NCBI RefSeq assembly: GCF_007829035.1
Contig: NZ_VIVQ01000001.1
Coordinates: 124,001 to 188,000 of the forward strand
Length of the DNA stretch: 64,000 nucleotides
DNA from: Rudaeicoccus suwonensis
GTDB lineage: Bacteria; Actinomycetota; Actinomycetes; Actinomycetales; Dermatophilaceae
Reading direction: 5' to 3'
Numbering within the stretch: position 1 is the first letter of the stretch; each line of letters opens with the position of its first letter. This document shows, one piece after another, positions 1-64,000 of this stretch. The notes under the pieces were generated by a model. It made no database searches, was not told where the DNA came from, and saw only the letters and a program-made list of their open reading frames with translations. The position numbers and the translations under genes were made by a program.

Positions 1-506
1 CACAACAGCGAGACAAGCACGACGGCACCGACCGCAGTCAGCGTGAGGGCGTAGACCGACAGGGTCGCGAACGATGCGTGCGTGCCGACGAACTGCGGCA
101 GCACCGCCAGATTGAAGGCCAGCACCTTCGGATTGGTGATGTTGCACAGGAACCCCTGCCGCGTCGCCGACCAGCGGCCGCCGGCGCGCAATTGTGCCGG
201 GGGAGCGGTGAGTTCGTTCGGCGCCTTGATCGCAGCACGGATCGCCATGACGCCGAGATACGCCAGGTATGCCGCACCCACCCACCGCAGCACCAGGAAG
301 ACCGACTCGGCGCTGACCAGCAAGGCGCCAAGGCCCGAGGCCGCGACCATGCCCTGGGTCGCTCCGGCGATGCAGATGCCGAGCACGGTCCACTTGCCGC
401 GCTCGCGGCCACCGAGCAGAGTGCTGCGCAGGGTCAGCAGGGTGTCCGGGCCGGGAGCGATCGCGAGCACCGCGGCGAACGCGACGAAGGACAGGTAGTG
501 CGCCAT
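1..506 (-). CDS. LysE/RhtB-family amino acid exporter (partial, C-terminus off the left edge)
   Basis: The reading frame opens with ATG at 506 and runs to the window edge without a stop, giving about 168 residues of a polytopic membrane protein. The N-terminus carries the family's APGPDTLLT motif at the end of the first membrane segment, and further on NITNPKVLAF, which is typical of LysE/RhtB translocators that export amino acids or related metabolites by proton exchange. Family size is about 205 residues, so only the last 35-40 are missing. It is divergent from the thioredoxin/NHL gene. The substrate cannot be read from sequence. Confidence 0.85.
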   Translation of the reverse strand, partial: MAHYLSFVAFAAVLAIAPGPDTLLTLRSTLLGGRERGKWTVLGICIAGATQGMVAASGLGALLVSAESVFLVLRWVGAAYLAYLGVMAIRAAIKAPNELTAPPAQLRAGGRWSATRQGFLCNITNPKVLAFNLAVLPQFVGTHASFATLSVYALTLTAVGAVVLVSLL

Positions 507-553
507 CCGGACACGGTAGAGCCCTGTCGTGACGGGCCGCATCCCGATCTCGC

Positions 554-632
554 CTGTCGTCCGGGGCGGCCTCGGTGCACTGCGCGGACGTCGGTCACGG
601 CGCACGGCAGCAGGTATGACGACCGGCCCCGG
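554..632. repeat. 79-bp interspersed repeat, copy 1
   Basis: This stretch matches 7361-7439 over 79 bases with no gaps and about seven mismatches. The ends carry an inverted hexamer (GTCGTC near the start, GACGAC near the end). It lies between two divergent genes and has no convincing coding content. Confidence 0.8.
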
Positions 633-665
633 CATACGTGCGCGTCGTGTGGTGTTGTGGCCACC

Positions 666-2501
666 ATGACGAGCACACGGATCCGGGTGCGTGCGCCCGA
701 GCTGATCGGTCGCGGCTGGCTCAACACCGGTGGCGAGACGGTGTCGCTGCCGGATCTGCGGGGCAAGGTCGTGGTGCTGGACTTCTGGACCTTCTGCTGC
801 GTCAACTGTCTGCACGTGCTGGACGAACTCCGGCCGCTGGAGCGCGAATTCGCCGATGAGCTGGTGCTGGTCGGCGTCCATTCACCCAAGTTCGAGCACG
901 AGGCCGATCGCGCCGCGCTCGAGGCGGCCGTCGAGCGGTACGCCGTGCACCACCCCGTGCTCGACGACCCCGATCTGGTGACCTGGCAGGCGTATGCCGC
1001 GCGGGCCTGGCCGACGCTGGTGGTGATCGATCCGGAGGGCTACGTCGTGGCGCAGATGTCCGGGGAGGGGCACGCGCACGGGTTGAGCGTGCTGGTGCGC
1101 GAGCTGTTGGTGGAGCACCGGGCCAAGGGGACGTTGCGCTCCGGCGACGGGCCGTATATCGCACCGCCCGCCCCGGAAACGGCGCTGCGGTTTCCCGGCA
1201 AGATCGCGGCTGTCGGTGATGGCAGCTATCTGGTATCCGACACCGCCCATCACCAGGTGGTGCACCTTGAACGAGACCTGGTCACCGAGCGCGCGCGTTT
1301 CGGCGGGCGCGAGGTCTTCAACGAGCCGCAGGGGGTACTCGTGCTGCCGGCCGATGTCGCGGCGCGAGTCGGATACGACGTCGTTGTCGCCGACAGCGTG
1401 AACCACCGGATCGCGTCAATTCGATTGTCGGACGGGCAGATCGGCGTGCTGGCCGGCACCGGTGAGCAGCTGCGCGAGCGATCCGGCAGTGGTCCCGCGT
1501 TGCGGCAGGCGTTGTCGACGCCGTGGGATCTTGCGTGGTGGATCGATCGGGTGGTCATCGCGATGGCCGGCACGCACCAGTTGTGGGCGCTGCACCTGGC
1601 GACGGATCGGGCGGACAACACGGTCGCGGTGCTGGCAGGCACCAGCGCGGAGGGTCTGCGCGACGGTGTCGCCGATGAGGCATGGCTCGCTCAGCCGTCG
1701 GGGCTCAGCACGTCTGCCGACGGATCGCGGGTGTTGATCGCGGACTCCGAGACCTCGGCCGTGCGCTCGATCACGTTGACCGACAACGGTTTCGAGCTCG
1801 AGACGTATGCCGGTCGCGGTCTCTTCGACTTCGGCCATGTCGACGGCCCAGCATCCGAGGCGCTGCTGCAGCACCCGTTGGGTGTGACGGAACTGCCGGA
1901 CGGTTCGGTGGCGATCGCCGACACCTACAACGGCGCGATCCGGCGATACGACCCGGTCGCGCACGAGATCAGCACTCTCGCAACGGATCTCGCTGAACCC
2001 AGCGATGTGCTCGTCGAACTCGACGATGGCGCCGCGCGGCTGCTGGTGGTCGAGTCGGCCGCTCACCGGGTGACGCGGATCGCCATACCTGCTGATGCTC
2101 AACGGGTTTCGGGATTGGCACATCAGACGCAGCGTCCCGCGACGCAGCTGCAGGCGGGTGAGGTCGAGCTGGCGATCGCGTTCGAGCCGCCGACCGGTCA
2201 AAAGCTCGACTACCGGTATGGCGATCCCACACAGTTGATGGTGTCGGCGACACCTGAGCATCTGTTGCTCGACGGAGCCGGCACCGCGACCGGGCTGCAA
2301 CGCACGCTGCGGCTGAATCCGGTCATCGCCGACGGCGTGCTGCACATCTCGGTGCGCGCGGCGGCGTGCGACGGGGACCCGGTGACCGGCGAGTTGCCTG
2401 AGCACGCGGCCTGTCATCTGTATCAACAGGATTGGGGCATCCCGGTGGAGCTGGCCGAGGGTGCTGCCGACCGGCTCGATCTGGATCTGCGCGGGGTGTG
2501 A
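666..2501 (+). CDS. Thioredoxin-like / NHL-repeat protein (NHLRC2-like)
   Basis: 611 residues. The N-terminal 150 residues form a thioredoxin/TlpA-like fold with the redox motif WTFCCVNC at residues 41-48 (C45-V-N-C48, plus an extra C44). The rest holds repeated blades with the pattern of NHL beta-propellers (for example IADSETSAVRSI and IADTYNGAIRRY) and a C-terminal beta domain. This order is that of the NHLRC2 family, for which a thiol-redox role is proposed but substrates are poorly known. ATG at 666 is chosen because the conserved domain begins about 15 codons later; upstream codons in the open frame lack protein-like content. No signal peptide, so it is probably cytoplasmic. Confidence 0.85.
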   Translation: MTSTRIRVRAPELIGRGWLNTGGETVSLPDLRGKVVVLDFWTFCCVNCLHVLDELRPLEREFADELVLVGVHSPKFEHEADRAALEAAVERYAVHHPVLDDPDLVTWQAYAARAWPTLVVIDPEGYVVAQMSGEGHAHGLSVLVRELLVEHRAKGTLRSGDGPYIAPPAPETALRFPGKIAAVGDGSYLVSDTAHHQVVHLERDLVTERARFGGREVFNEPQGVLVLPADVAARVGYDVVVADSVNHRIASIRLSDGQIGVLAGTGEQLRERSGSGPALRQALSTPWDLAWWIDRVVIAMAGTHQLWALHLATDRADNTVAVLAGTSAEGLRDGVADEAWLAQPSGLSTSADGSRVLIADSETSAVRSITLTDNGFELETYAGRGLFDFGHVDGPASEALLQHPLGVTELPDGSVAIADTYNGAIRRYDPVAHEISTLATDLAEPSDVLVELDDGAARLLVVESAAHRVTRIAIPADAQRVSGLAHQTQRPATQLQAGEVELAIAFEPPTGQKLDYRYGDPTQLMVSATPEHLLLDGAGTATGLQRTLRLNPVIADGVLHISVRAAACDGDPVTGELPEHAACHLYQQDWGIPVELAEGAADRLDLDLRGV

Positions 2502-2589
2502 GGAGGGTGACCGCGTTACCACCCCGGCATTGAGCCTTGAACGATCGGGATTTGTAGATCCAGGTCGCGGCACCGGATGCACCGCGGAA

Positions 2590-3051
2590 TCAGCGTTCGT
2601 CGCGGGCAGGTGCATCCGACACGTCGTGCAGCACCTCGAACAGTGATGCCAACTGGGCGAGTTCGAGCAGGTGGCTGCCGCTGAGCCCTTCCAGGATGTC
2701 TTGGCCCTGCGGTGACACGACGAGTCGAACGACGCGGTGATCCTGCTGATCGGTCGTGCGTCGCACCAGTCCGGAGCGCACCGCGCGGTCGATCAGTTCG
2801 ACCGCCGAGTGGTGCTGAATGAACAGGTAGTTGGCCACGTCCTGAACTGTCGGCGCCGTGTCGCCGGCATGCCCGCGGATCGCGAGCAGCAGTTGATGCT
2901 GCCGAGCGGTGATTCCCTGCTCGGTCGCGCGGTCCGCGCTCCATTGTTCGAACCCGCGCAGCGCGGTCCGAATCGCCAACAGCTTGGCGTAATCACCGTC
3001 GCTCACGTGTCGTGGGCTCACCTTCGCGTCTGATTCGTCCGACGTCGACAT
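2590..3051 (-). CDS. MarR-family transcriptional regulator
   Basis: About 153 residues with the MarR winged-helix layout: an N-terminal dimerisation helix, the helix-turn-helix around QDVANYLFIQHHSAVELIDRAVRSGLV, and the wing RTTDQQDHRVVRLVVSPQG. The RxxxxxDxR wing motif is typical of the family. ATG at 3051 is used; GTG at 3054 directly before it is equally possible, with a purine-rich AGGGCAGGG upstream. It faces the ClC channel gene across 96 bases that contain overlapping GACA/TGTC half-sites, suggesting that it controls itself and the channel. The ligand is unknown. Confidence 0.9.
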   Translation of the reverse strand: MSTSDESDAKVSPRHVSDGDYAKLLAIRTALRGFEQWSADRATEQGITARQHQLLLAIRGHAGDTAPTVQDVANYLFIQHHSAVELIDRAVRSGLVRRTTDQQDHRVVRLVVSPQGQDILEGLSGSHLLELAQLASLFEVLHDVSDAPARDER

Positions 3052-3092
3052 CACCGTTGCCCTGCCCTTCCGCTCTCACCGTGATCTACACT

Positions 3093-3111
3093 GACATATC
3101 GTGTCACGACA
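3093..3111. promoter_or_regulatory. Candidate MarR operator
   Basis: The 19 bases read GACA-TATCG-TGTC-AC-GACA, that is, two overlapping inverted repeats sharing the central TGTC. The site lies midway between the divergent MarR and ClC genes, where a self-regulating MarR protein would be expected to bind. Assignment to this regulator is inference. Confidence 0.4.
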
Positions 3112-3147
3112 TTTATTACCGACGTCCTCCGTGAAGGCGATGCCGAG

Positions 3148-5001
3148 ATGACTTCCGGTGAGCCTCTTGGTGCGCAGACCTCCATTCGCGACGTGAGCCA
3201 ACTGGGCGACTTCACGGCGACTCCTCGCATGATCACGATCACCGCGCTTGCGCTGCCGGTCGGAGCGGTGAGCGCGGTTGTCGCGTGGACCCTGCTGCGG
3301 TTGATCGGGTTGATCACGAACGTCGTGTTCTACGACCGCCTCGACACACGACTCGTTGCCCCGGGAGTCGGGCACCACAATCCGGCCGTTCTGTTGCTGG
3401 CGCCGGTGATCGGTGGTCTCGTCGTCGGGCTGATGGCGCGGTTCGGTTCGGAGAAGATCCGCGGTCACGGGATGCCCGAGGCGATCGAGGCGATTCTGCT
3501 CGGCGGCAGCAAGGTGCAGCCGCGCGTCGCCGTGCTCAAGCCCGTGTCGGCTGCCGTCGCCATCGGCACCGGTGGCCCGTTTGGCGCCGAAGGACCGATC
3601 ATCATGACCGGAGGTGCGATCGGGTCCTTGTTCGCGCAGTTCCTGAAGATGACCGCCGACGAGCGCAAGACACTGCTGGTGGCAGGCGCGGCGGCAGGGA
3701 TGGCCGCGACGTTCAACACCCCGTTCGCGGCGCTCATGCTCGCCGTCGAGTTGTTGCTCTTCGAATGGCGGCCGCGCAGTTACGTCCCGGTGGCCGCGGC
3801 AGTGGCCGTGGCGACGATCGTGCGCCATCCGATGCTCGGGTCCGGTCCGCTGTTCCCCGTGACGGGCAGCTTGCACATCGATCTCGGAACCTACGCGTTG
3901 TGCGTTGTGTCGGGGATCTGCGCCGGACTCTTGGCGATCGTGGCCACCGTGCTCGTCTATGCGGCGGAGGACCTGTTCCACCGGCTGCCCATCCACTGGA
4001 TGTGGTGGCCCGCGATCGGCGGGTTGATCATCGGTGTCGGTGGTCTGATCGTTCCGCAAGCGCTCGGTGTCGGCTACAACATCATCGGGATGGAACTGGA
4101 CGGCTCCATCGGTCTGGGCCTGGTCGTCGGGATACTTGTCGTCAAGACCCTGATCTGGTCGCTGTCGCTGGGTTCGGGAACATCGGGTGGCGTCCTTGCC
4201 CCGATGTTCATGATCGGTGGCGCACTCGGCACTCTCGAGGCGCACATCTTTCCGGCCGTTGGGCCGGGCTTCTGGGCGCTCGTCGCGCTCGCCGGTGTGC
4301 TGGGCGGTGTCATGCGCTCACCGATGACGGGCGTGGTCTTCGCACTCGAGTTGACGCACCGGTGGGGTGCCCTACTTCCTCTGCTGATCGGGGCGTCGAC
4401 GGCATACGCAGTGTCGGTCCTGTTGCTCAGACGATCCGTTCTCACCGAGAAGATCGCCCGCCGCGGCTATCACTTGTCCCGGGAGTACGACGTCGATCCG
4501 ATGGAGATTCTTTTCGTCGGGGAGGTCATGGTCGAAGGCCCGTTGACCTTCACCGGCGATGTGCCCGCCGGCGACGCACTGGCCCAGGTGTCGGGCACGG
4601 ACCCGCAGACCGTTCTGTATCGGCGGCAGATGCTGTACCCCGTCGTCGACCAAGCGGGTTGTATGACGGGGGTCGTCACCCGGACCCAGTTGGAGTCCGC
4701 TGCGAACGAGAAGCGAGACGATGTCGCCGTCGGTGAGTTGGCACTGACCGACGTGGTGGTCGCCGATCCGGATGAAATCCTGCGCGTCGTCGTCGCTCGC
4801 ATGGCCGAGCACGCTGTGGACCGGATGCCCGTGGTCGACCGTCATGATCGGCGGCGCATCGTCGGCTTCATCACTGTCACCATGCTTCTGGCCGCTCGGG
4901 TGCGCGACCTGGAAGAAGCAAGCCACAGCGAGCGCGTATTGAAAGTGCCGCGCCGACTGGCGGCGTCTCGTCACGCCCGACCAGATGGCGACGACAGGTG
5001 A
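3148..5001 (+). CDS. ClC-family chloride channel/antiporter with CBS domains
   Basis: 617 residues. The membrane core shows the ion-pathway motifs of ClC proteins: GHGMP at 106-110 (GxGxP), GAEGP at 146-150 with the gating glutamate E148 aligned to GREGP, and GTSGGVLAP further on. After the last membrane segments, residues from about 455 contain two CBS modules (FVGEVMVEG..., LTDVVVADPDEI...), which usually bind adenine nucleotides and regulate transport. Members either exchange Cl- for H+ or act as channels; the gating glutamate fits either. The 3' end overlaps the convergent membrane-protein gene by 31 bases. Confidence 0.92.
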   Translation: MTSGEPLGAQTSIRDVSQLGDFTATPRMITITALALPVGAVSAVVAWTLLRLIGLITNVVFYDRLDTRLVAPGVGHHNPAVLLLAPVIGGLVVGLMARFGSEKIRGHGMPEAIEAILLGGSKVQPRVAVLKPVSAAVAIGTGGPFGAEGPIIMTGGAIGSLFAQFLKMTADERKTLLVAGAAAGMAATFNTPFAALMLAVELLLFEWRPRSYVPVAAAVAVATIVRHPMLGSGPLFPVTGSLHIDLGTYALCVVSGICAGLLAIVATVLVYAAEDLFHRLPIHWMWWPAIGGLIIGVGGLIVPQALGVGYNIIGMELDGSIGLGLVVGILVVKTLIWSLSLGSGTSGGVLAPMFMIGGALGTLEAHIFPAVGPGFWALVALAGVLGGVMRSPMTGVVFALELTHRWGALLPLLIGASTAYAVSVLLLRRSVLTEKIARRGYHLSREYDVDPMEILFVGEVMVEGPLTFTGDVPAGDALAQVSGTDPQTVLYRRQMLYPVVDQAGCMTGVVTRTQLESAANEKRDDVAVGELALTDVVVADPDEILRVVVARMAEHAVDRMPVVDRHDRRRIVGFITVTMLLAARVRDLEEASHSERVLKVPRRLAASRHARPDGDDR

Positions 5002-5387
5002 ACGTCGGTTCGCCGAGCACGGCGGCCACGTGCGGCCCCGATTATTCCGGCGCAGAACGTGGCGATGAGGCCGACGCTCATCACGACGTTCCCCAGCACC
5101 GTACCCAGGTTTGACGACGTGAGATTCGGCGTCAATTCGCCGGCGATTCCACCGACACCGACAATCCAGAATGCGATGAAAGCGGACGGAATCGGGTGCC
5201 ACCACCATCGGAGGGTCAGTGCGGTGGCCGCGCCGAACGCGACGAGGAACAGGATGCCGGGCGGAAAGGGAAGCCCGAACGTCTTGTTCGCGCCGTCGAA
5301 CTTGCTGGGGTCGGCGATCCACTGGATGAGCAGACCGACGATGCCGACGCCGAGTCCGGCGAGCGTGATGCGGGTGAGGCGAGGCAT
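4971..5387 (-). CDS. Small integral membrane protein, unknown function
   Basis: 138 residues with about four hydrophobic segments (LAGLGVGIVGLLIQWIA, GILFLVAFGAATALTLRWWW, AFIAFWIVGVGGIAGEL, VVMSVGLIATFCAGIIGAA) and a basic C-terminus (RGRRARR). ATG at 5387 is supported by an AAGGAG site five to six bases upstream; a longer frame exists but lacks a ribosome site. I do not recognise the family. It is convergent with and overlaps the ClC gene, and lies upstream of, and opposite to, the sensor kinase gene. Confidence 0.75.
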   Translation of the reverse strand: MPRLTRITLAGLGVGIVGLLIQWIADPSKFDGANKTFGLPFPPGILFLVAFGAATALTLRWWWHPIPSAFIAFWIVGVGGIAGELTPNLTSSNLGTVLGNVVMSVGLIATFCAGIIGAARGRRARRTDVHLSSPSGRA

Positions 5388-5477
5388 GTGAGAACTCCTT
5401 GATGTCCGTGATTGTTCAAAGAACCTCAACCGTCGCCCATCCCGGTGCCGTGGGCATCCCGCAGGAAGCGGCATCGC

Positions 5478-5497
5478 CCTACGCAGAATTGCGTAGG
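5478..5497. promoter_or_regulatory. Inverted repeat upstream of sensor kinase
   Basis: CCTACGC, six bases, GCGTAGG: perfect 7-bp arms. It lies 56 bases before the kinase start, between divergent genes. A LuxR-type response regulator, such as the one encoded by the downstream operon, often binds sites of this shape, so autoregulation is possible. Confidence 0.35.
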
Positions 5498-5553
5498 AAA
5501 GGTCAGACCAAGGACTGACGCGGACGGCCGGCGCCGGGGATTAATCTCGAACG

Positions 5554-6666
5554 ATGGGCGCCTTTGAGCCGATCGGCATTCGTGCGGCCGGACCGCTGCG
5601 TGCCATCGGTGTTGTCCTTTTGCTCGCGATGATGGTCGGTACCTTCGGTGCGCAGCGCAACACGTCCACGCCGTGGCCCGTGTGGTTCGGGGTGGTGCTC
5701 TCGGGTCTGGCGACCGTGCCTGTGCTGGTGAGCATGCCGGCGCCGACCGCGCTCATAGGCAGCGGAGCTGTGACAGCGTTATATTTCGCGGCTGGCTATG
5801 CCGACGGGCCTGTGTTCCTGGCGATTCCCGCGGTGGCTTTCGTCGTCGCGCTCACTTCTACGCGCCGGTCTTGGGATTGGACAGGCGTCGCCGTTGCGGC
5901 CGGTGTCGCCGGACTGGTTTCCCGCGGCCCGTTGCACCATGCCGATGGGCACATGCTGTGGCAGTGCATCGGTCTCGCAGCCTTGGCTGTGGCGGCCTGG
6001 GCAATCGCAGCTTCGGTCAACGCTCGACGGCTCGCGCTGACGGAGCGCAATCACAGCCTCGCTGCCGAGGAACGGATCCGGATGGCCATGGAACTTCACG
6101 ACGGGGTCGGTCACGGGCTTGCACTCATCGCGATGCAGGCCGGCGCGGCGTTGTACGTCTTCGATCGTGACCCGGCAGCCGCACGTGCCAGTCTGACGGC
6201 GATCCGCGACACCAGCCGCGAGTCGTTGGAGCAGTTGCGCAGTGAACTCGACCGCTTCGCCGGATCGGAACGTGCGCCGAGACGGCCTTCGCCCGGACTG
6301 GCCGATCTCGACGAATTGGTGGCACGGGTTCGCTCCGGCGGTCTCGATGTCCGACTCGAGTTGGCGCCCGGCCCGGCGGTGCCGCTGCCTGTTGAGCACG
6401 CGGCCTACGCCGTTGTGCAGGAGAGCCTGACAAATGTGTTGCGGCATGCTGCTGCCAGTTACGCCGATGTGAGCGTGCAGCGAGACGGCAACGATCTTGT
6501 CGTCGTTGTCAAAGACGACGGACGTGTTGCTGTCAACAGCGAGATCCGCAGCGGGCACGGCATTTCCGGCATGCGATCCCGGGTCGCCGTTCTCGGTGGT
6601 CGGTTGGCTGCGGATCGGCATACGGCAGGCTTCGAGGTGCGCGCCGTCATACCGGTGGGAGAGTGA
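5554..6666 (+). CDS. Sensor histidine kinase, NarL/DesK type
   Basis: 370 residues. The first 160 contain five to six hydrophobic segments forming a membrane sensor without a large extracellular loop. A HisKA_3 dimerisation domain follows, with the phospho-acceptor H182 in MELHDGVGHGLALI, then an HATPase_c domain (VQESLTNVLRHA N-box, VKDDGR, SGHGISGMRSRV). This is the standard partner of LuxR-type response regulators, and that gene follows directly with a stop/start junction. The signal is unknown. Confidence 0.93.
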   Translation: MGAFEPIGIRAAGPLRAIGVVLLLAMMVGTFGAQRNTSTPWPVWFGVVLSGLATVPVLVSMPAPTALIGSGAVTALYFAAGYADGPVFLAIPAVAFVVALTSTRRSWDWTGVAVAAGVAGLVSRGPLHHADGHMLWQCIGLAALAVAAWAIAASVNARRLALTERNHSLAAEERIRMAMELHDGVGHGLALIAMQAGAALYVFDRDPAAARASLTAIRDTSRESLEQLRSELDRFAGSERAPRRPSPGLADLDELVARVRSGGLDVRLELAPGPAVPLPVEHAAYAVVQESLTNVLRHAAASYADVSVQRDGNDLVVVVKDDGRVAVNSEIRSGHGISGMRSRVAVLGGRLAADRHTAGFEVRAVIPVGE

Positions 6667-6668
6667 GA

Positions 6669-7331
6669 ATGACCATTCGTGTCGCACTCGTCGATGACTT
6701 GCCGCTGGTCCGGACGGGTCTGGCAACGATCATCGCGACTGAGCACGAGCTGGAGTTGGTGGGCGAGGCCGGAAACGGCCGCGAGGCCCTCGAGATGTTT
6801 CGGACTGTCCACCCTGACGTTGTCTTGTGCGACATCCGGATGCCTGTGCTGGACGGACTCGACCTTCTCCAACACGTTTCATCCGACCCCGACCTCGCCG
6901 ACATTCGCTTGGTGATGCTGACAACCTTTGAACTCGACGAGTACGTCTTCGAGTCGCTGCGGCTCGGCGCAAGCGGATTCCTGCTCAAGGACGCCGAGCC
7001 CGAGCGGATCCTGGATGCGATCAAGATCGTGGCAAATGGTGGCTCGCTGCTGGCCCCGAGCGTGACACGGCGGGTGATCGAAGAGTTCGGTTCGCGGCGT
7101 CGTGTCGCCAAGCCGCACCCTCGGCTCGGTGAACTCACCGATCGTGAACGAGAACTCGTCGGTTGGGTGGCGACTGGTCGCTCGAACGCCGAAATCGCCG
7201 AGATCTTGGTCATCAGCCCGGAGACCGTCCGCACTCACGTGAGCCGGGCGATGGTAAAGCTGGGTGCGCGTGATCGTGGGCAGCTGATTGTGTTCGCAAT
7301 CGAGTCCGGACTACGAGCCGACACGACCTGA
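6669..7331 (+). CDS. LuxR/NarL-type response regulator
   Basis: 220 residues. Receiver domain with acidic D9/D10, phospho-acceptor D55 in VVLCDIRMP and the conserved lysine in GFLLKDAEP. C-terminal LuxR helix-turn-helix with LTDRERELVGWVATGRSNAEIAEIL and SPETVRTHVSR. ATG at 6669 follows GGGAG at a good distance; GTG at 6663 would overlap the kinase stop and is an alternative. It forms an operon with the preceding kinase. Confidence 0.93.
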   Translation: MTIRVALVDDLPLVRTGLATIIATEHELELVGEAGNGREALEMFRTVHPDVVLCDIRMPVLDGLDLLQHVSSDPDLADIRLVMLTTFELDEYVFESLRLGASGFLLKDAEPERILDAIKIVANGGSLLAPSVTRRVIEEFGSRRRVAKPHPRLGELTDRERELVGWVATGRSNAEIAEILVISPETVRTHVSRAMVKLGARDRGQLIVFAIESGLRADTT

Positions 7332-7360
7332 TGACATCTCTAGGACTGCTGCAGCCGACG

Positions 7361-7439
7361 CTGTCGTCCTGCACGGCCTCGGTGCACTGCGCGGACGTCG
7401 GTCACGGCGCATGGCGGCAGGTATGACGACCGTCTCCGG
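7361..7439. repeat. 79-bp interspersed repeat, copy 2
   Basis: Second copy of the element at 554-632, same orientation, no gaps. It begins 30 bases after the response-regulator stop codon and ends before an AT-rich patch. The two copies bracket 6.7 kb that holds six genes. Confidence 0.8.
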
Positions 7440-7829
7440 CTGGGTGGTCACCATCTATTGGTCGCCGTGAGCCTGCATGCACATGGCCCCGAATCCGGTC
7501 ATCCAGACAGAGAATCCCTCTGCTTCAAGCCACCGAAGCTTCCCGCCGAGCAGGCAGACGCCTGGGCGATCAGGTCTGCAAGCTGCGGTAGTGACGATGG
7601 GTTCGCTTGAGCCAGTAAGTTCGAATGACATAAGGCTTCGACCACTGTCGTTCGGACTCATCTCTTGGATCAGAATATTTTCGATGATCATCATCTCGTC
7701 CATACCGACCGTCATTTTTACTTCGTCTCGAGCACTCATCTTTTGGCGATCCGGGCATTACTAGAAATAACCCGTATTGTTCAATTTCTGGGTAGCGACG
7801 TCGGAGCGGCAAATCGTAGGGAGTCTGAC
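7440..7829. other. AT-rich intergenic patch with doubtful ORFs
   Basis: About 390 bases, much richer in A+T than the surroundings from roughly 7600 to 7790. Open frames exist on both strands, but none has a good start site or a recognisable product. The sequence may be acquired or decayed. Confidence 0.5.
7455..7739 (-). CDS. Possible small protein, unknown
   Basis: 94 residues from ATG at 7739, beginning MSARDEVKMTVGMDEM and rich in Met. The composition is more protein-like than the overlapping frames, but no ribosome site is clear and I recognise no family. It lies in the AT-rich patch and could be a remnant. Treat as tentative. Confidence 0.2.
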   Translation of the reverse strand: MSARDEVKMTVGMDEMMIIENILIQEMSPNDSGRSLMSFELTGSSEPIVTTAACRPDRPGVCLLGGKLRWLEAEGFSVWMTGFGAMCMQAHGDQ

Positions 7830-8198
7830 ATGTGGGTCGACAGCAATGGCATTTTTCACACGACGTCGATGCCTGATTTCTCACCTCTGGTCGGAGATTC
7901 TGCGGTGACGTTCGTGTGCAAATCGAGGCGCCGTACGAGGAAGGTCATTCAACAACTGGTCGAGGAAGAGGAAGAGCGGTTCTATGACGAAGCCAGCACG
8001 ATCGCTGACATCGCTTTACATGGCACCGCGCTCGCATTTCCACCAGGGCCGGTGCTTGGCGCAGTGAAGAGTGTCGACGACTTCAGGACAGGTCTGGCGC
8101 AAATATCACTGACGTGGCAACTGGACGCGGTTGTTGCTATCGATGAGTTGCTTGGCCGGACCGCATGGCCGTCCCTGAGAGCCCGGGCCCGGCTGTGA
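7830..8198 (+). CDS. Hypothetical protein with acidic helix
   Basis: 122 residues from ATG at 7830, with GGGAG upstream. It starts MWVDSNGIFH, has a basic stretch (CKSRRRTRKVIQQL) followed by an acidic run (VEEEEERFYDE), and no membrane segment. The frame stays open further upstream (to about 7665), but that part is AT-rich and not convincing. I do not recognise the family. It is convergent with the Nramp gene, 31 bases apart, and codon usage is less GC-biased than in neighbouring genes, which hints at recent arrival. Confidence 0.45.
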   Translation: MWVDSNGIFHTTSMPDFSPLVGDSAVTFVCKSRRRTRKVIQQLVEEEEERFYDEASTIADIALHGTALAFPPGPVLGAVKSVDDFRTGLAQISLTWQLDAVVAIDELLGRTAWPSLRARARL

Positions 8199-8229
8199 CC
8201 GCCGGGCGGCGTAAGGCTTCTGCGCTGGT

Positions 8230-9513
8230 TTACCAGCCGAGCGTCTGCGGGATCATGTAGAGCCCGAACACGATCACGACCAGGCACAGCCCGGTGTTGA
8301 TGAAGCGATAAGCCCCCCGCATCCGGAACTCCGACGGCAGCGCCTTCGCCTCCAGCAGCAGCAGGAAGCCCAGCACCAGAGGCAGCATCAGTGCGTTCAT
8401 CACCTCGACGTCGACAGCCAGTCGCACGAGGTTGAAGCTGGCGAGCACCAGCGCCGCACCGACGATGTGCGACATCGCGTAGACGAAGTAGAACTTCCAG
8501 TTCTGCCGGCTGATCGGCGCATTCAGACTGTGCTTCCAGCCGATCACCTCCGCCAGACCCCACGAGCCGGCAAGCGAGACCACCAGTGCCGCCACGAGCG
8601 CTCCACCGAGAATCGCCGCGCCGACCATCACCTTGGCCTCCGTCGACCCGATGTATGGCGCAAGCCCACCCGCCAACTGGCCGACGGTGTTGAGCGACAT
8701 CGAGCCGTGACCCGAGGCGTAGACCGTCGCCGCAAAGGCGATGATGACCACGATCATGATGCCCTGCGTGAGCACGCTGCCCACCGCAGTGTCACGTCGC
8801 GCGGCGCGGATTGCCGACTTCTTCAGACCCTTGTCGACCACAGCGCTCTGCTGATAAAAGATCATCCACGGCATGATCACGGCGCCGACATTCGCCGCGA
8901 GCAGGAATACATAGGAGCTGTGCCCGAGCGGCACCGTGTGCAGGCCCTTCAACAAGTCGTGCATCTTCGGATGCGCCAGGATCATCGCCGGGATGAATGC
9001 GAGCTCGGCCAGCCCCACCGCGATACCGATCCGCTCGACGCGTCGATAGCTACGGGTCATCGCGATGCCGATGAGGAAGGCCGTCGCGACCGGCACAGTG
9101 ATCCACTTCGAGACGCCGAAGAGTTCGCCCACTCCGGCGACTCCGACGAACTCGGTCAGCAGCGCGCCGATCGCCGATATGAACAAGGTCGATCCCGACA
9201 ACCACGCCCACCGCGGTCCGAAGTACTCGCGGATGAGCGCACCGTGACCCTTGCCGGTGACGATGCCCAGGCGCACGGTGATCTCCTGCGCCATGTAGAG
9301 GATCGGGATCAGCACCACCTGCGGCAGCACCATCGAGTAGCCCCACTGCGCGCCTGACTGGGCTGCGGTGATCAGGCATCCCGCGTCGGTGTCCGCGAGC
9401 ATCACGATCAGGCCTGGGCCCCAGATGGCCAGCAGCGTCAGCGTCAGCATCCGCCGCCGGTTGCGAGGGGGAAGCGGCGCCTGGGTGTCCGCGATGTCGT
9501 GGGCGAGAGCCAT
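8230..9513 (-). CDS. Nramp-family divalent metal transporter (divergent TM1)
   Basis: 427 residues, 11 or so membrane segments. The alignment to Nramp/MntH proteins is clear at GPGLIV...GAQWGY (TM1 and following) and at AVIMPWMIFYQQS (TM6, which keeps the A-x-x-M metal-binding pair). The TM1 metal motif DPGN, however, is replaced by DTDAG (D41-G45), so the usual asparagine ligand is missing. Such divergent Nramp relatives can differ in metal choice. A DtxR/IdeR-like box sits just upstream of the start, supporting a Mn2+ or Fe2+ uptake role. Confidence 0.85.
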   Translation of the reverse strand: MALAHDIADTQAPLPPRNRRRMLTLTLLAIWGPGLIVMLADTDAGCLITAAQSGAQWGYSMVLPQVVLIPILYMAQEITVRLGIVTGKGHGALIREYFGPRWAWLSGSTLFISAIGALLTEFVGVAGVGELFGVSKWITVPVATAFLIGIAMTRSYRRVERIGIAVGLAELAFIPAMILAHPKMHDLLKGLHTVPLGHSSYVFLLAANVGAVIMPWMIFYQQSAVVDKGLKKSAIRAARRDTAVGSVLTQGIMIVVIIAFAATVYASGHGSMSLNTVGQLAGGLAPYIGSTEAKVMVGAAILGGALVAALVVSLAGSWGLAEVIGWKHSLNAPISRQNWKFYFVYAMSHIVGAALVLASFNLVRLAVDVEVMNALMLPLVLGFLLLLEAKALPSEFRMRGAYRFINTGLCLVVIVFGLYMIPQTLGW

Positions 9514-9527
9514 GTGACCAATCTACT

Positions 9528-9546
9528 TTCGGTATGCCTTACCTAA
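9528..9546 (-). promoter_or_regulatory. DtxR/IdeR/MntR-like box
   Basis: Read on the minus strand, the 19 bases match 15 of 19 positions of the DtxR/IdeR consensus TTAGGTTAGSCTAACCTWA. The box ends 15 bases before the Nramp start codon, so a metal-loaded repressor bound here would block transcription. Which DtxR-family protein binds it is unknown. Confidence 0.6.
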
Positions 9547-9636
9547 CTCCCGTCAGCGTGGCCGCACAGTCTGGGAGCATCCTGCCCGGATCCTCAAAGA
9601 ATGGCGCGGGAGAGTGCACGCGGCACAATGTGCTGT

Positions 9637-10092
9637 ATGACGCGCCCCACCATCTCGATCATCAACGGTCCCAACCTGAACCTCCTCGGTCAGCGCGAAC
9701 CCTTGATCTACGGCGCCGAGACCCTCGCCGACGTCGAAGCCCTCTGTCGCGCCACCGCTGACACGCTCGGCTTTGACGTCGAGTGCTTCCAGTCCAACCG
9801 CGAAGGCGCCATCGTCGAAGAGCTGCACCGGGTCCGACCTTTCGCGCGAGGCGTCGTCATCAATGCGGCCGGGTACACCCACACCTCGGTCGCCATCCGT
9901 GACGCGCTGGTGATGATCGATGCACCGGTGATGGAGGTGCACATCTCGAATGTCCATGCGCGAGAAGAGTTTCGGCACCATTCCTTCATATCCGACATCG
10001 CTGCCGGGGTGATCGTCGGCTGTGGAGTGCAGGGGTACGAGTTCGCGATCAACCGGATCGCCGCGCTGCGCCCGGCCACGGCACAGGCCTGA
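9637..10092 (+). CDS. aroQ: 3-Dehydroquinate dehydratase, type II
   Basis: 151 residues. Type II DHQase motifs are present: [18 protein letters not shown] with the catalytic loop tyrosine, [30 protein letters not shown] and [17 protein letters not shown] with the catalytic histidine. The enzyme interconverts 3-dehydroquinate and 3-dehydroshikimate, in the shikimate pathway or in quinate breakdown. Its position 170 bases before the protocatechuate operon, away from other aro genes, makes a catabolic role possible. ATG at 9637 fits the family start; ATG at 9628 is in the same frame. Confidence 0.93.
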
Positions 10093-10185
10093 TCTGCCTG
10101 CTGCCTGATCCCGCCTCATCTCGCCGGAGCGGCTGACCCGGTATCGGCCTGCACGAGGGTGACAGGCTGACTTCGCCTATTGAAC

Positions 10186-10218
10186 GTGCGCATAGCGCAC
10201 ACCCTTGCGCATAGCGCA
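10186..10218. promoter_or_regulatory. Two palindromic operators of the pca operon
   Basis: The perfect palindrome TGCGC-ATA-GCGCA occurs at 10187-10199 (extended to GTGCGC/GCGCAC at 10186-10200) and again at 10206-10218, centres 19 bases apart. A half-site-like TGCGA follows at about 10235. Paired or repeated palindromes of this kind are typical of IclR-type PcaR/PcaU binding sites, and an IclR gene lies in the operon. Start codon of pcaH is 42 bases downstream. Confidence 0.65.
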
Positions 10219-10259
10219 CAAACGGGTCTAGCGTGCGATGTGCGAAAGGGGTTCCCCGA

Positions 10260-11033
10260 ATGACCACGAAGCTCTCCCCGGCTGCGCCGGATGCCAGCAG
10301 CCAAACCACCATCACCGCCGAGATCGGCGCTGCCCACACCGCTGCCGCCGGTCACCGCGGCGTGCTGCTCGACTTCGCGCCATACCGCTCGTCGTTGCTG
10401 CGTCACCCGACCAAGGACCTGCGCCACGCCGATCCTGATGGTGTCGAACTCGTCGCGCCGGTGTTCGGCCAGGGCGAGGTCGACCCGCTCGAGGCCGACC
10501 TGACGATCCAGCGCGACGGCGAGCCGATCGGCGAGCGGATGGTCGTCACCGGCCGTGTGCTCGACGGAGACGGTCGGCCGGTTCGCCGCCAGCTCGTCGA
10601 GATCTGGCAGGCGAATGCCGCCGGACGCTATGTGCACAAGCGCGACCAGCACCCCGCGCCCATCGACCCCGCCTTCACCGGCGTCGGACGCTGCCTGACC
10701 GACGACGACGGCAGCTACCGCTTCGTGACGATCAAGCCCGGCCCCTACCCGTGGCGCAATCACCGCAACGCGTGGCGACCCGCGCACATCCACTTCTCGC
10801 TGTTCGGCACGGATTTCACCCAGCGCCTCGTCACCCAGATGTATTTCCCCGGCGACCCGCTCTTCGCGCTCGACCCGATCTACCAGGCGATCCCGGATCA
10901 AGGCGACCGCGACCGGCTCGTCGCCACCTATGACCACGACCTGTCCGAGCACGAGTGGCTGCTCGGCTACCGATGGGACATCGTCCTGACCGGCAGCCAC
11001 GCCACCTGGCGAGAGGATGACCAGGATGCCTGA
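10260..11033 (+). CDS. pcaH: Protocatechuate 3,4-dioxygenase beta subunit
   Basis: 257 residues. Intradiol dioxygenase with a PcaH N-terminal segment, the ring-cleavage domain VTGRVLDGDGRPVRRQLVEIWQANAAGRY, and the iron-site region GPYPWRNH...RPAHIHFSLFG, which contains the tyrosine and histidine ligands. With PcaG it opens protocatechuate to 3-carboxy-cis,cis-muconate using Fe3+ and O2. First gene of the operon; AAAGGGG lies upstream of ATG 10260. Its stop overlaps the start region of pcaG. Confidence 0.95.
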   Translation: MTTKLSPAAPDASSQTTITAEIGAAHTAAAGHRGVLLDFAPYRSSLLRHPTKDLRHADPDGVELVAPVFGQGEVDPLEADLTIQRDGEPIGERMVVTGRVLDGDGRPVRRQLVEIWQANAAGRYVHKRDQHPAPIDPAFTGVGRCLTDDDGSYRFVTIKPGPYPWRNHRNAWRPAHIHFSLFGTDFTQRLVTQMYFPGDPLFALDPIYQAIPDQGDRDRLVATYDHDLSEHEWLLGYRWDIVLTGSHATWREDDQDA

Positions 11034-11601
11034 CAAACTGCTCCCGACCCCGGCTCAGACCGTCGGGCCGTTCTTCTCGTTCGGCCTGTGTTACGAAGGG
11101 GATTCGCAACTCGTGCCCCCGGGTTCTGCGAACGCGATCAGACTGCACGGCGTGGTGTATGACGGTGCCGGTCACCCGCTGCCGGATGCTCTGCTCGAAA
11201 TCCGCCAGGCCGACGCCGACGGAGCCATCCCCGTGGTGGCGGGTTCACTGCACCGCGACGGTCACACCTTCACCGGGTGGGGTCGCTGTGGCACCGACCC
11301 GGCCGGTCACTACTCGTTCACGACGCTGTTGCCGGGGCCGGTCGCTGCGGAGGCGCCGCGGTTCTTCGCCGTCACGGTCTTCGCTCGCGGCCTGCTCGAC
11401 CGGCTGTTCACCCGGTGCTACCTGCCGCAGGATGCCGCGCTGCACGACAGCGACGAGGTGCTCGCCGCGCTCGAACCTGAGCGGCGAGCCACTCTCATCG
11501 CCGAGCAGGACGGCCCATCGAGCCTGCGCTTCGACGTGCACCTGCAGGGTGCCGGCGAGACGGTCTTTCTGCAGTTCCCCCGGCACGCCGACATCGCGTG
11601 A
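11026..11601 (+). CDS. pcaG: Protocatechuate 3,4-dioxygenase alpha subunit
   Basis: 191 residues. Begins MPDKLLPTPAQTVGPFF, the usual PcaG start, and carries the intradiol fold (LPDALLEIRQADADG, FTGWGRCGTDPAGHYSF, RLFTRCYLP). The alpha subunit lacks the full iron ligand set and pairs with PcaH. ATG at 11026 is preferred because GAGAGG lies nine bases before it; ATG at 11017 directly abuts that site. Overlaps the end of pcaH by eight bases. Confidence 0.93.
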   Translation: MPDKLLPTPAQTVGPFFSFGLCYEGDSQLVPPGSANAIRLHGVVYDGAGHPLPDALLEIRQADADGAIPVVAGSLHRDGHTFTGWGRCGTDPAGHYSFTTLLPGPVAAEAPRFFAVTVFARGLLDRLFTRCYLPQDAALHDSDEVLAALEPERRATLIAEQDGPSSLRFDVHLQGAGETVFLQFPRHADIA

Positions 11602-12812
11602 GCATTCTGCTGCAACCGTGGCGGGTGCGGGCGGGCGGCCTTGACGACGTGGCTCTCGTCGAAGCGGTGGTGACCTCTGAGGTCGCCTGGCTCGACGTGC
11701 TCGAGCACTTCGGCACAGCACCCGTCGGCGTCACCGCGGACGCCCGCCAGGCGTGGGAATCGTTCAGCGACAAGCAGATCGACTGGTCCAGTGCAGGTGA
11801 ACAGGCACACCAGGGCGCCAACCCGGTGATCGGTCTCGTGTCTCAGCTGCGTTCGAGCCTGACCGACGCGGCCGGTGAGGAGCAGGCGTGGTGGGTGCAC
11901 CGCGGGCTGACCAGCCAGGACGTGCTCGACACCGCGCTGCTAGTGCTCGCGCGCGAGGCGCTGGTCGCCATACGTCGTGATCTGCGCACCGCCGGCGACT
12001 CGCTGGCACGGCACGCAACCCGCTATCGCACCACTCCGGCACTGGCCCGCACCCTCGGTCAGCCGGCACTGCCGACGACGTGGGGCATGCGAATCGCAAC
12101 GTGGCTCAACGGCATTCGTGAGGCCGACCACGACCTGTCACGGCTGGAGCTGCCGGTGCAATGCGGCGGCGCTGTCGGGACGTCGGCGGCATTGGTCGAG
12201 CTGGGCATCGATCCCGTCGCGGCTGCGACGCGCTGGGCCGAACTGCTCGAGCTAGCGCCCCGACCGCCATGGCACACGATGCGCCTGCCGGTGACACGTC
12301 TGGCCGCCGTGTTGGCACAGACGACCGCTGCCTGTGGTCATATCGCGGTAGACGTGCTGACCCTGTCGCGTGCCGAGGTCGCCGAAGCCGACGAGCCGGT
12401 CATGCCCGGCCGTGGTGGTTCGTCGACGATGCCACAAAAGGTGAATCCCGTTCTGTCCGTGCAGCTTCGAGCAATCGCGCTGCAGTCGCCTGCTGATCTG
12501 TCGACCGTCGTCACTACCGCCGGACTCGCTGCGGACGAGCGCTCCGACGGCGCATGGCAGGCCGAGTGGGCGCCGCTGCAACAGCTGCTGATCGGAGCGG
12601 TCGCCGCCGCTTCGATCACCGCCGAACTCGCGTCCGGCCTGGTCATCGACGAACGCGCCGCAAAGCGCAATCTCACTGCCGCGATGCCCGGTGCGCTCGC
12701 CGAACAGGCCGCGATCCGGCGCGACGGGCAGACGCCGCACGATCCGACGACCTATCTCGGCAATGCAACTGCGCTGGTCGATCAGGCCGTGCACGACTGG
12801 GAGAATTCATGA
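11598..12812 (+). CDS. pcaB: 3-Carboxy-cis,cis-muconate cycloisomerase
   Basis: 404 residues of the fumarase/aspartase superfamily. The signature GRGGSSTMPQKVNP near residue 275 matches GSSxMPxKxN, and the earlier TSQDVLDT and LGQPALPTTWG blocks fit the active site. It lactonises carboxymuconate to 4-carboxymuconolactone. GTG start at 11598 overlaps the pcaG stop as GTGA. It is somewhat shorter than the usual 440-450 residues, mostly at the C-terminus. Confidence 0.93.
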   Translation: MSILLQPWRVRAGGLDDVALVEAVVTSEVAWLDVLEHFGTAPVGVTADARQAWESFSDKQIDWSSAGEQAHQGANPVIGLVSQLRSSLTDAAGEEQAWWVHRGLTSQDVLDTALLVLAREALVAIRRDLRTAGDSLARHATRYRTTPALARTLGQPALPTTWGMRIATWLNGIREADHDLSRLELPVQCGGAVGTSAALVELGIDPVAAATRWAELLELAPRPPWHTMRLPVTRLAAVLAQTTAACGHIAVDVLTLSRAEVAEADEPVMPGRGGSSTMPQKVNPVLSVQLRAIALQSPADLSTVVTTAGLAADERSDGAWQAEWAPLQQLLIGAVAAASITAELASGLVIDERAAKRNLTAAMPGALAEQAAIRRDGQTPHDPTTYLGNATALVDQAVHDWENS

Positions 12813-14026
12813 CCGAGACCATCAGACTGACCCAGCTCGCGGCCAGTCCGGCAGCTGATGCGCCCATCCTTCTCGTGGGCCCGTCGATCGGCACCGCCGT
12901 GACCACTCTCTGGTCGGAGTGCGCCGCCCAACTGGCCGACACCTTCCAAGTGGTCGGCTGGGATCTGCCCGGCCATGGAGCGTCACCGGCGTCGGCCGGT
13001 GCGTTCACCATGGCAGAGCTCGCCGAAGCGGTCGCTGCGGCATACGTGCACTCGTTCGGTGACGAAAAGGCCTGGTACGCCGGTGATTCCATCGGTGGAG
13101 CGGTCGGTCTGCAACTGGCGCTCGACCGGCCGGCGCTGCTGCACGGCCTGGTCACGGTGTGCAGCGCCGCGCGCTTCGGTGACCGCGACTCCTGGCGGAC
13201 ACGTGCTGACCTGGTCCACCGCGCAGGCACCTCGGCACTCATCTCGCAAAGTGCCGGCCGCTGGTTCACCCCCGATTTCGTCAGCCGCCGCTCGGATGTC
13301 GTGTCGACGATGCTGCACCACCTCGCAGAGGTCGACGACGGCAGCTATGCCCACGCGTGCGGTGCCCTCGCCGACTTCGACGTGCGTGGCCGACTGGGCG
13401 CGATCACGTTGCCGGTGCTCGCCATCGGAGGTGAAGAGGACGTCGCGACGCCACCGGCGAAAGCCGGCGAGATCGCCTGGGGTGTCAAGGACGGGCGGGT
13501 GCGGGTGCTGCCCGGCGTCGCCCATCTGGCAGTGATCGAAGCACCATCCGACGTGGCAGCGCTGATCGGCGAATTCGCCGCCGGCGGAATCGCTCCGGAC
13601 GACCTGCACACCAGCGGTATGGCGGTGCGTCGTCAGGTGCTCGGCCCCGACCATGTCGACCGCGCCGCGGCAGCGACGACCTCCTTCACCAGCGACTTCC
13701 AGGCACTCATCACCCGCTACGCGTGGGGCGAGATCTGGAACAGGCCCGGTCTGGACAGGCGCTCTCGCAGCATGATCACGATGACAGCGCTCATCGCCGG
13801 CGGCCACTGGGACGAATTCACCATGCACGTGCGCGCCGCTGTGCGAAACGGGCTGACAGCCAACGAGATTCAGGAAGTCATTCTGCAGTCGGCGATCTAC
13901 TGCGGTGTGCCCGCGGCCAATCACGCCTTCGCGTTGGCCAACGCGGCGCTCGACATACCACCGCTCGACCACCGTCCGCTCGACACCGATGAGGAGGCGA
14001 CCGATGCAGACCCAGCAGCTGACTGA
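12809..14026 (+). CDS. pcaL: Fused 3-oxoadipate enol-lactonase / 4-carboxymuconolactone decarboxylase
   Basis: 405 residues in two parts. Residues 1-260 are an alpha/beta hydrolase (PcaD) with the nucleophile motif GDSIGGAVGL and the late catalytic GVAHLAVIE. Residues 275-395 are a carboxymuconolactone decarboxylase (PcaC): GMAVRRQVLG, WGEIWNRPGLDRRSRSMITM and ILQSAIYCGVPAANHAFA. The fusion, called PcaL, is known in actinobacteria and carries out two successive steps to 3-oxoadipate. ATG overlaps the pcaB stop. Confidence 0.94.
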   Translation: MTETIRLTQLAASPAADAPILLVGPSIGTAVTTLWSECAAQLADTFQVVGWDLPGHGASPASAGAFTMAELAEAVAAAYVHSFGDEKAWYAGDSIGGAVGLQLALDRPALLHGLVTVCSAARFGDRDSWRTRADLVHRAGTSALISQSAGRWFTPDFVSRRSDVVSTMLHHLAEVDDGSYAHACGALADFDVRGRLGAITLPVLAIGGEEDVATPPAKAGEIAWGVKDGRVRVLPGVAHLAVIEAPSDVAALIGEFAAGGIAPDDLHTSGMAVRRQVLGPDHVDRAAAATTSFTSDFQALITRYAWGEIWNRPGLDRRSRSMITMTALIAGGHWDEFTMHVRAAVRNGLTANEIQEVILQSAIYCGVPAANHAFALANAALDIPPLDHRPLDTDEEATDADPAAD

Positions 14027-14696
14027 CGTCGACGAGGCAGTGAGTGACATCGCCGACGGCGCGACCGTGATGATCGGTGGCTTCGGCGCCGCGGGTCAGC
14101 CGGTCGAGCTCATCGACGCGCTCATCCGCCGCGGCGCCACCGACCTCACCGTCGTCAACAACAACGCCGGCAACGGTGACGTCGGGCTCGCCGCGCTCAT
14201 CGAGCGACGCCGGGTCCGCAGGATCATCTGCTCGTTCCCGCGGCAGAGCGACTCCTGGCACTTCGACCGTGAGTTCCGCGCCGGGCGCATCGAGCTCGAA
14301 CTGGTGCCACAGGGCAACCTGGCCGAGCGGATCCGCGCTGCCGGCGCCGGAATCGGTGGTTTTTTCACTCCCACCGGCTATGGCACCCAGCTCGCCGAAG
14401 GTAAGGAGACGCGGCAGATCGACGGTCGCGGCTACGTGTTCGAACAGCCGATCCATGCCGACGTCGCGCTCATCAAGGCGTTGCGTGCCGACCAGGTCGG
14501 CAATCTCGTCTACCGCAAGACGGCCCGCAACTTCGGCCCGCTGATGGCAATGGCCGCCACGGTCACCATCGCGCAGGTCGACGAGATCGTCGCCACCGGG
14601 TCCCTGGACCCTGAAAGCGTCGTGACTCCAGGCATTTTCGTCGATCGGATCGTCGTGCCGGCAGCGACCGCAACCGGGGAGGAACAGACGTCATGA
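14004..14696 (+). CDS. pcaI: 3-Oxoadipate CoA-transferase subunit A
   Basis: 230 residues, CoA transferase family I alpha subunit with IADGATVMIGGFGAAGQPVELIDAL, VVNNNAGNGDVGLAALI and GGFFTPTGYGTQLAEGKE. With PcaJ it moves CoA from succinyl-CoA to 3-oxoadipate. Start ATG at 14004 lies inside the end of pcaL, after GAGGAGG. Confidence 0.94.
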   Translation: MQTQQLTDVDEAVSDIADGATVMIGGFGAAGQPVELIDALIRRGATDLTVVNNNAGNGDVGLAALIERRRVRRIICSFPRQSDSWHFDREFRAGRIELELVPQGNLAERIRAAGAGIGGFFTPTGYGTQLAEGKETRQIDGRGYVFEQPIHADVALIKALRADQVGNLVYRKTARNFGPLMAMAATVTIAQVDEIVATGSLDPESVVTPGIFVDRIVVPAATATGEEQTS

Positions 14697-15364
14697 CCGG
14701 TTACCTCAGCAAGGACGAGATCGCGGCCCGCGTCGCGCGCGACATCCCGCACGGCGCCTACGTCAATCTCGGCATCGGGCAACCGACGACGGTCGCCAAC
14801 CACCTCGACGCCGACAGCGGTGTCACGCTGCACACCGAGAACGGCATGCTCGGTATGGGCCCGGAGGCCACGGGCGACGACATCGACCTCGATCTGATCA
14901 ACGCGGGCAAGGTGCCGGTCACCGAACTGCTCGGTGCGTCGTATTTCCACCACGCCGACTCGTTCGCGATGATGCGTGGCGGGCATCTCGACATCTGCGT
15001 GCTCGGTGCGTACCAGGTCTCGGTGACCGGCGATCTGGCCAACTGGAGCTCCGGTGCGCCGGACGCGATTCCGGCCGTCGGTGGGGCAATGGACCTCGCC
15101 ATCGGCGCCCGGCAGACCTTCGTCATGATGACCCTGATGACCAAGGACGGCGTCAGCAAGATCGTCGACGAGTGCACCTACCCATTGACCGGAATCGGTT
15201 GTGTCAGTGCGGTGTACACCGAGCGTGCGATCTTTTCGGTTGGCGCCGACGGGCTGGCGGTGCGCGAGACCTTCGGCACGACGGTCGACGAACTGCGCGA
15301 GGTGATCGGCCTGCCGATCCGTGATCTCACCGGGGCTGCCGACACCACGGTGCGAGGAGGCTGA
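14693..15364 (+). CDS. pcaJ: 3-Oxoadipate CoA-transferase subunit B
   Basis: 223 residues. The glutamate of HTENGMLGMGP is the expected catalytic residue that forms the CoA thioester. Other family blocks are YVNLGIGQPT, INAGKVPVTELLGASYF and GGHLDICVLGAYQVS. The start overlaps the pcaI stop by ATGA, indicating translational coupling. Confidence 0.94.
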   Translation: MTGYLSKDEIAARVARDIPHGAYVNLGIGQPTTVANHLDADSGVTLHTENGMLGMGPEATGDDIDLDLINAGKVPVTELLGASYFHHADSFAMMRGGHLDICVLGAYQVSVTGDLANWSSGAPDAIPAVGGAMDLAIGARQTFVMMTLMTKDGVSKIVDECTYPLTGIGCVSAVYTERAIFSVGADGLAVRETFGTTVDELREVIGLPIRDLTGAADTTVRGG

Positions 15365-16147
15365 GTGACCGGCGAGGACGAGCGCGCTGCGCCATACGTG
15401 CAGTCGCTGGAACGCGGACTGGCGGTGATCGCGGCCTTCGACGCCGACCACCCCGAACTGACTCTGGCCGAGGTGTCGCACCGCACCGGCATCAACCGCG
15501 CCGCGGTGCGCAGGTTCTTGCACACCCTCATCGCGCTCGGCTACGTGCGCACCGACGGGCGGCTGTTCGCGCTGACGCCGCGCGTGCTCAACCTCGGCTT
15601 CGCCTATCTGTCCGGGCTGCGCCTGCCGGACATCGCCGAGCCGCACCTCAAGGCTCTGTCGACCGAGGTCGGCGAGTCGACCTCGGCGTCGGTGCTCGAC
15701 GGCCCCGACGTCGTGTATGTCGCCCGTGCTGCCACTCGCCGGATCATGCACGTGCGGATCACCGTCGGCACGAGATTCCCGGCATACGCGACGTCGATGG
15801 GCCGAGTGCTGCTCGCCCACCTGGACGGCCCTGGGCTCGAAAGTTACTGGCAACACGTGGATCTCGTGCCGATGACCGCCCGCACCCTCACCAGCCGCGC
15901 CGAGCTCATGCCGGTGCTGCAGCAGGTACGGAATGACGGCTATGCCGTCGTCGACCAAGAGCTCGAGTTGGGTCTGCGGTCGGTCGCCGCGCCCATCCGC
16001 GATCGCGTCGGCCGGGTCTGCGCCGCCGTCAACGTCTCGACGTCCATCGGACTCGCCGGCGACGACGACCCCATCCCGGGCATCCTCCCGCACCTGCTCG
16101 CCACCGCTGCCGCCATCACGGCCGACCTGGCGGTCGCCGGTGACTGA
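15365..16147 (+). CDS. pcaR: IclR-family regulator of the pca operon
   Basis: 260 residues. N-terminal winged helix (VQSLERGLAVIAAF, LTLAEVSHRTGINRAAVRRFLHTL) and C-terminal IclR effector domain (RIMHVRITVGTRFPAYATSMGRVLLA, GYAVVDQELELGLRSVAAPI). This is the PcaR/PcaU/PobR branch pattern. GTG start follows the pcaJ stop with no gap. Likely senses protocatechuate or 3-oxoadipate and binds the palindromes upstream of pcaH; whether it activates or represses cannot be read. Confidence 0.9.
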   Translation: MTGEDERAAPYVQSLERGLAVIAAFDADHPELTLAEVSHRTGINRAAVRRFLHTLIALGYVRTDGRLFALTPRVLNLGFAYLSGLRLPDIAEPHLKALSTEVGESTSASVLDGPDVVYVARAATRRIMHVRITVGTRFPAYATSMGRVLLAHLDGPGLESYWQHVDLVPMTARTLTSRAELMPVLQQVRNDGYAVVDQELELGLRSVAAPIRDRVGRVCAAVNVSTSIGLAGDDDPIPGILPHLLATAAAITADLAVAGD

Positions 16148-16193
16148 CCACATCCGGCCGCCGGCCACCAGCCGCCCCTGAAAGGATCACGAC

Positions 16194-17378
16194 ATGACCT
16201 CCGCCTACGTCTACGACGCCGTCCGCACACCCTTCGGCAGATATGCCGGCGCCCTCGCCGCCACCCGCCCCGACGATCTGGCCGCGCTCGTCGTCGGCGA
16301 ACAGGTGCGCCGCGCGCCCGGCCTCGACGGTGCCGCAGTCGACGAGGTCCTGCTGGGCAACGCCAATGGCGCAGGGGAGGAGAACCGCAATGTCGCACGT
16401 ATGGCGGTGCTCCTCGCCGGGCTGCCCGTCAGCGTGCCCGGTTCGACGATCAACCGGCTCTGCGGATCCAGCCTGGATGCCGTGATCGCCGGCTCACGCT
16501 CGATCGAGACTGGTGACGCAGAGGTGATCGTCGCCGGTGGTGTCGAGTCGATGACGCGTGCACCGCTTGTCATGCGCAAGCCCGAAAAGCCTTATGCAGC
16601 AGGTAATTCCGAACTCGTCTCGACCACCCTCGGTTGGCGCCTGGTGAATGCGCGAATGCAGCCGGAGTGGACGGTGTCGCTCGGCGAGGCAACCGAGCAA
16701 CTGCGCGAGAGATATGACGTCAGCCGTGAGCGGCAGGACGCCTTCGCCGCCCGATCGCACCGTCTCGCGGCAGCCGCCTGGGACGACGGCTTCTATGACG
16801 ACCAGATCGTGGGGGTGCCGGGCGTCGACCTCGAGCGCGACGAATCGATCCGCCCGACGAGCACGGTCGAAGCCCTCGCCGGTCTCAAGACGTCCTTCCG
16901 CAAGGAGAACGGCACCATCACCGCCGGCAATGCGTCGCCGCTCAACGACGGAGCGTCGGCGGTGCTGCTCGGTTCTGAGGGCGCGTCAGCGACGCTCCAA
17001 CTGCAGCCACTCGCGCGCATCGCCGGTCGCGGCGCCGCAGCGAACGAGCCGCAGTTCTTCGGATACGCACCGGTCGAGGCTGCGAACCGTGCTCTGGCGC
17101 GCGCTGGTATCACCTGGTCCGACGTGTCGCTGGTCGAGCTCAACGAAGCCTTCGCCGCGCAGTCGCTCGCGTGCATCGATGCCTGGGGCATCGACCCCGA
17201 GATCGTCAACATCTACGGAGGCGCGATCGCGATCGGCCATCCGTTGGGAGCCTCCGGCGGTCGCATCGTCGGAACCCTGGCGCGCGGTCTGCGCAAGACC
17301 GGCGGCCGGTATGGCGTCGCCGCCATCTGCATCGGTGTCGGGCAGGGTCTGGCGGTCGTGCTGGAGAACCAGGGCTGA
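16194..17378 (+). CDS. pcaF: 3-Oxoadipyl-CoA thiolase
   Basis: 394 residues. Thiolase family: acyl-enzyme cysteine in STINRLCGSSLDAV (about residue 90), GGVESMTRAP, NEAFAAQSL, GGAIAIGHPLGASGGRI with the catalytic histidine, and CIGVGQG with the second cysteine. It cleaves 3-oxoadipyl-CoA to succinyl-CoA and acetyl-CoA, completing the pathway. GAAAGGA precedes ATG. Last gene of the operon, 46 bases after pcaR. Confidence 0.93.
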   Translation: MTSAYVYDAVRTPFGRYAGALAATRPDDLAALVVGEQVRRAPGLDGAAVDEVLLGNANGAGEENRNVARMAVLLAGLPVSVPGSTINRLCGSSLDAVIAGSRSIETGDAEVIVAGGVESMTRAPLVMRKPEKPYAAGNSELVSTTLGWRLVNARMQPEWTVSLGEATEQLRERYDVSRERQDAFAARSHRLAAAAWDDGFYDDQIVGVPGVDLERDESIRPTSTVEALAGLKTSFRKENGTITAGNASPLNDGASAVLLGSEGASATLQLQPLARIAGRGAAANEPQFFGYAPVEAANRALARAGITWSDVSLVELNEAFAAQSLACIDAWGIDPEIVNIYGGAIAIGHPLGASGGRIVGTLARGLRKTGGRYGVAAICIGVGQGLAVVLENQG

Positions 17379-17452
17379 GCCGATCGGGACACGTACGGGC
17401 AACGGACCACTGAACGTAGAACCCGAGCCATCGCCAGTCGCCCGGGAGGCTC

Positions 17453-17468
17453 TCACCCCTAGGGGTGA
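17453..17468. promoter_or_regulatory. 16-bp perfect palindrome
   Basis: TCACCCCTAGGGGTGA, lying between pcaF and the Tat-exported protein gene. There is no spacer, so as RNA the loop would be poor; a protein binding site is more likely than a terminator. No regulator can be named. Confidence 0.3.
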
Positions 17469-17632
17469 CTTTGAGGTAAATGGTGCGTATTCACAGGGTG
17501 TTGGCAGCTTGCACCGGCTGAATGGCGGGGCCGGTCATCCACTCAGCGCAGCTGTGCCACCACAGCCTGTCGGACGGTCGGCGTCAGCGACGGAGGGCGT
17601 CGCTGTCGTGCGCACAACCCAGGGGAGTCATC

Positions 17633-18253
17633 GTGGCCGGTGCCGTCAGTCGTCGAACGCTGGCCAAAGGCGCCGCGTGGGCGACGCCGGTGCTGATCAT
17701 GGGGTCGGCAGCTCCTGCCCTGGCGGCGTCAGCCGTTCCCTTCGCGGTAACCCGGTCAACACTGTATGGAGTTGCCGGTTCGGGTAATGGCACCACGTGT
17801 GGCACAGGCACGGCCTTACTGGTGCAGAACGGCACAGGCGGAGCGGTTTCGGGCGGGACGAGTTCGAGCGCCGGCACTGGTGTCACCATCACCAACAACA
17901 CCGCCGCTGCCGCCACAGCCAGCGGTATCTTCCGGACGTTCCTTGCATCCGTGAGCGGCCTTGCGTTTACAGAACAATCGGGCTATACCTCTTGGTCCAC
18001 GCCCACGCAGACCGCCGTTACCTCCGTGATCGCTGGTGTTACGTACTACCAGTACATGTCGACCTACGCGGGGCCAGTGTCGGTTCCGGCCAGCGGTTCG
18101 GTTGTCGTCCCGTACTACTCCATCGGAAACACATGCCTTGTTGGCCCGGTGATCTTCACCGCTGGCCAAGCTACGGCGACGATCAACGGGACCACCTACC
18201 AGTCGCCCGCCGGCGGCTCCACCACGTGCACCTCGGCAGGCGGTTGCAAGTGA
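17633..18253 (+). CDS. Tat-exported Ser/Thr/Gly-rich protein
   Basis: 206 residues from GTG at 17633, which follows AGGGGAG. The N-terminus has a twin-arginine signal, SRRTLAKGAAWATPVLIMG, ending at a likely AxA site (APALAAS). The mature part is low-complexity, rich in Ser, Thr, Gly and Tyr, with four or more cysteines that could form disulfides (TTCGTG, NTCLVGP, TTCTSAGGCK). Such 'GAAWATPV' Tat proteins are common in this group of actinobacteria; function unknown. GC content is lower than in neighbours. Confidence 0.75.
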   Translation: MAGAVSRRTLAKGAAWATPVLIMGSAAPALAASAVPFAVTRSTLYGVAGSGNGTTCGTGTALLVQNGTGGAVSGGTSSSAGTGVTITNNTAAAATASGIFRTFLASVSGLAFTEQSGYTSWSTPTQTAVTSVIAGVTYYQYMSTYAGPVSVPASGSVVVPYYSIGNTCLVGPVIFTAGQATATINGTTYQSPAGGSTTCTSAGGCK

Positions 18254-18339
18254 GCACTTCTTGGCGGTAGCCGAGTTCGCTCGCACAGCGACATACCGCG
18301 TCGACGTCGTCCGGTGACTCACCAAGCGGCATGAGAAAA

Positions 18340-18371
18340 GTGGGCCCGGCACCCGACGGTGCCGAGCCCAC
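18340..18371 (-). terminator. Hairpin terminator after acyl-CoA dehydrogenase
   Basis: GTGGGC..GGCACC, four-base loop, GGTGCC..GCCCAC. On the minus strand it is followed by CTTTTC, a short U-run, so it ends the acyl-CoA dehydrogenase transcript. Confidence 0.75.
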
Positions 18372-18414
18372 CCGCAACTTCTGCCCGCAGCTCAGGGCGT
18401 ATCAGTGCCGCGGA

Positions 18415-20271
18415 TCAGAAGGCGTCCTCTGACAGTTCCATCAGGGACAGGTCGGTGGCTTCAGCCATGGCGCGTTCGGCGGTGATGCGGGGCAGCACGT
18501 TGGCGGCGAAGAACTTCGCGGCCGCGACCTTGCCCTGGTAGAACGCCTCGTCGGATCCGGCGTCGCCGGCCGTGAGGTGGCCCTGCGCGATCTCGGCGCT
18601 GCGCAACAACAGCCAGCCGATGATCACGTCGCCGGCAGCGAGCAGGAACCGCGTGGTGTTGAGCCCCACTCGATAGACCTGGTCCTGCTTGCCGGGCTCA
18701 AGCGCGGCCATCGAGGTCGTCGCCATCCACTCGGCGATGCCCTGCAGGTCGGCCACTGCGGTGCCGAGCAACTCGCGCTCGGTGGACAGCCCGTCGTGGC
18801 CGTCGCCGCCCTTGACGGTCTCCTGGATCAGTCCGGCCAGGTGCATCAGCGAGGCGAACTGGTCTTTGACGATCTTGCGGAAGAAGAAGTCGAGTCCCTG
18901 GATCGCCGTCGTGCCTTCATAGAGCGTGTCGATCTTGGCGTCGCGGACGTACTGCTCGATCGGGTAGTCCTGCAGGAAGCCGGAGCCGCCCAGCGTCTGC
19001 AGCGACTCGGTGCCCAGCAGCACCCAGGCCCGCTCGGAGCCGACACCCTTCACCACCGGCAGCAGCAGATCGTTGAGCTTGCCGGCCATCTCGGCCGGGG
19101 TGCCCGGCTCGGGCTCGGCGCCGGTACGCAGGAACTCCGCATCGACGATGTCCTGCTGTGCGGCGGTGAACAGCATCACCGAACGCAGACCCTCGGCATA
19201 TGCCTTCTGCAGCATCAGGCTGCGGCGGACATCCGGGTGATGGGTGATCGTGACACGCGGCGCGTCCTTGGCCGGGGTGGTCATGTCGGCGCCCTGGACG
19301 CGCTGCTTGGCGTAGTCGAGCGCATTGAGGTAACCGGTCGACAAAGTCGCAATCGCCTTGGTGCCCACCAGCATTCGCGCATGCTCGATGACCTTGAACA
19401 TCTGGGCGATGCCGTTGTGCTCATCGCCCAGCAGGGTGCCGACGGCCGGGATACCGTCGCCGAAGGTGACCTCGCACGTGGTCGAGACCTTCAGGCCCAT
19501 CTTGTGCTCGACGTTGGTGACGAAGGCACCGTTGCGCTCGCCGAGCTCACCGGTCTCGAGGTCGACGTGGAACTTCGGCACGACGAACAGCGACAGCCCC
19601 TTGGTGCCCGGGCCGGCGCCCTCGGGTCGCGCGAGGACGAAGTGGACGATGTTGTCGGTCATGTCCTGCTCGGCGGAGGTGATGAAGCGCTTCACGCCGG
19701 TGATGTGCCAGGTTCCGTCGGGCTGCTGCACCGCCTTGGTGCGACCTGCGCCGACGTCGGAGCCGGCGTCGGGCTCGGTGAGCACCATGGTCGCGCCCCA
19801 GCTGTGCTCGGCGACCAGCGCGGCGAGCTTCTGCTGCTCGGGGGTGCCGAGCACGTCCAGCAGCTTGGCGAAAGAGTAGGTCGCGGCATACATGCCGATG
19901 GCGGGGTTCGCACCGAGGACCAGCTCGTTCATGCCCCACTTCAGCGACGGCGGCACGACCGTGCCGCCCATCTTGGCCGGCAGGTCGACGTTGTAGAAGC
20001 CGGAGTCGACATACGCCTGGTAGGACTTCTTGAAGGCCTCGGGCAGCTGCACGCTCTTGGTCTGCGGGTCGTAGACCGGCGGAGTGCGGTCGCTGTCGAT
20101 GAGGCTCTCGCCGAGGTCGGTTTCGGCCAGGCGCGCGAGTTCCTTCAGCATCTCGCGGGCGGTGTCGACGTCGACCTCGTCATACGGGCCCTTGCCGAGC
20201 ACCTCGTCGCGGCCGAGGAGTTCGAACAGGTTGAACTCCAGATCGCGGACGTTGCTCTTGTAGTGGGACAT
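18415..20271 (-). CDS. Acyl-CoA dehydrogenase (long, FadE5-like)
   Basis: 618 residues. Flavin-binding and substrate motifs of acyl-CoA dehydrogenases are present: [58 protein letters not shown] and the C-terminal [34 protein letters not shown]. The extra 200 residues over the usual 380-400 match the FadE5/AidB-like class with an additional helical domain. It oxidises acyl-CoA to enoyl-CoA and passes electrons to ETF. ATG at 20271 follows GGAGGAG. Divergent from the P1-type peptidase gene. Confidence 0.92.
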
Positions 20272-20422
20272 GGCTCCTCCAGGAAAGACCGTGCGGCATG
20301 CGTGGATCCTCGCGACGGGAGGACCGACGTACGTGGTATTACTCACCAGTAACCATTGATTCTGCTACCGACCGGTAGAACAGCGCAACCCGGTCCACGT
20401 ACCGGCGTGTCACAGTGGGGGG

Positions 20423-21526
20423 ATGCGACCTGGGCCGACCAACTCCATCGTCGACGTGCCGGGGATCCGGGTGGGGCATGTCGATCGCGTCGGTGGCGGA
20501 TGGCTGACCGGCACGACGGTCGTGCTGCCGTGGGCAGACGGGGCGATGGCCGGTGTCGACGTGCGAGGTGGTGGCCCTGGCACCCGCGAGACCGACCTGC
20601 TCGATCCGCGCAACCTGGTGCAGCGCGTGCATGCCATCGTGCTCACAGGCGGTTCGGCATACGGTCTGGATGCCGCAGGCGGGGTGATGGCGGCGCTCGA
20701 AGCTGACGGCGTCGGGTTGCCCGTGCAACCGGGTGTGCGCGTGCCGATCGTGCCCGCGGCGGTGTGCTTCGACCTCGGGCGTGGCGGGTCGGCGTCGAAC
20801 CGGCCGGATGCCGATTTCGGTCGTCGTGCGTATGCCGCAGCATCCGCGGACGCACCCGCTCAGGGTTGCGCGGGGGCCGGTGCCGGTGCAGCAGCGGGTG
20901 GACTCAAGGGCGGAGTCGGGTCGGCGTCCGCGGTGCTTGCCGATGGTGCGGTCGTGGCAGCGCTGGTCGTCGTCAACGCGGCCGGTTCGTGTGTCGATCC
21001 TGCGACGGGCGAGCTGTATGCCGCGCGCTTCGGTCTGCCGGGTGAATTCGACGGCCTGCGGCGGCCGTCGGCTTCCGAACTGGCGGCTGCGCGGCAGTTG
21101 GCGCAGTCTCGTCCGCCCTCGTTGGGTGTCGGCCTGGCGACGACCCTGGCCGTCGTGGCCACCGATCACGCCTTGGACAAGGCGCAATGTCAGAAGCTCG
21201 CGGGCATCGGCCACGACGGTATGGCGCGCGCCATCCGTCCGGTGCACACGATGTTCGACGGCGACACGGTCTTCGCGCTCGCGACCGGTGGCCGCCCGGC
21301 GCCGGACGCGATGCAGCTGCACGAGTTGCTTGACGTCGGGGGCGATTGCGTGACGCGGGCGATCGGGCACGCGATGCTGGCGGCATCGAGCGTGGGACCT
21401 GCGTCGAGCGAGTCGACTGGTGGCTCGTCGGAGGCGTCGCCGGACGCCGAGGCGGGCTTGCCGGTGCCGGTGTCACTGCGCAGCTATCTCGACGCATTCC
21501 CCAGTGCGAAGGGTCACAATGACTGA
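20423..21526 (+). CDS. P1-family (S58, DmpA-like) aminopeptidase
   Basis: 367 residues. The family opening SIVDVPGIRVGHVD, followed by VLTGGSAYGLDAAGGVM and the self-cleavage region GGLKGGVGSAS, is that of DmpA-type N-terminal nucleophile hydrolases, which cut themselves before a Ser/Thr to give two chains. A possible cleavage is at G-S in GGVGSAS. The C-terminus contains a Ser/Gly-rich spacer. It overlaps the next gene by eight bases. Confidence 0.85.
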   Translation: MRPGPTNSIVDVPGIRVGHVDRVGGGWLTGTTVVLPWADGAMAGVDVRGGGPGTRETDLLDPRNLVQRVHAIVLTGGSAYGLDAAGGVMAALEADGVGLPVQPGVRVPIVPAAVCFDLGRGGSASNRPDADFGRRAYAAASADAPAQGCAGAGAGAAAGGLKGGVGSASAVLADGAVVAALVVVNAAGSCVDPATGELYAARFGLPGEFDGLRRPSASELAAARQLAQSRPPSLGVGLATTLAVVATDHALDKAQCQKLAGIGHDGMARAIRPVHTMFDGDTVFALATGGRPAPDAMQLHELLDVGGDCVTRAIGHAMLAASSVGPASSESTGGSSEASPDAEAGLPVPVSLRSYLDAFPSAKGHND

Positions 21527-22496
21527 CGTGACGGAGCAACTGCTGGAGGTGCGCATCGCCGTTGCGAGCGCGCAGGAGGCCGACTCGATCGCCCAGGTGC
21601 TGGTGCACGAACGCCTCGCGGCCTGTGTGCAGCAGCTGCCCGGGATGCGCTCGACATACCGCTGGCAGGGGCGCGTCGAAACCGCGACCGAGATCCTGGT
21701 GACCGCCAAGACGTCGACGGCGCACTTCGCGGGGCTTGCGCAACGGGTGCGAGAGCTGCATTCGTACGACGTGCCGGAGATCACCGCCATACAGCTCGGG
21801 CCGGTGGACGAGACGTATGCCGCATGGTGGCGCGCGGCCCTCCGACCCGATGACGGGATGCCGCAGTCACACGTGGAGACCGAGCGGAAGTTCACCCTCC
21901 CCGAGGGGCGGCCGGCGCCAGACGCTATGGAGTGGCCCGGTGTCGACGCGGTCGGTGAAGCGCAGCACCACCACCTGCAGGCGACGTATTTCGACACGAC
22001 CGACGTGCGTCTCGGCCGGCGCGGCATCACGCTGCGACGCCGCACCGGCGGCACCGACGAGGGCTGGCATCTGAAGCTGCCGCGTGACGAGGATTCACGC
22101 GTCGAGCAGTGGTTGCCGCTGGGGGCGCTCGGTGACGGCGAGGTCGTGCCGCGGGGGTTCGCGGGGCAGCTCACGGAGGTGCTGGCCGGTGAGCAGCTGC
22201 AGCCGGTGTGCGAGGTCGAGACGCGGCGGGTCGAACGCGAGGTGTCGGGCCGTGGCGTGGTGTTGGCGAGTGTGTGCGAGGACTACGTGTGGACCCGCAA
22301 CCTCATCGACTCGTCACTGGATCAGGCGTGGCGCGAGATGGAGGTCGAGTTGTCGCACGGGGGCATGGACTTCCTCGAGCGTGTCACGGCGCACCTGCGC
22401 GAATGCGGTGTCGCGCAGGCGTCGATCAGCTCCAAACTGCGAGCCGCGATGGGGTCGCTGCTGCGGACCGATGCAGTCGAGCAGGGTGTCTCGTGA
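21519..22496 (+). CDS. CutA-CYTH fusion protein
   Basis: 325 residues. Residues 1-108 are a CutA1 divalent-ion tolerance domain (VRIAVASAQEADSIAQVLVHERLAACVQQLPGMRSTYRW; SYDVPEITAI). Residues 118-320 are a CYTH phosphatase/cyclase-type domain with the ExExK signature E120-T-E122-R-K124 and further acidic/basic pairs (ITLRRRTGG, WHLKLPRDED, REMEVELSHG). CYTH enzymes act on triphosphates with a metal ion. ATG at 21519 overlaps the peptidase stop; no stop or frame break separates the domains. The Fur-family gene follows by GTGA overlap. Confidence 0.88.
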   Translation: MTDVTEQLLEVRIAVASAQEADSIAQVLVHERLAACVQQLPGMRSTYRWQGRVETATEILVTAKTSTAHFAGLAQRVRELHSYDVPEITAIQLGPVDETYAAWWRAALRPDDGMPQSHVETERKFTLPEGRPAPDAMEWPGVDAVGEAQHHHLQATYFDTTDVRLGRRGITLRRRTGGTDEGWHLKLPRDEDSRVEQWLPLGALGDGEVVPRGFAGQLTEVLAGEQLQPVCEVETRRVEREVSGRGVVLASVCEDYVWTRNLIDSSLDQAWREMEVELSHGGMDFLERVTAHLRECGVAQASISSKLRAAMGSLLRTDAVEQGVS

Positions 22497-23005
22497 GCGC
22501 GGGAAGTGGCGAAACGCCGGCAGTAGCAGCAGCTTTGGAGCAGTTGCGTGAGGCGGGGGAGCGCGTGACACCGGCTCGTCGGGCTGTGCTCGGAGTGCTG
22601 GACAAGTCGCGCGAACACCTCACCGCCGAGGATGTCGCTGCTCGGGTCGCTGGGGCTGAGCCGGGTGTGCACCGGGCGACGATCTATCGGTCGTTGCAGT
22701 CGCTGACCGAGCTGGGGCTGGTGGCGCACACGCATGTGCCGGGCTCGGCGACGATCTATCACCTGCGCGAATCGCCGGCTGCTCATGTGAGTCACGCGCA
22801 TCTGCAGTGCACGACGTGCGAGCGATTCTTCGATGCCCCGATGCGGTCGCTGGAACCACTGCGCGATCAGTTGCGCGACGAGATGGGGTTCACGATCGAC
22901 ATACAGCACGCGGCGTTGTTGGGAACGTGCGCGGACTGCCTTGCCGCCGAGGGCAGCGGCTCCTCTGACGCCCACGGTCAGCACGCTCACGGTCATCACG
23001 ACTGA
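22493..23005 (+). CDS. Fur-family metalloregulator (possibly Zur)
   Basis: 170 residues. Winged helix (RVTPARRAVLGVLDKSREHLTAEDVAARV; GVHRATIYRSLQSLTELGLV) then the metal domain HVSHAHLQCTTCERFF and a second cysteine pair CADC, together making the structural Zn site. The C-terminus is His-rich (DAHGQHAHGHHD), unusual and likely metal-binding. Coupling to a CutA-containing gene supports a zinc or other divalent metal role. GTG start overlaps the CutA-CYTH stop. Confidence 0.88.
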   Translation: MSAGSGETPAVAAALEQLREAGERVTPARRAVLGVLDKSREHLTAEDVAARVAGAEPGVHRATIYRSLQSLTELGLVAHTHVPGSATIYHLRESPAAHVSHAHLQCTTCERFFDAPMRSLEPLRDQLRDEMGFTIDIQHAALLGTCADCLAAEGSGSSDAHGQHAHGHHD

Positions 23006-23117
23006 GGCGACCACGCCTTCCCGCTTGTACGTGCGCTTGCCAAACCCTCCGCGATATTCGACGCGGCGGCACCTGTAACCGCCTTACCGGCGAACATCGC
23101 GGTCGGCGAGAGGCCCC

Positions 23118-23654
23118 TCATACAGTTGCAGCGGCTGTTGAGGTTGCTTGTTCAGCGGTCGCTGCCGATTCGGTGGCGCGGGATACCCGGATGGCGTCGC
23201 GTCGGGCGACTCGCTGCTCGTGCCGGATCTGAGCTTCGCGGTGACGGCGCACCTCCTCGACAGTGCGCGGGTGCAGTGCCGGCACGACCCTTGGTGTCCC
23301 CTCACCGTCGACCGCGACCATCACCAGGTATGCGGTAGCCACGTGCACCGGATCCGTGATCTCGTTCCATCGGGTCGCCTCGACGCGAACCCCGACCTCC
23401 ATCGAGGATCGGCCGGCCCAATTGACCTGGGCATTCACCGTCAGCACGTCGCCGACATGCACCGGTGCGAGAAAGTGCATCTCGTCCATCATGGCTGTCA
23501 CCGACGGCCCGCCCGAGTAGCGCGCGGACACTGTCCCTGCCGCGTCGTCGACGAGTTTCATCACGACGCCACCGTGCACCGTGCCCATCAGATTCGTGTC
23601 GTGCGCGCTCATGATGTGCGCGAGTGTCAACCTGGTGTCATCAGGTCGTGTCAC
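23118..23654 (-). CDS. Acyl-CoA thioesterase (hotdog fold)
   Basis: 178 residues. The hotdog thioesterase pattern is clear: IMSAHDTNLMGTVHGGVVMKLVDDAAG, MDEMHFLAPVHVGDVL, VNWAGRSSMEVGVRVEA. Homologues hydrolyse acyl-CoA to free acid and CoA. The last 40 residues are Ala/Arg/Thr-rich and probably unstructured. GTG start at 23654 is preceded by AAAGGA. Convergent with the Fur-family gene. Confidence 0.9.
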   Translation of the reverse strand: MTRPDDTRLTLAHIMSAHDTNLMGTVHGGVVMKLVDDAAGTVSARYSGGPSVTAMMDEMHFLAPVHVGDVLTVNAQVNWAGRSSMEVGVRVEATRWNEITDPVHVATAYLVMVAVDGEGTPRVVPALHPRTVEEVRRHREAQIRHEQRVARRDAIRVSRATESAATAEQATSTAAATV

Positions 23655-23807
23655 AGCATTCCTTTCAATCTGGGTATGACGAGAACGACGTCACGTATGA
23701 CGACGGCGGTCACCGTAATCCTCGAAAATACCGTGGTGGAAACGAGATTCGAATGAACACGCGGTGCACTGTTGGGGTGGACCTGACAAGGCCGACCGCT
23801 TTTGGAT

Positions 23808-23847
23808 ATTCGACGCCAGGGCAGGCATGGGCACCCTGGCGTCGAAT
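23808..23847 (-). terminator. Hairpin after nrdB
   Basis: Perfect 14-bp arms (ATTCGACGCCAGGG / CCCTGGCGTCGAAT) with a 12-base loop, 17 bases beyond the nrdB stop. No clear U-run, as is common in actinobacteria. Confidence 0.75.
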
Positions 23848-23864
23848 GTCGCAGCAGGGATTGC

Positions 23865-24872
23865 TCAGGATCCGGCCTGTGCGTTGACCTCGTAGCTGGT
23901 GTTCGTGGATTCGAAGAAGTTCACCAACTGCAGCGTGTCGTTGGCCGTCGCCATCCACTTGGCCGGATTGCTGACACCCCAGTGCGCGGCGAAGCCCAGC
24001 TCCTCCAATCGCCGGTCGGCCAGATATCGCACGTAGGTGTTGATGTAGTCGGCGTTGAGCCCGAGGATGCCGCGCGGGAGCAGGTCATGGTTGTAGCGCT
24101 CCTCCATCTCGACGGCATCCAGGACCATCTGGCGGATCTCGTCGGCGAACTCCTCCGTCTGCAGATCGGGATTCTCCTCCAGCACGGTCAGGATCAGGTT
24201 GATGCCGAACTTCAGGTGCAGCGACTCGTCGCGCACGATCCAGTCCATGAGCGACCCGAAGTTGCGCAGCAGATTCCGCTGCCGGAAGCTGAGCGCCACC
24301 ATGAACCCGCTGTAGAACCAAATCCCTTCCAGCACAACGTTGTACGCCACCAGGTTGCGCACGAAGTCACGCTTGCCCTCGGTGGTGGTGATGTCGAGCG
24401 TCTGCGATGCCATCCGCTCGATGTAGCGGACCTCGAATTCCTCCTTGGCCACCATCGAGGGGATGTCCGCGTGTGCGGCATACGCCTCGTCGCGGTTGAT
24501 CGGGAAGGTTTCGAGGACGTACTCGAACGCCATACAGTGGTTGGCCTCCTCCCACATCTGCTTGGCGAGGTAGAGGTGCGCCTCGGGCGCGTTGAGGTAG
24601 GGGTAGACGCCGAACGCCAGCGCCTTGTTGACCAGCAGTTCGTTGGGGTTGAAGTAACTCATCAGGAAGGTCACCGCGTGACGCTCCTCGTCGGTCATCC
24701 GCTCGAAGTCGGCAAGGTCTTCGCCCAGCTGAATCTCGTTGGGAAACCACGTGTTTGCGACGGCCTGGTTGTAGAGGTCGTAGGCCCACTGGTAGCGGAT
24801 CGGTTTCAGCAGCAGACCTTCCTGGATTCCCGTGCCGAGGATCGCGGTGGTCGGTGCGGCGGTGGATGTCAT
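23865..24872 (-). CDS. nrdB: Ribonucleotide reductase beta subunit, class Ic-like
   Basis: 335 residues. Ferritin-like R2 fold with metal ligands E78 (NPNELL), E109 and H112 (EEANHCMAF), then EGIWFYSGF and DESLHLKFG. Two points are unusual: the position of the radical tyrosine (four after H112) is F116, and the first carboxylate ligand, 31 residues before E109, is Glu rather than Asp. Both are hallmarks of class Ic R2 proteins, which use a Mn/Fe centre in place of a tyrosyl radical. Start overlaps the nrdA stop by ATGA. Confidence 0.92.
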   Translation of the reverse strand: MTSTAAPTTAILGTGIQEGLLLKPIRYQWAYDLYNQAVANTWFPNEIQLGEDLADFERMTDEERHAVTFLMSYFNPNELLVNKALAFGVYPYLNAPEAHLYLAKQMWEEANHCMAFEYVLETFPINRDEAYAAHADIPSMVAKEEFEVRYIERMASQTLDITTTEGKRDFVRNLVAYNVVLEGIWFYSGFMVALSFRQRNLLRNFGSLMDWIVRDESLHLKFGINLILTVLEENPDLQTEEFADEIRQMVLDAVEMEERYNHDLLPRGILGLNADYINTYVRYLADRRLEELGFAAHWGVSNPAKWMATANDTLQLVNFFESTNTSYEVNAQAGS

Positions 24873-27442
24873 TGGCAAGCCTCGCAATTCAGAAGTTCCT
24901 GCGGGTCCGTCGGGCAGACGAAACCCTCTTGTATGACGATCGGCGCGTTCGTCGGTGCCGATGCCTGGACCGGCGCAGCCTCGATGGGCGCAGCGTCGAC
25001 TGCAGCCGCGGAGTCGAGTGCGGTCTCGAGAACAGGTGCAGTCTCGAGTGTCGGCGCCGCAGCAGCCGCACGTCGTGCGAAGCCGAAGCCGCCACTCGTC
25101 CGGCCGCTCGCCGCGGCCTTGTTGACCTGCACCGTCGACTGCTCGGCAGTGTGCCGGGGCTTCATGTGCAGGTAATAGGTCGTCTTGACACCCTTGCGCC
25201 ACGCGTCGACATACAGATCGCCCATGGCGCCGATGTCGCGCGACTCCAGGTAGATGTTGCGGCTGATGGCCTGGTCTATCCACTTCTGCGCGCGGGACGC
25301 GATGGTCAGGAATGCCGTCGGCGGCAACTGGAAAGACGTCTGGAAGACCGCCTGCAGCTGCTCCGGCACCTGCGGCAGCGCCGACAGATCGCCCTGCGCC
25401 CGCAGCAGATCCTCACGCACCTGCTCCCACAGACCGGCGTCCTGCAGCGCGGCGACCAGGTTGCGGTTGACCTCCAGGAATTTGCCGGACGACGTCGCCC
25501 GCGAAAACAGTTGCGAGAACTGCGGATCCAGCCCAGGAGTGGTGCCGGCGACGAGACCGATCGAGGCGGTCGGGGCGATCGCCATCAAGGTGGCGTTCCG
25601 TATGCCGCCGGCCACCTTGGCGCGCAGCGCGTTCCAGTCCATCCGCGTGGTGCGGTCGACGTCGACGGGCGTGCCGCGACGTTCCTGCAGTACGTCGAGC
25701 GTGTCGATCGGCACCAGCCCTCGTGACCAGCCGGATCCCGCGAAGTTGGGGTAGGCGCCACGTTCGCGTGCCAGATCGCAGGAGGTGTCGATGGCGTGCC
25801 AGCTGATGAACTCGACCAGCTCATCGATGAGATCGGCAGCGCCCTGCGAGGAGTACGCCATACCGAGCCGCTCGACGACTTCGGTGAAACCCATGATCCC
25901 CAGGCCGATAGCGCGGTTCTCGCTGTTGGAGTGCTCGGACTCCGGCACGGACGAACGAGTGACGTCGATGAGGTTGTCCAGCTGACGCACCGCCAGACGG
26001 GCCGACTCGGCGAGGCGGTCCCAATCCCACTCGCCGTCGACCAGGTGACGTGACAGGTTGATGGAGGCCAGGTTGCAGACCGAGACGTTGTCGAGGTCCT
26101 GAGGCAGCGTGATCTCGGTGCACAGGTTCGACAGGTGGATCGTGCCGGTGTTGTCGTTGAGCGCCCGCTGATTGATGGTGTCCTTCCACGTCAGCCACGG
26201 GTGTGAGGTGGTCTGCAAAGACACCAGGATGGCCTTCCACTGCTCGCGAGCCCGCAGGCGGCGGTGCGAGCGCAACCGGCCGGCCTTGGCCATCGCGACG
26301 TACTCCGCGTAGCGGGCCGAGAACTCGTCACCGACGAGTTCGACCAGGTCGGGCGTCTCCAGTGGGTCGAAGAGGTACCAATCGTCATCGGCCACAACGC
26401 GTTTCATGAACTCGTCGCTCAGCCAGACGGAGGTGTTGGCCGTCCGGGTGCGGCGGTAGGGGTCGCCGGCGTTCTGCCGCAGGTCGAGGAACTGCGGGAA
26501 GTCCAGATGCCAGTTCTCCATGTAGAAGCACAGCGCGCCGAACTTCTTGCCGCCTCGCGAGACCGCACGCAGGATCGAGTCGACGGTGTGCATGAACGGG
26601 ATCGGGCCGGTCGAGGATGTGTTGTTGCTGCGGATCGGGCTGCCCTCGGAGCGCAGCTTGGTCACTGAAAGACCAATGCCACCGGTGCCTTTGGTCAGCC
26701 ACATGACGTCACGCATCGACTTGGCGATGTGCTCGATGTCGTCGTCCATCTGCATCACGAAGCAGTTCGAGAGCTGCGGTGTGCAGGTGCCTGCGTTGAC
26801 CAGCGTCGACCCTGCGGCGAGGTAATCCAGCGACGCCATCTTGCGGTAGAACGCGATCGCGGCCTGGGTCGGGTCCTTCTCCTCCACCGACAGGCCCATC
26901 GCGACCCGCATCCAGAAGTATGCCGGAACCTCCAGCGGACGCCGCGCGGAATCCGTTGCCATGTATCGGTTTTTGAGCGTGACGATGCCGATGTAGCGCA
27001 GCCCGTCATCGAGATGGTGGTCAAGTGCGGCAGCCAGCGCTTCGAGGTTGAAGGCCGATGCCAGCCGCGGATCGAACAAGCCGTCCTCGACCGCGACCCG
27101 GACGTAACCGGGAAAGCGGGCCTGGTGCAACAGGGCCAGCTCACTCTGCGTCTCGAAGTCGCCGAGCACGCGCTTGTAGATCGTCTTCAGCAGCAGCCGC
27201 GAGGCGATCACGTCGAAATCCGGGTCGTCCTTGACGTTCTGCACCGCGACATTGATGGCAGCCTCGTCCAACTGCTCCGTGGTGATGCCGTCGAACAGCG
27301 TGATCGCCAACTCCGAGGCGATCTGCATGGTCATCGACATGGCGTTCGGCAGTCCGGTGGCCGCACGTTCGATGGCGCGGTTGATGCGGTCGGCGTCATA
27401 CGGCTCGCGGGTGCCGTCGCGTTTGGTGACATGAATGCTCAC
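24869..27442 (-). CDS. nrdA: Ribonucleotide reductase alpha subunit
   Basis: 857 residues. N-terminal ATP-cone (IHVTKRDGTREPYDADRINRAIERA), then the catalytic barrel with LVNAGTCTPQLSNCFV (one of the redox cysteines), VCNLASINLSRH (radical cysteine) and NRAIGLGIMGF. The tail has an Ala/Pro-rich linker and ends with NCEACQ, a cysteine pair that could reduce the active site. It makes dNDPs from NDPs with NrdB. GTG start at 27442 is chosen at the conserved VSIHVTKRDG; the GGAG of its ribosome site lies within a possible hairpin downstream of a B12 riboswitch. Confidence 0.93.
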   Translation of the reverse strand: MSIHVTKRDGTREPYDADRINRAIERAATGLPNAMSMTMQIASELAITLFDGITTEQLDEAAINVAVQNVKDDPDFDVIASRLLLKTIYKRVLGDFETQSELALLHQARFPGYVRVAVEDGLFDPRLASAFNLEALAAALDHHLDDGLRYIGIVTLKNRYMATDSARRPLEVPAYFWMRVAMGLSVEEKDPTQAAIAFYRKMASLDYLAAGSTLVNAGTCTPQLSNCFVMQMDDDIEHIAKSMRDVMWLTKGTGGIGLSVTKLRSEGSPIRSNNTSSTGPIPFMHTVDSILRAVSRGGKKFGALCFYMENWHLDFPQFLDLRQNAGDPYRRTRTANTSVWLSDEFMKRVVADDDWYLFDPLETPDLVELVGDEFSARYAEYVAMAKAGRLRSHRRLRAREQWKAILVSLQTTSHPWLTWKDTINQRALNDNTGTIHLSNLCTEITLPQDLDNVSVCNLASINLSRHLVDGEWDWDRLAESARLAVRQLDNLIDVTRSSVPESEHSNSENRAIGLGIMGFTEVVERLGMAYSSQGAADLIDELVEFISWHAIDTSCDLARERGAYPNFAGSGWSRGLVPIDTLDVLQERRGTPVDVDRTTRMDWNALRAKVAGGIRNATLMAIAPTASIGLVAGTTPGLDPQFSQLFSRATSSGKFLEVNRNLVAALQDAGLWEQVREDLLRAQGDLSALPQVPEQLQAVFQTSFQLPPTAFLTIASRAQKWIDQAISRNIYLESRDIGAMGDLYVDAWRKGVKTTYYLHMKPRHTAEQSTVQVNKAAASGRTSGGFGFARRAAAAAPTLETAPVLETALDSAAAVDAAPIEAAPVQASAPTNAPIVIQEGFVCPTDPQELLNCEACQ

Positions 27443-27450
27443 GTCTGGTG

Positions 27451-27487
27451 GTCTCCGTCCCTCGCTGGTCGCGGGTTTGCGGGAGAC
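27451..27487 (-). promoter_or_regulatory. Possible Shine-Dalgarno-sequestering stem of nrdA
   Basis: The GGAGAC holding the nrdA ribosome site (27451-27456 on the minus strand) can pair with GTCTCC 26 bases earlier in the RNA (27482-27487). Six base pairs would hide the site. Placed directly after a cobalamin riboswitch, this could be its expression platform, acting on translation; the pairing is short and unproven. Confidence 0.4.
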
Positions 27488-27589
27488 GAAGCGACAGGCG
27501 GGCGGGGCGGCGCGATCCGGCAGCGTCAGGCCCACTCGTCCGCCGGCTCGTCCCACGCGAGCCGCGGTCACCCTCCCGCGGTTGCGGGT

Positions 27590-27775
27590 GGGGCGCTGGC
27601 AGGTCTTCGGACTCGTGAATCCGGCTCCGGCATACGCCTCGAAACCACCTACCGGCCGTCGCTTCCCAGGCTGTGCGCCCAGTGCTGATGACGGCTTTCG
27701 TCCTCACTCACCGCTGCGGGGCAGTCCCGGAATTCCACCGGGTTCCCTCTTGCCTCGGCTCTACATCCATCTGCG
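27590..27775 (-). ncRNA. Cobalamin (B12) riboswitch upstream of nrdAB
   Basis: On the minus strand the conserved landmarks appear in order: GAGGCAAGAGGGAA, CCGGTGGAATTCCGGGACTG, the CCCCGCAGCGGTGA segment, CCGTCATCAGCACTGGGCG, AGCCTGGGAAG and finally GTCCGAAGACCTGCCAG. This is the layout of cobalamin riboswitches, including the B12-box-like GGTGGAA...TGCC and the 3' GAAGACCTGCC. In Streptomyces a B12 riboswitch represses the class I nrdABS operon, since a B12-dependent class II enzyme can replace it. Ends are approximate. Confidence 0.92.
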
Positions 27776-27782
27776 GATGTAG
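27761..27782 (-). other. Hairpin at the 5' end of the riboswitch leader
   Basis: CTACATCC, six-base loop, GGATGTAG: perfect 8-bp arms at the 5' side of the cobalamin riboswitch. It may be the leader's first stem. Confidence 0.4.
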
Positions 27783-27802
27783 TGCCGAACCAGCTACGTT
27801 AC

Positions 27803-27818
27803 ACACACTATCTAGTGG
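27803..27818. promoter_or_regulatory. NrdR box upstream of nrdAB
   Basis: ACACACTATCTAGTGG matches 13 of 16 positions of the NrdR consensus ACACWATATATWGTGT. It lies before the riboswitch, where the promoter should be. NrdR boxes normally come in pairs about 31 bases apart; a second good copy is not visible, although another imperfect palindrome (CTACAT-C-ATGTAG, 27838-27850) lies beside it. Confidence 0.6.
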
Positions 27819-27966
27819 TGCTCGGATTGCCAAGCCCCTACATCATGTAGTTGCACTGCTGTGATTTCACGGGCCGACATCCCGGCGAATTCGCCACATC
27901 GCGGTCGCCGAGTCCGCCGGAAACAGCGAAACGGCCCACGATGTCGGGGGCCGTCTCAGTGCGCGG

Positions 27967-28037
27967 AGCGAGTGACGAGAATCGAACTCGCGTATTCAGC
28001 TTGGGAAGCTGATGTTCTACCATTGAACTACACTCGC
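27967..28037 (-). tRNA. tRNA-Gly (CCC)
   Basis: 71-base cloverleaf on the minus strand: acceptor GCGAGTG pairing with CACTCGC, D-arm with GTTCAATGGTAGAAC, anticodon stem TCAGC/GCTGA with loop TTCCCAA (anticodon CCC), and T-arm CGAGTTCGATTCTCG. The discriminator is U; CCA is not encoded. Confidence 0.95.
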
Positions 28038-28152
28038 GCGTCCGGAATCCGGTGCCCAAGAGCAGCGGATCCGTGTGCGGCAGCGAGTCTAACCGACCAC
28101 CTCCGCGCCAGCGACCGACCACCCGCACGACTCGGCAGGTAGCGTTTGCCCC

Positions 28153-28728
28153 GTGCTGCTCTCCGACCGCGATATCAAGGCCCAGGTCGATGCCGGCCGG
28201 GTGCGACTCGAGCCGTATGACGAGGCGATGGTCCAGCCCTCGAGCATCGACATCCGGCTCGACCGGTACTTCCGGCTGTTCGACAACCACAAGTACCCGT
28301 TCATCGACCCCGCCGAGGAGCAGGACGAACTCACGCGCCTGGTGCAGATCGAGCCGGACGAGCCGTTCGTGCTGCACCCGGGGGAGTTCGTCCTCGGCTC
28401 GACCTATGAGCAGGTGACTCTGCCCGACGACATCGCAGCGCGCGTCGAGGGCAAGTCGAGTCTCGGACGGCTCGGCTTGCTCACTCACGCGACGGCCGGT
28501 TTCGTCGATCCCGGCTTCAGCGGCCATGTCACCCTGGAGTTGTCCAACGTCGCCACCCTGCCGATCAAGCTGTGGCCGGGTATGAAGATCGGTCAGCTGT
28601 GCTTCTTCCAGCTCAGCAGCCCGGCCGAAAACCCTTATGGCAGCGCGAAGTACGGCTCCCACTATCAAGGTCAGCGCGGTCCGACAGCGAGTCGTTCGTT
28701 CAGCAATTTTCACCGCACCGACGTCTGA
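28153..28728 (+). CDS. dcd: dCTP deaminase (probably bifunctional dCTP deaminase/dUTPase)
   Basis: 191 residues. Trimeric dUTPase-fold family with [16 protein letters not shown], the active-site block [37 protein letters not shown] and [21 protein letters not shown] at the C-terminus. Actinobacterial relatives commonly convert dCTP straight to dUMP. GTG start. It lies near nrdAB but on the other strand, so dNTP genes cluster here. Confidence 0.93.
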
Positions 28729-29378
28729 TGGGTCGGCGCTGGGAGAAGGGGCCGGAGCACGACGATTCGCAGCCGATCCTGATTCTGCCGAGAGTCCCGC
28801 GACCGCGAGCGATCGCTCTCGTGCTGCACGGTGGCGCGCCCGACAGCACCACCGGCGTCACGAAGTTCGAGCCGGCCCTGTTGCGGATGCTGCCCTTCGC
28901 CCAGCACATCGAAGTGCGCAGCGGCGGGCGCATCGGAGCGGCGATCCTGCGCGATGCCGTGCGCGGCTACAACGGCGCCGAACGCTCGCCGGTGCATGAC
29001 GCGCGCTGGGCGGTGCGGCGGCTGCAGGAGCGGTACCCCGGACTGCCGATGGGTCTGGTCGGCCACTCGATGGGTGGGCGAGTTGCCCTGGAACTAGCGG
29101 GAATAGACGGCGTCAGCACCATCGTCGGTCTGGCGCCCTGGATCCCGCAGCAGTATGACGTCGCGCCGTTCCTGCCGCTGCACACCTTGCTGATGCACGG
29201 TCGCCAGGACACCATGACCGACGCACGCGAGTCCGAGAAGCTGGTCGACCGGATCCGCACAGCAGGCGGCGATGCCACCTACAGGGCGTTCAACGGTTCG
29301 CACGCGATGCTGTGGCGACCGGGGCGGTGGCACCGGCATACAACCGCATTCCTGCGACTGAATCTGCTTGCGAGATGA
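28728..29378 (+). CDS. Alpha/beta hydrolase (dienelactone-hydrolase-like)
   Basis: 216 residues. Alpha/beta hydrolase with the oxyanion motif LVLHGG, nucleophile VGHSMGGRVAL, and the late acid and histidine at MHGRQDTMTD and NGSHAML. The start overlaps the dcd stop as TGATG, so it is co-transcribed. Substrate unknown. Confidence 0.85.
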   Translation: MGRRWEKGPEHDDSQPILILPRVPRPRAIALVLHGGAPDSTTGVTKFEPALLRMLPFAQHIEVRSGGRIGAAILRDAVRGYNGAERSPVHDARWAVRRLQERYPGLPMGLVGHSMGGRVALELAGIDGVSTIVGLAPWIPQQYDVAPFLPLHTLLMHGRQDTMTDARESEKLVDRIRTAGGDATYRAFNGSHAMLWRPGRWHRHTTAFLRLNLLAR

Positions 29379-29379
29379 C

Positions 29380-30306
29380 GTGCGACGAGACCTGACCCAC
29401 CAGGTGACGGCAGCGGCCGTGTCGGCGACCGCGGTCGCCACCGCGTCCCTGGTCGCCTACTACGGTTACTGGCAGGGTCAGGAACGCTCGCGCATCCTCG
29501 CCGGCAGCCAGATGATCGAAACCGCAAGCGGGCCAGTCGAATACGTCGCTCTTGGCCCGGTGGTTGCGCCACCGGTGCTGATCCTGCACGGGTCGCCTGG
29601 CGGCTACGACCAGGCCGAGCTCTTCGCTCGCCGCAACGGCCTCGACTCGGTGGCACGGGTTCTCGCGCCCTCGCGGCCGGGGTACCTGCGCACGCCGCTC
29701 GGTGAGTGTGTCGATGCGGCGACCGAGGCCGACGTGCTGGCCGACTTCCTCACCGCCTATGGCGTCGAGCGTGTCGTCGTGCTCGGCATCTCCGGTGGCG
29801 GCCCTGCCGCGTTGGAATTCGCCGCACGCCATCGTGATCGATGTGATGGGCTCATCCTGCTGGCGGCGATCAGCCGGCCCGAGACCGAGGCTCAGATCTA
29901 CGCCAGAATGCCTGTGCTGCAACGGATTGCGACGCAGATCGCCGATCGCACCGTGCAGACGAATGTCGGGCCCTTCGTTCTGACTCACGTGCTGCGCGGT
30001 GAACGAAACCAGGATCTGCGCGACGGTCTCGAGCGGGTGACCCGCTGGGACCTACGTCGCGAGGGCTATCGCCGCGACATGCGCCAGATCGAGTCCGACC
30101 ACCTCGATGTTGCAGCCCTTTCCGGCCTGCGAACGCTCATCGTGCACGGCACGCGCGATGTCGATGTGCCCCTGTCGCAGGCGCAAGAAACCGCCGAACT
30201 GTTGCCGTGGGCGCAGGTCGAACTCGTCGAGGGTGCCGACCATTTGTCGATATGGGGTCGGGCCGAAGCAGCCGACGCGGTGAAGGCGTTTCTTACGAGG
30301 AGATAA
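29380..30306 (+). CDS. Membrane-anchored alpha/beta hydrolase
   Basis: 308 residues from GTG at 29380 (TTG at 29368 in the same frame is less likely). An N-terminal hydrophobic stretch (AAAVSATAVATASLVAYYGYW) suggests a signal anchor. The fold shows LILHGSPGG, the nucleophile motif GISGGGPAALE, an acid at HGTRDVDVP and histidine at GADHLSIWG. Follows the previous hydrolase with a one-base gap, so probably part of the same operon. Confidence 0.82.
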   Translation: MRRDLTHQVTAAAVSATAVATASLVAYYGYWQGQERSRILAGSQMIETASGPVEYVALGPVVAPPVLILHGSPGGYDQAELFARRNGLDSVARVLAPSRPGYLRTPLGECVDAATEADVLADFLTAYGVERVVVLGISGGGPAALEFAARHRDRCDGLILLAAISRPETEAQIYARMPVLQRIATQIADRTVQTNVGPFVLTHVLRGERNQDLRDGLERVTRWDLRREGYRRDMRQIESDHLDVAALSGLRTLIVHGTRDVDVPLSQAQETAELLPWAQVELVEGADHLSIWGRAEAADAVKAFLTRR

Positions 30307-30360
30307 CTCACCCTTGCGCGCGATGGGTGTTGTCAGTGGGCTGCGTTAGGTTTGTTGGCC

Positions 30361-31485
30361 ATGATCCGCTTCGAGCAGGTGGTCAAGAGGTATGCCGACG
30401 GGACCGTAGCCGTCGACGACCTTTCCCTCGAGGCCCCGACGGGGCAGATAACAGTGCTGGTCGGTCCCTCCGGATGCGGCAAGACAACGTCGTTGCGGAT
30501 GATCAACCGGATGATCGAGCCCACCGCCGGCAGGATCTTCATCGACGACCAGGACGTCACTGCCGCCAATGCCGCGAAGCTGCGGCGGGGGATCGGCTAC
30601 GTCATACAGCACGCAGGGTTGTTTCCGCACCGCAAAGTGGTCGACAACGTCGCAACCGTGCCGCTGCTGCTCGGTCAGTCGAAGGCGCAAGCTCGCGGCA
30701 GGGCTCGCGAGGTGCTCGAACTCGTTGGTTTGCCAGGCGATTTCGCCGATCGATATCCCGCGCAGCTGTCCGGTGGCCAGCAGCAGCGAGTCGGTGTCGC
30801 GCGCGCCCTCGCCGCCGACCCACCGGTGATGCTGATGGACGAGCCGTTCAGCGCGGTCGACCCGGTGGTGCGCGAGCAACTGCAGGATGAATTCCTACGC
30901 CTGCAAACCGAGCTCGGCAAGACGATCGTTTTCGTCACCCACGACATCGATGAGGCGATGAAGCTCGGCGACCAGGTCGCGGTGATGCGGGTCGGGGGCA
31001 GACTCGCGCAGATCGCCGACCCGGCATACCTGCTGGCGCATCCGATCGACGACTTCGTGGCCGACTTCATCGGACGCGATCGTGGCTATCGCGCCCTGAC
31101 CTTCACCTCTGCACCACCGCTGCCCGTCGTCAGTGAGCCGACAGTGGTGCTGGGCGCGACGCCCGAGCAGGCGCGGCAGGCGACGACCGACAGATGGCTT
31201 CTGGTCGTCGACGCCGGCCAGAAGCCACAGGGCTGGGTCGAACCCGCCCGCATCGAGGCTGCGATCGAACCCGCCATGTTGCATCGCGGTGGCACCGTTG
31301 CGCGTGAGCACGGGCCGTTGCGTGCCGCCCTCGACGCCGCGCTGTCCTCGCCCAGCCGTCGCGGCGTTCTCGTCGACGACGACGGTGTGCTGCGCGGCAC
31401 CGTCCGAGCGCACGAGGTCTTGCAGGCGATCGAGGCGGCCGACCGGCCCGATGTCGATCCGGCCGACATCGCCCCCACCCGGTGA
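30361..31485 (+). CDS. opuCA: Osmoprotectant ABC transporter ATPase
   Basis: 374 residues. ABC ATPase with Walker A GPSGCGKTT, Q-loop, signature LSGGQQQRVGVARAL, Walker B VMLMDEP and H-loop THDIDEA. Residues from about 245 form a C-terminal extension with weakly conserved CBS-like repeats (SRRGVLVDDDGVLRGTVRAHEVL), as in OpuCA/ProV proteins that import glycine betaine, choline or related solutes. First gene of a four-gene operon. Confidence 0.9.
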   Translation: MIRFEQVVKRYADGTVAVDDLSLEAPTGQITVLVGPSGCGKTTSLRMINRMIEPTAGRIFIDDQDVTAANAAKLRRGIGYVIQHAGLFPHRKVVDNVATVPLLLGQSKAQARGRAREVLELVGLPGDFADRYPAQLSGGQQQRVGVARALAADPPVMLMDEPFSAVDPVVREQLQDEFLRLQTELGKTIVFVTHDIDEAMKLGDQVAVMRVGGRLAQIADPAYLLAHPIDDFVADFIGRDRGYRALTFTSAPPLPVVSEPTVVLGATPEQARQATTDRWLLVVDAGQKPQGWVEPARIEAAIEPAMLHRGGTVAREHGPLRAALDAALSSPSRRGVLVDDDGVLRGTVRAHEVLQAIEAADRPDVDPADIAPTR

Positions 31486-31489
31486 CCTG

Positions 31490-32134
31490 ATGTTTTCCTT
31501 CATCCAGGCCAACCTCGGCGGGATCCTGTCGCGCGCGGGTCAGCACGCCTGGCTCGCGGGAGCTCCACTGGTGCTGGGCCTGCTCATCGCGATGCCGCTC
31601 GGCTGGCTGGCCAATCGCGTGCCGTGGCTGCGCTCGGTGCTGATCGGCGGATCCGGCCTGCTCTACACGATCCCCTCGCTCGCGTTGTTCGTCATCATGC
31701 CGCTGATCCTCGGCACCGGGATCCTCGATCCGATCAACGTCATCATCGCCATGACGATCTACACGGTCGCTCTGCTGGTGCGCACAGTCGCCGACGCTCT
31801 GGCGGTGGTGCCGAGCGAGACCGAGCAGGCGGCCGTCGCGATGGGTTACCCGCCGGTGCGCCGGTTCTTCGCGGTCGACCTGCCGCTGGCCGTGCCGGTG
31901 ATCGCGTCCGGTCTGCGCGTCGCGGCCGTCAGCAATGTGTCGATCGTCAGCGTCGCGGCGCTGCTCGGCATACCGCAGTTGGGGTACTACATCACTGACG
32001 GCTACAGCAACACCTACTGGGCCGAGATGTGGACGGGCGTGCTCGGCTGCGTGCTCCTGGCGCTGATCTTCGACGCCGTGATCATCGCGCTCACCTGGTT
32101 GCTGACCCCCTGGCGACGGGCGGTGGCGGCATGA
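31490..32134 (+). CDS. opuCB: Osmoprotectant ABC transporter permease 1
   Basis: 214 residues, about six membrane segments. Binding-protein-dependent permease motif EQAAVAMGYPPVRRFFAVDLPLAVPVIASGLR (EAA loop), preceded by LLYTIPSLALFVIMPL, which is typical of OpuCB/OpuCD. ATG at 31490, four bases after the ATPase stop; its own stop overlaps permease 2. Confidence 0.9.
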   Translation: MFSFIQANLGGILSRAGQHAWLAGAPLVLGLLIAMPLGWLANRVPWLRSVLIGGSGLLYTIPSLALFVIMPLILGTGILDPINVIIAMTIYTVALLVRTVADALAVVPSETEQAAVAMGYPPVRRFFAVDLPLAVPVIASGLRVAAVSNVSIVSVAALLGIPQLGYYITDGYSNTYWAEMWTGVLGCVLLALIFDAVIIALTWLLTPWRRAVAA

Positions 32135-32895
32135 TCCAGCAGGTCTTTTCCTGGCTCTTCGACGGAGCCCACTGGCACGGCACCGACGGGATCCCCGCGC
32201 GGGTGCTGCAGCACATCGGTTACTGCGCCGTGGTGCTGGTCATCGGCGCGATCATCGCCGTGCCCATCGGTGCCTGGATCGCCCACCGCGGCCGCGGCGG
32301 CTGGATCATCACCGTGATCAACTCATTGCGCGCGGTGCCGAGCCTGGGCCTGTTGCTGATCGTGACGTTGTGGCTGCAGAGCAAGATTCAGAGCACCTCG
32401 GTGTTCAGCATCTCCAGCATCATCGTCCTGGTGGTTCTGGCGATCCCGCCATTGCTCGCCGGTGCCTACAGCGGTGTCAGTGAAGTCGATCCTGCCGCCC
32501 GTGACGCGGCGCGCGGCATGGGCATGACCGGTGCTCAGGTCTTCGGACGCGTCGAGTTGCCGTGCGCGCTGCCGTTGATGTTCTCCGGGTTGCGCAGTGC
32601 CACCCTGCAGGTCGTGGCCACCACCACGATCGCGGCCACCGTCGGCATCGGCGGCCTGGGGCGGTATCTGATCGACGGGCTCGCGCAGAGCAACTATCCC
32701 GAGATGGCCGCCGGCGCGATCTGCGTCGCGCTCCTCGCACTCCTGGCAGATCTGCTGCTCGCTGCCGTGCAACGGATGGTGGTCTCGCCCGGACTGACCG
32801 GTCGTGTCAGTCGGTCGCGGCATACTGAGCGGCCCGGCGACGACGAGGCGATGAAGGAGCAGATCAGCGAGCCGGTCAGGTCGGCGACGCCGTGA
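32131..32895 (+). CDS. opuCD: Osmoprotectant ABC transporter permease 2
   Basis: 254 residues, about six membrane segments. EAA loop AARDAARGMGMTGAQVFGRVELPCALPLMFSGLR and the typical RAVPSLGLLLIV and TVGIGGLGRYLIDGLAQ. The last 35 residues are charged and cytoplasmic. ATGA overlap with permease 1. Confidence 0.9.
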   Translation: MIQQVFSWLFDGAHWHGTDGIPARVLQHIGYCAVVLVIGAIIAVPIGAWIAHRGRGGWIITVINSLRAVPSLGLLLIVTLWLQSKIQSTSVFSISSIIVLVVLAIPPLLAGAYSGVSEVDPAARDAARGMGMTGAQVFGRVELPCALPLMFSGLRSATLQVVATTTIAATVGIGGLGRYLIDGLAQSNYPEMAAGAICVALLALLADLLLAAVQRMVVSPGLTGRVSRSRHTERPGDDEAMKEQISEPVRSATP

Positions 32896-32989
32896 GATGC
32901 GCATTGCTGGTTGTCGCAGCCACGACGGACAGATTCACGACTTCCGGCGTCGTCCGGATGAGATGTACACCACCAACAAAGGATTCACG

Positions 32990-33919
32990 ATGAAGCGCAC
33001 GTTTACTCTGGTCGCCGTCGCAACAGCCGCGACGCTCACGCTCAGCGCGTGCGGTGGCGGCAGCAACCCGCTGAGCAAGTCCAGCGCAAGCGGTGCCGGG
33101 ATTCCCTCCGGCACCGCGGCCGCGGGCACCATCCGGGTCGGCGCCGCCAACTTCACCGAGTCGCAGATCCTGGCCGCGGTGTATGCCGCAGCTCTCAACG
33201 CCAAGGGTCTCAAGGCGTCGACCGGCGATCCGATCGGTGCACGGGCGGTCTATCTGAAGGCGCTCGACCAGGGTTCGGTCAACCTGGTTCCCGAGTACGC
33301 CTACTCGCTGTTGACGTATTACAACCCGAAGGCGACCCAGACCGCGCCCGACGCGATCGTCGCGGCGCTGAAACAGCAGCTGCCCAGCGGTCAGGAAGTG
33401 CTCAACGTCTCCAGCGCCGAGGATGCCAACTCCGTGACGGTCACCAAGGCGACGGCCGACAAGTGGGGGCTGAAGACCATCGCCGACCTGGTCAAGCACG
33501 AGAGCCAGATCACCTTCGCCGCACCACCGGAGTTCCAGACCAACGAGCAGGGCCTGCCCGGGCTCAAGACGAAGTACGATTTCGTCCCCGGCAAGTTCCT
33601 GCCGCTGACCGGCAATGCGATCCCCAACGCGCTCAAGAACGGCCAGGCGCAGGCGGCGAACATCTTCACCACCGACCCCTCGATCAAGGCCGACGGATTC
33701 GTCGTGTTGCAGGACCCGAAGCACGCCTTCGGATCCGACAGTGTGATCCCGCTGATCAACAAGTCTGTTGCGACGCCGCAGGTCATAGCGGTGCTCAATG
33801 CCGTGCAGGCGAAGCTGACCACCGACAACCTCGCCGAGATGGACAAGGAAGTCCAGGTCGACCACATGGACATCAACACCGTCGCCACGCAGTTCATCAC
33901 CGACAACGGCCTGAGCTGA
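32990..33919 (+). CDS. opuCC: Osmoprotectant-binding lipoprotein
   Basis: 309 residues. Lipoprotein signal MKRTFTLVAVATAATLTLSAC with lipobox LSAC. The mature part is an OpuAC-type substrate-binding protein (IRVGAANFTESQILAAVYAAAL, QGSVNLVPEYAYSLLTYY, HAFGSDSVIPLINKSV). It brings the solute to the two permeases. ATG at 32990 follows AAAGGA; codons before it are not protein-like. Last gene of the operon. Confidence 0.92.
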   Translation: MKRTFTLVAVATAATLTLSACGGGSNPLSKSSASGAGIPSGTAAAGTIRVGAANFTESQILAAVYAAALNAKGLKASTGDPIGARAVYLKALDQGSVNLVPEYAYSLLTYYNPKATQTAPDAIVAALKQQLPSGQEVLNVSSAEDANSVTVTKATADKWGLKTIADLVKHESQITFAAPPEFQTNEQGLPGLKTKYDFVPGKFLPLTGNAIPNALKNGQAQAANIFTTDPSIKADGFVVLQDPKHAFGSDSVIPLINKSVATPQVIAVLNAVQAKLTTDNLAEMDKEVQVDHMDINTVATQFITDNGLS

Positions 33920-33951
33920 CGGCTGCCGCTTCGACGGCTGCCGAAACGCCT

Positions 33952-33989
33952 CGATAGCAGGTGAGTGAGTACTCACTCACCTGCTATCG
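33952..33989. promoter_or_regulatory. 38-bp perfect palindrome, TetR operator
   Basis: From CGATAGCAG through the core GTGAGTGAGT|ACTCACTCAC to CTGCTATCG, both halves are exactly complementary over 19 bases. It ends seven bases before the TetR start codon. The core GAGTGAGTACTCACTC is typical of TetR sites at multidrug ABC exporter operons, so autorepression is expected. Confidence 0.8.
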
Positions 33990-33996
33990 TCGCGCC

Positions 33997-34605
33997 ATGA
34001 CTCGAACCGTCGGCGCGACCCGCATGTCCGGCAGGGCGCCCTCACTGCCACCGGATCAACGCCGGGAGGCCCTCATCGAGGCCACCGTCGAGGCGATCCA
34101 GCGCTTTGACGCCAAACCCAGCACCCGGCAGATCGCCGAAGCGGCAGGGGTCGCCGAGGGCACGATCTTCCGTGTCTTCCGCAACAAGGAAGAACTCTTC
34201 GACGCCGTCATCGCGCGAGTCCTCGATCCCCGGCCGTTCCTTGCGGGGATTGCCGCGATCGACACCACGCTGCCGCTGGAGGCACGGCTGACGGCATACG
34301 TGACGTTGGCGCAGCGACGGATGGCGGGCTTTTGCACGACGATGGCCGCCCTCGGCGTCACCGGCCCGCTGGACGGGCACCGGGCGCATCGTTCACCGGC
34401 AACGCGGGAGACCAATGAGCGCGTCGCGGCGCTCATTGCCCCGGATGCCGAACACTTGACGATCAGTCCTGTCGAACTCGTTCGCCGGCTGCGCCTGCTG
34501 GCCTTCGCCGGCAGTCATCCGCACATCACCGACAACGAGCCGTTGTCGCCCGCGGAGATCGTCGACACTGTTTTGTATGGCGCGTTGAAACGCGAAATCA
34601 ACTGA
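33997..34605 (+). CDS. TetR-family repressor of ABC exporter
   Basis: 202 residues. N-terminal TetR helix-turn-helix (REALIEATVEAIQRFD, STRQIAEAAGVAEGTIFRVFRNKEELFDAVI), followed by an all-helical ligand domain. ATG at 33997 is chosen because the in-frame GTG at 33961 falls inside the operator palindrome. The ABC exporter pair starts 25 bases downstream. It probably releases the operon when it binds a drug or other ligand. Confidence 0.9.
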   Translation: MTRTVGATRMSGRAPSLPPDQRREALIEATVEAIQRFDAKPSTRQIAEAAGVAEGTIFRVFRNKEELFDAVIARVLDPRPFLAGIAAIDTTLPLEARLTAYVTLAQRRMAGFCTTMAALGVTGPLDGHRAHRSPATRETNERVAALIAPDAEHLTISPVELVRRLRLLAFAGSHPHITDNEPLSPAEIVDTVLYGALKREIN

Positions 34606-34630
34606 TGGTCAACGTGATGGGGGAGGAAGA

Positions 34631-36367
34631 ATGCTTTTCGCACTGATCCGGGAGAAGCTGCGACCGTACACCGGATTTCTTGCGGCGCTCGGCGTGCTGC
34701 AGTTGATCAACGTATCGGCCAACCTCTATCTGCCGACGCTCAATGCCGACATCATCGACAACGGCGTCACCAAGGGCAACACCGGCTACATCTGGCACAC
34801 CGGCGGCATCATGCTCGCGATGACCGTGGTCCAGGTGTGCGGCTCGATCGGGGCGGCGTACACCGGTGCGCGTATTGCGATGTCCTTCGGCCGCGACACC
34901 CGTGCGTCGATCTTCCGAGCAGTGGGCCGGTTCTCGGCTCGTGAGGTCAACCAGTTCGGTGCTCCGTCGCTGATCACTCGCAGCACCAACGATGTTCAGC
35001 AGGTGCAACTGCTGGTGCTGATGTCGTGCACGCTGATGGTGTCCGCGCCGATCATGATGGTCGGCGGGGTCATCATGGCCACCCGGCAGGATGCCGGGCT
35101 GTCGTGGCTGATGCTGCTCGCAGTGGTGGTGCTCGCCGTGTCCATCGCGCTGGTCGTTCGCAAGATGGTGCCCGGGTTCCGCTTGGTGCAGAGCCGCATC
35201 GATGTCGTCAATCGCGTGATGCGCGAACACCTGTCGGGTGTGCGGGTGATCCGCGCGTTCACCCGTGAGGATTACGAGCGTCAGCGCTTCGACAGGGCCA
35301 CCGACGAGCTCACCGACATCTCGACGCGCGTCGGCAGCCTCATGATGATCATGTTCCCGCTTGTCTTCACGGTCATGAACCTCTCGACGGTCGGCGTCTG
35401 GTGGTTCGGGGCTCACCAGGTCGACCACGGTGGCGTGCAGATCGGGGCGCTCGCGGCATACATGACGTATCTCATCCAGATCCTGATGGCCGTGATGATG
35501 GCGACCTTCATGTTCATGATGATTCCGCGCGCGTCGGTCGCCGCCGAGCGGATCCAGCAGGTGCTGCGCACGACGCCTTCGGTGCAGCCGCCGCAGCAGC
35601 CGGTCACGCCGGGGCAGATCCGCGGCGTCGTCGACCTCGACGACGCCTCGATGCAGTATCCAGGTGCGGATGTTGCTGTGCTGCAACATATTTCGGTGCA
35701 TGCCGAGCCGGGCACAACCACGGCGATCATCGGGTCCACCGGCGCCGGCAAGACGACCTTGCTGTCGCTGATCGCCCGGCTCTTCGACGCGACCGACGGT
35801 GCGGTCCGCGTCGACGGCGTCGACGTGCGTGATCTCGACCCGCAGTTGCTGTGGGGCCACATCGGCATCGTGCCGCAGAAGGCGTATCTCTTCTCGGGCA
35901 CGGTGGCCTCCAACCTGCGCTACGGCAATCCCGACGCCACCGACGAGCAGTTGTGGCAGGCGCTGGAGATCGCCCAGGGAAAGGATTTCGTGCAGCGCAT
36001 GGAGGGTGGGCTCGACGCGCCCATCAACCAGGGCGGCACCAACGTCTCAGGTGGCCAGCGGCAGCGGTTGTGCATCGCACGCGCGCTGGTGGCGCAGCCA
36101 CGGATCTACCTGTTCGACGACTCGTTCTCCGCACTAGACCTCGCGACCGACCAACGGTTGCGGACGGCGCTTGCGCCATACGTTCGTGAAGCAACGGTTT
36201 TCATTGTGGCGCAACGTGTTTCGACGATCCGGACTGCCGATCAGATCATCGTGCTCGACGACGGCGCGGTCGTCGGGCTGGGCACTCATGACGACCTGGT
36301 GCTGACGTGCGCGGCATACCAAGAGATCGTCGATTCGCAGCTCGGCGGCGCCGAGGAGGTGGCGTGA
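34631..36367 (+). CDS. ABC exporter half-transporter, degenerate-site subunit
   Basis: 578 residues. Six membrane segments (ABC exporter fold), then an ATPase with Walker A GSTGAGKTT, signature NVSGGQRQR and Walker B IYLFDDSFSALD. The usual catalytic Glu after Walker B is Asp, and the H-loop position reads VAQRVS rather than containing histidine. That combination marks the non-catalytic half of heterodimeric exporters such as TM287/288. GGAGG precedes ATG. Confidence 0.92.
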   Translation: MLFALIREKLRPYTGFLAALGVLQLINVSANLYLPTLNADIIDNGVTKGNTGYIWHTGGIMLAMTVVQVCGSIGAAYTGARIAMSFGRDTRASIFRAVGRFSAREVNQFGAPSLITRSTNDVQQVQLLVLMSCTLMVSAPIMMVGGVIMATRQDAGLSWLMLLAVVVLAVSIALVVRKMVPGFRLVQSRIDVVNRVMREHLSGVRVIRAFTREDYERQRFDRATDELTDISTRVGSLMMIMFPLVFTVMNLSTVGVWWFGAHQVDHGGVQIGALAAYMTYLIQILMAVMMATFMFMMIPRASVAAERIQQVLRTTPSVQPPQQPVTPGQIRGVVDLDDASMQYPGADVAVLQHISVHAEPGTTTAIIGSTGAGKTTLLSLIARLFDATDGAVRVDGVDVRDLDPQLLWGHIGIVPQKAYLFSGTVASNLRYGNPDATDEQLWQALEIAQGKDFVQRMEGGLDAPINQGGTNVSGGQRQRLCIARALVAQPRIYLFDDSFSALDLATDQRLRTALAPYVREATVFIVAQRVSTIRTADQIIVLDDGAVVGLGTHDDLVLTCAAYQEIVDSQLGGAEEVA

Positions 36368-36369
36368 CC

Positions 36370-38373
36370 ATGGCTCGACGGACCAGCGATCGTGCGCCCA
36401 AGTCCGGCGCCGTTACCGCCAACCTGCCCCAGGGCGCCAAACCGATGCGCCGTCAGGGTGGGCCGGGTATGGGCATGGGAATGGCCGAGAAGTCCAAAGA
36501 CTTCAAGGGTTCCGCAAAGCGCCTCGTGCGGCTGCTTGCTCCGCACCGGCTGAAACTGATCACGGTCCTGCTGCTCACCATCACAGCTGTCGTGTTCAAC
36601 GTCGTGGCTCCCCGTGTGCTGGGGCAGGCAGTCGACAAGATCTACTCCGGCGCGGTCAGCATGCACCTGCCAGCAGGTGTCACAAAGGCCGCCGTCGTCG
36701 CCGGGCTGCGCGCTCGTGGCGAGGGCACGCTCGCCGACATGGTCAACAAGATGGACCTGGTGCCCGGCATCGGCATTGACTTCGGTGCCGTCGGCCGGAT
36801 TCTGCTGGTGGTTCTGGCGCTGTATGTCGTCGCCGGCACCTGCCAGTTCGTGCAAGCACGCATGCTCAACCGCATCGTGCAGAACACGATGAACACCTTG
36901 CGCAAAGACGTCGAAGCCAAGATCAACCGAGTGCCGTTGAGCTACCTCGACGGTCAGCCGCGCGGCGAGTTGCTGTCCCGTGTCACCAACGACATCGACA
37001 ACATCGGCCAGTCGATGCAGCAGACGATCAGCCAGTTGCTGTTCAACGGGCTGTCGGTCATCGGAGTGGTCGTCATGATGCTGACGATCTCGTGGTGGTT
37101 GACGCTCGTGGCGATGATCGCCATACCCGTCGTGATGGTTGTGACCAAGCAGGTGATGAAGCGGTCGCAGACGCTGTTCGTCGCGCAGTGGGGGCACACC
37201 GGCAAGCTCAACGGGCAGATCGAGGAGACCTTCACCGCGCACGAGCTCGTCAAGGTCTTCGGCCGTCAGCAGGAGGTCGACGCCAGCTTCGACGAGACCA
37301 ACTCCACGCTGGCGGACGTCAGCTGGCGGGCGCAGTTCGTCAGCGGTCTTGTCATGCCGGTGATGATGTTCGTCGGAAACCTGCAGTATGTCGCGGTCTG
37401 CGTCCTGGGTGGGCTGCAGGTGGCCAGCGGTGCGATGACTCTCGGCGATGTGACTGCGTTCATTCAGTACTCGCGACAGTTCACCCAGCCGTTGACACAG
37501 TTGGCGTCGATGGTCAACCTCATGCAGTCCGGCGTCGCCAGCGCGGAGCGGGTCTTCGAGGTGCTGGACGCGCCGGAGCAGACTCCGGAGGAGACCACCG
37601 CACTGCCCCACACGCGCGGCCGGGTCGAATTCGACCACGTCAGCTTCGGCTACACCGACGGAGCACCGCTCATCGAGGATCTCTCGCTGGTTGCCGAGCC
37701 CGGTCAGACGGTGGCGATCGTCGGGCCGACCGGCGCAGGCAAGACCACGCTGGTCAACCTGATCATGCGCTTCTACGAATTGAACTCGGGCCGGATCCTG
37801 CTCGACGGCACCGACATCAGCAGTGTTCCCCGGTCGCAGCTGCGCTCGCGGATCGGCATGGTGTTGCAGGACACCTGGCTGTTCCACGGCACGATCTGGG
37901 ACAACATCGCCTACGGCCGCATCGGCGCAAGTCGGGAGGAAGTCCTCGCGGCTGCGCGGGCGACCTTCGTCGACCGGTTCGTGCACTCGCTGCCGGACGG
38001 CTACGAAACGGTCATCGACGAGGAGGCCTCCAACATCTCGACCGGCGAGCGTCAGCTGATGACGATCGCGCGAGCCTTCCTGGCGGATCCGGCGTTGCTG
38101 ATTCTCGACGAAGCGACGTCGTCAGTGGATACACGCACCGAGGTGCTGCTGCAGCACGCGATGGCTGCCTTACGATCCGACCGGACGAGTTTTGTGATCG
38201 CGCACCGGCTTTCGACGATCCGCGATGCCGACACGATCCTGGTCATGGAGGACGGCCGCATCGTCGAGCAGGGCAATCACGAGGATCTGCTCAAGGCCCG
38301 CGGGGCGTATCACCGGTTGTACATGTCGCAGTTCGAAGGTGCCGCCACAGATGACGAGGAGGTCGCCGTCTGA
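36370..38373 (+). CDS. ABC exporter half-transporter, catalytic subunit
   Basis: 667 residues. Long N-terminal extension with Gly/Met repeats (GGPGMGMGMAEK), six membrane segments, and an ATPase with GPTGAGKTT, Walker B LLILDEATSSVD (catalytic Glu present) and H-loop IAHRLS. The signature is NISTGERQ instead of LSGGQ. Paired with the preceding gene, one intact ATP site is formed from this protein's Walker motifs and the partner's normal signature. GTG at 36364 (GTGA overlap) is an alternative start. Confidence 0.92.
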   Translation: MARRTSDRAPKSGAVTANLPQGAKPMRRQGGPGMGMGMAEKSKDFKGSAKRLVRLLAPHRLKLITVLLLTITAVVFNVVAPRVLGQAVDKIYSGAVSMHLPAGVTKAAVVAGLRARGEGTLADMVNKMDLVPGIGIDFGAVGRILLVVLALYVVAGTCQFVQARMLNRIVQNTMNTLRKDVEAKINRVPLSYLDGQPRGELLSRVTNDIDNIGQSMQQTISQLLFNGLSVIGVVVMMLTISWWLTLVAMIAIPVVMVVTKQVMKRSQTLFVAQWGHTGKLNGQIEETFTAHELVKVFGRQQEVDASFDETNSTLADVSWRAQFVSGLVMPVMMFVGNLQYVAVCVLGGLQVASGAMTLGDVTAFIQYSRQFTQPLTQLASMVNLMQSGVASAERVFEVLDAPEQTPEETTALPHTRGRVEFDHVSFGYTDGAPLIEDLSLVAEPGQTVAIVGPTGAGKTTLVNLIMRFYELNSGRILLDGTDISSVPRSQLRSRIGMVLQDTWLFHGTIWDNIAYGRIGASREEVLAAARATFVDRFVHSLPDGYETVIDEEASNISTGERQLMTIARAFLADPALLILDEATSSVDTRTEVLLQHAMAALRSDRTSFVIAHRLSTIRDADTILVMEDGRIVEQGNHEDLLKARGAYHRLYMSQFEGAATDDEEVAV

Positions 38374-38387
38374 CGGACGCGGTCGTG

Positions 38388-38425
38388 CTTGCAGCCGGTT
38401 GCTGTGCGCCACCAGAGGCTGCAAG
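38388..38425. terminator. Bidirectional hairpin
   Basis: CTTGCAGCC, 20-base loop, GGCTGCAAG, lying between the convergent ABC exporter and lipase-like genes. The long loop lowers confidence. Confidence 0.5.
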
Positions 38426-38464
38426 TGGGTCACTGCTCTCGTGCGCTCCTCTGAACCGCCCGGG

Positions 38465-39862
38465 TCATGGCCGTCGCAGGTGGTACTCGAAGACGTCATC
38501 GCCACCACCGGTGAGCCACGGTGCAGCGGAATCTCGCCAGCGTGCCAACCCTGGGTCGGCGTCCAACGACTGGCCGTTGACGGCGACGGTGTCCAGATAA
38601 CGCCGTGCGTCGTGCGCTTCGAACAGCTCGATCCGGTCGGCGTCCGGTGGAGTGCAGGCCACGACGATGCGATTGATCGTCGACGGATCTGCGGTGCCGT
38701 CGAGTTTGGGCACCGGGTCGCCGGCGAGTTCGACCGACAGCACCTGCACGGTGTCGGGAGCCTCGATGCGCGACACGGGCGATCCAGCAGTGACGACCTG
38801 CCGCACGTCGAACGTCTCGCGGAAGCTGTCGTCGGCCGCGAGTCGCATCGCGATGAGCCCGCCCTGGCTGTGGCCCACCAGCATCACCGGTTCGCTGCCC
38901 GGCGCAATTCCCCTGGCAGCCATGGCATCTCGCACGGCGGATTCGATGGCGGCGTAGTTGCTGGAGGGCAGCCCGGCGGCGGCCCGCACATTGGCGGTGA
39001 GATCTGCCGGGCTGTGCGGCTCGTCGGGTGACCAGTTCGAGGTTCCCGGGACGATGACCGACCATGCTCCTCTGCCATCGGCTCCGACGCTCCTGCGGAC
39101 CTGCACAGTCGAGTGGTCGTCACCCGACGCAGCCTCCACGGTTCGGGCCTGCCGCAGCAGCCCTGCGACATCGGACGCTGATGTGTCCGATCGGCGTGCG
39201 ATGCGGCTCACCGTCAATGGGGTGCGGTCGTCGAGCTTGCCGGCAGCGTTGGCGAGGCCGTTGATCCAGGCGACCTGCTGTTCGTAGCTGCTGCCTGTCG
39301 GCGGGTCGATGCCGACCGCTGCCAGAGCGGGTGAGCCCGCGAGCACGAGACCGCGCACCACCGTGACCGCTGCGGGCACCAGTTGCGGATCGACATACGC
39401 GAGGCGTTCGAGGTCGGCGAGAAGGGTCTTCGGATTCCCGTGTGACGTGCTCAACGCTGACGTGAGCGCGGTCGCCACGCGCGGGGCAGCGGTCGCCACC
39501 TGGATCGCGGCGAGTGCGCGTTGCTCCGCCTCATCGGTGAGTTCGTAGGCCTGTGCGCTCCATCGCACCGTGCGTGCGACGAACTCCATCTGGACGGCCA
39601 GGCTGCCCAGGCTGTTCGGGCCGATGGTCAGCCCGGCCACCTCGTCGGCGATCGCGGCTGCAGACCCTGGTGAAAGGACGGCGCTCTTCAGTGGCAGATG
39701 ACTCGCTGCACGCGCGACGTCACCGCACAACGAGGTGGCGTCGTCGCCGGAGGTGTCGAGCCGGTGCGCGGTGCTGCGCATGTCCGAGACGTCTGCGGCG
39801 GTCGAACGCGCACCCCCGCTCACGACGCACCGGGCTGGCGTCTGCCCTGATCCGGTGGTCAT
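38465..39862 (-). CDS. Alpha/beta hydrolase with WXG100-like N-domain and type VII export motif
   Basis: 465 residues. Residues 15-130 form two helices of the ESX/WXG100-like kind (STAADVSDMRSTAHRLDTSG; LAVQMEFVARTVRWSAQAY), ending in Y106-E-L-T-D110, which fits the YxxxD/E export signal of type VII secretion. Residues 260-465 look like a lipase/esterase domain with VIVPGTSNW, nucleophile GHSQGG (S332) and candidate acidic residues in LAGDPVPKLDG. No Sec signal. Third gene of a minus-strand operon, ATGA overlap with its predecessor. No ESX core genes in the window. Export is inference. Confidence 0.65.
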   Translation of the reverse strand: MTTGSGQTPARCVVSGGARSTAADVSDMRSTAHRLDTSGDDATSLCGDVARAASHLPLKSAVLSPGSAAAIADEVAGLTIGPNSLGSLAVQMEFVARTVRWSAQAYELTDEAEQRALAAIQVATAAPRVATALTSALSTSHGNPKTLLADLERLAYVDPQLVPAAVTVVRGLVLAGSPALAAVGIDPPTGSSYEQQVAWINGLANAAGKLDDRTPLTVSRIARRSDTSASDVAGLLRQARTVEAASGDDHSTVQVRRSVGADGRGAWSVIVPGTSNWSPDEPHSPADLTANVRAAAGLPSSNYAAIESAVRDAMAARGIAPGSEPVMLVGHSQGGLIAMRLAADDSFRETFDVRQVVTAGSPVSRIEAPDTVQVLSVELAGDPVPKLDGTADPSTINRIVVACTPPDADRIELFEAHDARRYLDTVAVNGQSLDADPGLARWRDSAAPWLTGGGDDVFEYHLRRP

Positions 39863-40539
39863 GACAGTGGCTCCGGCAGGAGCCCGACGAGGTCGGAGGC
39901 TCGTTCAGCGACCGCCCCGGCAGAGAGCCGGACGAAGCGGACTTGATCATTGTCGAACTGCAAGCGACCCCAGCCGGATTCGAGCAGCTGGAAGCACACC
40001 GCTGATCTCAGCGAGCTATCGACGACGGCCATGATCGACAGATGCGCGCGTGCGCCCCACGCACATTCGACGAGCCAGTTCGGCACGTGAGTCAAGCCGG
40101 TCGCATCCAGGCCAGCCTGCAGTTCGGTGCTGCTGCCACGGCGCACGAGGTCTGCGAGTGCGAGGGAATCAGCCGTGTCCAACCACTCATCGTCAGTCGG
40201 TCTCTCCGGCGACCGATCATCCGTTAATCGATGTGGCGGTTCGACCGGCTCGGCGACGCCGGCCGACGTGGTGAGTGCGCCTACTGATGCGGCAAACGCG
40301 TCCGCCGCCGACTCCCGACCGCACACCTCGACGCCGAGGCCTTCATCGTCCGGGGAGGCGATGACGAGGTTGTCGCCGTCGGCTGCCACCACAGCCGCGC
40401 CGATCCGAGTCGCTGTGCCCATCTGCACCAGCAGATGATCACCCTCACGCATGCGCTGTATGACGCGCCGACCATCGTCGGGTGCACGCACGACCCCGGA
40501 CCGCGCCGAATCCGCTGCGCTCGCCGGCCGAATCGTCAT
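39859..40539 (-). CDS. Unknown protein in lipase/WXG cassette
   Basis: 226 residues. Two parts are visible: residues 20-75 with GDHLLVQMGTATRIGAAVVAADGDNLVIASPDD, and residues 120-225 with WLDTADSLALADLVRRGSSTELQAGL and a beta-rich end (AHLSIMAVVDSSLRSAVCFQLL; GRLQFDNDQVRFVRLS). It has no signal peptide. Weak resemblance to EspG-type chaperones of type VII systems (length, mixed beta fold) is the most I can offer. Starts and stops overlap both neighbours, so it is translated with them. Confidence 0.6.
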   Translation of the reverse strand: MTIRPASAADSARSGVVRAPDDGRRVIQRMREGDHLLVQMGTATRIGAAVVAADGDNLVIASPDDEGLGVEVCGRESAADAFAASVGALTTSAGVAEPVEPPHRLTDDRSPERPTDDEWLDTADSLALADLVRRGSSTELQAGLDATGLTHVPNWLVECAWGARAHLSIMAVVDSSLRSAVCFQLLESGWGRLQFDNDQVRFVRLSAGAVAERASDLVGLLPEPLS

Positions 40540-40958
40540 CGGCCCACCAACGGTATGTGACGGCGGATCGTGTTCAGATCGTCGACAGCGTCGGACACAG
40601 CGGCGATCGCCACGCCGGCGCCCACCGTTCCGGCGGCATGGGCCGAGTCAGCCGAGTGCTTCACCGCCCCGGCGACGACGTTTCCAGTGGCCGAGGCGAG
40701 CGACGCGAGCACGCGCTCATGGTCTTCGACATGAGTGGCATGTGCGAACAGCAGCCGGCTGAGCCGGTCGAGATCGTCGGCGCGAGCGCGGAAGTCCCGG
40801 GCGCGATCGGTCAAGCGCTCTCTGTATCGATCTGCGCCCACGCTCCGCCACTGCACACCTCCGGCCGCGGTGACGCTCGCCGCCGCCGTCCGAGCGCGAT
40901 CGGCAAGCTCGGCTACCCGCCGTGCCTGAGCTCTGATCTGCTCCGCATCGTCTGACAT
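40536..40958 (-). CDS. WXG100-like helical protein
   Basis: 140 residues. Helix (EQIRAQARRVAELADRARTAAASVT), a turn with W37-R-S-V-G41, then helix (ADRYRERLTDRARDFRARADDLDRLSRLLFAHATHV) - the helix-Trp-Gly-helix hairpin of WXG100 proteins, though with W-x3-G spacing. A third, Ala/Val-rich helix follows. First gene of the cassette, about 170 bases upstream of the EtfD-like gene's 3' end. Probable partner of the lipase-like protein. Confidence 0.65.
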   Translation of the reverse strand: MSDDAEQIRAQARRVAELADRARTAAASVTAAGGVQWRSVGADRYRERLTDRARDFRARADDLDRLSRLLFAHATHVEDHERVLASLASATGNVVAGAVKHSADSAHAAGTVGAGVAIAAVSDAVDDLNTIRRHIPLVGR

Positions 40959-41051
40959 GCCAGGACGCTATGTCGCCCCATCTGTCGCGCGCCCCGGTCT
41001 CGACGCCAATTGTGGACACCGCCCGCCACCGTCACAGCCTGTGGATCCGCG

Positions 41052-41147
41052 CGATTCTCACTCGGCGCCGCGGCGTGCTTGTTGCCGCCGCGGCTGTGCC
41101 TCGCTCCGATCCTCGCTACCGCTCGATTCTCACTCGGCGCCGCGGCG
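41052..41147. repeat. 24-bp direct repeat pair
   Basis: CGATTCTCACTCGGCGCCGC plus four bases (CGGCG end) occurs at 41052-41075 and 41124-41147, 72 bases apart. The second copy overlaps the 3' end of the EtfD-like gene; the first lies outside it. It looks like a partial duplication of that gene's end. Confidence 0.75.
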
Positions 41148-43394
41148 GACAGCAGCGAGCAGCATGTTCGCCACGTCCACCACCTCAACGTCCTCGCGCG
41201 CGTTGCCGTCGGACTGCTCCGCAGTCAACCCGTCGGTGAGCATGACCCGGCAGAACGGACAGCCGATCGCGATCCGGTCAGCGCCGGTCGCGACTGCCTC
41301 ACGGGTGCGGTTGAGGTTGATCCGCGACCCGAGTTTCTCCTCCATCCACATCCGAGCACCACCGGCGCCGCAGCAGAAGGACGTCATACCCGAGCGCTCC
41401 ATTTCGCGGTACTCCACACCCGGCAGGGCACCGATCAGTTCGCGCGGCGGCGCATACACATCGTTGTGTCGGCCCAGGTAGCACGGGTCGTGATATGTCA
41501 CGGACGCACCTGTCGACGCCGCCCCCGAGGTGTCCGCCTCGCCCGGACGAGCCACCGGCACCAGTCGCTTGTCACGCACGAGCCGGTTCAGCAGCTGCGT
41601 GTGGTGCACCACCTCGTAGTTCCCGCCGAGTTGCGGATACTCGTTCTTCAACGTGTTGAAGCAGTGCGCGCAGGTCACGACGATCTTCCTGGCACCGGCC
41701 TCATTGAGCGTCTCGACATTCTGCGACGCCAGCGCCTGGAACAGCATCTCGTTGCCCGCGCGCCGCGCCGAGTCACCCGTGCACGCCTCGCCGTCGCCGA
41801 GCACCGCGAACGAAACCCCAGCAGTGTCAAGCAGTTCCGCGACAGCACGCGTGGTCTTCTTCGCGCGGTCTTCATAGGCCCCGGCGCACCCCACCCAGAG
41901 CAGGTAATCCACTTCGGACAGCGACTCGATGTCCTGCCCGAAGACCTTCACCTCGAACGGCAGGCCCTTGGCCCAGTCCAGGCGAGCACGGGCCGACATA
42001 CCCCACGGATTCGCCTTGCCTTCGAGATTCTTGAACAGCCCGCCAAGCTCCGACGGAAAGGCCGACTCGATGAGCGTCTGGTAACGGCGCATGTCGACGA
42101 TGTGATCGACGTGCTCGATGTCGACCGGGCACTGCTCGACGCACGCGCCGCACGTGGTGCACGACCACAGCACGTCCGCGTCGACCACCGCCTCGGCGTT
42201 CCCCAGCGGGTTGTATGCCGTGAGCGGTGCCTGCTCGTCATAGCCGGTCGCACCGATCAACGGGATCTGCGTGATGGGGTTCTCCGCTGTCGCGGGACCG
42301 GTGCCCGCGTCGCCCGCTCCCGCGGCATTCGCCGCCAGCAGGTAGGGCGCCTTGGCGTGTGCATGGTCGCGCAGCGTCATCATCAGCAGCTTCGGCGACA
42401 ACGGCTTCTCGGTGTTCCATGCCGGGCACTGGCTCTGACAGCGACCGCACTCGGTGCACGTCGTGAAGTCCAGCAAGCCCTTCCAGGTGAAGTCTTCGGC
42501 GGCTCCGACGCCGAACGACACGTCCTCGTCGAGTTCCTCCAGCGACTCCATCGTCACCGGCTGCCCGTCGACCACCATCGGCTGCAGCGCGCCGAGCGCA
42601 GTGCGGCCGTCCGCATTGCGTTTGGTCCAGATGTTGGCGAACGCCAGGAACCGGTGCCACGCGACACCCATGGTCGTGTTGAGCGCGATCGTGATCATCC
42701 ATGCCATGGAGATGCAGATCTTCAGTGCCGCGATGACCACGATGAGCGCCTTCACATGAGCCTCGCTCATGCTGTGGAAGGCGTCGCCGATGAAGAACGT
42801 CAGAGGGAAGTGCAGCGCGCTGGCGTCGGCGTGGTGGCCGTGCCGGCCCAGGGCGTATTCGAGCCCGCGCAGCGTCAGCACACACAACACCACGCCCAGG
42901 ATCGTCAGTTCGACGTAGTACGCCTGCCAGAAGCTCGACCCGAAGAAGCGCGACTTCCGGCCGTCCGTGCCTGCCGCACGTGCCGGGTGATTGCGTCGGC
43001 GGTTCCAGATCAGCCAGCAGATGCCGAACAGCCCCAGCCACGCGAACAACTCGGTGAGCCACTCGAACGGCGGGAAGGTGTCCAGCCACGGGATCACCCA
43101 GTGCGGGTCGAAGATCTGACCGTATGCCGTGACCAGCGTGAAGAACAGCAGTCCGAAGCTGATCATCGTGACCCAGTGGGCCACGGCGACGACCGGCAGG
43201 CGGGACATCCGCGTGTGTCCGAGGAACTCGCGCAGCAGCGTCCGGGTGCGAGCGCCCCGATGATCGGAACGCGAGGCGGACCGGCCCAGCCGAAAGGTCG
43301 CAACCATGCGGCTGACGGCGCGCACCAACAGAGCGATGCCCACAACGGAGATGGCGATGGTGACGACCGCGGCCACGATCTGCAGAGCTGACAT
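41130..43394 (-). CDS. etfD: Membrane Fe-S oxidoreductase, EtfD-like
   Basis: 754 residues. About five membrane segments in the first 235, then two ferredoxin motifs (CTECGRCQSQCP, CTTCGACVEQCP) and two CCG domains (VGCAGAYEDRA..., FCCGAGGARMW). This order is that of mycobacterial Rv0338c/EtfD, which passes electrons from ETF to the membrane quinone/cytochrome chain during fatty acid oxidation. The window also carries an acyl-CoA dehydrogenase and a thioesterase. GGAG lies before ATG. Confidence 0.88.
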   Translation of the reverse strand: MSALQIVAAVVTIAISVVGIALLVRAVSRMVATFRLGRSASRSDHRGARTRTLLREFLGHTRMSRLPVVAVAHWVTMISFGLLFFTLVTAYGQIFDPHWVIPWLDTFPPFEWLTELFAWLGLFGICWLIWNRRRNHPARAAGTDGRKSRFFGSSFWQAYYVELTILGVVLCVLTLRGLEYALGRHGHHADASALHFPLTFFIGDAFHSMSEAHVKALIVVIAALKICISMAWMITIALNTTMGVAWHRFLAFANIWTKRNADGRTALGALQPMVVDGQPVTMESLEELDEDVSFGVGAAEDFTWKGLLDFTTCTECGRCQSQCPAWNTEKPLSPKLLMMTLRDHAHAKAPYLLAANAAGAGDAGTGPATAENPITQIPLIGATGYDEQAPLTAYNPLGNAEAVVDADVLWSCTTCGACVEQCPVDIEHVDHIVDMRRYQTLIESAFPSELGGLFKNLEGKANPWGMSARARLDWAKGLPFEVKVFGQDIESLSEVDYLLWVGCAGAYEDRAKKTTRAVAELLDTAGVSFAVLGDGEACTGDSARRAGNEMLFQALASQNVETLNEAGARKIVVTCAHCFNTLKNEYPQLGGNYEVVHHTQLLNRLVRDKRLVPVARPGEADTSGAASTGASVTYHDPCYLGRHNDVYAPPRELIGALPGVEYREMERSGMTSFCCGAGGARMWMEEKLGSRINLNRTREAVATGADRIAIGCPFCRVMLTDGLTAEQSDGNAREDVEVVDVANMLLAAVRRGAE

Positions 43395-43600
43395 GATCTC
43401 CAGTCTATCTATTCATTACTCATCGGTAACTTCCTCGGGCCTGCGCACGTATGACGACAGCCGGTGCCCGCCCGGCACAGCCTCCCACCGAACGGCTCAC
43501 TGATGCGCATTCCGGCAACCACGCGGGTTGCGCGATGCAATAACCGACTGTTGGAATACGCATAACGCTTTCGCCGTTGCGATTCGCGCACGGGCTGCGT

Positions 43601-43633
43601 CATACGCAATTCGTCATACGAGATCCGCCATAC
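43601..43633 (+). promoter_or_regulatory. Three CATAC repeats at 14-bp spacing before cysK
   Basis: CATAC occurs at 43601, 43615 and 43629, each 14 bases from the next, with shared flanks (GTCATACG twice, CCATACA). They sit 20 to 50 bases upstream of the cysK start. Even spacing suggests a binding array, but the pentamer is common in this genome, so chance or general signature is possible. Confidence 0.35.
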
Positions 43634-43653
43634 ATGAAGAGGTGTCACCCACT

Positions 43654-44589
43654 GTGCCCATCCTTGACGACGTCACCCAGGCCATCGGCAACACTCCGCT
43701 GGTCCGCATCAACCGGATCATCGACACCGAGGGCAGCGGCACGACCGTCGCGGCCAAGCTGGAGTTCAACAATCCCGCCGCCTCCGTGAAGGACCGCATC
43801 GGTGCCGCGATCATCAAGGCCGCCGAGGAGTCCGGCGAGTTGAAGCCCGGCGGCACCATCGTCGAGGCGACCAGCGGCAACACCGGCATCGCGCTGGCCA
43901 TGGTCGGCGCGGCCAAGGGCTACAACGTCGTACTGGCGATGCCCGAGACGATGTCCGCCGAGCGCAAGGCACTGCTCAAGGCGTATGGCGCAGAGCTCAT
44001 CCTCACCCCGGGCGCCGAAGGCATGAAGGGCGCCGTCAACAAGGCCAACGAGATCGCGGCCGAGCGCGGGGGCGTGCTCGCCCGGCAGTTCGCCAACGCG
44101 GCAAACCCGGCCATCCACCGCGCGACCACCGCGGAGGAGATCTGGCGCGACACCGAGGGTCAGGTCGACATCTTCATCGCGGGCATCGGCACCGGGGGCA
44201 CCATCACCGGCGTCGGCCAGGTGCTCAAGGAGCGCAAGCCCGGCGTCAAGGTCATCGCCGTCGAACCGGCCGAGTCGCCGATCCTCAACGGTGGGCAGCC
44301 CGGTCCGCACAAGATCCAGGGGCTCGGCGCGAACTTCGTGCCTGACATCCTCGACCGCGAGGTGTATGACGAGGTCATCGACGTCGATGCCCCGACCGCA
44401 GTGGAGTGGGCCCGGAAGGCGGCGACCCAGGAGGGCCTGCTCGTCGGCATCTCCTCCGGCGCTGCGCTGGCCGCCGCAGCCCAGGTCGCAGCGCGTCCCG
44501 AATCCGCCGGAAAGACCATCGTGGTGGTCATCCCGTCGTTCGGTGAGCGGTACCTGTCGACGATCCTGTTCGAGGGTCTGATCGACTGA
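43654..44589 (+). CDS. cysK: Cysteine synthase A
   Basis: 311 residues. O-acetylserine sulfhydrylase with the PLP lysine in [35 protein letters not shown], and SSGAALAAA near the C-terminus. It makes cysteine from O-acetylserine and sulfide. GTG at 43654 gives the standard length; GTG at 43642 in the same frame is possible, and GAAGAGG lies just before. Followed by cysE, eight bases away. Confidence 0.93.
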
Positions 44590-44597
44590 GCCTTGTG

Positions 44598-45230
44598 ATG
44601 ACACCCGCATTCCTGTCCGCCAGGGCGTACGACAAGCCCACCGCTAACAGCGTCCGACGCGCGGTCGCGATGCTGCGAGAAGACATCGACGCTGCTCTCG
44701 AGCGCGACCCTGCGACCACCTCTCGTCTTGAGATGGCGCTCGCATCGCCGGGACTGCAGGCGCTGTGGTCGCATCGCGTGGCACATCGGATGTGGCAGCG
44801 CGGCGGTCGGTGGCGGCTGCCGGCGCGGTTGATGTCGCAGACGGCGCGATTCGCCACCGGGGTGGAGATCCACCCGGGTGCGACGATCGGGCGGCGCTTC
44901 TTCATCGACCACGGAATGGGGGTCGTCATCGGCGAAACAGCCGAGATCGGCGACGACGTGATGCTCTACCACGGGGTGACGCTCGGTGGCCGGTCGATGC
45001 AACAGGTCAAGCGGCACCCGACTGTCGGCGACAACGTCACGATCGGCGCGGGCGCGCGGGTGCTCGGCCCGGTGCGCATCGGGCCACACGCGCAGGTCGG
45101 CGCGAACGCCGTCGTCGTCAAGGATGTCCCGCCGCAAGCGATCGCCACGGGTGTGCCTGCGCGCCTCCGTTTCCCCGCCCCGGCGGCGAGCCAGCCCGAC
45201 TTGTATGCCGATCCGGAGCTGTGGATCTGA
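44598..45230 (+). CDS. cysE: Serine O-acetyltransferase
   Basis: 210 residues. Left-handed beta-helix acetyltransferase with [42 protein letters not shown] and [19 protein letters not shown]. It supplies O-acetylserine for CysK. ATG at 44598 is chosen, but ATG at 44670 ([14 protein letters not shown]) matches the start of many relatives. Directly after cysK. Confidence 0.92.
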
Positions 45231-45526
45231 CTGCTCCCCACGACACGCGATTACCAGCGCCACGCCATACGTGTCGGGTGACCTGCATACGTCGCAGATG
45301 ACGCACGTGGCGGCATGGATAAGTCGCCGATTCGGTCGAAAATGACGCCACAAGAGCACCACCAGTCATATGGGGCGCGTACGTCACTCATAAGTCGCCG
45401 ATTCGGCGAGTTGCGCGAGGGTGCCGGACACAAGTCACCGATGCGGCGAGTTGTGCGTGGGTGCCGGACATAAGTCGCCGATGCGGCGAGCAGCGTCGTA
45501 CAGCTCTGTCGCTCACACCTTGCACG
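45231..45526. other. Intergenic region between cysE and hup
   Basis: About 300 bases without a credible gene. The main content is the palindromic repeat family starting at 45319; the rest shows several CATAC/GTATG pentamers. Confidence 0.6.
45319..45495. repeat. Palindromic 40-bp tandem repeats
   Basis: A unit beginning ATAAGTCGCCGATTCGGCGA occurs at 45390, 45430 and (partial) 45470, each 40 bases apart, with an isolated partial copy at 45319. The core TCGCCGA-T-TCGGCGA is a perfect 15-base palindrome in the 45390 copy and nearly so in the others (TCACCGATGCGGCGA, TCGCCGATGCGGCGA). The link GTTG(C/T)GCG(A/T)GGGTGCCGGAC separates the cores. Could be binding sites or RNA hairpins; function unknown. 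Confidence 0.85.
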
Positions 45527-45569
45527 CGCGAAGGCCCGCCACCCCGAAACGGGACGGCGGGCCTTCGCG
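45527..45569 (-). terminator. Hairpin terminator after hup
   Basis: Perfect 14-bp arms (CGCGAAGGCCCGCC / GGCGGGCCTTCGCG) with a 15-base loop, 17 bases beyond the HU stop codon. Confidence 0.85.
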
Positions 45570-45585
45570 TTGCGCTACGGGTGGG

Positions 45586-45864
45586 TCATTCGCCCTTCGC
45601 GGCAGCCTTCAGCTTGCTGCCGGCGGTCACCTTGGCGGCGTTGGAGGCAGGGATCTGGATCTCGGCGCCGGTCTGCGGGTTGCGGCCGGTGCGGGCCGCG
45701 CGCTCGACACGCTCGATGGTGAGCAGGCCCGGGAGCTGGACCTTCTCGCCACGGCCGATGGCCTCCAGGATGACGTCGTTGAGTCCGGTGATGACAGCGG
45801 TGGCGTCCTTGACGCTGACGCCGGTGCGCTGCGCAATCGTGCTCGCGAGGTCAGTGCGGTTCAT
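45586..45864 (-). CDS. hup: HU-family nucleoid protein
   Basis: 92 residues, standard HU length. Begins MNRTDLASTIAQRTGVSVKDA and carries the beta-arm GRNPQTGAEIQIPAS that grips the DNA minor groove. No long Lys/Ala tail as in mycobacterial HupB, although Dps in this window has one. Binds and bends DNA with little sequence preference. Confidence 0.93.
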   Translation of the reverse strand: MNRTDLASTIAQRTGVSVKDATAVITGLNDVILEAIGRGEKVQLPGLLTIERVERAARTGRNPQTGAEIQIPASNAAKVTAGSKLKAAAKGE

Positions 45865-46059
45865 GAATGGTCCTGTTCGTTATCTCGTATGCCGCGGCGC
45901 GATGCCGCAGCCCCGTCGAAGTGGCAACTCCGTCGGTTGGCCGACAGATTGTCAGGTGACTCCAGGTCCGACGATTTCCGCGTCATTGCTGGGGTGTCTC
46001 CCGTCATTACGGTAGACGCCAACGTGGCGAAGGTCCAAGACACCCCGCACTCGGCGCGT

Positions 46060-46446
46060 TCAGTGTCGCGGCGAGGCCGGCTGATCGAGGACGTCGTCGT
46101 GCTGGCGCCGCGCGCTGGCCGACGTCGTGTCGTAGGACGCGCCGTCGGCGATGGTGCCCTGCACGACGGGGCCGGGCTTGGTGCCTACAGCAGCCTGAAA
46201 ACCAGCAACCACAGCGCTTTTCGCTGCTTGACCCGCCCCGCGGACGGCGGCCTGGCCGGCCGCTGCAGCGACTTCGGGGCCCTTCTGTTTGATCTGTTCG
46301 GTGGTCCTGGCGCGCTGCGCGACCACTGCCGGGTTGTTCCACGCCTGCCCCGCCAACTGCTTGATCTGCTCGTAGCGATCGCGGCCGGCGCGGGCGCCGA
46401 TCACGTAGCCGGCGGCGACGCCGACGATGAGGCCCAACTTGCTCAT
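46060..46446 (-). CDS. YtxH-like small membrane protein
   Basis: 128 residues. The opening SKLGLIVGVAAGYVIGARAGRDRYEQIK has a glycine-rich membrane segment followed by a charged helix, as in YtxH-type stress proteins. The remainder is Ala/Gly/Gln-rich. AAGGAA precedes ATG. Function poorly known. Confidence 0.75.
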   Translation of the reverse strand: MSKLGLIVGVAAGYVIGARAGRDRYEQIKQLAGQAWNNPAVVAQRARTTEQIKQKGPEVAAAAGQAAVRGAGQAAKSAVVAGFQAAVGTKPGPVVQGTIADGASYDTTSASARRQHDDVLDQPASPRH

Positions 46447-46587
46447 CGTGTGTTCCTTCCGTGTATGACGTTGCCGCCGACCATACCCGCGCGCTCGACG
46501 AGGGACCTGTCGTGCAGGGATGCGGTTGTGCTGGGCACTTTCCGCAGCGCCGTAGGATGTGTGCTCGCCCGGGCTTCTGCCGGGCCA

Positions 46588-46677
46588 GGAGGGCTCGCAT
46601 AGTGGCCTAGTGCGGCGGTCTTGAAAACCGCTATGCGTTCACGCGCATCGTGGGTTCGAATCCCACGCCCTCCGCCA
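46588..46677 (+). tRNA. tRNA-Ser (UGA)
   Basis: Class II tRNA: acceptor GGAGGGC/GCCCTCC, anticodon stem GCGGT/ACCGC with loop CTTGAAA (anticodon TGA), long variable arm, T-arm GTGGGTTCGAATCCCAC. CCA is encoded at 46675-46677. Confidence 0.95.
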
Positions 46678-47015
46678 TCCGACGGCATGCGCTCGCCTGT
46701 TCGGGTTTCCGAGGTGCCCGTCGGTGACGAGCCGTACGCCGAAGGGTGCCGCTTCGGCAGGACCCTCGCGGACAGTCACAGATTCTCCACATCCGTCGAC
46801 TGCTAGTCACCAATCGTTCACTGCGCCCGTGCTACCGTCGTCGTGGTTGCAGTTGCAGTTCCTCGTTTGGACATGCCGATGCCCGCCCCGTGCGGGCGTT
46901 TGTGTTTGTGAGCAGACGTTTCACCCTCCTGGGGGGCATGCCGCAGCACCCACGCAGCGTTCGTAAAGTGCGGCGCGGCGTAGCCAGGAAACAAACAGAT
47001 TGAGAGTTACCCCCC
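46678..47015 (+). promoter_or_regulatory. Long leader/promoter region of cold-shock gene
   Basis: 338 bases without a gene. A hairpin GCCCGC-CCCGT-GCGGGC (46881-46897) followed by a T-rich run could be a leader attenuator. A TACCGT -10-like element lies at about 46832. The 100 bases before the start codon (GCAGCACCCACGCAGCG..., AGGAAACAAACAG) resemble the long 5' leaders of actinobacterial csp genes. No tRNA or ORF seen. Confidence 0.45.
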
Positions 47016-47219
47016 ATGGCACAGGGAACCGTCAAGTGGTTCAACGCTGAAAAGGGCTTCGGCTTCATTGCTCAGGACGGCGGCGGCCCGGACGTTTTTG
47101 TCCACTTCTCCGCGATCCAGACGCAGGGCTACCGCAGCCTTGAAGAAGCGCAGCGAGTCGAGTTCGAGATCACCCAGGGCGACAAGGGGCCGCAGGCCAC
47201 CAACGTTCAGCCGGTCTGA
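47016..47219 (+). CDS. cspA: Cold-shock protein
   Basis: 67 residues. CSD fold with RNP1 KGFGFIAQD and RNP2 VFVHFSAI, starting [14 protein letters not shown]. Single-stranded RNA/DNA chaperone. ATG lies after a C-run; the ribosome site is probably AGGAAAC or GAGAG upstream, at unusual distance. Confidence 0.95.
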
Positions 47220-47238
47220 TTTCGCGGTTCAGACTTTG

Positions 47239-47298
47239 ATGATCGGGCGCTGAAGCCCGATCAGCACACAACCCCGGCACCTGTGCCGGGGTTGTGTG
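47239..47298 (+). terminator. Two tandem hairpins after cspA
   Basis: First hairpin TGATCGGGC/GCCCGATCA (47239-47263, six-base loop). Second: 16-bp perfect arms CACACAACCCCGGCAC/GTGCCGGGGTTGTGTG (47265-47298) with a two-base CT between them, so a tight loop. Strong double terminator. Confidence 0.85.
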
Positions 47299-47379
47299 TG
47301 TTCACGGCAGGTGTAGGTGCGGGGAATTCGCCCGCCCAGGTGACGCGGCTGCGGCATACGTCGTGCTTGGCTCGTGTCC

Positions 47380-47823
47380 ATGGTCAACGTGACGCGCAGC
47401 TTCCCTGTCCGAGTCGATCACGAGCGGGCGCTGAACTACCTGCGCGACTTCGGGAATGCCACCCAGTGGGATCCCGGCACCGTCAGCTGCGATCGCATCG
47501 GCGATGCGACTGCTCCGGTCGAGATCGGCTCGCGGTGGCACAACACTTCGAAGCTGCTGTTCGTCACGACGGAACTGACGTACGAACTGCGCGAGGAGTC
47601 ACCGACACGCCTGCTGTTCGTCGGCACCAACAAGACCGCCACGTCGTATGACGACATCACCGTCGAGCCGTCCGGCTCCGGCACATCGCGCGTCACCTAT
47701 CACGCGAAGGTCGAATTCAACGGTGCCGCCAAACTGAGCGACCCGCTCATGGCGCTCATCTTTCGCAAACTCGCAAAGGAAACCGTCGCCAAGCTCACCG
47801 CGACGCTGGAGGGCCTGACCTGA
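47380..47823 (+). CDS. SRPBCC (polyketide cyclase-like) protein
   Basis: 147 residues. START-like fold: RSFPVRVDHERALNYLRDFGNATQWDPG, then alternating strands and a C-terminal helix (LMALIFRKLAKETVAKLTATL). Members bind hydrophobic ligands; substrate unknown. ATG at 47380 chosen, GTG at 47374 possible. Confidence 0.8.
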   Translation: MVNVTRSFPVRVDHERALNYLRDFGNATQWDPGTVSCDRIGDATAPVEIGSRWHNTSKLLFVTTELTYELREESPTRLLFVGTNKTATSYDDITVEPSGSGTSRVTYHAKVEFNGAAKLSDPLMALIFRKLAKETVAKLTATLEGLT

Positions 47824-47891
47824 CCCGCCCTGAGTGCTCGAGTTGATCCACGACGTGCGGCTGTGTGTCGACGACACCGGAGGCCACAGGT

Positions 47892-47927
47892 CGAAGGAGC
47901 GCTGCCGTCGTCAGCAGCGCCCCTTCG
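47892..47927. terminator. Bidirectional hairpin
   Basis: CGAAGGAGCGCTGC, eight-base loop, GCAGCGCCCCTTCG (one mismatch), between the convergent SRPBCC and LCP genes. Confidence 0.75.
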
Positions 47928-47956
47928 CGTGTGACGCGGTTCGAGTGACCCGCCGG

Positions 47957-49654
47957 TCAGCAGGAGTCGGAGGTGTTGGTGATCGAGTTCTCCGACGGGG
48001 CGGACGAGCCGGAGCCCGACGGAGCCGACGACGGTGCCGCGGCGGCGGCTGACGAACCGGTCTTACCGGGGGTCGGGCCCTTCGCGTCGTGCGGCTGCGC
48101 CAACGCCTTGGCGACCGTTGCGCGGATCGCCGCATAGTCCGGGTTGTTGTTGCTCACCGGGTTGGAGATGTCGACGCTGCGCAGGTTGCCGTTCTTCATC
48201 GTCTCGGCGAGGCTGGCGAATGCCGGCAGGTCGTCCTGGGGTATGTCGAGCGTGATGTTCTTCTTGGCCACGCTCATCAGATCGGTGAACTTGGTGACCA
48301 TCTGCACCGGATTCGCCTGGGCGATCAGCGAGTTGATCATGCACCGTTGCCGCAGCATGCGCCGGTCGTCGCCGTTGGCCGCACCGACGCGGCTGCGGGA
48401 GTACCACAGCGCCTGGTAACCGTTGAGCTTCTGATAACCGGGCTTGATCAGGCCGGTGACGCTGCCGGGCACGATCTGCCCGTTGACGATCCTGCCGCCG
48501 ATCGGGATGCCGTTGTAGCTGGAGTTGGGGTCCGGCTGGACGTTGACGTAGACCCCGCCCATCGCGTCGACCAGCTGCTGGAAGCCGTCGAGGTCGATGA
48601 CGGTGCTGTAGTCGATCTTGAGTCCGGTGATCGCCGAGACCACGTCACGGGTGGTGTCGAGGCCGGGGTTCTGCTCGTCGGTCGGGAACAGGTTGCGGTG
48701 CGTCGTGGCCGCCTGCTGCCAGACCGCGTCCATGATGCACTGGCCGTCGGCGCAGGTGAATCCGTTCGGGTAGACCTTCGACAGTGGGTTCGACGCCGGG
48801 AACGGCACGTGGCCGAGGTTGCGCGGGATGCTGATGAGCGTGGTGTCACCGGTCTTGGTGTTGATGCTGGCCACGATGAGGGAGTCGGTGCGGATCCCGG
48901 TGCGATCGGCTCCGGCATCCGATCCGACCAGCATGATGTTGACCCTGGGGACCTTGGCCCATGGGTTCGAGCCGCCGCCGGGTGTGGCCGCCGCAGCACC
49001 ACGTCCGTCATACCGCTGGGTGAAGATCGTGTTGAAGGTGTCCTTGGTGACCCAGACGTAGCGGGTGGCCTCAGCCGCCGGCGCGGCGACGATCAGGCAC
49101 ATCGCGGCGGCAAAAACACGATGCAGCCACCGCGTCTGTTCCGGCCAGCGGAAATTTCCCGTCGTCGATGCGGTGAGGACGATGCCGGCCAGCCACCACA
49201 GACCACCGCCGACGCTCAGCACGAGCAGCAACACCAGCCCCTTGTGGGTCAGCAGTCGGGCGGCACCCTCCACGACTCCACCGCTGAGCACGATGATGCC
49301 GAGGATGATTGCCGCGAGGGCGGCGACGCCCACAAAGATGAACCCGAGGTTGCGGCGTTTTGTCCACAGCAGGCCGAGGCCGGGCCAGATGACACTCACA
49401 GCGGTCAGGGCCAACGCCCTGCGCACCTGTTGCGCCTGACTCATCCGGCCGACTCGTAGAGCACGCCGCGAGGGCGCTGTTGTGCCACGGGGACGCTCGG
49501 CCGGCCGGGCTTGCGCGCCCAGCGGTGTTCCCGCGGTGACCGGCGAAGCGGACCGCGCCCCCGGCGACGGGACGGGCCGGCGACCGTTCTGCGGGCGACC
49601 GGACGGCAATGGGTGCCGTGCCGGGGGTCCGTCGGGGTCGAATCGGCCCGTCAT
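47957..49654 (-). CDS. LytR-CpsA-Psr family protein
   Basis: 565 residues. Pro-rich cytoplasmic N-terminus (1-70), four membrane segments (about 80-210), then the extracellular LCP domain with NIMLVGSDAGADRTGIRTDSLIVASI, TLISIPRNLGHVPFP, VDAMGGVYVNV and the basic YSRSRVGAANGDDRRMLRQR. LCP proteins join glycopolymers to the cell wall peptidoglycan. Ser/Ala/Gly-rich tail. ATG at 49654 is favoured by AAGGCAGG. Confidence 0.9.
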   Translation of the reverse strand: MTGRFDPDGPPARHPLPSGRPQNGRRPVPSPGARSASPVTAGTPLGAQARPAERPRGTTAPSRRALRVGRMSQAQQVRRALALTAVSVIWPGLGLLWTKRRNLGFIFVGVAALAAIILGIIVLSGGVVEGAARLLTHKGLVLLLVLSVGGGLWWLAGIVLTASTTGNFRWPEQTRWLHRVFAAAMCLIVAAPAAEATRYVWVTKDTFNTIFTQRYDGRGAAAATPGGGSNPWAKVPRVNIMLVGSDAGADRTGIRTDSLIVASINTKTGDTTLISIPRNLGHVPFPASNPLSKVYPNGFTCADGQCIMDAVWQQAATTHRNLFPTDEQNPGLDTTRDVVSAITGLKIDYSTVIDLDGFQQLVDAMGGVYVNVQPDPNSSYNGIPIGGRIVNGQIVPGSVTGLIKPGYQKLNGYQALWYSRSRVGAANGDDRRMLRQRCMINSLIAQANPVQMVTKFTDLMSVAKKNITLDIPQDDLPAFASLAETMKNGNLRSVDISNPVSNNNPDYAAIRATVAKALAQPHDAKGPTPGKTGSSAAAAAPSSAPSGSGSSAPSENSITNTSDSC

Positions 49655-50028
49655 ACGCCTGCCTTCGTGGTGAGGTTGATCGGTGGGACTGCGCGAGATG
49701 ATGTTGTCCGGGGCGGCCGGGTCCTCGTTATCGACCCGTGACCTGAATGGAATGTTCTCATGGAATTTTATGGATGGTGTGCACCTGGGCACCGATCCTC
49801 GGACCCCGCGGGGCGAAGTCGCCGTCGCGATTCACTGACACAGCCGCCGTCCGCCGCCGCGACATCGAGTGCGCCAGGGCGCTCTCGCACCGGCACGCCG
49901 ACCGAGACGGCACCCGTTTTGGTGTCGGCCCTGCCGGTTGGGTAGCCTTGCGTCGCTTCACCATGGTGCAACGTCGGGTCGGCAGATTTCAAAATCTGTC
50001 TCCCGCGCCCGACCGATCTGGTGGATCT
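49655..50028. other. Intergenic region between LCP gene and tRNA-Ser
   Basis: 374 bases without a credible gene. A nested stem (GTCGGG/CCCGAC at 49973-50013 enclosing CAGAT/ATCTG) lies 15 bases before the tRNA; it resembles part of a tRNA but lacks acceptor and T-arm pairing. Confidence 0.5.
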
Positions 50029-50119
50029 GGAGGCGTCGCCTAGTCCGGTCTATGGCGCCCGCCTGCTAAGCGGGTTTGGGGATAAAACCCCATCGAGGGT
50101 TCAAATCCCTCCGCCTCCG
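50029..50119 (+). tRNA. tRNA-Ser (GCU)
   Basis: Class II tRNA: acceptor GGAGGCG/CGCCTCC, anticodon stem CCCGC/GCGGG with loop CTGCTAA (anticodon GCT), variable arm TTTGGGG...CCCC, T-arm GAGGGTTCAAATCCCTC. CCA not encoded. Confidence 0.95.
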
Positions 50120-50128
50120 CGTACGTCC

Positions 50129-50166
50129 GCAGCCGCGGCGCCCCGACTCAGGGGTGCCGCGGCTGC
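50129..50166. terminator. Hairpin after tRNA-Ser
   Basis: GCAGCCGCGGCGCCCC, six-base loop, GGGGTGCCGCGGCTGC (one mismatch). Serves the tRNA and, on the other strand, the GtrA gene. Confidence 0.8.
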
Positions 50167-50211
50167 CGTCGTTGGAGGGAATCCGAGATGTATGTCGCAG
50201 GCGTCGTGCCG

Positions 50212-50760
50212 CTACTCCGCCTGATGCCGCGCGCTGGTCTGGCGGACGGCCTCGTCTACGGAGTCGACAGCGGGGTCGGTGACGCCGCCGGTGTGCACTC
50301 GGCTCAGCTCTGTCGGCAGCGCGTCTGCGGCAGCTTCGTCGATCGACATCGCGGGGGCGAACCACTTGCGCAGCAGCACGAACCGGATCACCGTGGCGAT
50401 CACATTGCCGCCGAGCTGCACCACCGACTGCATCGCGTGCGAGGAGTGCGGGTCGTGGCGGGTCAGCAGCCAGAGGGCCCCGGCGGTGCACGCCCAGGTG
50501 ATGACCAGCAACACGAGACTCTGCAACTGCACCTTGGTGGCGCCTTCACGCGTCTTCACTCCGAAGGTGAATCGCCGGTTGGCCGCGGTGTTGACCGCGG
50601 TGCAGATGATCAGCGCCAGGATGTTGGCGATCTGCTCACCCATGGCAAGGTTGAAGCCGAAGAAGAGCACGACATTCAGCACGGTGCTGGCGACGCCGAC
50701 AGCCGCGAACTTCACCAGCTGACCGCCCAGTTGGCGGCGCGAGGTGGGTGGCGACGTCAT
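50212..50760 (-). CDS. GtrA-family membrane protein
   Basis: 182 residues, four membrane segments (KFAAVGVASTVLNVVLFFGF, ILALIICTAVNTAANRRFTF, LLVITWACTAGALWLL, LGGNVIATVIRFVLLRKW). The FAAVGVxST and NRRxTF/RFVLLRKW motifs are those of GtrA, thought to help flip lipid-linked sugars. Last gene of the regulator-kinase operon, ATGA overlap with the kinase; the LCP gene nearby also concerns the wall. Confidence 0.88.
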   Translation of the reverse strand: MTSPPTSRRQLGGQLVKFAAVGVASTVLNVVLFFGFNLAMGEQIANILALIICTAVNTAANRRFTFGVKTREGATKVQLQSLVLLVITWACTAGALWLLTRHDPHSSHAMQSVVQLGGNVIATVIRFVLLRKWFAPAMSIDEAAADALPTELSRVHTGGVTDPAVDSVDEAVRQTSARHQAE

Positions 50761-52403
50761 ACGGAAACCTTTCCTGCAGATTGATCGGGCCCCGTGGAGT
50801 GTGCACCTGAAACGTCCGCAGCGTTCTCAGGAATCTCGGCGCTCTCGGCGAGTTGCCGATCCGGCAGCCAGATGGCGAAGACGGTGTCACCGGGCTGGGA
50901 GGTGACCCTGACGGTTCCGTGATGTGCGGTGACGACGGCGTGCACGATCGACAACCCCAGTCCGGTCGACCCCTCGGTGCGGGTGCGGGCGCTGTCGCCG
51001 CGGGTGAACCGCTCGAAGATGTGCGGCACCAGCTCCGGCGGTATGCCGGGGCCGTTGTCGCGCACCAGAAACAGCACGCCGGCACCTTCGCGGCGCACCG
51101 ACGTCGTGACGACCGTGCCTTCCGGCGTGTGACGCCGCGCGTTGGCCAGCAGGTTGATGAGCACCTGGCGGATGCGCGCCTCGTCACCCTCCACCTCGAG
51201 TGCCTCGTCCGGCAGATCCAGATCCCAGCTGTGATCACGGCCGGCAGCGTGCGCATCGCTGACGGTCTCGATGACCAGCGAGGTCACCTCGACAGGCTTG
51301 CGCTCCAGGGGCCGGCCGGAGTCGAGTCGCGCAAGCAACAGCAGGTCCTCGACGAGCGCGGTGATCCGAATCGCCTCGGATTCGATGCGGCCGAGCGAAT
51401 GCACGACGCCCTCGGGGATCGGCTCACGCTCGCGGCGGGAAAGCTCGGCATACCCGCGGATCGAGGCCAGGGGAGTGCGCAACTCGTGGGAGGCATCGGC
51501 GACGAACTGCCGCACCTGCATCTCGCTCGCCTGCCGCGCGGTGAGCGCCTTGTCGATGTGATCGAGCATGCCGTTCAGTGCCGCGCCGACCTGGCCGACC
51601 TCGGTGCCCTCGTCAGTGTCGCGGGGCTGGACCCGCTCGGTCATCTCGACCTCGCCGGCGGACAACGGCAGCTTGGACACGCGCGTCGCGGTCGCGGCCA
51701 CCCGTCGCAGCGGCTCGAGATTGCGCCGGATGATGTATGCCGCGAGAGTGCCGACCAGCACCACTCCGGCGCCGCTGAGCAACGCGATGGCGATGGCGGT
51801 CTGCTGGATGGTTTTGTTGTTGGTGCCCAGCGGCACACCGATCACGGTCACGACCGGGGTGGTCGACGGCAGCGCCGAGAACGCGCCGGTCGCGAGGTTC
51901 TCTTGCTGGGGCTGTCCGGTGGGGGATGTCGCGTATGCCGGCTGGAGGGCGATGAGGCGATACTCGCCGAGAGAGCCGCCGAGGTCGACGCTGCGGGGGG
52001 TGCGCCCGATTCCTGCCGTGTTGATCTGCTCGACGATCGACGCGCTCAGGACGTGCCCACGTCCGCCTTCGATGGCATACGCCATTGGTGACGGCGAACC
52101 TTCGAACTGGTCATAGAGCACGGTCGAAGGACCGGTGAGATCGACTCGGAGGTAGTCGCCACCGGCGCCGAGGCCGCCACCACCGAAGCCGCGCGCGGCA
52201 GCATTGCCCGGGCCGCCTCGCTGCGCCTGCATACCGGTGGCGGATGCCAGTAGCTGGCCGTCGGTCTGACGCAACAGCACGCGGTTGAGTTCGACGACGG
52301 TCAGACCGCCGACCGCGAGGCTGACCGCAAGGAAGAGCAGCAGCACCCAGGCGACGAGCTTGGTGCGCAGTGTCCACCGCGAGGGGTGGAGCAACGCAGA
52401 CAT
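50757..52403 (-). CDS. Sensor histidine kinase (TcrY/PhoR-type)
   Basis: 548 residues. Two membrane segments (about 14-36 and 203-226) flank an extracellular domain of 165 residues; then HAMP (RRNLEPLRRVAATATRV), HisKA with H306 (DASHELRTPLASIRGY), and HATPase_c with NLLANARRHTPEG, DNGPGIPPE and GLGLSIVHA. Forms a pair with the OmpR-type regulator upstream, 32 bases apart. Confidence 0.93.
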   Translation of the reverse strand: MSALLHPSRWTLRTKLVAWVLLLFLAVSLAVGGLTVVELNRVLLRQTDGQLLASATGMQAQRGGPGNAAARGFGGGGLGAGGDYLRVDLTGPSTVLYDQFEGSPSPMAYAIEGGRGHVLSASIVEQINTAGIGRTPRSVDLGGSLGEYRLIALQPAYATSPTGQPQQENLATGAFSALPSTTPVVTVIGVPLGTNNKTIQQTAIAIALLSGAGVVLVGTLAAYIIRRNLEPLRRVAATATRVSKLPLSAGEVEMTERVQPRDTDEGTEVGQVGAALNGMLDHIDKALTARQASEMQVRQFVADASHELRTPLASIRGYAELSRREREPIPEGVVHSLGRIESEAIRITALVEDLLLLARLDSGRPLERKPVEVTSLVIETVSDAHAAGRDHSWDLDLPDEALEVEGDEARIRQVLINLLANARRHTPEGTVVTTSVRREGAGVLFLVRDNGPGIPPELVPHIFERFTRGDSARTRTEGSTGLGLSIVHAVVTAHHGTVRVTSQPGDTVFAIWLPDRQLAESAEIPENAADVSGAHSTGPDQSAGKVSV

Positions 52404-52435
52404 CAGCAGACCTCCGGCATACGCCCGCGGGGACG

Positions 52436-53158
52436 TCAGTTGGCCGGCTTCAACACGTAACCCGCGCCGCGCATGGTGTGGATCATCGGCTCACGGCCGG
52501 CGTCGATCTTCTTGCGCAGGTAGGAGATGTAGAGCTCGACGACATTGGCCTGCCCGCCGAAGTCGTAGTGCCACACGCGGTCGAGGATCTGTGCCTTGGA
52601 CAGCACTCGGCGTGGGTTGCGCATGAGATAGCGCAGCAACTCGAATTCCGTTGCGGTGAGCGAGATCTCGGTACCGTCACGCATGACCTCGTGGCTGTCC
52701 TCGTCGAGGGTGAGGTCACCGACGGTCAGCATCGAGGAGGACGACTCGGTCAGCGCCACCGAGCGCCGCAGCAGCGCGCGCACCCGGGCCACGACCTCCT
52801 CCAGCGAGAACGGCTTGGTGACGTAGTCGTCGCCACCGGCGGTCAGTCCGGCGACGCGGTCCTCGACGGCGTCGCGCGCGGTCAGGAAGAGCACCGGCAG
52901 CGTCGGGTCGTCGTCACGCAGCCGGCGCAGCACCTCCATACCGTCGAAATCGGGCAGCATCATGTCGAGCACGACGGCATCCGGCTTGAATTCCTTGGCG
53001 GTGCGCACGGCACTGGAGCCGGTGCCGGCGCTCTTGATGTCCCAGCCTTCGTAACGCAGGGCCATCGACAGGAGTTCGGTCAGATTGCTCTCGTCATCGA
53101 CGACGAGAACGCGCACGGATGATCCGTCAGGCCGCTTGAGGCCGGGTGCAGTGCTCAT
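52436..53158 (-). CDS. OmpR-family response regulator
   Basis: 240 residues. Receiver with D21/D22, phospho-acceptor D65 (VVLDMMLPD) and K in VTKPFSLEEV; C-terminal winged helix with LSLTATEFELLRYLMRNPRRVLSKAQIL and VVELYISYLRKKID. ATG at 53158 follows GCGGACC. Probably controls its own operon, including GtrA; the signal is unknown. Confidence 0.93.
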   Translation of the reverse strand: MSTAPGLKRPDGSSVRVLVVDDESNLTELLSMALRYEGWDIKSAGTGSSAVRTAKEFKPDAVVLDMMLPDFDGMEVLRRLRDDDPTLPVLFLTARDAVEDRVAGLTAGGDDYVTKPFSLEEVVARVRALLRRSVALTESSSSMLTVGDLTLDEDSHEVMRDGTEISLTATEFELLRYLMRNPRRVLSKAQILDRVWHYDFGGQANVVELYISYLRKKIDAGREPMIHTMRGAGYVLKPAN

Positions 53159-53290
53159 GGTCCGCAAGTGAACTCGCACCTCCTATGTGGGTGCCAGGGC
53201 GATTCTGTGAAGTGGCTGTCTGATTCTTGTACGACCCGTTCAGTATGTCGCAGCTGCCGCCGCACGTCATCTGCGTGGCTGCGGTCCGCG

Positions 53291-53360
53291 CGCGGGAGGT
53301 TGGGGGCGCACCCCGGACGTCATACCGGCCGCGAACCTCCCGCGGCCCGAGCGCGGGAGG
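53291..53360. terminator. Overlapping alternative hairpins after glpD
   Basis: Segments A (53291-53301, CGCGGGAGGTT), B (53334-53344, AACCTCCCGCG) and C (53352-53360, CGCGGGAGG). B is complementary to both A and C, so two exclusive hairpins can form. The set lies just past the glpD stop and upstream of the response-regulator operon. May simply terminate glpD, or may be an attenuator. Confidence 0.55.
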
Positions 53361-53382
53361 CTGGGGGATCAGATCGGGTGGA

Positions 53383-55110
53383 TCACGTCGTGGCGGTCAC
53401 ATCGCGCAGGCCCTTGCGCATCTCGGGTGCCTGCAAGCGCGCAGCGTCGCTGTCCGAATCGTTGTCGAGCTCCTGGGAAGCGCGCTCGGCGGCGACGCGC
53501 TCGGCATACAGCTCGATCTCCTTGCGCTTGGTCTCCGCATCCCAGCCGAGCACCTCGCCCATGAGGTCGGCGGCGTCCTGCGCAGCGTCGACCCCGCGGT
53601 GCTTGGTCTCGATCGACATGCGGGTGCGCCGGGCCAGGACGTCGGTGAGGTGCAGTGCGCCCTCGTGCGATGCGGCGTACTTCAACTCCACCCGGAGGTA
53701 CTCCTCCGCGGACTTCACCGGTTCGAGCAGCGACGCGTCGTCGTCGGCCAAGGACAGCAACTCGTGCAGTTTGGAGCCGTAGCGGTTGAGCAGATGCTCG
53801 ATCCGCCACTCCGGCAGGCCGGTCTCGCGCGCGATCTCGTGCTTCAGATTGCGCATTGCGGCATACCCGTCGGCGCCGACGAGTGGCACATGCTCGGTGA
53901 CCGACTCCTTGATCTCGCCGAGATCCTCGGCCGCCGCGTCGATCGCGTCCTTGGCCATCACGCGGTAAGTCGTGTACTTGCCGCCGGCGATCGAGATCAG
54001 ACCCGGGCGCGGGCGAGCCACTGCGTGCTCGCGCGACAGCTGGCTGGTGTCCTCGCTCTCGCCGGCCAGCAACGGCCGAAGACCTGCATAGACGCCGAGG
54101 ATGTCGTCCTTGGTCAGCGGCACCGCGAGCACCGAATTCGCATGCTCCAGAAGGTATTCGATGTCCGAGGCCGTCGCGGCGGGGTGTGCGAGGTCGAGGC
54201 TCCAGTCGGTGTCGGTGGTGCCGATGATCCAGTGCTGACCCCACGGAATGACGAAGAGCACGGACTTCTCGGTGCGCAGGATCAGGCCGACCTCTCCGGC
54301 GATGCGGTCACGCGGCACAAGGATGTGCACGCCCTTGGAGGCACGCACACGGAACCGGCCGCGACCGCCGCTCATCCGCTGCACGTCGTCGGTCCAGACG
54401 CCGGTGGCGTTGATGACGACCTTGGCCTTGACGGTCGTGGTCTCGTCGGTTTCGACGTCACGCACGACGGCACCGGTGACCCGGTCCGCCTCACGCAGGA
54501 TCTCGATCACCTCGGCCGAGGCAAGCACCGTTGCGCCGTAATAGGCGGCGGTGCGGGCGACCGTCATCGTATGGCGCGCGTCGTCGGCCTGGGCGTCGTA
54601 GTAACGCACCGCGCCGACCATGGCGTCGTGCTTGAGGCCGGGGAACAGCTTGAGGGCGCCGCCGCGTGTGAGGTGCTTCTGGCGCGGCACCGAGCGGGCA
54701 CCGCCCATCTGGTCGTACATCGCCAAACCCGTTGCGACGTAAGGGCGTTCCCATCCGCGATGCGACAGCGGGTAAAGGAAGGAGACGGGGTGCACCAGGT
54801 GCGGGGCGATGGTCGTGAGCATCAGTTCGCGTTCCTTGAGCGCCTCTGCGACAAGGCTGAAGTTCATCTGCTCGAGGTAGCGCAGTCCTCCGTGGAACAA
54901 CTTGCTGCTGCGGGAGGACGTGCCGCTGGCGAAGTCGCGAGCCTCGACCATGGCGGTGCGCAGACCGCGGGTGGTCGCGTCGAGGGCGGCGCCCGCGCCG
55001 GTGACGCCGCCGCCGATGACCAGCACGTCGAATTCGCCTCGGCTCAATTCGGCCCAGGCTTTGCTGCGCTCCTGCGGCCCAAGCTTCGCGCTGAACGGCT
55101 GCATGACCAT
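53383..55110 (-). CDS. glpD: Glycerol-3-phosphate dehydrogenase (FAD)
   Basis: 575 residues. FAD motif VLVIGGGVTGAGAALDATTRG, family blocks RSSKLFHGGLRYLEQ, ATGVWTDDVQRM, GTTDTDWSLD and IAGGKYTTYRVMA, then the C-terminal GlpD domain. Oxidises glycerol 3-phosphate to dihydroxyacetone phosphate at the membrane, passing electrons to quinone. AAGGAG precedes ATG at 55110. Divergent from glpF-glpK. Confidence 0.95.
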   Translation of the reverse strand: MVMQPFSAKLGPQERSKAWAELSRGEFDVLVIGGGVTGAGAALDATTRGLRTAMVEARDFASGTSSRSSKLFHGGLRYLEQMNFSLVAEALKERELMLTTIAPHLVHPVSFLYPLSHRGWERPYVATGLAMYDQMGGARSVPRQKHLTRGGALKLFPGLKHDAMVGAVRYYDAQADDARHTMTVARTAAYYGATVLASAEVIEILREADRVTGAVVRDVETDETTTVKAKVVINATGVWTDDVQRMSGGRGRFRVRASKGVHILVPRDRIAGEVGLILRTEKSVLFVIPWGQHWIIGTTDTDWSLDLAHPAATASDIEYLLEHANSVLAVPLTKDDILGVYAGLRPLLAGESEDTSQLSREHAVARPRPGLISIAGGKYTTYRVMAKDAIDAAAEDLGEIKESVTEHVPLVGADGYAAMRNLKHEIARETGLPEWRIEHLLNRYGSKLHELLSLADDDASLLEPVKSAEEYLRVELKYAASHEGALHLTDVLARRTRMSIETKHRGVDAAQDAADLMGEVLGWDAETKRKEIELYAERVAAERASQELDNDSDSDAARLQAPEMRKGLRDVTATT

Positions 55111-55196
55111 GGACGGCTCCTTCGGGGCGACGGGATGTGGCTTCAGCTTAGTTTCGTCCGGCTCGTGTTCTGCAACACGCAGTGTCCTCAGGGGAA

Positions 55197-55325
55197 CTAG
55201 CGGTTGCGGCGGTTGCGGCGGGCGCCAGCACGGGACATCTGGGACTGCAGCATCGCCGATACATGGGGGTGTCGGGCGAGTTTCACGATACGCGTGGAGC
55301 GTCCGGCGGCGCGCCCAGCAGCCAT
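55197..55325 (-). CDS. Possible small Arg-rich protein
   Basis: 42 residues, beginning MAAGRAAGRSTRIVKLARHP and ending ARRNRRNR. The middle (VKLARHPHVSAMLQSQM) is plausible helix and codon usage is GC3-rich, but the ribosome site is weak. It lies between glpD and glpF. Function unknown. Confidence 0.35.
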   Translation of the reverse strand: MAAGRAAGRSTRIVKLARHPHVSAMLQSQMSRAGARRNRRNR

Positions 55326-55385
55326 AGACAATCTAAGGTTTCCTGAAAATTTGTCTCGAATTTCAACGACAACCGTGCACGATGT

Positions 55386-55401
55386 TATGAGATAGGTCAC
55401 A
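55386..55401 (+). promoter_or_regulatory. CRP/GlxR-like binding site upstream of glpF
   Basis: TATGAGATAGGTCACA matches the consensus TGTGANNTANNTCACA at all but one informative base. It lies 69 bases before the glpF start. CRP-type control of glycerol genes is well known in bacteria; this site suggests the same here. Confidence 0.6.
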
Positions 55402-55469
55402 CTAAGTTTTCAGCCCACAGGGGCTCCCAGCACACGCTCCCAGTTCCCACAGAGAGGCCAGTCGACACT

Positions 55470-56207
55470 ATGAGTTTGGGTTCCATCTTCTTCAGCGAGC
55501 TGATTGGTACAGCCATCCTGATCCTGCTCGGCGTGGGTGTCGTCGCCAACGCAGTGTTCCCCAAGAACAACGGCTTCGGCGGCGGCAACCTGATGATCAA
55601 CTTCGGTTGGGGCTTCGGCGTCATGGCCGGTGTCTATGCCGCCTACAAGTCGGGTGGCCAACTGAATCCTGCTGTCACGCTTGGCATCTGGGCCTCCGGC
55701 GCGAAGACCTTCGTGCCGGGTGTCGACGTCAATGCCGGCTCGATCGCCGTCTACATCTCGGCCCAGCTCATCGGCGCCTTCATCGGAGCCGTGCTGTGCT
55801 GGCTGGCATACAAGAAGCAGTTCGACGATCGCGGAGACGCCCCGTCGCTGATCTTCTCGACCGGCCCGCAGATCAAGAGCACCCCGTGGAACCTGGTCAC
55901 CGAGATCCTGGCGACCTTCGTGCTGATGTTCGGCGCCCTGTCGTTCGGCGCGTGGAACGGTGGCAAGGGCACGATTCTCGAAGCTTTGCCGGTGGCCTTC
56001 CTGGTCGTCGGTATCGGTGCCAGCCTCGGCGGCCCGACGGGATACGCCATCAACCCAGCCCGTGACCTTGGTCCTCGCATCGCCCACGCGATCCTGCCGA
56101 TCCCCAACAAGGACTCCAGCAACTGGGCCTACGCGTGGATCCCGGTCGTCGGCCCGATCATCGGCGGCATCCTCGGCGGTCTGATCTTCCACTGGTACCA
56201 CGGCTGA
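55470..56207 (+). CDS. glpF: Glycerol facilitator (aquaglyceroporin)
   Basis: 245 residues. MIP family: six membrane segments and two half-helices with the NPA boxes GGQLNPAVTL and YAINPARDLGPR. The Asp after the second NPA box is typical of glycerol-permeable members. Lets glycerol in for GlpK. Followed by a hairpin and glpK. Confidence 0.94.
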   Translation: MSLGSIFFSELIGTAILILLGVGVVANAVFPKNNGFGGGNLMINFGWGFGVMAGVYAAYKSGGQLNPAVTLGIWASGAKTFVPGVDVNAGSIAVYISAQLIGAFIGAVLCWLAYKKQFDDRGDAPSLIFSTGPQIKSTPWNLVTEILATFVLMFGALSFGAWNGGKGTILEALPVAFLVVGIGASLGGPTGYAINPARDLGPRIAHAILPIPNKDSSNWAYAWIPVVGPIIGGILGGLIFHWYHG

Positions 56208-56210
56208 TCG

Positions 56211-56243
56211 TTGGTTCAGGCCGCCAGTTGCGGCCTGGACCAA
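56211..56243 (+). terminator. Intergenic hairpin between glpF and glpK
   Basis: TTGGTTCAGGCCGC, five-base loop, GCGGCCTGGACCAA (one wobble pair). Starts four bases after the glpF stop. It may cut down read-through into glpK or stabilise the glpF message. Confidence 0.6.
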
Positions 56244-56371
56244 CGGCATTCGTCATGACCTTGACCCGGCGTTGATCGCGATCTGACTGCCGGTTCAGAG
56301 AACGACGCGGTGGCGCCCGAACGTTGTCACCGGTGAGTGTTCAACGAGTTCCAACCACAGGAGTGAATGAA

Positions 56372-57883
56372 GTGAGCAAGTACGTTGCAGCGATCGACCA
56401 GGGCACCACGAGCACCAGGTGCATGATCTTCGATCAGGATGGCGCTGTCGTCGCCGTCGCGCAGACCGAGCACGACCAGATCTTCCCCAAGGCCGGGTGG
56501 GTCGAGCACAACGCCATACAGATCTGGGACAACACCCGCAAGGTCTGCGCCGAGGCCATGGCCCACGGCGACATCTCGACCTCCGACGTAGCGGCCATCG
56601 GCATCACCAACCAGCGTGAGACGACGGTGGTCTGGGACAAGACGACGGGCCAGCCGGTCTACAACGCCATCGTGTGGCAGGACACCCGCACGGACAAGAT
56701 TTGCCAGCAACTGGCCGGCGACGAAGGTGCCGACCGGTTCAAGGCCAAGGTCGGATTGCCGCTGGCGACATACTTCGCCGGGCCCAAGGCGCGGTGGGTG
56801 CTCGACAACGTCGAGGGCGCTCGGGAGAAGGCTGAGGCGGGCGACCTGCTGTTCGGCACCATGGACACCTGGCTGATGTGGAATCTCACCGGTGGTGTCG
56901 ACGGCGGCATCCACGTCACCGATGTCACCAACGCGTCCCGCACGCTGATGATGGATCTGGCGACCCTCGACTGGGACGACGACATCGTCGCCGAGATGGG
57001 CCTGCCGAAGTCGATGCTGCCCGAGATCAAGTCCTCCTCGGAGGTTTACGCCAACGCGCGTGATAAGGGCGTGTTCGCGGGCGTGCCGCTCGGCGGCATT
57101 CTCGGCGACCAGCAGGCCGCGACCTTCGGGCAGGTTTGCTTCGAGCCGGGCATGGCCAAGAACACCTATGGCACGGGCAACTTCGTGCTGCTCAACACCG
57201 GTGAGGAGCAGGTGCTGAGCAAGAACGGACTGCTCACCACGGTCTGCTACAAGATCGGCGACAGCAAGCCCATCTACGCGCTCGAAGGCTCGATCGCGGT
57301 GACCGGGTCGCTCGTGCAGTGGCTGCGCGACAACCTGCAGATCATCAAGGCCGCTCCCGAGGTCGAAGACCTCGCCAGGTCGGTGGAGGACAACGGCGAC
57401 GTGTATGTCGTGCCTGCGTTCTCCGGTCTGTTCGCGCCGCACTGGCGGTCGGACGCCCGCGGAGCGATCGTCGGCCTGACCCGGTTCGCGAACAAGGGTC
57501 ACATCGCTCGTGCGGCCCTGGAAGCGGTGGCCTTCCAGTCCAAGGAGGTCGTCGATGCAATGAATGCCGACTCTGGTGTCGACCTGACCGAGCTGAAGGT
57601 CGACGGCGGCATGGTCGTCAATGACACGCTGATGCAGTTCCAGGCGGACCTGCTCGGCGTGCCGGTGGTCCGGCCGAAGATCACCGAGACCACTGCGCTG
57701 GGTGCGGCATACGCGGCGGGTCTGGCGGTCGGCTTCTGGAAGGACGAGTCCGACCTCACCAAGCAGTGGGCCGAGGACAAGCGTTGGGAGCCGCAGATGG
57801 ACGGCGCCGAGCGTGACCGTCTGGTGCGTAAGTGGAACAAGGCAGTGCAGCGCACGCTGGACTGGGTCGAGGACGAGGACTGA
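56372..57883 (+). CDS. glpK: Glycerol kinase
   Basis: 503 residues. FGGY kinase with [16 protein letters not shown], the substrate block [38 protein letters not shown] and [14 protein letters not shown]-like C-terminal motif ([16 protein letters not shown]). Phosphorylates glycerol with ATP. GTG at 56372 follows AGGAG; residues before it are not conserved. Co-transcribed with glpF. Confidence 0.95.
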
Positions 57884-57910
57884 CTCGGCGCAGAGGCCTG
57901 ATCTGACGAC

Positions 57911-57957
57911 AAAGGATCGTCATACGTGCTCGGAAGCGAGCCGTATGACGATCCTTT
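57911..57957. terminator. Bidirectional hairpin after glpK
   Basis: Perfect 16-bp arms AAAGGATCGTCATACG/CGTATGACGATCCTTT around a 15-base loop; the arms extend further with one bulge (GACGAC/GTCGTC). It serves glpK and the convergent anti-sigma gene. The arms contain the genome's common CATAC/GTATG pentamer. Confidence 0.85.
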
Positions 57958-58020
57958 CGTCGTCCGGGGCAACCGCGGGGTCGGGTTTCAGCACCGTGCC
58001 GTGGGGACGACGATCGTCCG

Positions 58021-58896
58021 TCAGCGGTAGGCCACGGTGATGTGGTGAAGCGTGTCGTTCTCCTCGGTCACCGCGAAGTGCCCGGTCGGGTCGGCCCACG
58101 TGGTGGTTCCACCCGGAGTCGTGACCGTTTCTTCGGCCCAACCGAGACTGGTGAACACGCGTGACCAGTACGCATCGAGCGCCGCTACCTGTGCCTGCGG
58201 GACGGTGAACGTGGTGCTCGTGATCGGGGTCCAGGGCATGCCGGCAGGCATCGGGATCTGCCAGAACGTGCCGTCGGAATCCTCGACCGGCAGCGGGCCG
58301 GTGTAGCTGACGCCAGGCGTGAAGTTCGGCGGAGTCGCCCATGCGACGAGGCCGCTCGTCGGTGTCGTGATGGGATTTGATCCGGCGCCAGGGCGAGAGC
58401 CGGGTGTCTGTTTCGAGCCACCCGCGGAATCGCCGGGGGAGGTCGAGGCTGTTGCACGAGGCGTGCCGGTCGGCGTGACGATGGAGGAGCCGTTGGGCAC
58501 CTCTGAACCTGCCGCCGCGCCGTTCTGCTGCTGGGTTGCCTCGGCGTGCGCGCCCGCCGTCGCGGTGCCGGGTTCTGCGGTGCGGCCCGGCTGCCAGGCG
58601 ACATAGCCTGCGGTGCAGATCACCGCTGCTACCGCCGCCGCGGATGTCGTGACACGGAGCCATCGAGCATGGCGACCGCGCTCGCGTGGCGACGACGGCG
58701 TGGATCCGTGTGTGGATCCGGGTGTGGCCGCTGCTGTCGACGCGGGCGCAGACGTGGACTCCGGCGTCGACATACGTCGGGTGAATTGCTCCGCGCGGGT
58801 CTCGTCGAGGATCTCCGGCGTGATCTGGTCGGCCTTGGCGGCGAAGGCGGCACGCAACCGAGCTTCGAGGTCGACGTCATGGTCGTCAGGTGTCAT
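58021..58896 (-). CDS. Single-pass membrane protein coupled to sigma factor (probable anti-sigma)
   Basis: 291 residues. Cytoplasmic N-terminus (1-80) with a helix LEARLRAAFAAKADQI, one membrane segment (about 82-101), a long Ser/Thr/Pro linker and an extracellular domain of about 110 residues (PPNFTPGVSYTGPLPVEDSDGTFW... to HITVAYR). The start overlaps the sigma factor stop by ATGA, and this arrangement is typical of SigE-group sigma factors with their regulator. No zinc-binding ZAS motif is visible. Confidence 0.7.
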   Translation of the reverse strand: MTPDDHDVDLEARLRAAFAAKADQITPEILDETRAEQFTRRMSTPESTSAPASTAAATPGSTHGSTPSSPRERGRHARWLRVTTSAAAVAAVICTAGYVAWQPGRTAEPGTATAGAHAEATQQQNGAAAGSEVPNGSSIVTPTGTPRATASTSPGDSAGGSKQTPGSRPGAGSNPITTPTSGLVAWATPPNFTPGVSYTGPLPVEDSDGTFWQIPMPAGMPWTPITSTTFTVPQAQVAALDAYWSRVFTSLGWAEETVTTPGGTTTWADPTGHFAVTEENDTLHHITVAYR

Positions 58897-59429
58897 TGCG
58901 CACCTCCTTCGAGCAGCGTTGTCAGGGTGGCCATGGCACGGCTGGCCTGTGATTTGACGGTTCCTTTGCTGATGCCGAGCGCGTCGGCGATCTGCGACTC
59001 GGACAGGTCCGACCAGTACCTCAGCACCAGCACCTCACGCTGGCGTGGCGGGAGTTGCCGCACTGCGCGCAATACCTGCTGGTGTTCCTCGGCGAGCAGG
59101 ACGTCGCTGTCCGCCGGCGGGCTGATGTCGGGTTCTGCGACCTTGAGATGTGCTCGAACGGTGCGCCGTCGACGCAGCGTGGAGCGGGCCTGGTTGACGA
59201 CCGACCGTCGGAGATAGCCCACGGCAGCGGCCGGATCGCGCAGCGATGCCTGGTGCCGGTGCATCCCCAGGAAGGCGTCTTGAACCACGTCTTCGGCAGT
59301 GGCGAGATCGTCGACGAGCAGGCGGGCCAGCCGCACCATCGGCAACTGATGGGTGCGATAGAGCTCAGTGAGGTCGAGCGCGTCGGACATCGGCGCGGTT
59401 GCATCGCGATCCGCTGAACTGCGGGCCAC
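58893..59429 (-). CDS. SigE-family ECF sigma factor
   Basis: 178 residues. Sigma region 2 (LTELYRTHQLPMVRLARLLVDDLATAEDVVQDAFLGMHRH) and region 4 (LPPRQREVLVLRYWSDLSESQIADALGISKGTVKSQASRAM), the pattern of the SigE-like ECF group of actinobacteria. GTG at 59429 follows GGAGGGG; ATG at 59390 (MSDALDLTELY) lacks a ribosome site. The signal and regulon are unknown. Confidence 0.9.
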   Translation of the reverse strand: MARSSADRDATAPMSDALDLTELYRTHQLPMVRLARLLVDDLATAEDVVQDAFLGMHRHQASLRDPAAAVGYLRRSVVNQARSTLRRRRTVRAHLKVAEPDISPPADSDVLLAEEHQQVLRAVRQLPPRQREVLVLRYWSDLSESQIADALGISKGTVKSQASRAMATLTTLLEGGAQ

Positions 59430-59947
59430 CGCCCCTCCCCGGTTCGTTCCGACGTGCCACCCGATGGTGGTCCCGTAGACGGCAGTCACCGGGGCCGACC
59501 TTGCAACGACGATAACCGAGATCCACGCGCGGCAGACACGTCATCGGCCGATGCCGTATGACGCTCAGCGATGCTCGCGCGGTAGTCCCTCATATGGTGA
59601 TGGACGCCCGAAGCCGGTGGAGGTTGCATCCGGATCCGGCCAGATCACTGCCCTCACCGCGTTGTATCGCGCACGCTCAGCGGACATCAGCTCGTCGGTC
59701 GACGGACGCTCTGCAGCGCCCCGTGTCCCCGGGGCACTGCGGAGCACCGCCCATCCGGCCCTCTGCGCTGCCCCGCGTGCTGGGGCAGAGCAGAGTGAGT
59801 CGGTGATGTCCGCGTGAGTTGGTGATGTCCGCCGCGAGGGCGTCTCCGCACGCAATCGGTCGTCGACCGGGGCGACTGATGAGAGATGGGCCCCGTCGCT
59901 GGTGCCGCAGGCCGCAGGCCGCAGTTTCAGTTCGCAGTCCGCAGCTC
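59430..59947. other. Intergenic region with tandem hairpins
   Basis: 518 bases without a credible gene. Two strong stem-loops follow each other: 59709-59744 (CTCTGCAGCGCCCC/GGGGCACTGCGGAG, two weak pairs) and 59761-59795 (CTCTGC..TGCCCC/GGGGCA..GCAGAG, with a GC/GA internal loop). Then GGTGATGTCCGC occurs twice within 25 bases, and tandem GCAGGCC follows near 59910. They lie between the sigma promoter and the end of dps. Confidence 0.6.
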
Positions 59948-60718
59948 TTAGCGCTCAGTGCGCTTGCGAGCCGTCGTCCGCTTCGCGGCGGTCTTCTTTG
60001 CCGCAGTCTTCTTGGCGGCCGTCTTCGCAGCCGTCTTCTTTGCGGTGGCCCGGGTTGCGCCGGCTGGAGCGGTCGTCCGAGCGTGACGGCCGGTCGACGA
60101 CGCTGCAGCTGAGGTGCGCTTGGCTGCCGAGGTCCGCTTGGCTGCGGGCGTTCGTTTCGCTGTGGACTTGCTGGTGGAGGTTTTGCGAGCGGCCCCCCGT
60201 TCGGTGCGGGCGTCCTCGCCTGCGATCTCGCCGTACTCGTCTTCGAGGTGCGCACGAACGAACCACTGGAACTTCTCAAGTTGGCCGGTGTGGCCGATCA
60301 TCATGTCCTCACTGATGGGATCGAGATCGCCGAGCTCTTCGATCACGGAGCGGTTGGTCTCGACGACTCCGTCATACACCTTGTTGAGCGCCGCGAGGTG
60401 GGCGATGGCGGTGCTTCGGCCGAGGGAGTAGTCGTCCCAGTCGCGCAGGGCGATGATGTCGCTGGCGCGACCTCCCGGTGCTGCGCCCATGGCGGCGATG
60501 CGCTCGGCCACTTCGTCGGCATACCCGCGGACGAGGTCGACCTGAGGGTCGATCATCTCGTGGACTCCGATGAAGTTGCGGCCCACGACGTTCCAGTGCA
60601 CGTGCTTCAGCGTCAGATGCAGGTCGTTGTAGCACGCGAGGCGAGCTTGCAGCAGGTCGACGACACGATCGTTGTCGCGCCGGGAGAGCCCAGGAACGGA
60701 GTATGTCGGGGAGGCCAT
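59948..60718 (-). CDS. dps: Dps-family protein with histone-like tail
   Basis: 256 residues. The first 165 are a Dps/ferritin-like domain with the ferroxidase motifs HVHWNVVGRNFIGVHEMID and EMIDPQVDLVRGYADEVAERI. The remaining 85 residues are a Lys/Ala/Thr-rich tail with repeated AKRT/SAAKRT and KKTAAKKTAAK, like histone H1 or mycobacterial HupB. Dps oxidises and stores iron and shields DNA; the tail should bind DNA. ATG at 60718 follows GAAAGG. Confidence 0.92.
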   Translation of the reverse strand: MASPTYSVPGLSRRDNDRVVDLLQARLACYNDLHLTLKHVHWNVVGRNFIGVHEMIDPQVDLVRGYADEVAERIAAMGAAPGGRASDIIALRDWDDYSLGRSTAIAHLAALNKVYDGVVETNRSVIEELGDLDPISEDMMIGHTGQLEKFQWFVRAHLEDEYGEIAGEDARTERGAARKTSTSKSTAKRTPAAKRTSAAKRTSAAASSTGRHARTTAPAGATRATAKKTAAKTAAKKTAAKKTAAKRTTARKRTER

Positions 60719-60755
60719 GGTTACCTTTCGATGGACGTGCTGATCGCGATGAACG

Positions 60756-60767
60756 TTCTGATCAGAA
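60756..60767. promoter_or_regulatory. 12-bp palindrome upstream of dps
   Basis: TTCTGATCAGAA, perfect, 38 bases before the dps start. A repeat of GATC-containing bases (CCTGATCGG) lies ten bases on. No regulator assigned. Confidence 0.3.
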
Positions 60768-60964
60768 ATTCGCCTGATCGGAAGTTCCACCTTATGCACG
60801 GCGCGATGGCGGCAGCCGGTTCCGGCGCCAGCAAATCCGCTGTGCCGGCGGCACAATCCATGCGATGTAACGGCCTTCGCGGATCGCATCGCCTGTTGGT
60901 GCTGATATGAGCGCAATTCGGAGATCACGGGTTGCGTCGTGGAGGGCTGCGTGTCGCAGTTGAG

Positions 60965-61777
60965 TTACCCGTGATCTTCGATCAACAGCGCGTCGGCGAG
61001 ATCGCGAGTCTCGTTGATGAGTAGGGCGTTTCGTTCATCACTGCCCAGGGCGTGTGCTCGCGCATCTTCGGGTGTGCGACCGAAACGCTCGTGGCGCGCC
61101 GTCAGTCTGGCGCGTCGGACGTCCGAAGGCAGATCGACAAACCAGACCTGGTCGAGCAGTCCGCGCACCTGACGCCACGGTTCGTCGGGATGCAGCAGGT
61201 AGTTGCCCTCGGTGATGATCAGTTCGGCGCCAGGAGGGATCTCGATTGCGCCGGCGATCGGCTCCTCGAGTGATCTGTCGAACGCCGGAGCCCAGATCGA
61301 TCTAGCCGCGACACTTTGCTTATCACGACGCGAAAAACGCTGTGGATAAGGCGTTTTCGGGAAATCGCCATTGAACTGATCCTCGCTGAGGGGCACGGCG
61401 GGTTGTCGCAGCCGGTGCAGAAGCGCGACGTATCCGTCGGCGTCGAAGGTCTCCGGTGCGCCTTTCACCGATGCGAGCCCGCGCTCGTCGAGACGTGCCT
61501 GGGCCAAGTGGAAGCCGTCCATCGGTACGACCACCGTTGCGATGCCGACTCGGTTTGAGGCGTCCGAAAGGTGTTGCGCCAGAGTCGATTTGCCGGATCC
61601 CGGAGGTCCCGTCAGACCGATGATCATGCGCCGAAACGGTGTTGGCAACTCGTGCGCGACGTGAGCAGGCGCGTGCCCATGAGGCTGAGACTGACCAAGC
61701 GCTGGCTGAGCCGGAGCCGCAGATGAGAGCAGTTCGCTGATGCGCTCCACCGCCGTGGAAACAGTGAGTGAGCGCAT
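60965..61777 (-). CDS. P-loop kinase (uridine kinase/phosphoribulokinase-like)
   Basis: 270 residues. Walker A GPPGSGKST, then VPMDGFHLAQARLDERG and PETFDADGYVALLHRLRQ, the pattern of nucleoside/pantothenate kinase-like proteins, with LIITEGNYLLHPDEPWRQVRGLLDQVWFVDLP after. Likely phosphorylates a small alcohol or sugar; substrate unknown. ATG at 61777 is in frame, without a clear ribosome site. Confidence 0.8.
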   Translation of the reverse strand: MRSLTVSTAVERISELLSSAAPAQPALGQSQPHGHAPAHVAHELPTPFRRMIIGLTGPPGSGKSTLAQHLSDASNRVGIATVVVPMDGFHLAQARLDERGLASVKGAPETFDADGYVALLHRLRQPAVPLSEDQFNGDFPKTPYPQRFSRRDKQSVAARSIWAPAFDRSLEEPIAGAIEIPPGAELIITEGNYLLHPDEPWRQVRGLLDQVWFVDLPSDVRRARLTARHERFGRTPEDARAHALGSDERNALLINETRDLADALLIEDHG

Positions 61778-62003
61778 CCGTCCAGCCTGGCGATCGGATG
61801 ATCGAATGTCCATGCAGCGTGGGACGCGGCTTGCCGACACTGTCCACCTGTCGGGCGCGTGGCCTGCGTCGGATGCTGGGCGAACCTTTGACCAGGCCGG
61901 CAGACGAGACCAAACCTGGGGGCTGCAACGAACGTGAATTGGTCAGGCCGTGCGGCGGTGAATTGCGATTGATGAGGTCGAGCTCGCTTGCGGCGTCAAT
62001 TGG

Positions 62004-63165
62004 TTACGCGGCGCGGGGGTGGGTGATGTGGTGTGTCATTCGGCCGGGGGTGAGGTCCCAGGTGACGGTGTGGTTGGTGGCGTGGGCGGTGAGGTTGTCG
62101 CGGTGGACGATGGTGTGGTGGCGGGGGCATAGGAGTGCGGTGTTGGTGAGGGTGGTGTGTCCGCCGGCCCACCAGGGGTGGATGTGGTGGGCGTGGCACC
62201 ACTGGGGTGGTCGGTCGCAGCCGGGGAAGGTGCAGTGGCGGTCGCGGATGATGACGGCGGTGCGCAGGCCTGCGGTGACTAGGCGTTTGTGGCGTCCGAC
62301 GTTTAGTGGTTCGGATCTGCTGCCGAGGACGACGGGGATCAGGTCGGCGTCGCAGGCGAGTTGTCTGGCGGTGGTGGGGTCGATGATGTCGCCGGAGCGG
62401 GTGGGGAAGAGGCCGTGTCGGGTGTCGGGTGTGGTGCGCTGGTGGTGGTGAGGGCTTCTTTGACGATCGCTGCGTGTGCTGGTGACAGGTCAGCGATGAG
62501 TCGGATCATGCCGGTGGGAAGTTCTTGCCAGGTCAGGGTTTCGACCTGCTGGTGATGGTCTTCGTCGTCGGAGAGGGTGTGTTCACCGAATGCGGCGATG
62601 ACGCGCCGGGTGAGCGTGCGCAATGTGTGGGGTGTCGGGTCGTCCAGGGCGAGGTACCAGGAGTGGATCTGCGAGCGTTCGACGGTGGGGAACAGTGGCG
62701 TGATCTTGGCGGCTTCGCGCAGCGCGGTCGCTGCTGTCGTGACGGACACGGCACCCTCACGCACGGCTGTGGTGATCGCACTGTTGCGGTTGTCCCGTGC
62801 GGCGCCGGCGAGTTCGGCGATCGCGCGGGCTTGGTGACGATTGATGCCGGGGTGAGTGCACGGACCTAGTGTGTGATCGACGCAGCAGTCGATTGGGCGA
62901 TCGTGCCCCGCTCGGCTGCGTCGATGGTGGCGACTGCCGTGATGGTCTCGGCGCGGCGGCTCAGGTGCAGCATCACCGCCGCCAGCGCGCTCAGATCGGC
63001 ATCGCCGAGGTGGTGCATCGCCGCCGGCCACGCATCCAGCGACTGCAGGAACGCTTGCGCTGACGCGAGAAGATCACCAGCCGTACCTGGGGCTGCTGGT
63101 GCGGCATCCGCGGCTGACGCTGGCAGGGGAGTTTCCGGCAATGACGGGACGTGGTCGATGGTCAT
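62004..63165 (-). pseudogene. DUF222/HNH endonuclease, broken by frameshifts
   Basis: Three parts in three frames. N-part: 63165-62866 (MTIDHVPSLP to IAQSTAASITH). Middle part: about 62840-62410, with INRHQARAIAELAGAA and ALREAAKITPLFPTVERSQI. C-part, ending TAA at 62004: GLFPTRSGDIIDPTTARQLA, IIRDRHCTFPGCDRPPQWCHAHHIHPWW and TALLCPRHHTIVH, the HNH motif. Relatives (including mycobacterial 13E12-repeat proteins) are about 450 residues; here segments are also missing at both joints. AAAGGAG precedes ATG at 63165. An SOS-like box is upstream. Confidence 0.85.
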
Positions 63166-63632
63166 GTCCGGTCTCCTTTCCTTGGTGTGCGACTACGTCT
63201 ATTAGAACAAACGTTCGAGTCAAATACAAGAGGCGAGGAGCACGAATGCCATTTGTTTTCAGGTATTTTCGAGCACTGCTATCCACAGCGTGAACTGCGA
63301 GAGCGAGTTATCCACACGGTGGCGAGTCAGGCCTTCCGGCCGTCGTCGACGCGGTGATACAACGCGCGCACACGTGGAGCGCTGTGCTCGGGTGTCCGAG
63401 CTTTTTCGTTGTAGGACGATCACGCCAAGCGGGATGCTGGTGTTGGAGAGGCTGCGTCCCCGTGCTGGTAGGTAGGTGGACCCCAGGTCGGCCCCGATGT
63501 CACCGAGCACATGAGGGTGTCGGTGCGCCCTCGTGGTCACGTGATCACGTGTCGTTGAAAACTGAAGTGGTCTGTCGCTCGTGCGGGCCCAGCGAAGCGG
63601 ACACCGACTCAAGGACTAACGCGAGGAGTTGG
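63166..63632. other. Intergenic region between HNH pseudogene and flavin reductase
   Basis: 467 bases without a credible gene. It contains the SOS-like box (63203-63218), an AT-rich stretch to about 63300, and a perfect 14-base palindrome CACGTGATCACGTG at 63538-63551. Confidence 0.55.
63203..63218. promoter_or_regulatory. LexA SOS-like box
   Basis: TAGAAC-AAAC-GTTCGA matches the actinobacterial SOS box TCGAAC-N4-GTTCGA at 11 of 12 fixed positions. It lies 38 bases before the start of the HNH pseudogene. 13E12-type HNH genes in mycobacteria are also in the LexA regulon. Confidence 0.65.
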
Positions 63633-64000
63633 CTACTTCGGTCGGGTGAGGTCGAAACGCTGGTCGGCCGAGATCCCGAAGTATGCCGTGGGCCCTCCGG
63701 CCCGCATGGCGGGGTCGGCCGCTGCGGTATCGAATATGCCTTCCACCAGAAGAGATTCATCGATGTGCACCCCGACGACCTCACCGACGACGAACCAGGA
63801 TCCGACAGCGTCTCCCGCGACATCGGTGAGTTGCACGATCTGCGCCACCCGGCACTCGAAGTTCACCGGCGACGCCGCAACCCGCGGCGCGCCGACGACC
63901 TGCGATGCCGCCTCCTCGAGCCCGGACGCCTCGAACTCATCGACGTCGGCCGTCGTCGACGTCGCATTCATCTGTTCCGCGAGACCGCGGGTGACGAGAT
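63633..64000 (-). CDS. Flavin reductase-like FMN-binding protein (partial)
   Basis: About 122 residues of the C-terminal part; the frame runs off the right edge (…LVTRGLAEQMNATSTT…). Family features: LAEQMNATS, DEFEASGLEEAASQVVGAPRVAASPVNFECRV, and VVGEVVGVHID. Members bind FMN and reduce it or related compounds. The N-terminus is outside the window. ATG at 63971 is internal, not the start. Confidence 0.82.
   Translation of the reverse strand, partial: LVTRGLAEQMNATSTTADVDEFEASGLEEAASQVVGAPRVAASPVNFECRVAQIVQLTDVAGDAVGSWFVVGEVVGVHIDESLLVEGIFDTAAADPAMRAGGPTAYFGISADQRFDLTRPK

What the first reader, a model, noticed from the sequence alone, without database searches (positions are those of the whole stretch)
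38465..40958. WXG100-like / unknown / lipase cassette with YxxxD signal
Three genes overlapping by ATGA encode a helical WXG-type protein, an unrecognised 226-residue protein that could be a chaperone, and a hydrolase whose N-domain is helical and ends in Y-E-L-T-D. This looks like a type VII secreted lipase or esterase with its partners, yet no ESX machinery is nearby. It is the best candidate here for an undescribed system.
Basis: partly seen in the sequence, partly recalled or inferred. Interest (0 to 1): 0.6.

Follow-up and report, generated by a model that had tools for sequence, protein, structure and literature searches.

The report
Chaperoned lipase export cassette without ESX
Three linked genes appear to encode a fat-cutting enzyme with a built-in export tag, its small partner and a dedicated chaperone of a kind best known from tuberculosis bacteria, in a related bacterium in whose genome only the motor of that export machine was found.

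Summary
Genes A (40536-40958), B (39859-40539) and C (38465-39862), minus strand, overlap by ATGA. A is a WXG100-like protein (W-x-S/G in 14 of 14 aligned sequences, no YxxxD/E). C is a helical hairpin with YxxxD/E (28 of 28 aligned) fused to a Ser-Asp-His lipase-like hydrolase. B, unrecognised by Pfam and NCBIfam, is predicted to fold as an EspG chaperone: all 14 Foldseek PDB matches with E<0.001 are EspG, and syntenic intermediates lead to proteins over Pfam's EspG cut-off. In two relatives C carries another hydrolase while A, B and the hairpin stay, so B goes with the export module. EccD and EccB were not found in this genome; one EssC-like FHA-FtsK ATPase was. Among ATPases read from this family, its 26 clade mates all lie beside Tad-like pilus genes. 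Best reading: B delivers an A:C pair to this ATPase, which exports a lipase. Parts, motifs and predicted folds are tested; pairing and export are inferred. New variant of a known kind: an EspG-chaperoned enzyme cassette outside ESX loci, possibly served by an undescribed Tad-linked type VII ATPase.

The parts
40536..40958 (-). gene A, 140 aa, WXG100-like protein (WxG partner)
   Evidence: PF06013 14.7 bits, below cut-off; 14-row alignment with invariant W37; orthologues L053 and L044 over the PF06013 cut-off, L046 just below
40842..40850 (-). W-R-S motif (residues 37-39 of A), the WxG-type turn
   Evidence: W-x-[SG] in 14 of 14; no YxxxD/E in any of the 14
40536..40539 (.). ATGA overlap of A stop and B start (translational coupling inferred)
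   Evidence: 4-base overlap in 13 of 13 relatives
39859..40539 (-). gene B, 226 aa, EspG-fold protein, probable export chaperone
   Evidence: AlphaFold2 pLDDT 84.6; Foldseek: 14 of 14 PDB hits with E<0.001 are EspG; VIA Z 8.0 to EspG5; HHalign chain to PF14011 members
39859..39862 (.). ATGA overlap of B stop and C start
   Evidence: B-C overlap of 1-17 bases in 12 of 13 relatives
38465..39862 (-). gene C, 465 aa, cargo: N-terminal hairpin plus alpha/beta hydrolase
   Evidence: AlphaFold2 pLDDT 88.4; alignments A3, A4, A7
39443..39802 (-). helical hairpin domain of C (residues 21-140), WXG100-like
   Evidence: helices 21-55 and 85-140; aligns to EsxA 3zbh, Z 10.4, 1.9 A over 91 residues
39533..39547 (-). 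Y-E-L-T-D (residues 106-110 of C), YxxxD/E type VII signal motif
   Evidence: 28 of 28 rows of alignment A7; Y106 invariant in the 14 rows of A4 too
38468..39178 (-). hydrolase domain of C (residues 229-465), lipase/feruloyl-esterase-like
   Evidence: VIA Z 11-12.7 to lipases, feruloyl esterase and phospholipase A1
38867..38869 (-). Ser332 of GHSQGG; with Asp382 (38717-38719) and His417 (38612-38614) the inferred catalytic triad
   Evidence: S, D and H each invariant in 28 of 28

Best explanation
The three genes are a self-contained export kit for a lipase-like enzyme. A (WxG, no YxxxD/E) and the N-terminal hairpin of C (YxxxD/E) pair as a four-helix WXG100-type heterodimer, which puts the two halves of the bipartite type VII signal side by side, as in mycobacterial PE-PPE pairs. 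B, an EspG-fold chaperone probably made by coupled translation, holds the A:C pair soluble in the cytoplasm and delivers it to an EssC/EccC-type ATPase. In this genome the only candidate found is the solitary FHA-FtsK ATPase on contig C3. The hydrolase domain is carried out as cargo and acts on an ester or lipid of the cell's own envelope or surroundings. Shown here: the motifs, the predicted folds of B and C, the conserved order, the exchange of the hydrolase domain with the rest kept, the presence of the ATPase and the failure to find EccB and EccD. Inferred: the A:C pairing, B's binding, export through this ATPase, and the substrate.
For: B: all 14 PDB matches with E<0.001 are EspG1, EspG3 or EspG5 (best 1.5e-6, prob 1.00); the next match is at 0.012, prob 0.14; VIA Z 6.3-8.0 for 13 EspG entries, next 4.6. 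Two of five B orthologues tested from Pseudonocardiales and Segniliparus, both Actinokineospora, pass the PF14011 cut-off (31.5 and 52.1 against 27 bits); HHalign links window-type B to intermediates (prob 96.7) and these to the Pseudonocardiales type (prob 96.6). W-x-[SG] in 14 of 14 A, YxxxD/E in 0 of 14 A and 28 of 28 C. Hairpin of C aligns to EsxA at 1.9 A over 91 residues. Triad S332/D382/H417 invariant in 28 of 28. In G088 and G090 the hydrolase is PF06259 instead while A, B and the hairpin remain. No strongly hydrophobic N-terminal segment in A, B or C (crude Kyte-Doolittle scan). In the family 105 of 106 genomes with a C relative (E<=1e-8) have an EssC-like ATPase (E<=1e-40), against 64 of 80 without; the exception is 83% complete.
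Against: No secretion data. EccD and EccB, membrane parts of ESX, were not found in the window's genome, so a complete export channel is not shown. Window B itself hits no family, matches the Pseudonocardiales B profile directly only weakly (prob 23), and three of the five Pseudonocardiales/Segniliparus B proteins tested show no EspG match either. The hairpin also aligns to ESCRT-III CHMP1B equally well (Z 10.5), so the fold alone does not single out WXG100. EssC-like ATPases are common in the family (169 of 186), many C relatives counted match over the hydrolase only, and the genomes are related, so co-occurrence is weak evidence. In G090 a 247-aa gene with a lipoprotein-like start overlaps the end of C by 4 bases and could be an immunity gene. 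No A:C or A:B:C complex could be modelled.
Confidence: 0.65

Rival explanations
1. Toxin and immunity: C is an antibacterial lipase delivered by a T7 system and B is its immunity protein, neutralising the hydrolase, rather than a delivery chaperone.
For: T7 lipase toxins exist (TslA, PMC10730906, seen as search listing with abstract start only). B is beside C in 13 of 13 relatives. In G090 (L036) a 247-aa lipoprotein-like gene overlaps the end of C, where an immunity gene would be expected (no Pfam family).
Against: B has the fold of delivery chaperones and stays when the hydrolase is exchanged for a PF06259 domain in G088 and G090. The cassette has one B per genome and a largely fixed place. 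Between C and the convergent ABC gene there are only 91 bases in the window and 3-78 bases in 10 of 12 relatives, so no downstream immunity gene fits there; B lies upstream of C, whereas EsaG lies downstream of its toxin (PMC10653861, passage).
Confidence: 0.11
2. Cytoplasmic enzyme: the hairpin, A and B are leftovers of an export module; C works inside the cell, and the lone ATPase serves other cargo or none.
For: EccB and EccD were not found in this genome; the EssC-like ATPase is elsewhere in the genome, beside Tad-like genes in relatives, and Tad-linked copies also occur in genomes without the cassette.
Against: W-x-[SG] and YxxxD/E are kept without exception in the aligned sets and A, B and C are kept together in 13 of 13 relatives, which is not expected of a decaying module; the ATPase keeps an open frame of 1424 codons, and two other loci of the genome carry WxG or YxxxE proteins.
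Confidence: 0.14
3. Export by a standard ESX (T7SSa) whose EccB/EccD are too divergent to be found or lie in an assembly gap.
For: 13 of 13 Pseudonocardiales/Segniliparus genomes with the cassette that were searched have EccD; so do some members of the window's family (28 of 186 over cut-off).
Against: The same profiles find EccD and EccB in other genomes of the family; the window's genome is listed as 99.95% complete; 15 of 16 genomes with window-type B lack an EccD match and 16 of 16 lack EccB over cut-off.
Confidence: 0.08

Closest known systems
PE/PPE-EspG export in mycobacterial ESX systems; among its cargo the ESX-5 lipase LipY
   Same: WxG on one partner and YxxxD/E on the other; EspG-fold chaperone; enzyme domain (lipase/hydrolase) fused behind the targeting hairpin (PMC7028111, passages)
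   Different: No PE or PPE Pfam match in A or C; chaperone encoded inside the cargo operon, not in an ESX locus; EccB/EccD not found; named relatives with the cassette are Flexivirga, Leekyejoonella, Lentzea and the like
EsaD-EsaE-EsxBCD pre-secretion complex of Staphylococcus aureus T7SSb
   Same: Effector with helical N-domain, small WXG-like partners and EspG-fold chaperone EsaE, all in one locus (PMC10653861, passages)
   Different: Nuclease toxin with a downstream immunity gene; three partners, not one; locus sits beside essC; here lipase-like, one partner, no downstream immunity gene in the window
TslA, T7-secreted lipase of S. aureus
   Same: Lipase carried as T7 cargo with small helical partners (PMC10730906, listing only; PMC11217815, passage)
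   Different: TslA has its helical targeting domain at the C-terminus (reverse order); here it is N-terminal
T7SSd, T7SSg and T7SSh subtypes (Garrett et al. 2024, PMC11217815)
   Same: EssC-like ATPase in systems described without EccB/EccD; T7SSg and T7SSh lie beside Tad pilus genes; T7SSh has an EspG orthologue
   Different: T7SSg/h are reported only from Bacillota and their ATPases lack FHA; T7SSd is the only new subtype reported there for Actinomycetota and has TsdD/H/I partners; here an FHA-bearing ATPase beside Tad-like genes in Actinomycetota
Abhydrolase_8 / DUF1023 hydrolases (PF06259)
   Same: alpha/beta hydrolase; two relatives of the cassette carry this domain behind the same hairpin
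   Different: Window C has no PF06259 match up to E 1

Membership tests
EspG chaperone family (PF14011) | sequence match over the Pfam gathering score | tested here: not met
   Window B: no Pfam match up to E 1; 2 of 5 orthologues tested (L053, L063) pass, 3 (L044, L046, L048) show no EspG match
EspG chaperone family (PF14011) | EspG fold | tested here: met
   on a predicted model: only EspG chains at E<0.001; Z 8.0 against next unrelated 4.6
EspG chaperone family (PF14011) | binds a WxG/YxxxD substrate pair and sets system specificity | not testable with these tools
   no complex modelling; only co-occurrence in one operon
WXG100 (PF06013), gene A | match over the Pfam gathering score | tested here: not met
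   14.7 bits against 27.3; orthologues L053 and L044 pass with 29.8 and 29.3, L046 has 26.9
WXG100 (PF06013), gene A | WxG motif in a protein of about 100 residues | tested here: met
   W37-x-[SG] in 14 of 14, lengths 99-140 aa; the helices of A were not modelled
T7SS substrate pair | bipartite signal: WxG on one partner, YxxxD/E on the other | tested here: met
   14 of 14 A, 28 of 28 C
T7SS substrate pair | secretion dependent on EccC/EssC | not testable with these tools
   needs a mutant
T7SSa (ESX) | EccD | tested here: not met
   none in G000; the same search matches 33 of 118 class genomes and 47 of 186 family genomes, 28 over cut-off
T7SSa (ESX) | EccB | tested here: not met
   only an 18.9-bit match below the 27-bit cut-off, in another reading frame of an IclR regulator gene; 34 of 186 family genomes pass
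T7SSa (ESX) | EccE and MycP | not tested
T7SSb | EssC-type ATPase with FHA and FtsK/SpoIIIE domains | tested here: inconclusive
   TIGR03928 438 bits against cut-off 778; FHA and FtsK_SpoIIIE over Pfam cut-off
T7SSb | EssB, EsaA, EssA, EsaB | not tested
   no search made
T7SSd (Garrett et al. 2024) | TsdD kinase, TsdH, TsdI beside the ATPase | not tested
   no such profile at hand; none recognised by eye near the ATPase
PE / PPE protein | PE or PPE Pfam domain | tested here: not met
   no such match for A or C up to E 1
TslA-type reverse lipase | lipase domain N-terminal to the helical targeting domain | tested here: not met
   order is hairpin then hydrolase
Lipase_3 (PF01764) | match over the gathering score | tested here: not met
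   12.6 bits against 22; predicted fold and triad agree with lipases

The most novel reading that the evidence does not exclude
Actinomycetota of the Flexivirga/Leekyejoonella kind carry an undescribed T7SS subtype: a solitary FHA-bearing EssC-like ATPase encoded divergently from a Tad-like pilus operon and working without EccB and EccD, which exports EspG-chaperoned WxG/YxxxD enzyme pairs, perhaps along or together with the pilus. The free-standing A-B-C cassette would be the ancestral form of the PE/PPE/EspG module that mycobacterial ESX loci later took up.
Probability: 0.22. Interest if true: 0.82.

Novelty: new variant of a known kind. Interest (0 to 1): 0.62.

Why it matters
In the model of Newton-Foot et al. 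2016 espG, pe and ppe were added to a plasmid-borne ESX cluster within the mycolic-acid bacteria (PMC4791881, passages). An EspG-type cargo operon found in Pseudonocardiaceae, Cellulomonas, Nocardioides and the window's family, including genomes where EccB and EccD were not found, gives a testable alternative origin for that module and a simple setting in which to study how an EspG-fold chaperone hands a folded enzyme to a T7 ATPase. The pairing of an EssC-like ATPase with a Tad pilus, reported for two Bacillota subtypes as possibly coincidental (PMC11217815), recurs here in another phylum.

Tried and rejected
Tried without result: Pfam and NCBIfam for window B (none); direct HHalign of window-type B to Pseudonocardiales B (prob 23), supplemented by the chain through intermediates; Foldseek of whole C (nothing at E<0.001), read instead by VIA; promoter and terminator scan of 38300-41200 (none).

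Considered and rejected: (1) the 234-aa gene of the second cassette (L023) as another EspG: no similarity by HHalign, though no model was made. (2) EccB in the window's genome: the 18.9-bit match is in a different frame (offset 2) from an IclR regulator gene with PF01614 at 125.6 bits. (3) G043 as a B carrier: the single-sequence hit lies in a 1944-codon frame and the profile does not confirm it; I did not fetch that place. (4) 'Tad lost but EssC kept' in the window's genome: wrong, tadA is on the same contig 9.4 kb away. (5) B as immunity protein: see rivals.

Rows dropped and choices: alignment A7 holds 28 C proteins chosen because their N-domain aligns; hydrolase-only relatives (Nocardioides, Janibacter, Bifidobacterium and others among the 80 loci, themselves the best 80 of 275) were left out, so '28 of 28' speaks for that group. 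The two PF06259-bearing C proteins are in A4, not A7. The ATPase loci were picked by hand from the list: 11 in cassette-bearing genomes (L021, L129-L138), 40 across genera (L140-L179); one of the 51 (L143) was dropped because the gene is cut by the contig end. One search covered 18 genomes picked from the 80 loci. The E-value limits were set by me.
Full report
THE THREE GENES. The minus strand of 38465-40958 holds three ORFs of 140, 226 and 465 codons that overlap by ATGA, here named A, B and C in order of transcription. Of 14 other genomes with a B hit, 13 were fetched (G043 was left out). In 13 of 13 A, B and C stand in the same order; the ABC-transporter pair that lies beyond C in the window (PF00664 and PF00005 in the nearer gene) is within the fetched stretch in 12 of 13 and the Fe-S/CCG-domain gene that flanks A in 8 of 13. 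A and B overlap by 4 bases in 13 of 13, B and C by 1-17 bases in 12 of 13, with a 31-base gap in the other (starts were picked as the nearest to the upstream stop). This looks like a vertically kept, single-place operon rather than a mobile toxin locus.

GENE A. Pfam gives only a sub-threshold WXG100 match (14.7 against 27.3 bits). In 14 aligned sequences W37 is invariant and followed by x-[SG]; none of the 14 has YxxxD/E. Of three distant orthologues tested, Actinokineospora (L053) and Segniliparus (L044) pass the WXG100 cut-off with 29.8 and 29.3 bits and L046 falls just short with 26.9.

GENE B. No Pfam or NCBIfam family. The AlphaFold2 model (14-row alignment, mean pLDDT 84.6) has two halves, each a four-stranded sheet plus helices. 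Foldseek against the PDB gives 14 matches with E<0.001 and all are EspG3, EspG5 or EspG1, the best at 1.5e-6 with probability 1.00; the first other match is at 0.012 with probability 0.14. VIA-align gives Z 6.3-8.0 for 13 EspG entries and 4.6 for the next. By sequence, five B proteins of the same operon in Pseudonocardiales and Segniliparus were tested: two, both Actinokineospora, pass Pfam's EspG cut-off (31.5 and 52.1 against 27 bits) and three show no EspG match. HHalign links window-type B to the Cellulomonas/Nocardioides type with probability 96.7 and that type to the Pseudonocardiales type with 96.6; the direct comparison is weak (23) and a negative control with A gives 0.3. I therefore call B an EspG-fold protein related to EspG, not a PF14011 member by direct test.

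GENE C. The model (28-row alignment, mean pLDDT 88.4) shows helices 21-55 and 85-140 and a hydrolase from about residue 229. Residues 23-119 align to Geobacillus EsxA with Z 10.4, 1.9 A over 91 residues, and to S. aureus EsxA with Z 10.1 and 9.4; ESCRT-III CHMP1B scores as high (10.5), so the fold shows a hairpin, not WXG100 descent by itself. Foldseek gave nothing for C at E<0.001. Y106 is invariant and D or E stands at +4 in 28 of 28. The hydrolase aligns to phospholipase A1, feruloyl esterase and fungal lipases (Z 11-12.7); S332 of GHSQGG, D382 and H417 are invariant in 28 of 28. A crude hydropathy scan shows no strongly hydrophobic segment near the N-terminus of A, B or C (highest 19-residue mean 0.42; within C 1.74 near residue 165).

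A NATURAL DOMAIN SWAP. In G088 and G090 the C protein keeps the hairpin with YDNAE or YDRAE but its hydrolase is PF06259 (106.7 and 114.4 bits); the C profile matches these two only within its first 117 positions. A and B are recognisable in both. G089, of the same genus, has the usual hydrolase. So A, B and the hairpin form the constant part and the enzyme is exchangeable cargo, which argues for B as a chaperone of the hairpin module and against B as an immunity protein of the enzyme. Against a simple reading: in G090 a 247-aa gene with a lipoprotein-like start and no Pfam family overlaps the end of C and might be an immunity gene. In the window (91 bases) and in 10 of 12 relatives (3-78 bases) there is no room for such a gene before the convergent ABC gene.

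HOW WIDE. A pattern-based scan of 84,980 species genomes found 275 relatives of C, of which the best 80 were kept. Of 40 loci with both an A-like and a C-like gene (L043-L116), 27 have an ORF of 218-280 codons that starts within 90 bases of A's stop and runs on toward C, most of them Lentzea and Actinokineospora, plus Cellulomonas, Nocardioides, a Frankiales MAG and others; 15 of these plus Segniliparus were aligned as one B family and three others with a fourth B as another; the rest were not tested for homology to B. Segniliparus rugosus has its B-like gene before A. Three Bifidobacterium loci have a weakly A-like gene (E 9e-5 to 5e-4) ending at or just inside the C frame and no B between.

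THE MACHINE. In the window's genome (listed as 99.95% complete) EccD is not found, and the only EccB match is an 18.9-bit hit in another frame of an IclR regulator gene. The same searches match 33 of 118 class genomes (EccD, 29 over cut-off), 47 of 186 family genomes (EccD, 28 over cut-off) and 34 of 186 (EccB over cut-off). The genome does hold one EssC-like protein of 1424 aa with FHA and FtsK/SpoIIIE domains (TIGR03928 438 bits, below that model's 778), a canonical WXG100 protein with WKG and YAQVE (53.5 bits, L022), and a second locus where one protein carries YDATE and the next WSG (L023). A profile finds window-type B in 16 of 186 genomes: all 16 have an EssC-like match at E<=1e-40, 15 of 16 lack an EccD match (G088 is the exception) and 16 of 16 lack EccB over cut-off. 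Over the family, 105 of 106 genomes with a C relative have the ATPase, against 64 of 80 without; among genomes at least 90% complete and at most 5% contaminated it is 100 of 100 against 54 of 62 (Fisher p 3e-4; the genomes are related and many C relatives match over the hydrolase only, so the p-value is generous). By contrast, of 18 other cassette or C-bearing genomes searched, 13 of 13 Pseudonocardiales/Segniliparus have EccD, one Cellulomonas does (95.6 bits, just over cut-off), and four (Nocardioides, a Frankiales MAG, Bifidobacterium, Gardnerella) do not. The cargo kit thus occurs beside different machines.

TAD LINKAGE. EssC-like loci were picked by hand. In 26 of the 50 usable ones a TadA-like gene (PF00437 in the query) lies within 723 bases of the ATPase gene, with TadB- and TadC-like genes (PF00482) behind it in 23 of 26; the Tad names rest on these domains and on gene order, TadE by eye. 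In a tree of the 50 proteins these 26 and the window genome's own ATPase make up one group of 27 with SH-aLRT support 100; in the window's genome tadA is 9.4 kb away on the same contig (ATPase C3:225865-230139, tadA C3:239545-240759). The linkage also exists in genomes without a C match (G040, G041, G017), so the ATPase cannot serve this cargo alone. Garrett et al. 2024 report Tad adjacency for T7SSg and T7SSh of Bacillota and leave open whether it is coincidence; T7SSd is the only new subtype they report in Actinomycetota (PMC11217815: abstract, sections 7, 12, 13, 16 and passages).

COMPARISON WITH THE KNOWN. It would work like PE/PPE-EspG export, where the WxG of PPE and the YxxxD/E of PE form a composite signal and lipases such as LipY ride behind the PE or PPE domain (PMC7028111, passages), and like the EsaD-EsaE-EsxBCD complex with its EspG-like EsaE (PMC10653861, passages). 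It is not filed as a member of ESX (EccB and EccD tested, not met), nor of PE/PPE. Seven searches of the paper library (listings of the top rows only) showed no paper that by title or abstract start describes this cassette or a Tad-linked EssC in Actinomycetota; most subscription papers and all preprint servers are outside that library.

VERDICT. A real, conserved cassette, unannotated by the family libraries in its middle gene, that most likely encodes an EspG-chaperoned lipase cargo; export inferred, not shown. On checking, confidence in the best reading was lowered slightly (0.66 to 0.65) and that of the toxin-immunity rival raised (0.10 to 0.11) because of the lipoprotein-like gene in G090. 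Interest 0.62.

Noticed in passing
L129-L138, L140-L179 (50 usable of 51 EssC loci with L021); own genome L021 10865-15139: A clade of FHA-bearing EssC-like ATPases sits directly beside (0-723 bp) Tad-like pilus genes in 26 loci of this actinobacterial family; the window genome's copy belongs to the clade with tadA 9.4 kb away.
   Followed up: partly
L023 9116-11102 (G000:C1 1121116-1123102): Second T7-type locus in the same genome: a 95-aa protein with YDATE, a WXG100 protein of 300 aa with WSG, and a 234-aa unknown of EspG-like length without detectable similarity to EspG.
   Followed up: partly
L022 9081-9479: Lone canonical WXG100 protein (53.5 bits) with both WKG and YAQVE, beside a helicase-like gene (by eye); possible EsxA of this genome.
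   Followed up: no
G004:C2 3246013-3263355; G139:C1 2352821-2424616; G147:C11 594904-674689: tadA is split into two pieces lying about 16, 71 and 79 kb apart; in G139 and G147 the break is at about the same place (codons 213-234), as if tadA were an integration site for a mobile element.
   Followed up: no
L036 8789-9532 (G090): 247-aa gene with a lipoprotein-like start overlapping the end of a PF06259-type C by 4 bases; no Pfam family; possible immunity or partner gene.
   Followed up: partly
window 41047-41075 and 41119-41147: Near-perfect 29-base direct repeat, 72 bases apart, between A and the Fe-S gene; the second copy covers the 3' end of that gene; its 23-base core has no other copy in the window with up to 3 mismatches.
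   Followed up: partly
L098, L109, L114 (Bifidobacterium): Relatives of C directly behind a small, weakly WXG-like gene with no EspG-like gene between; may be cargo of the T7SSd reported for this genus.
   Followed up: no
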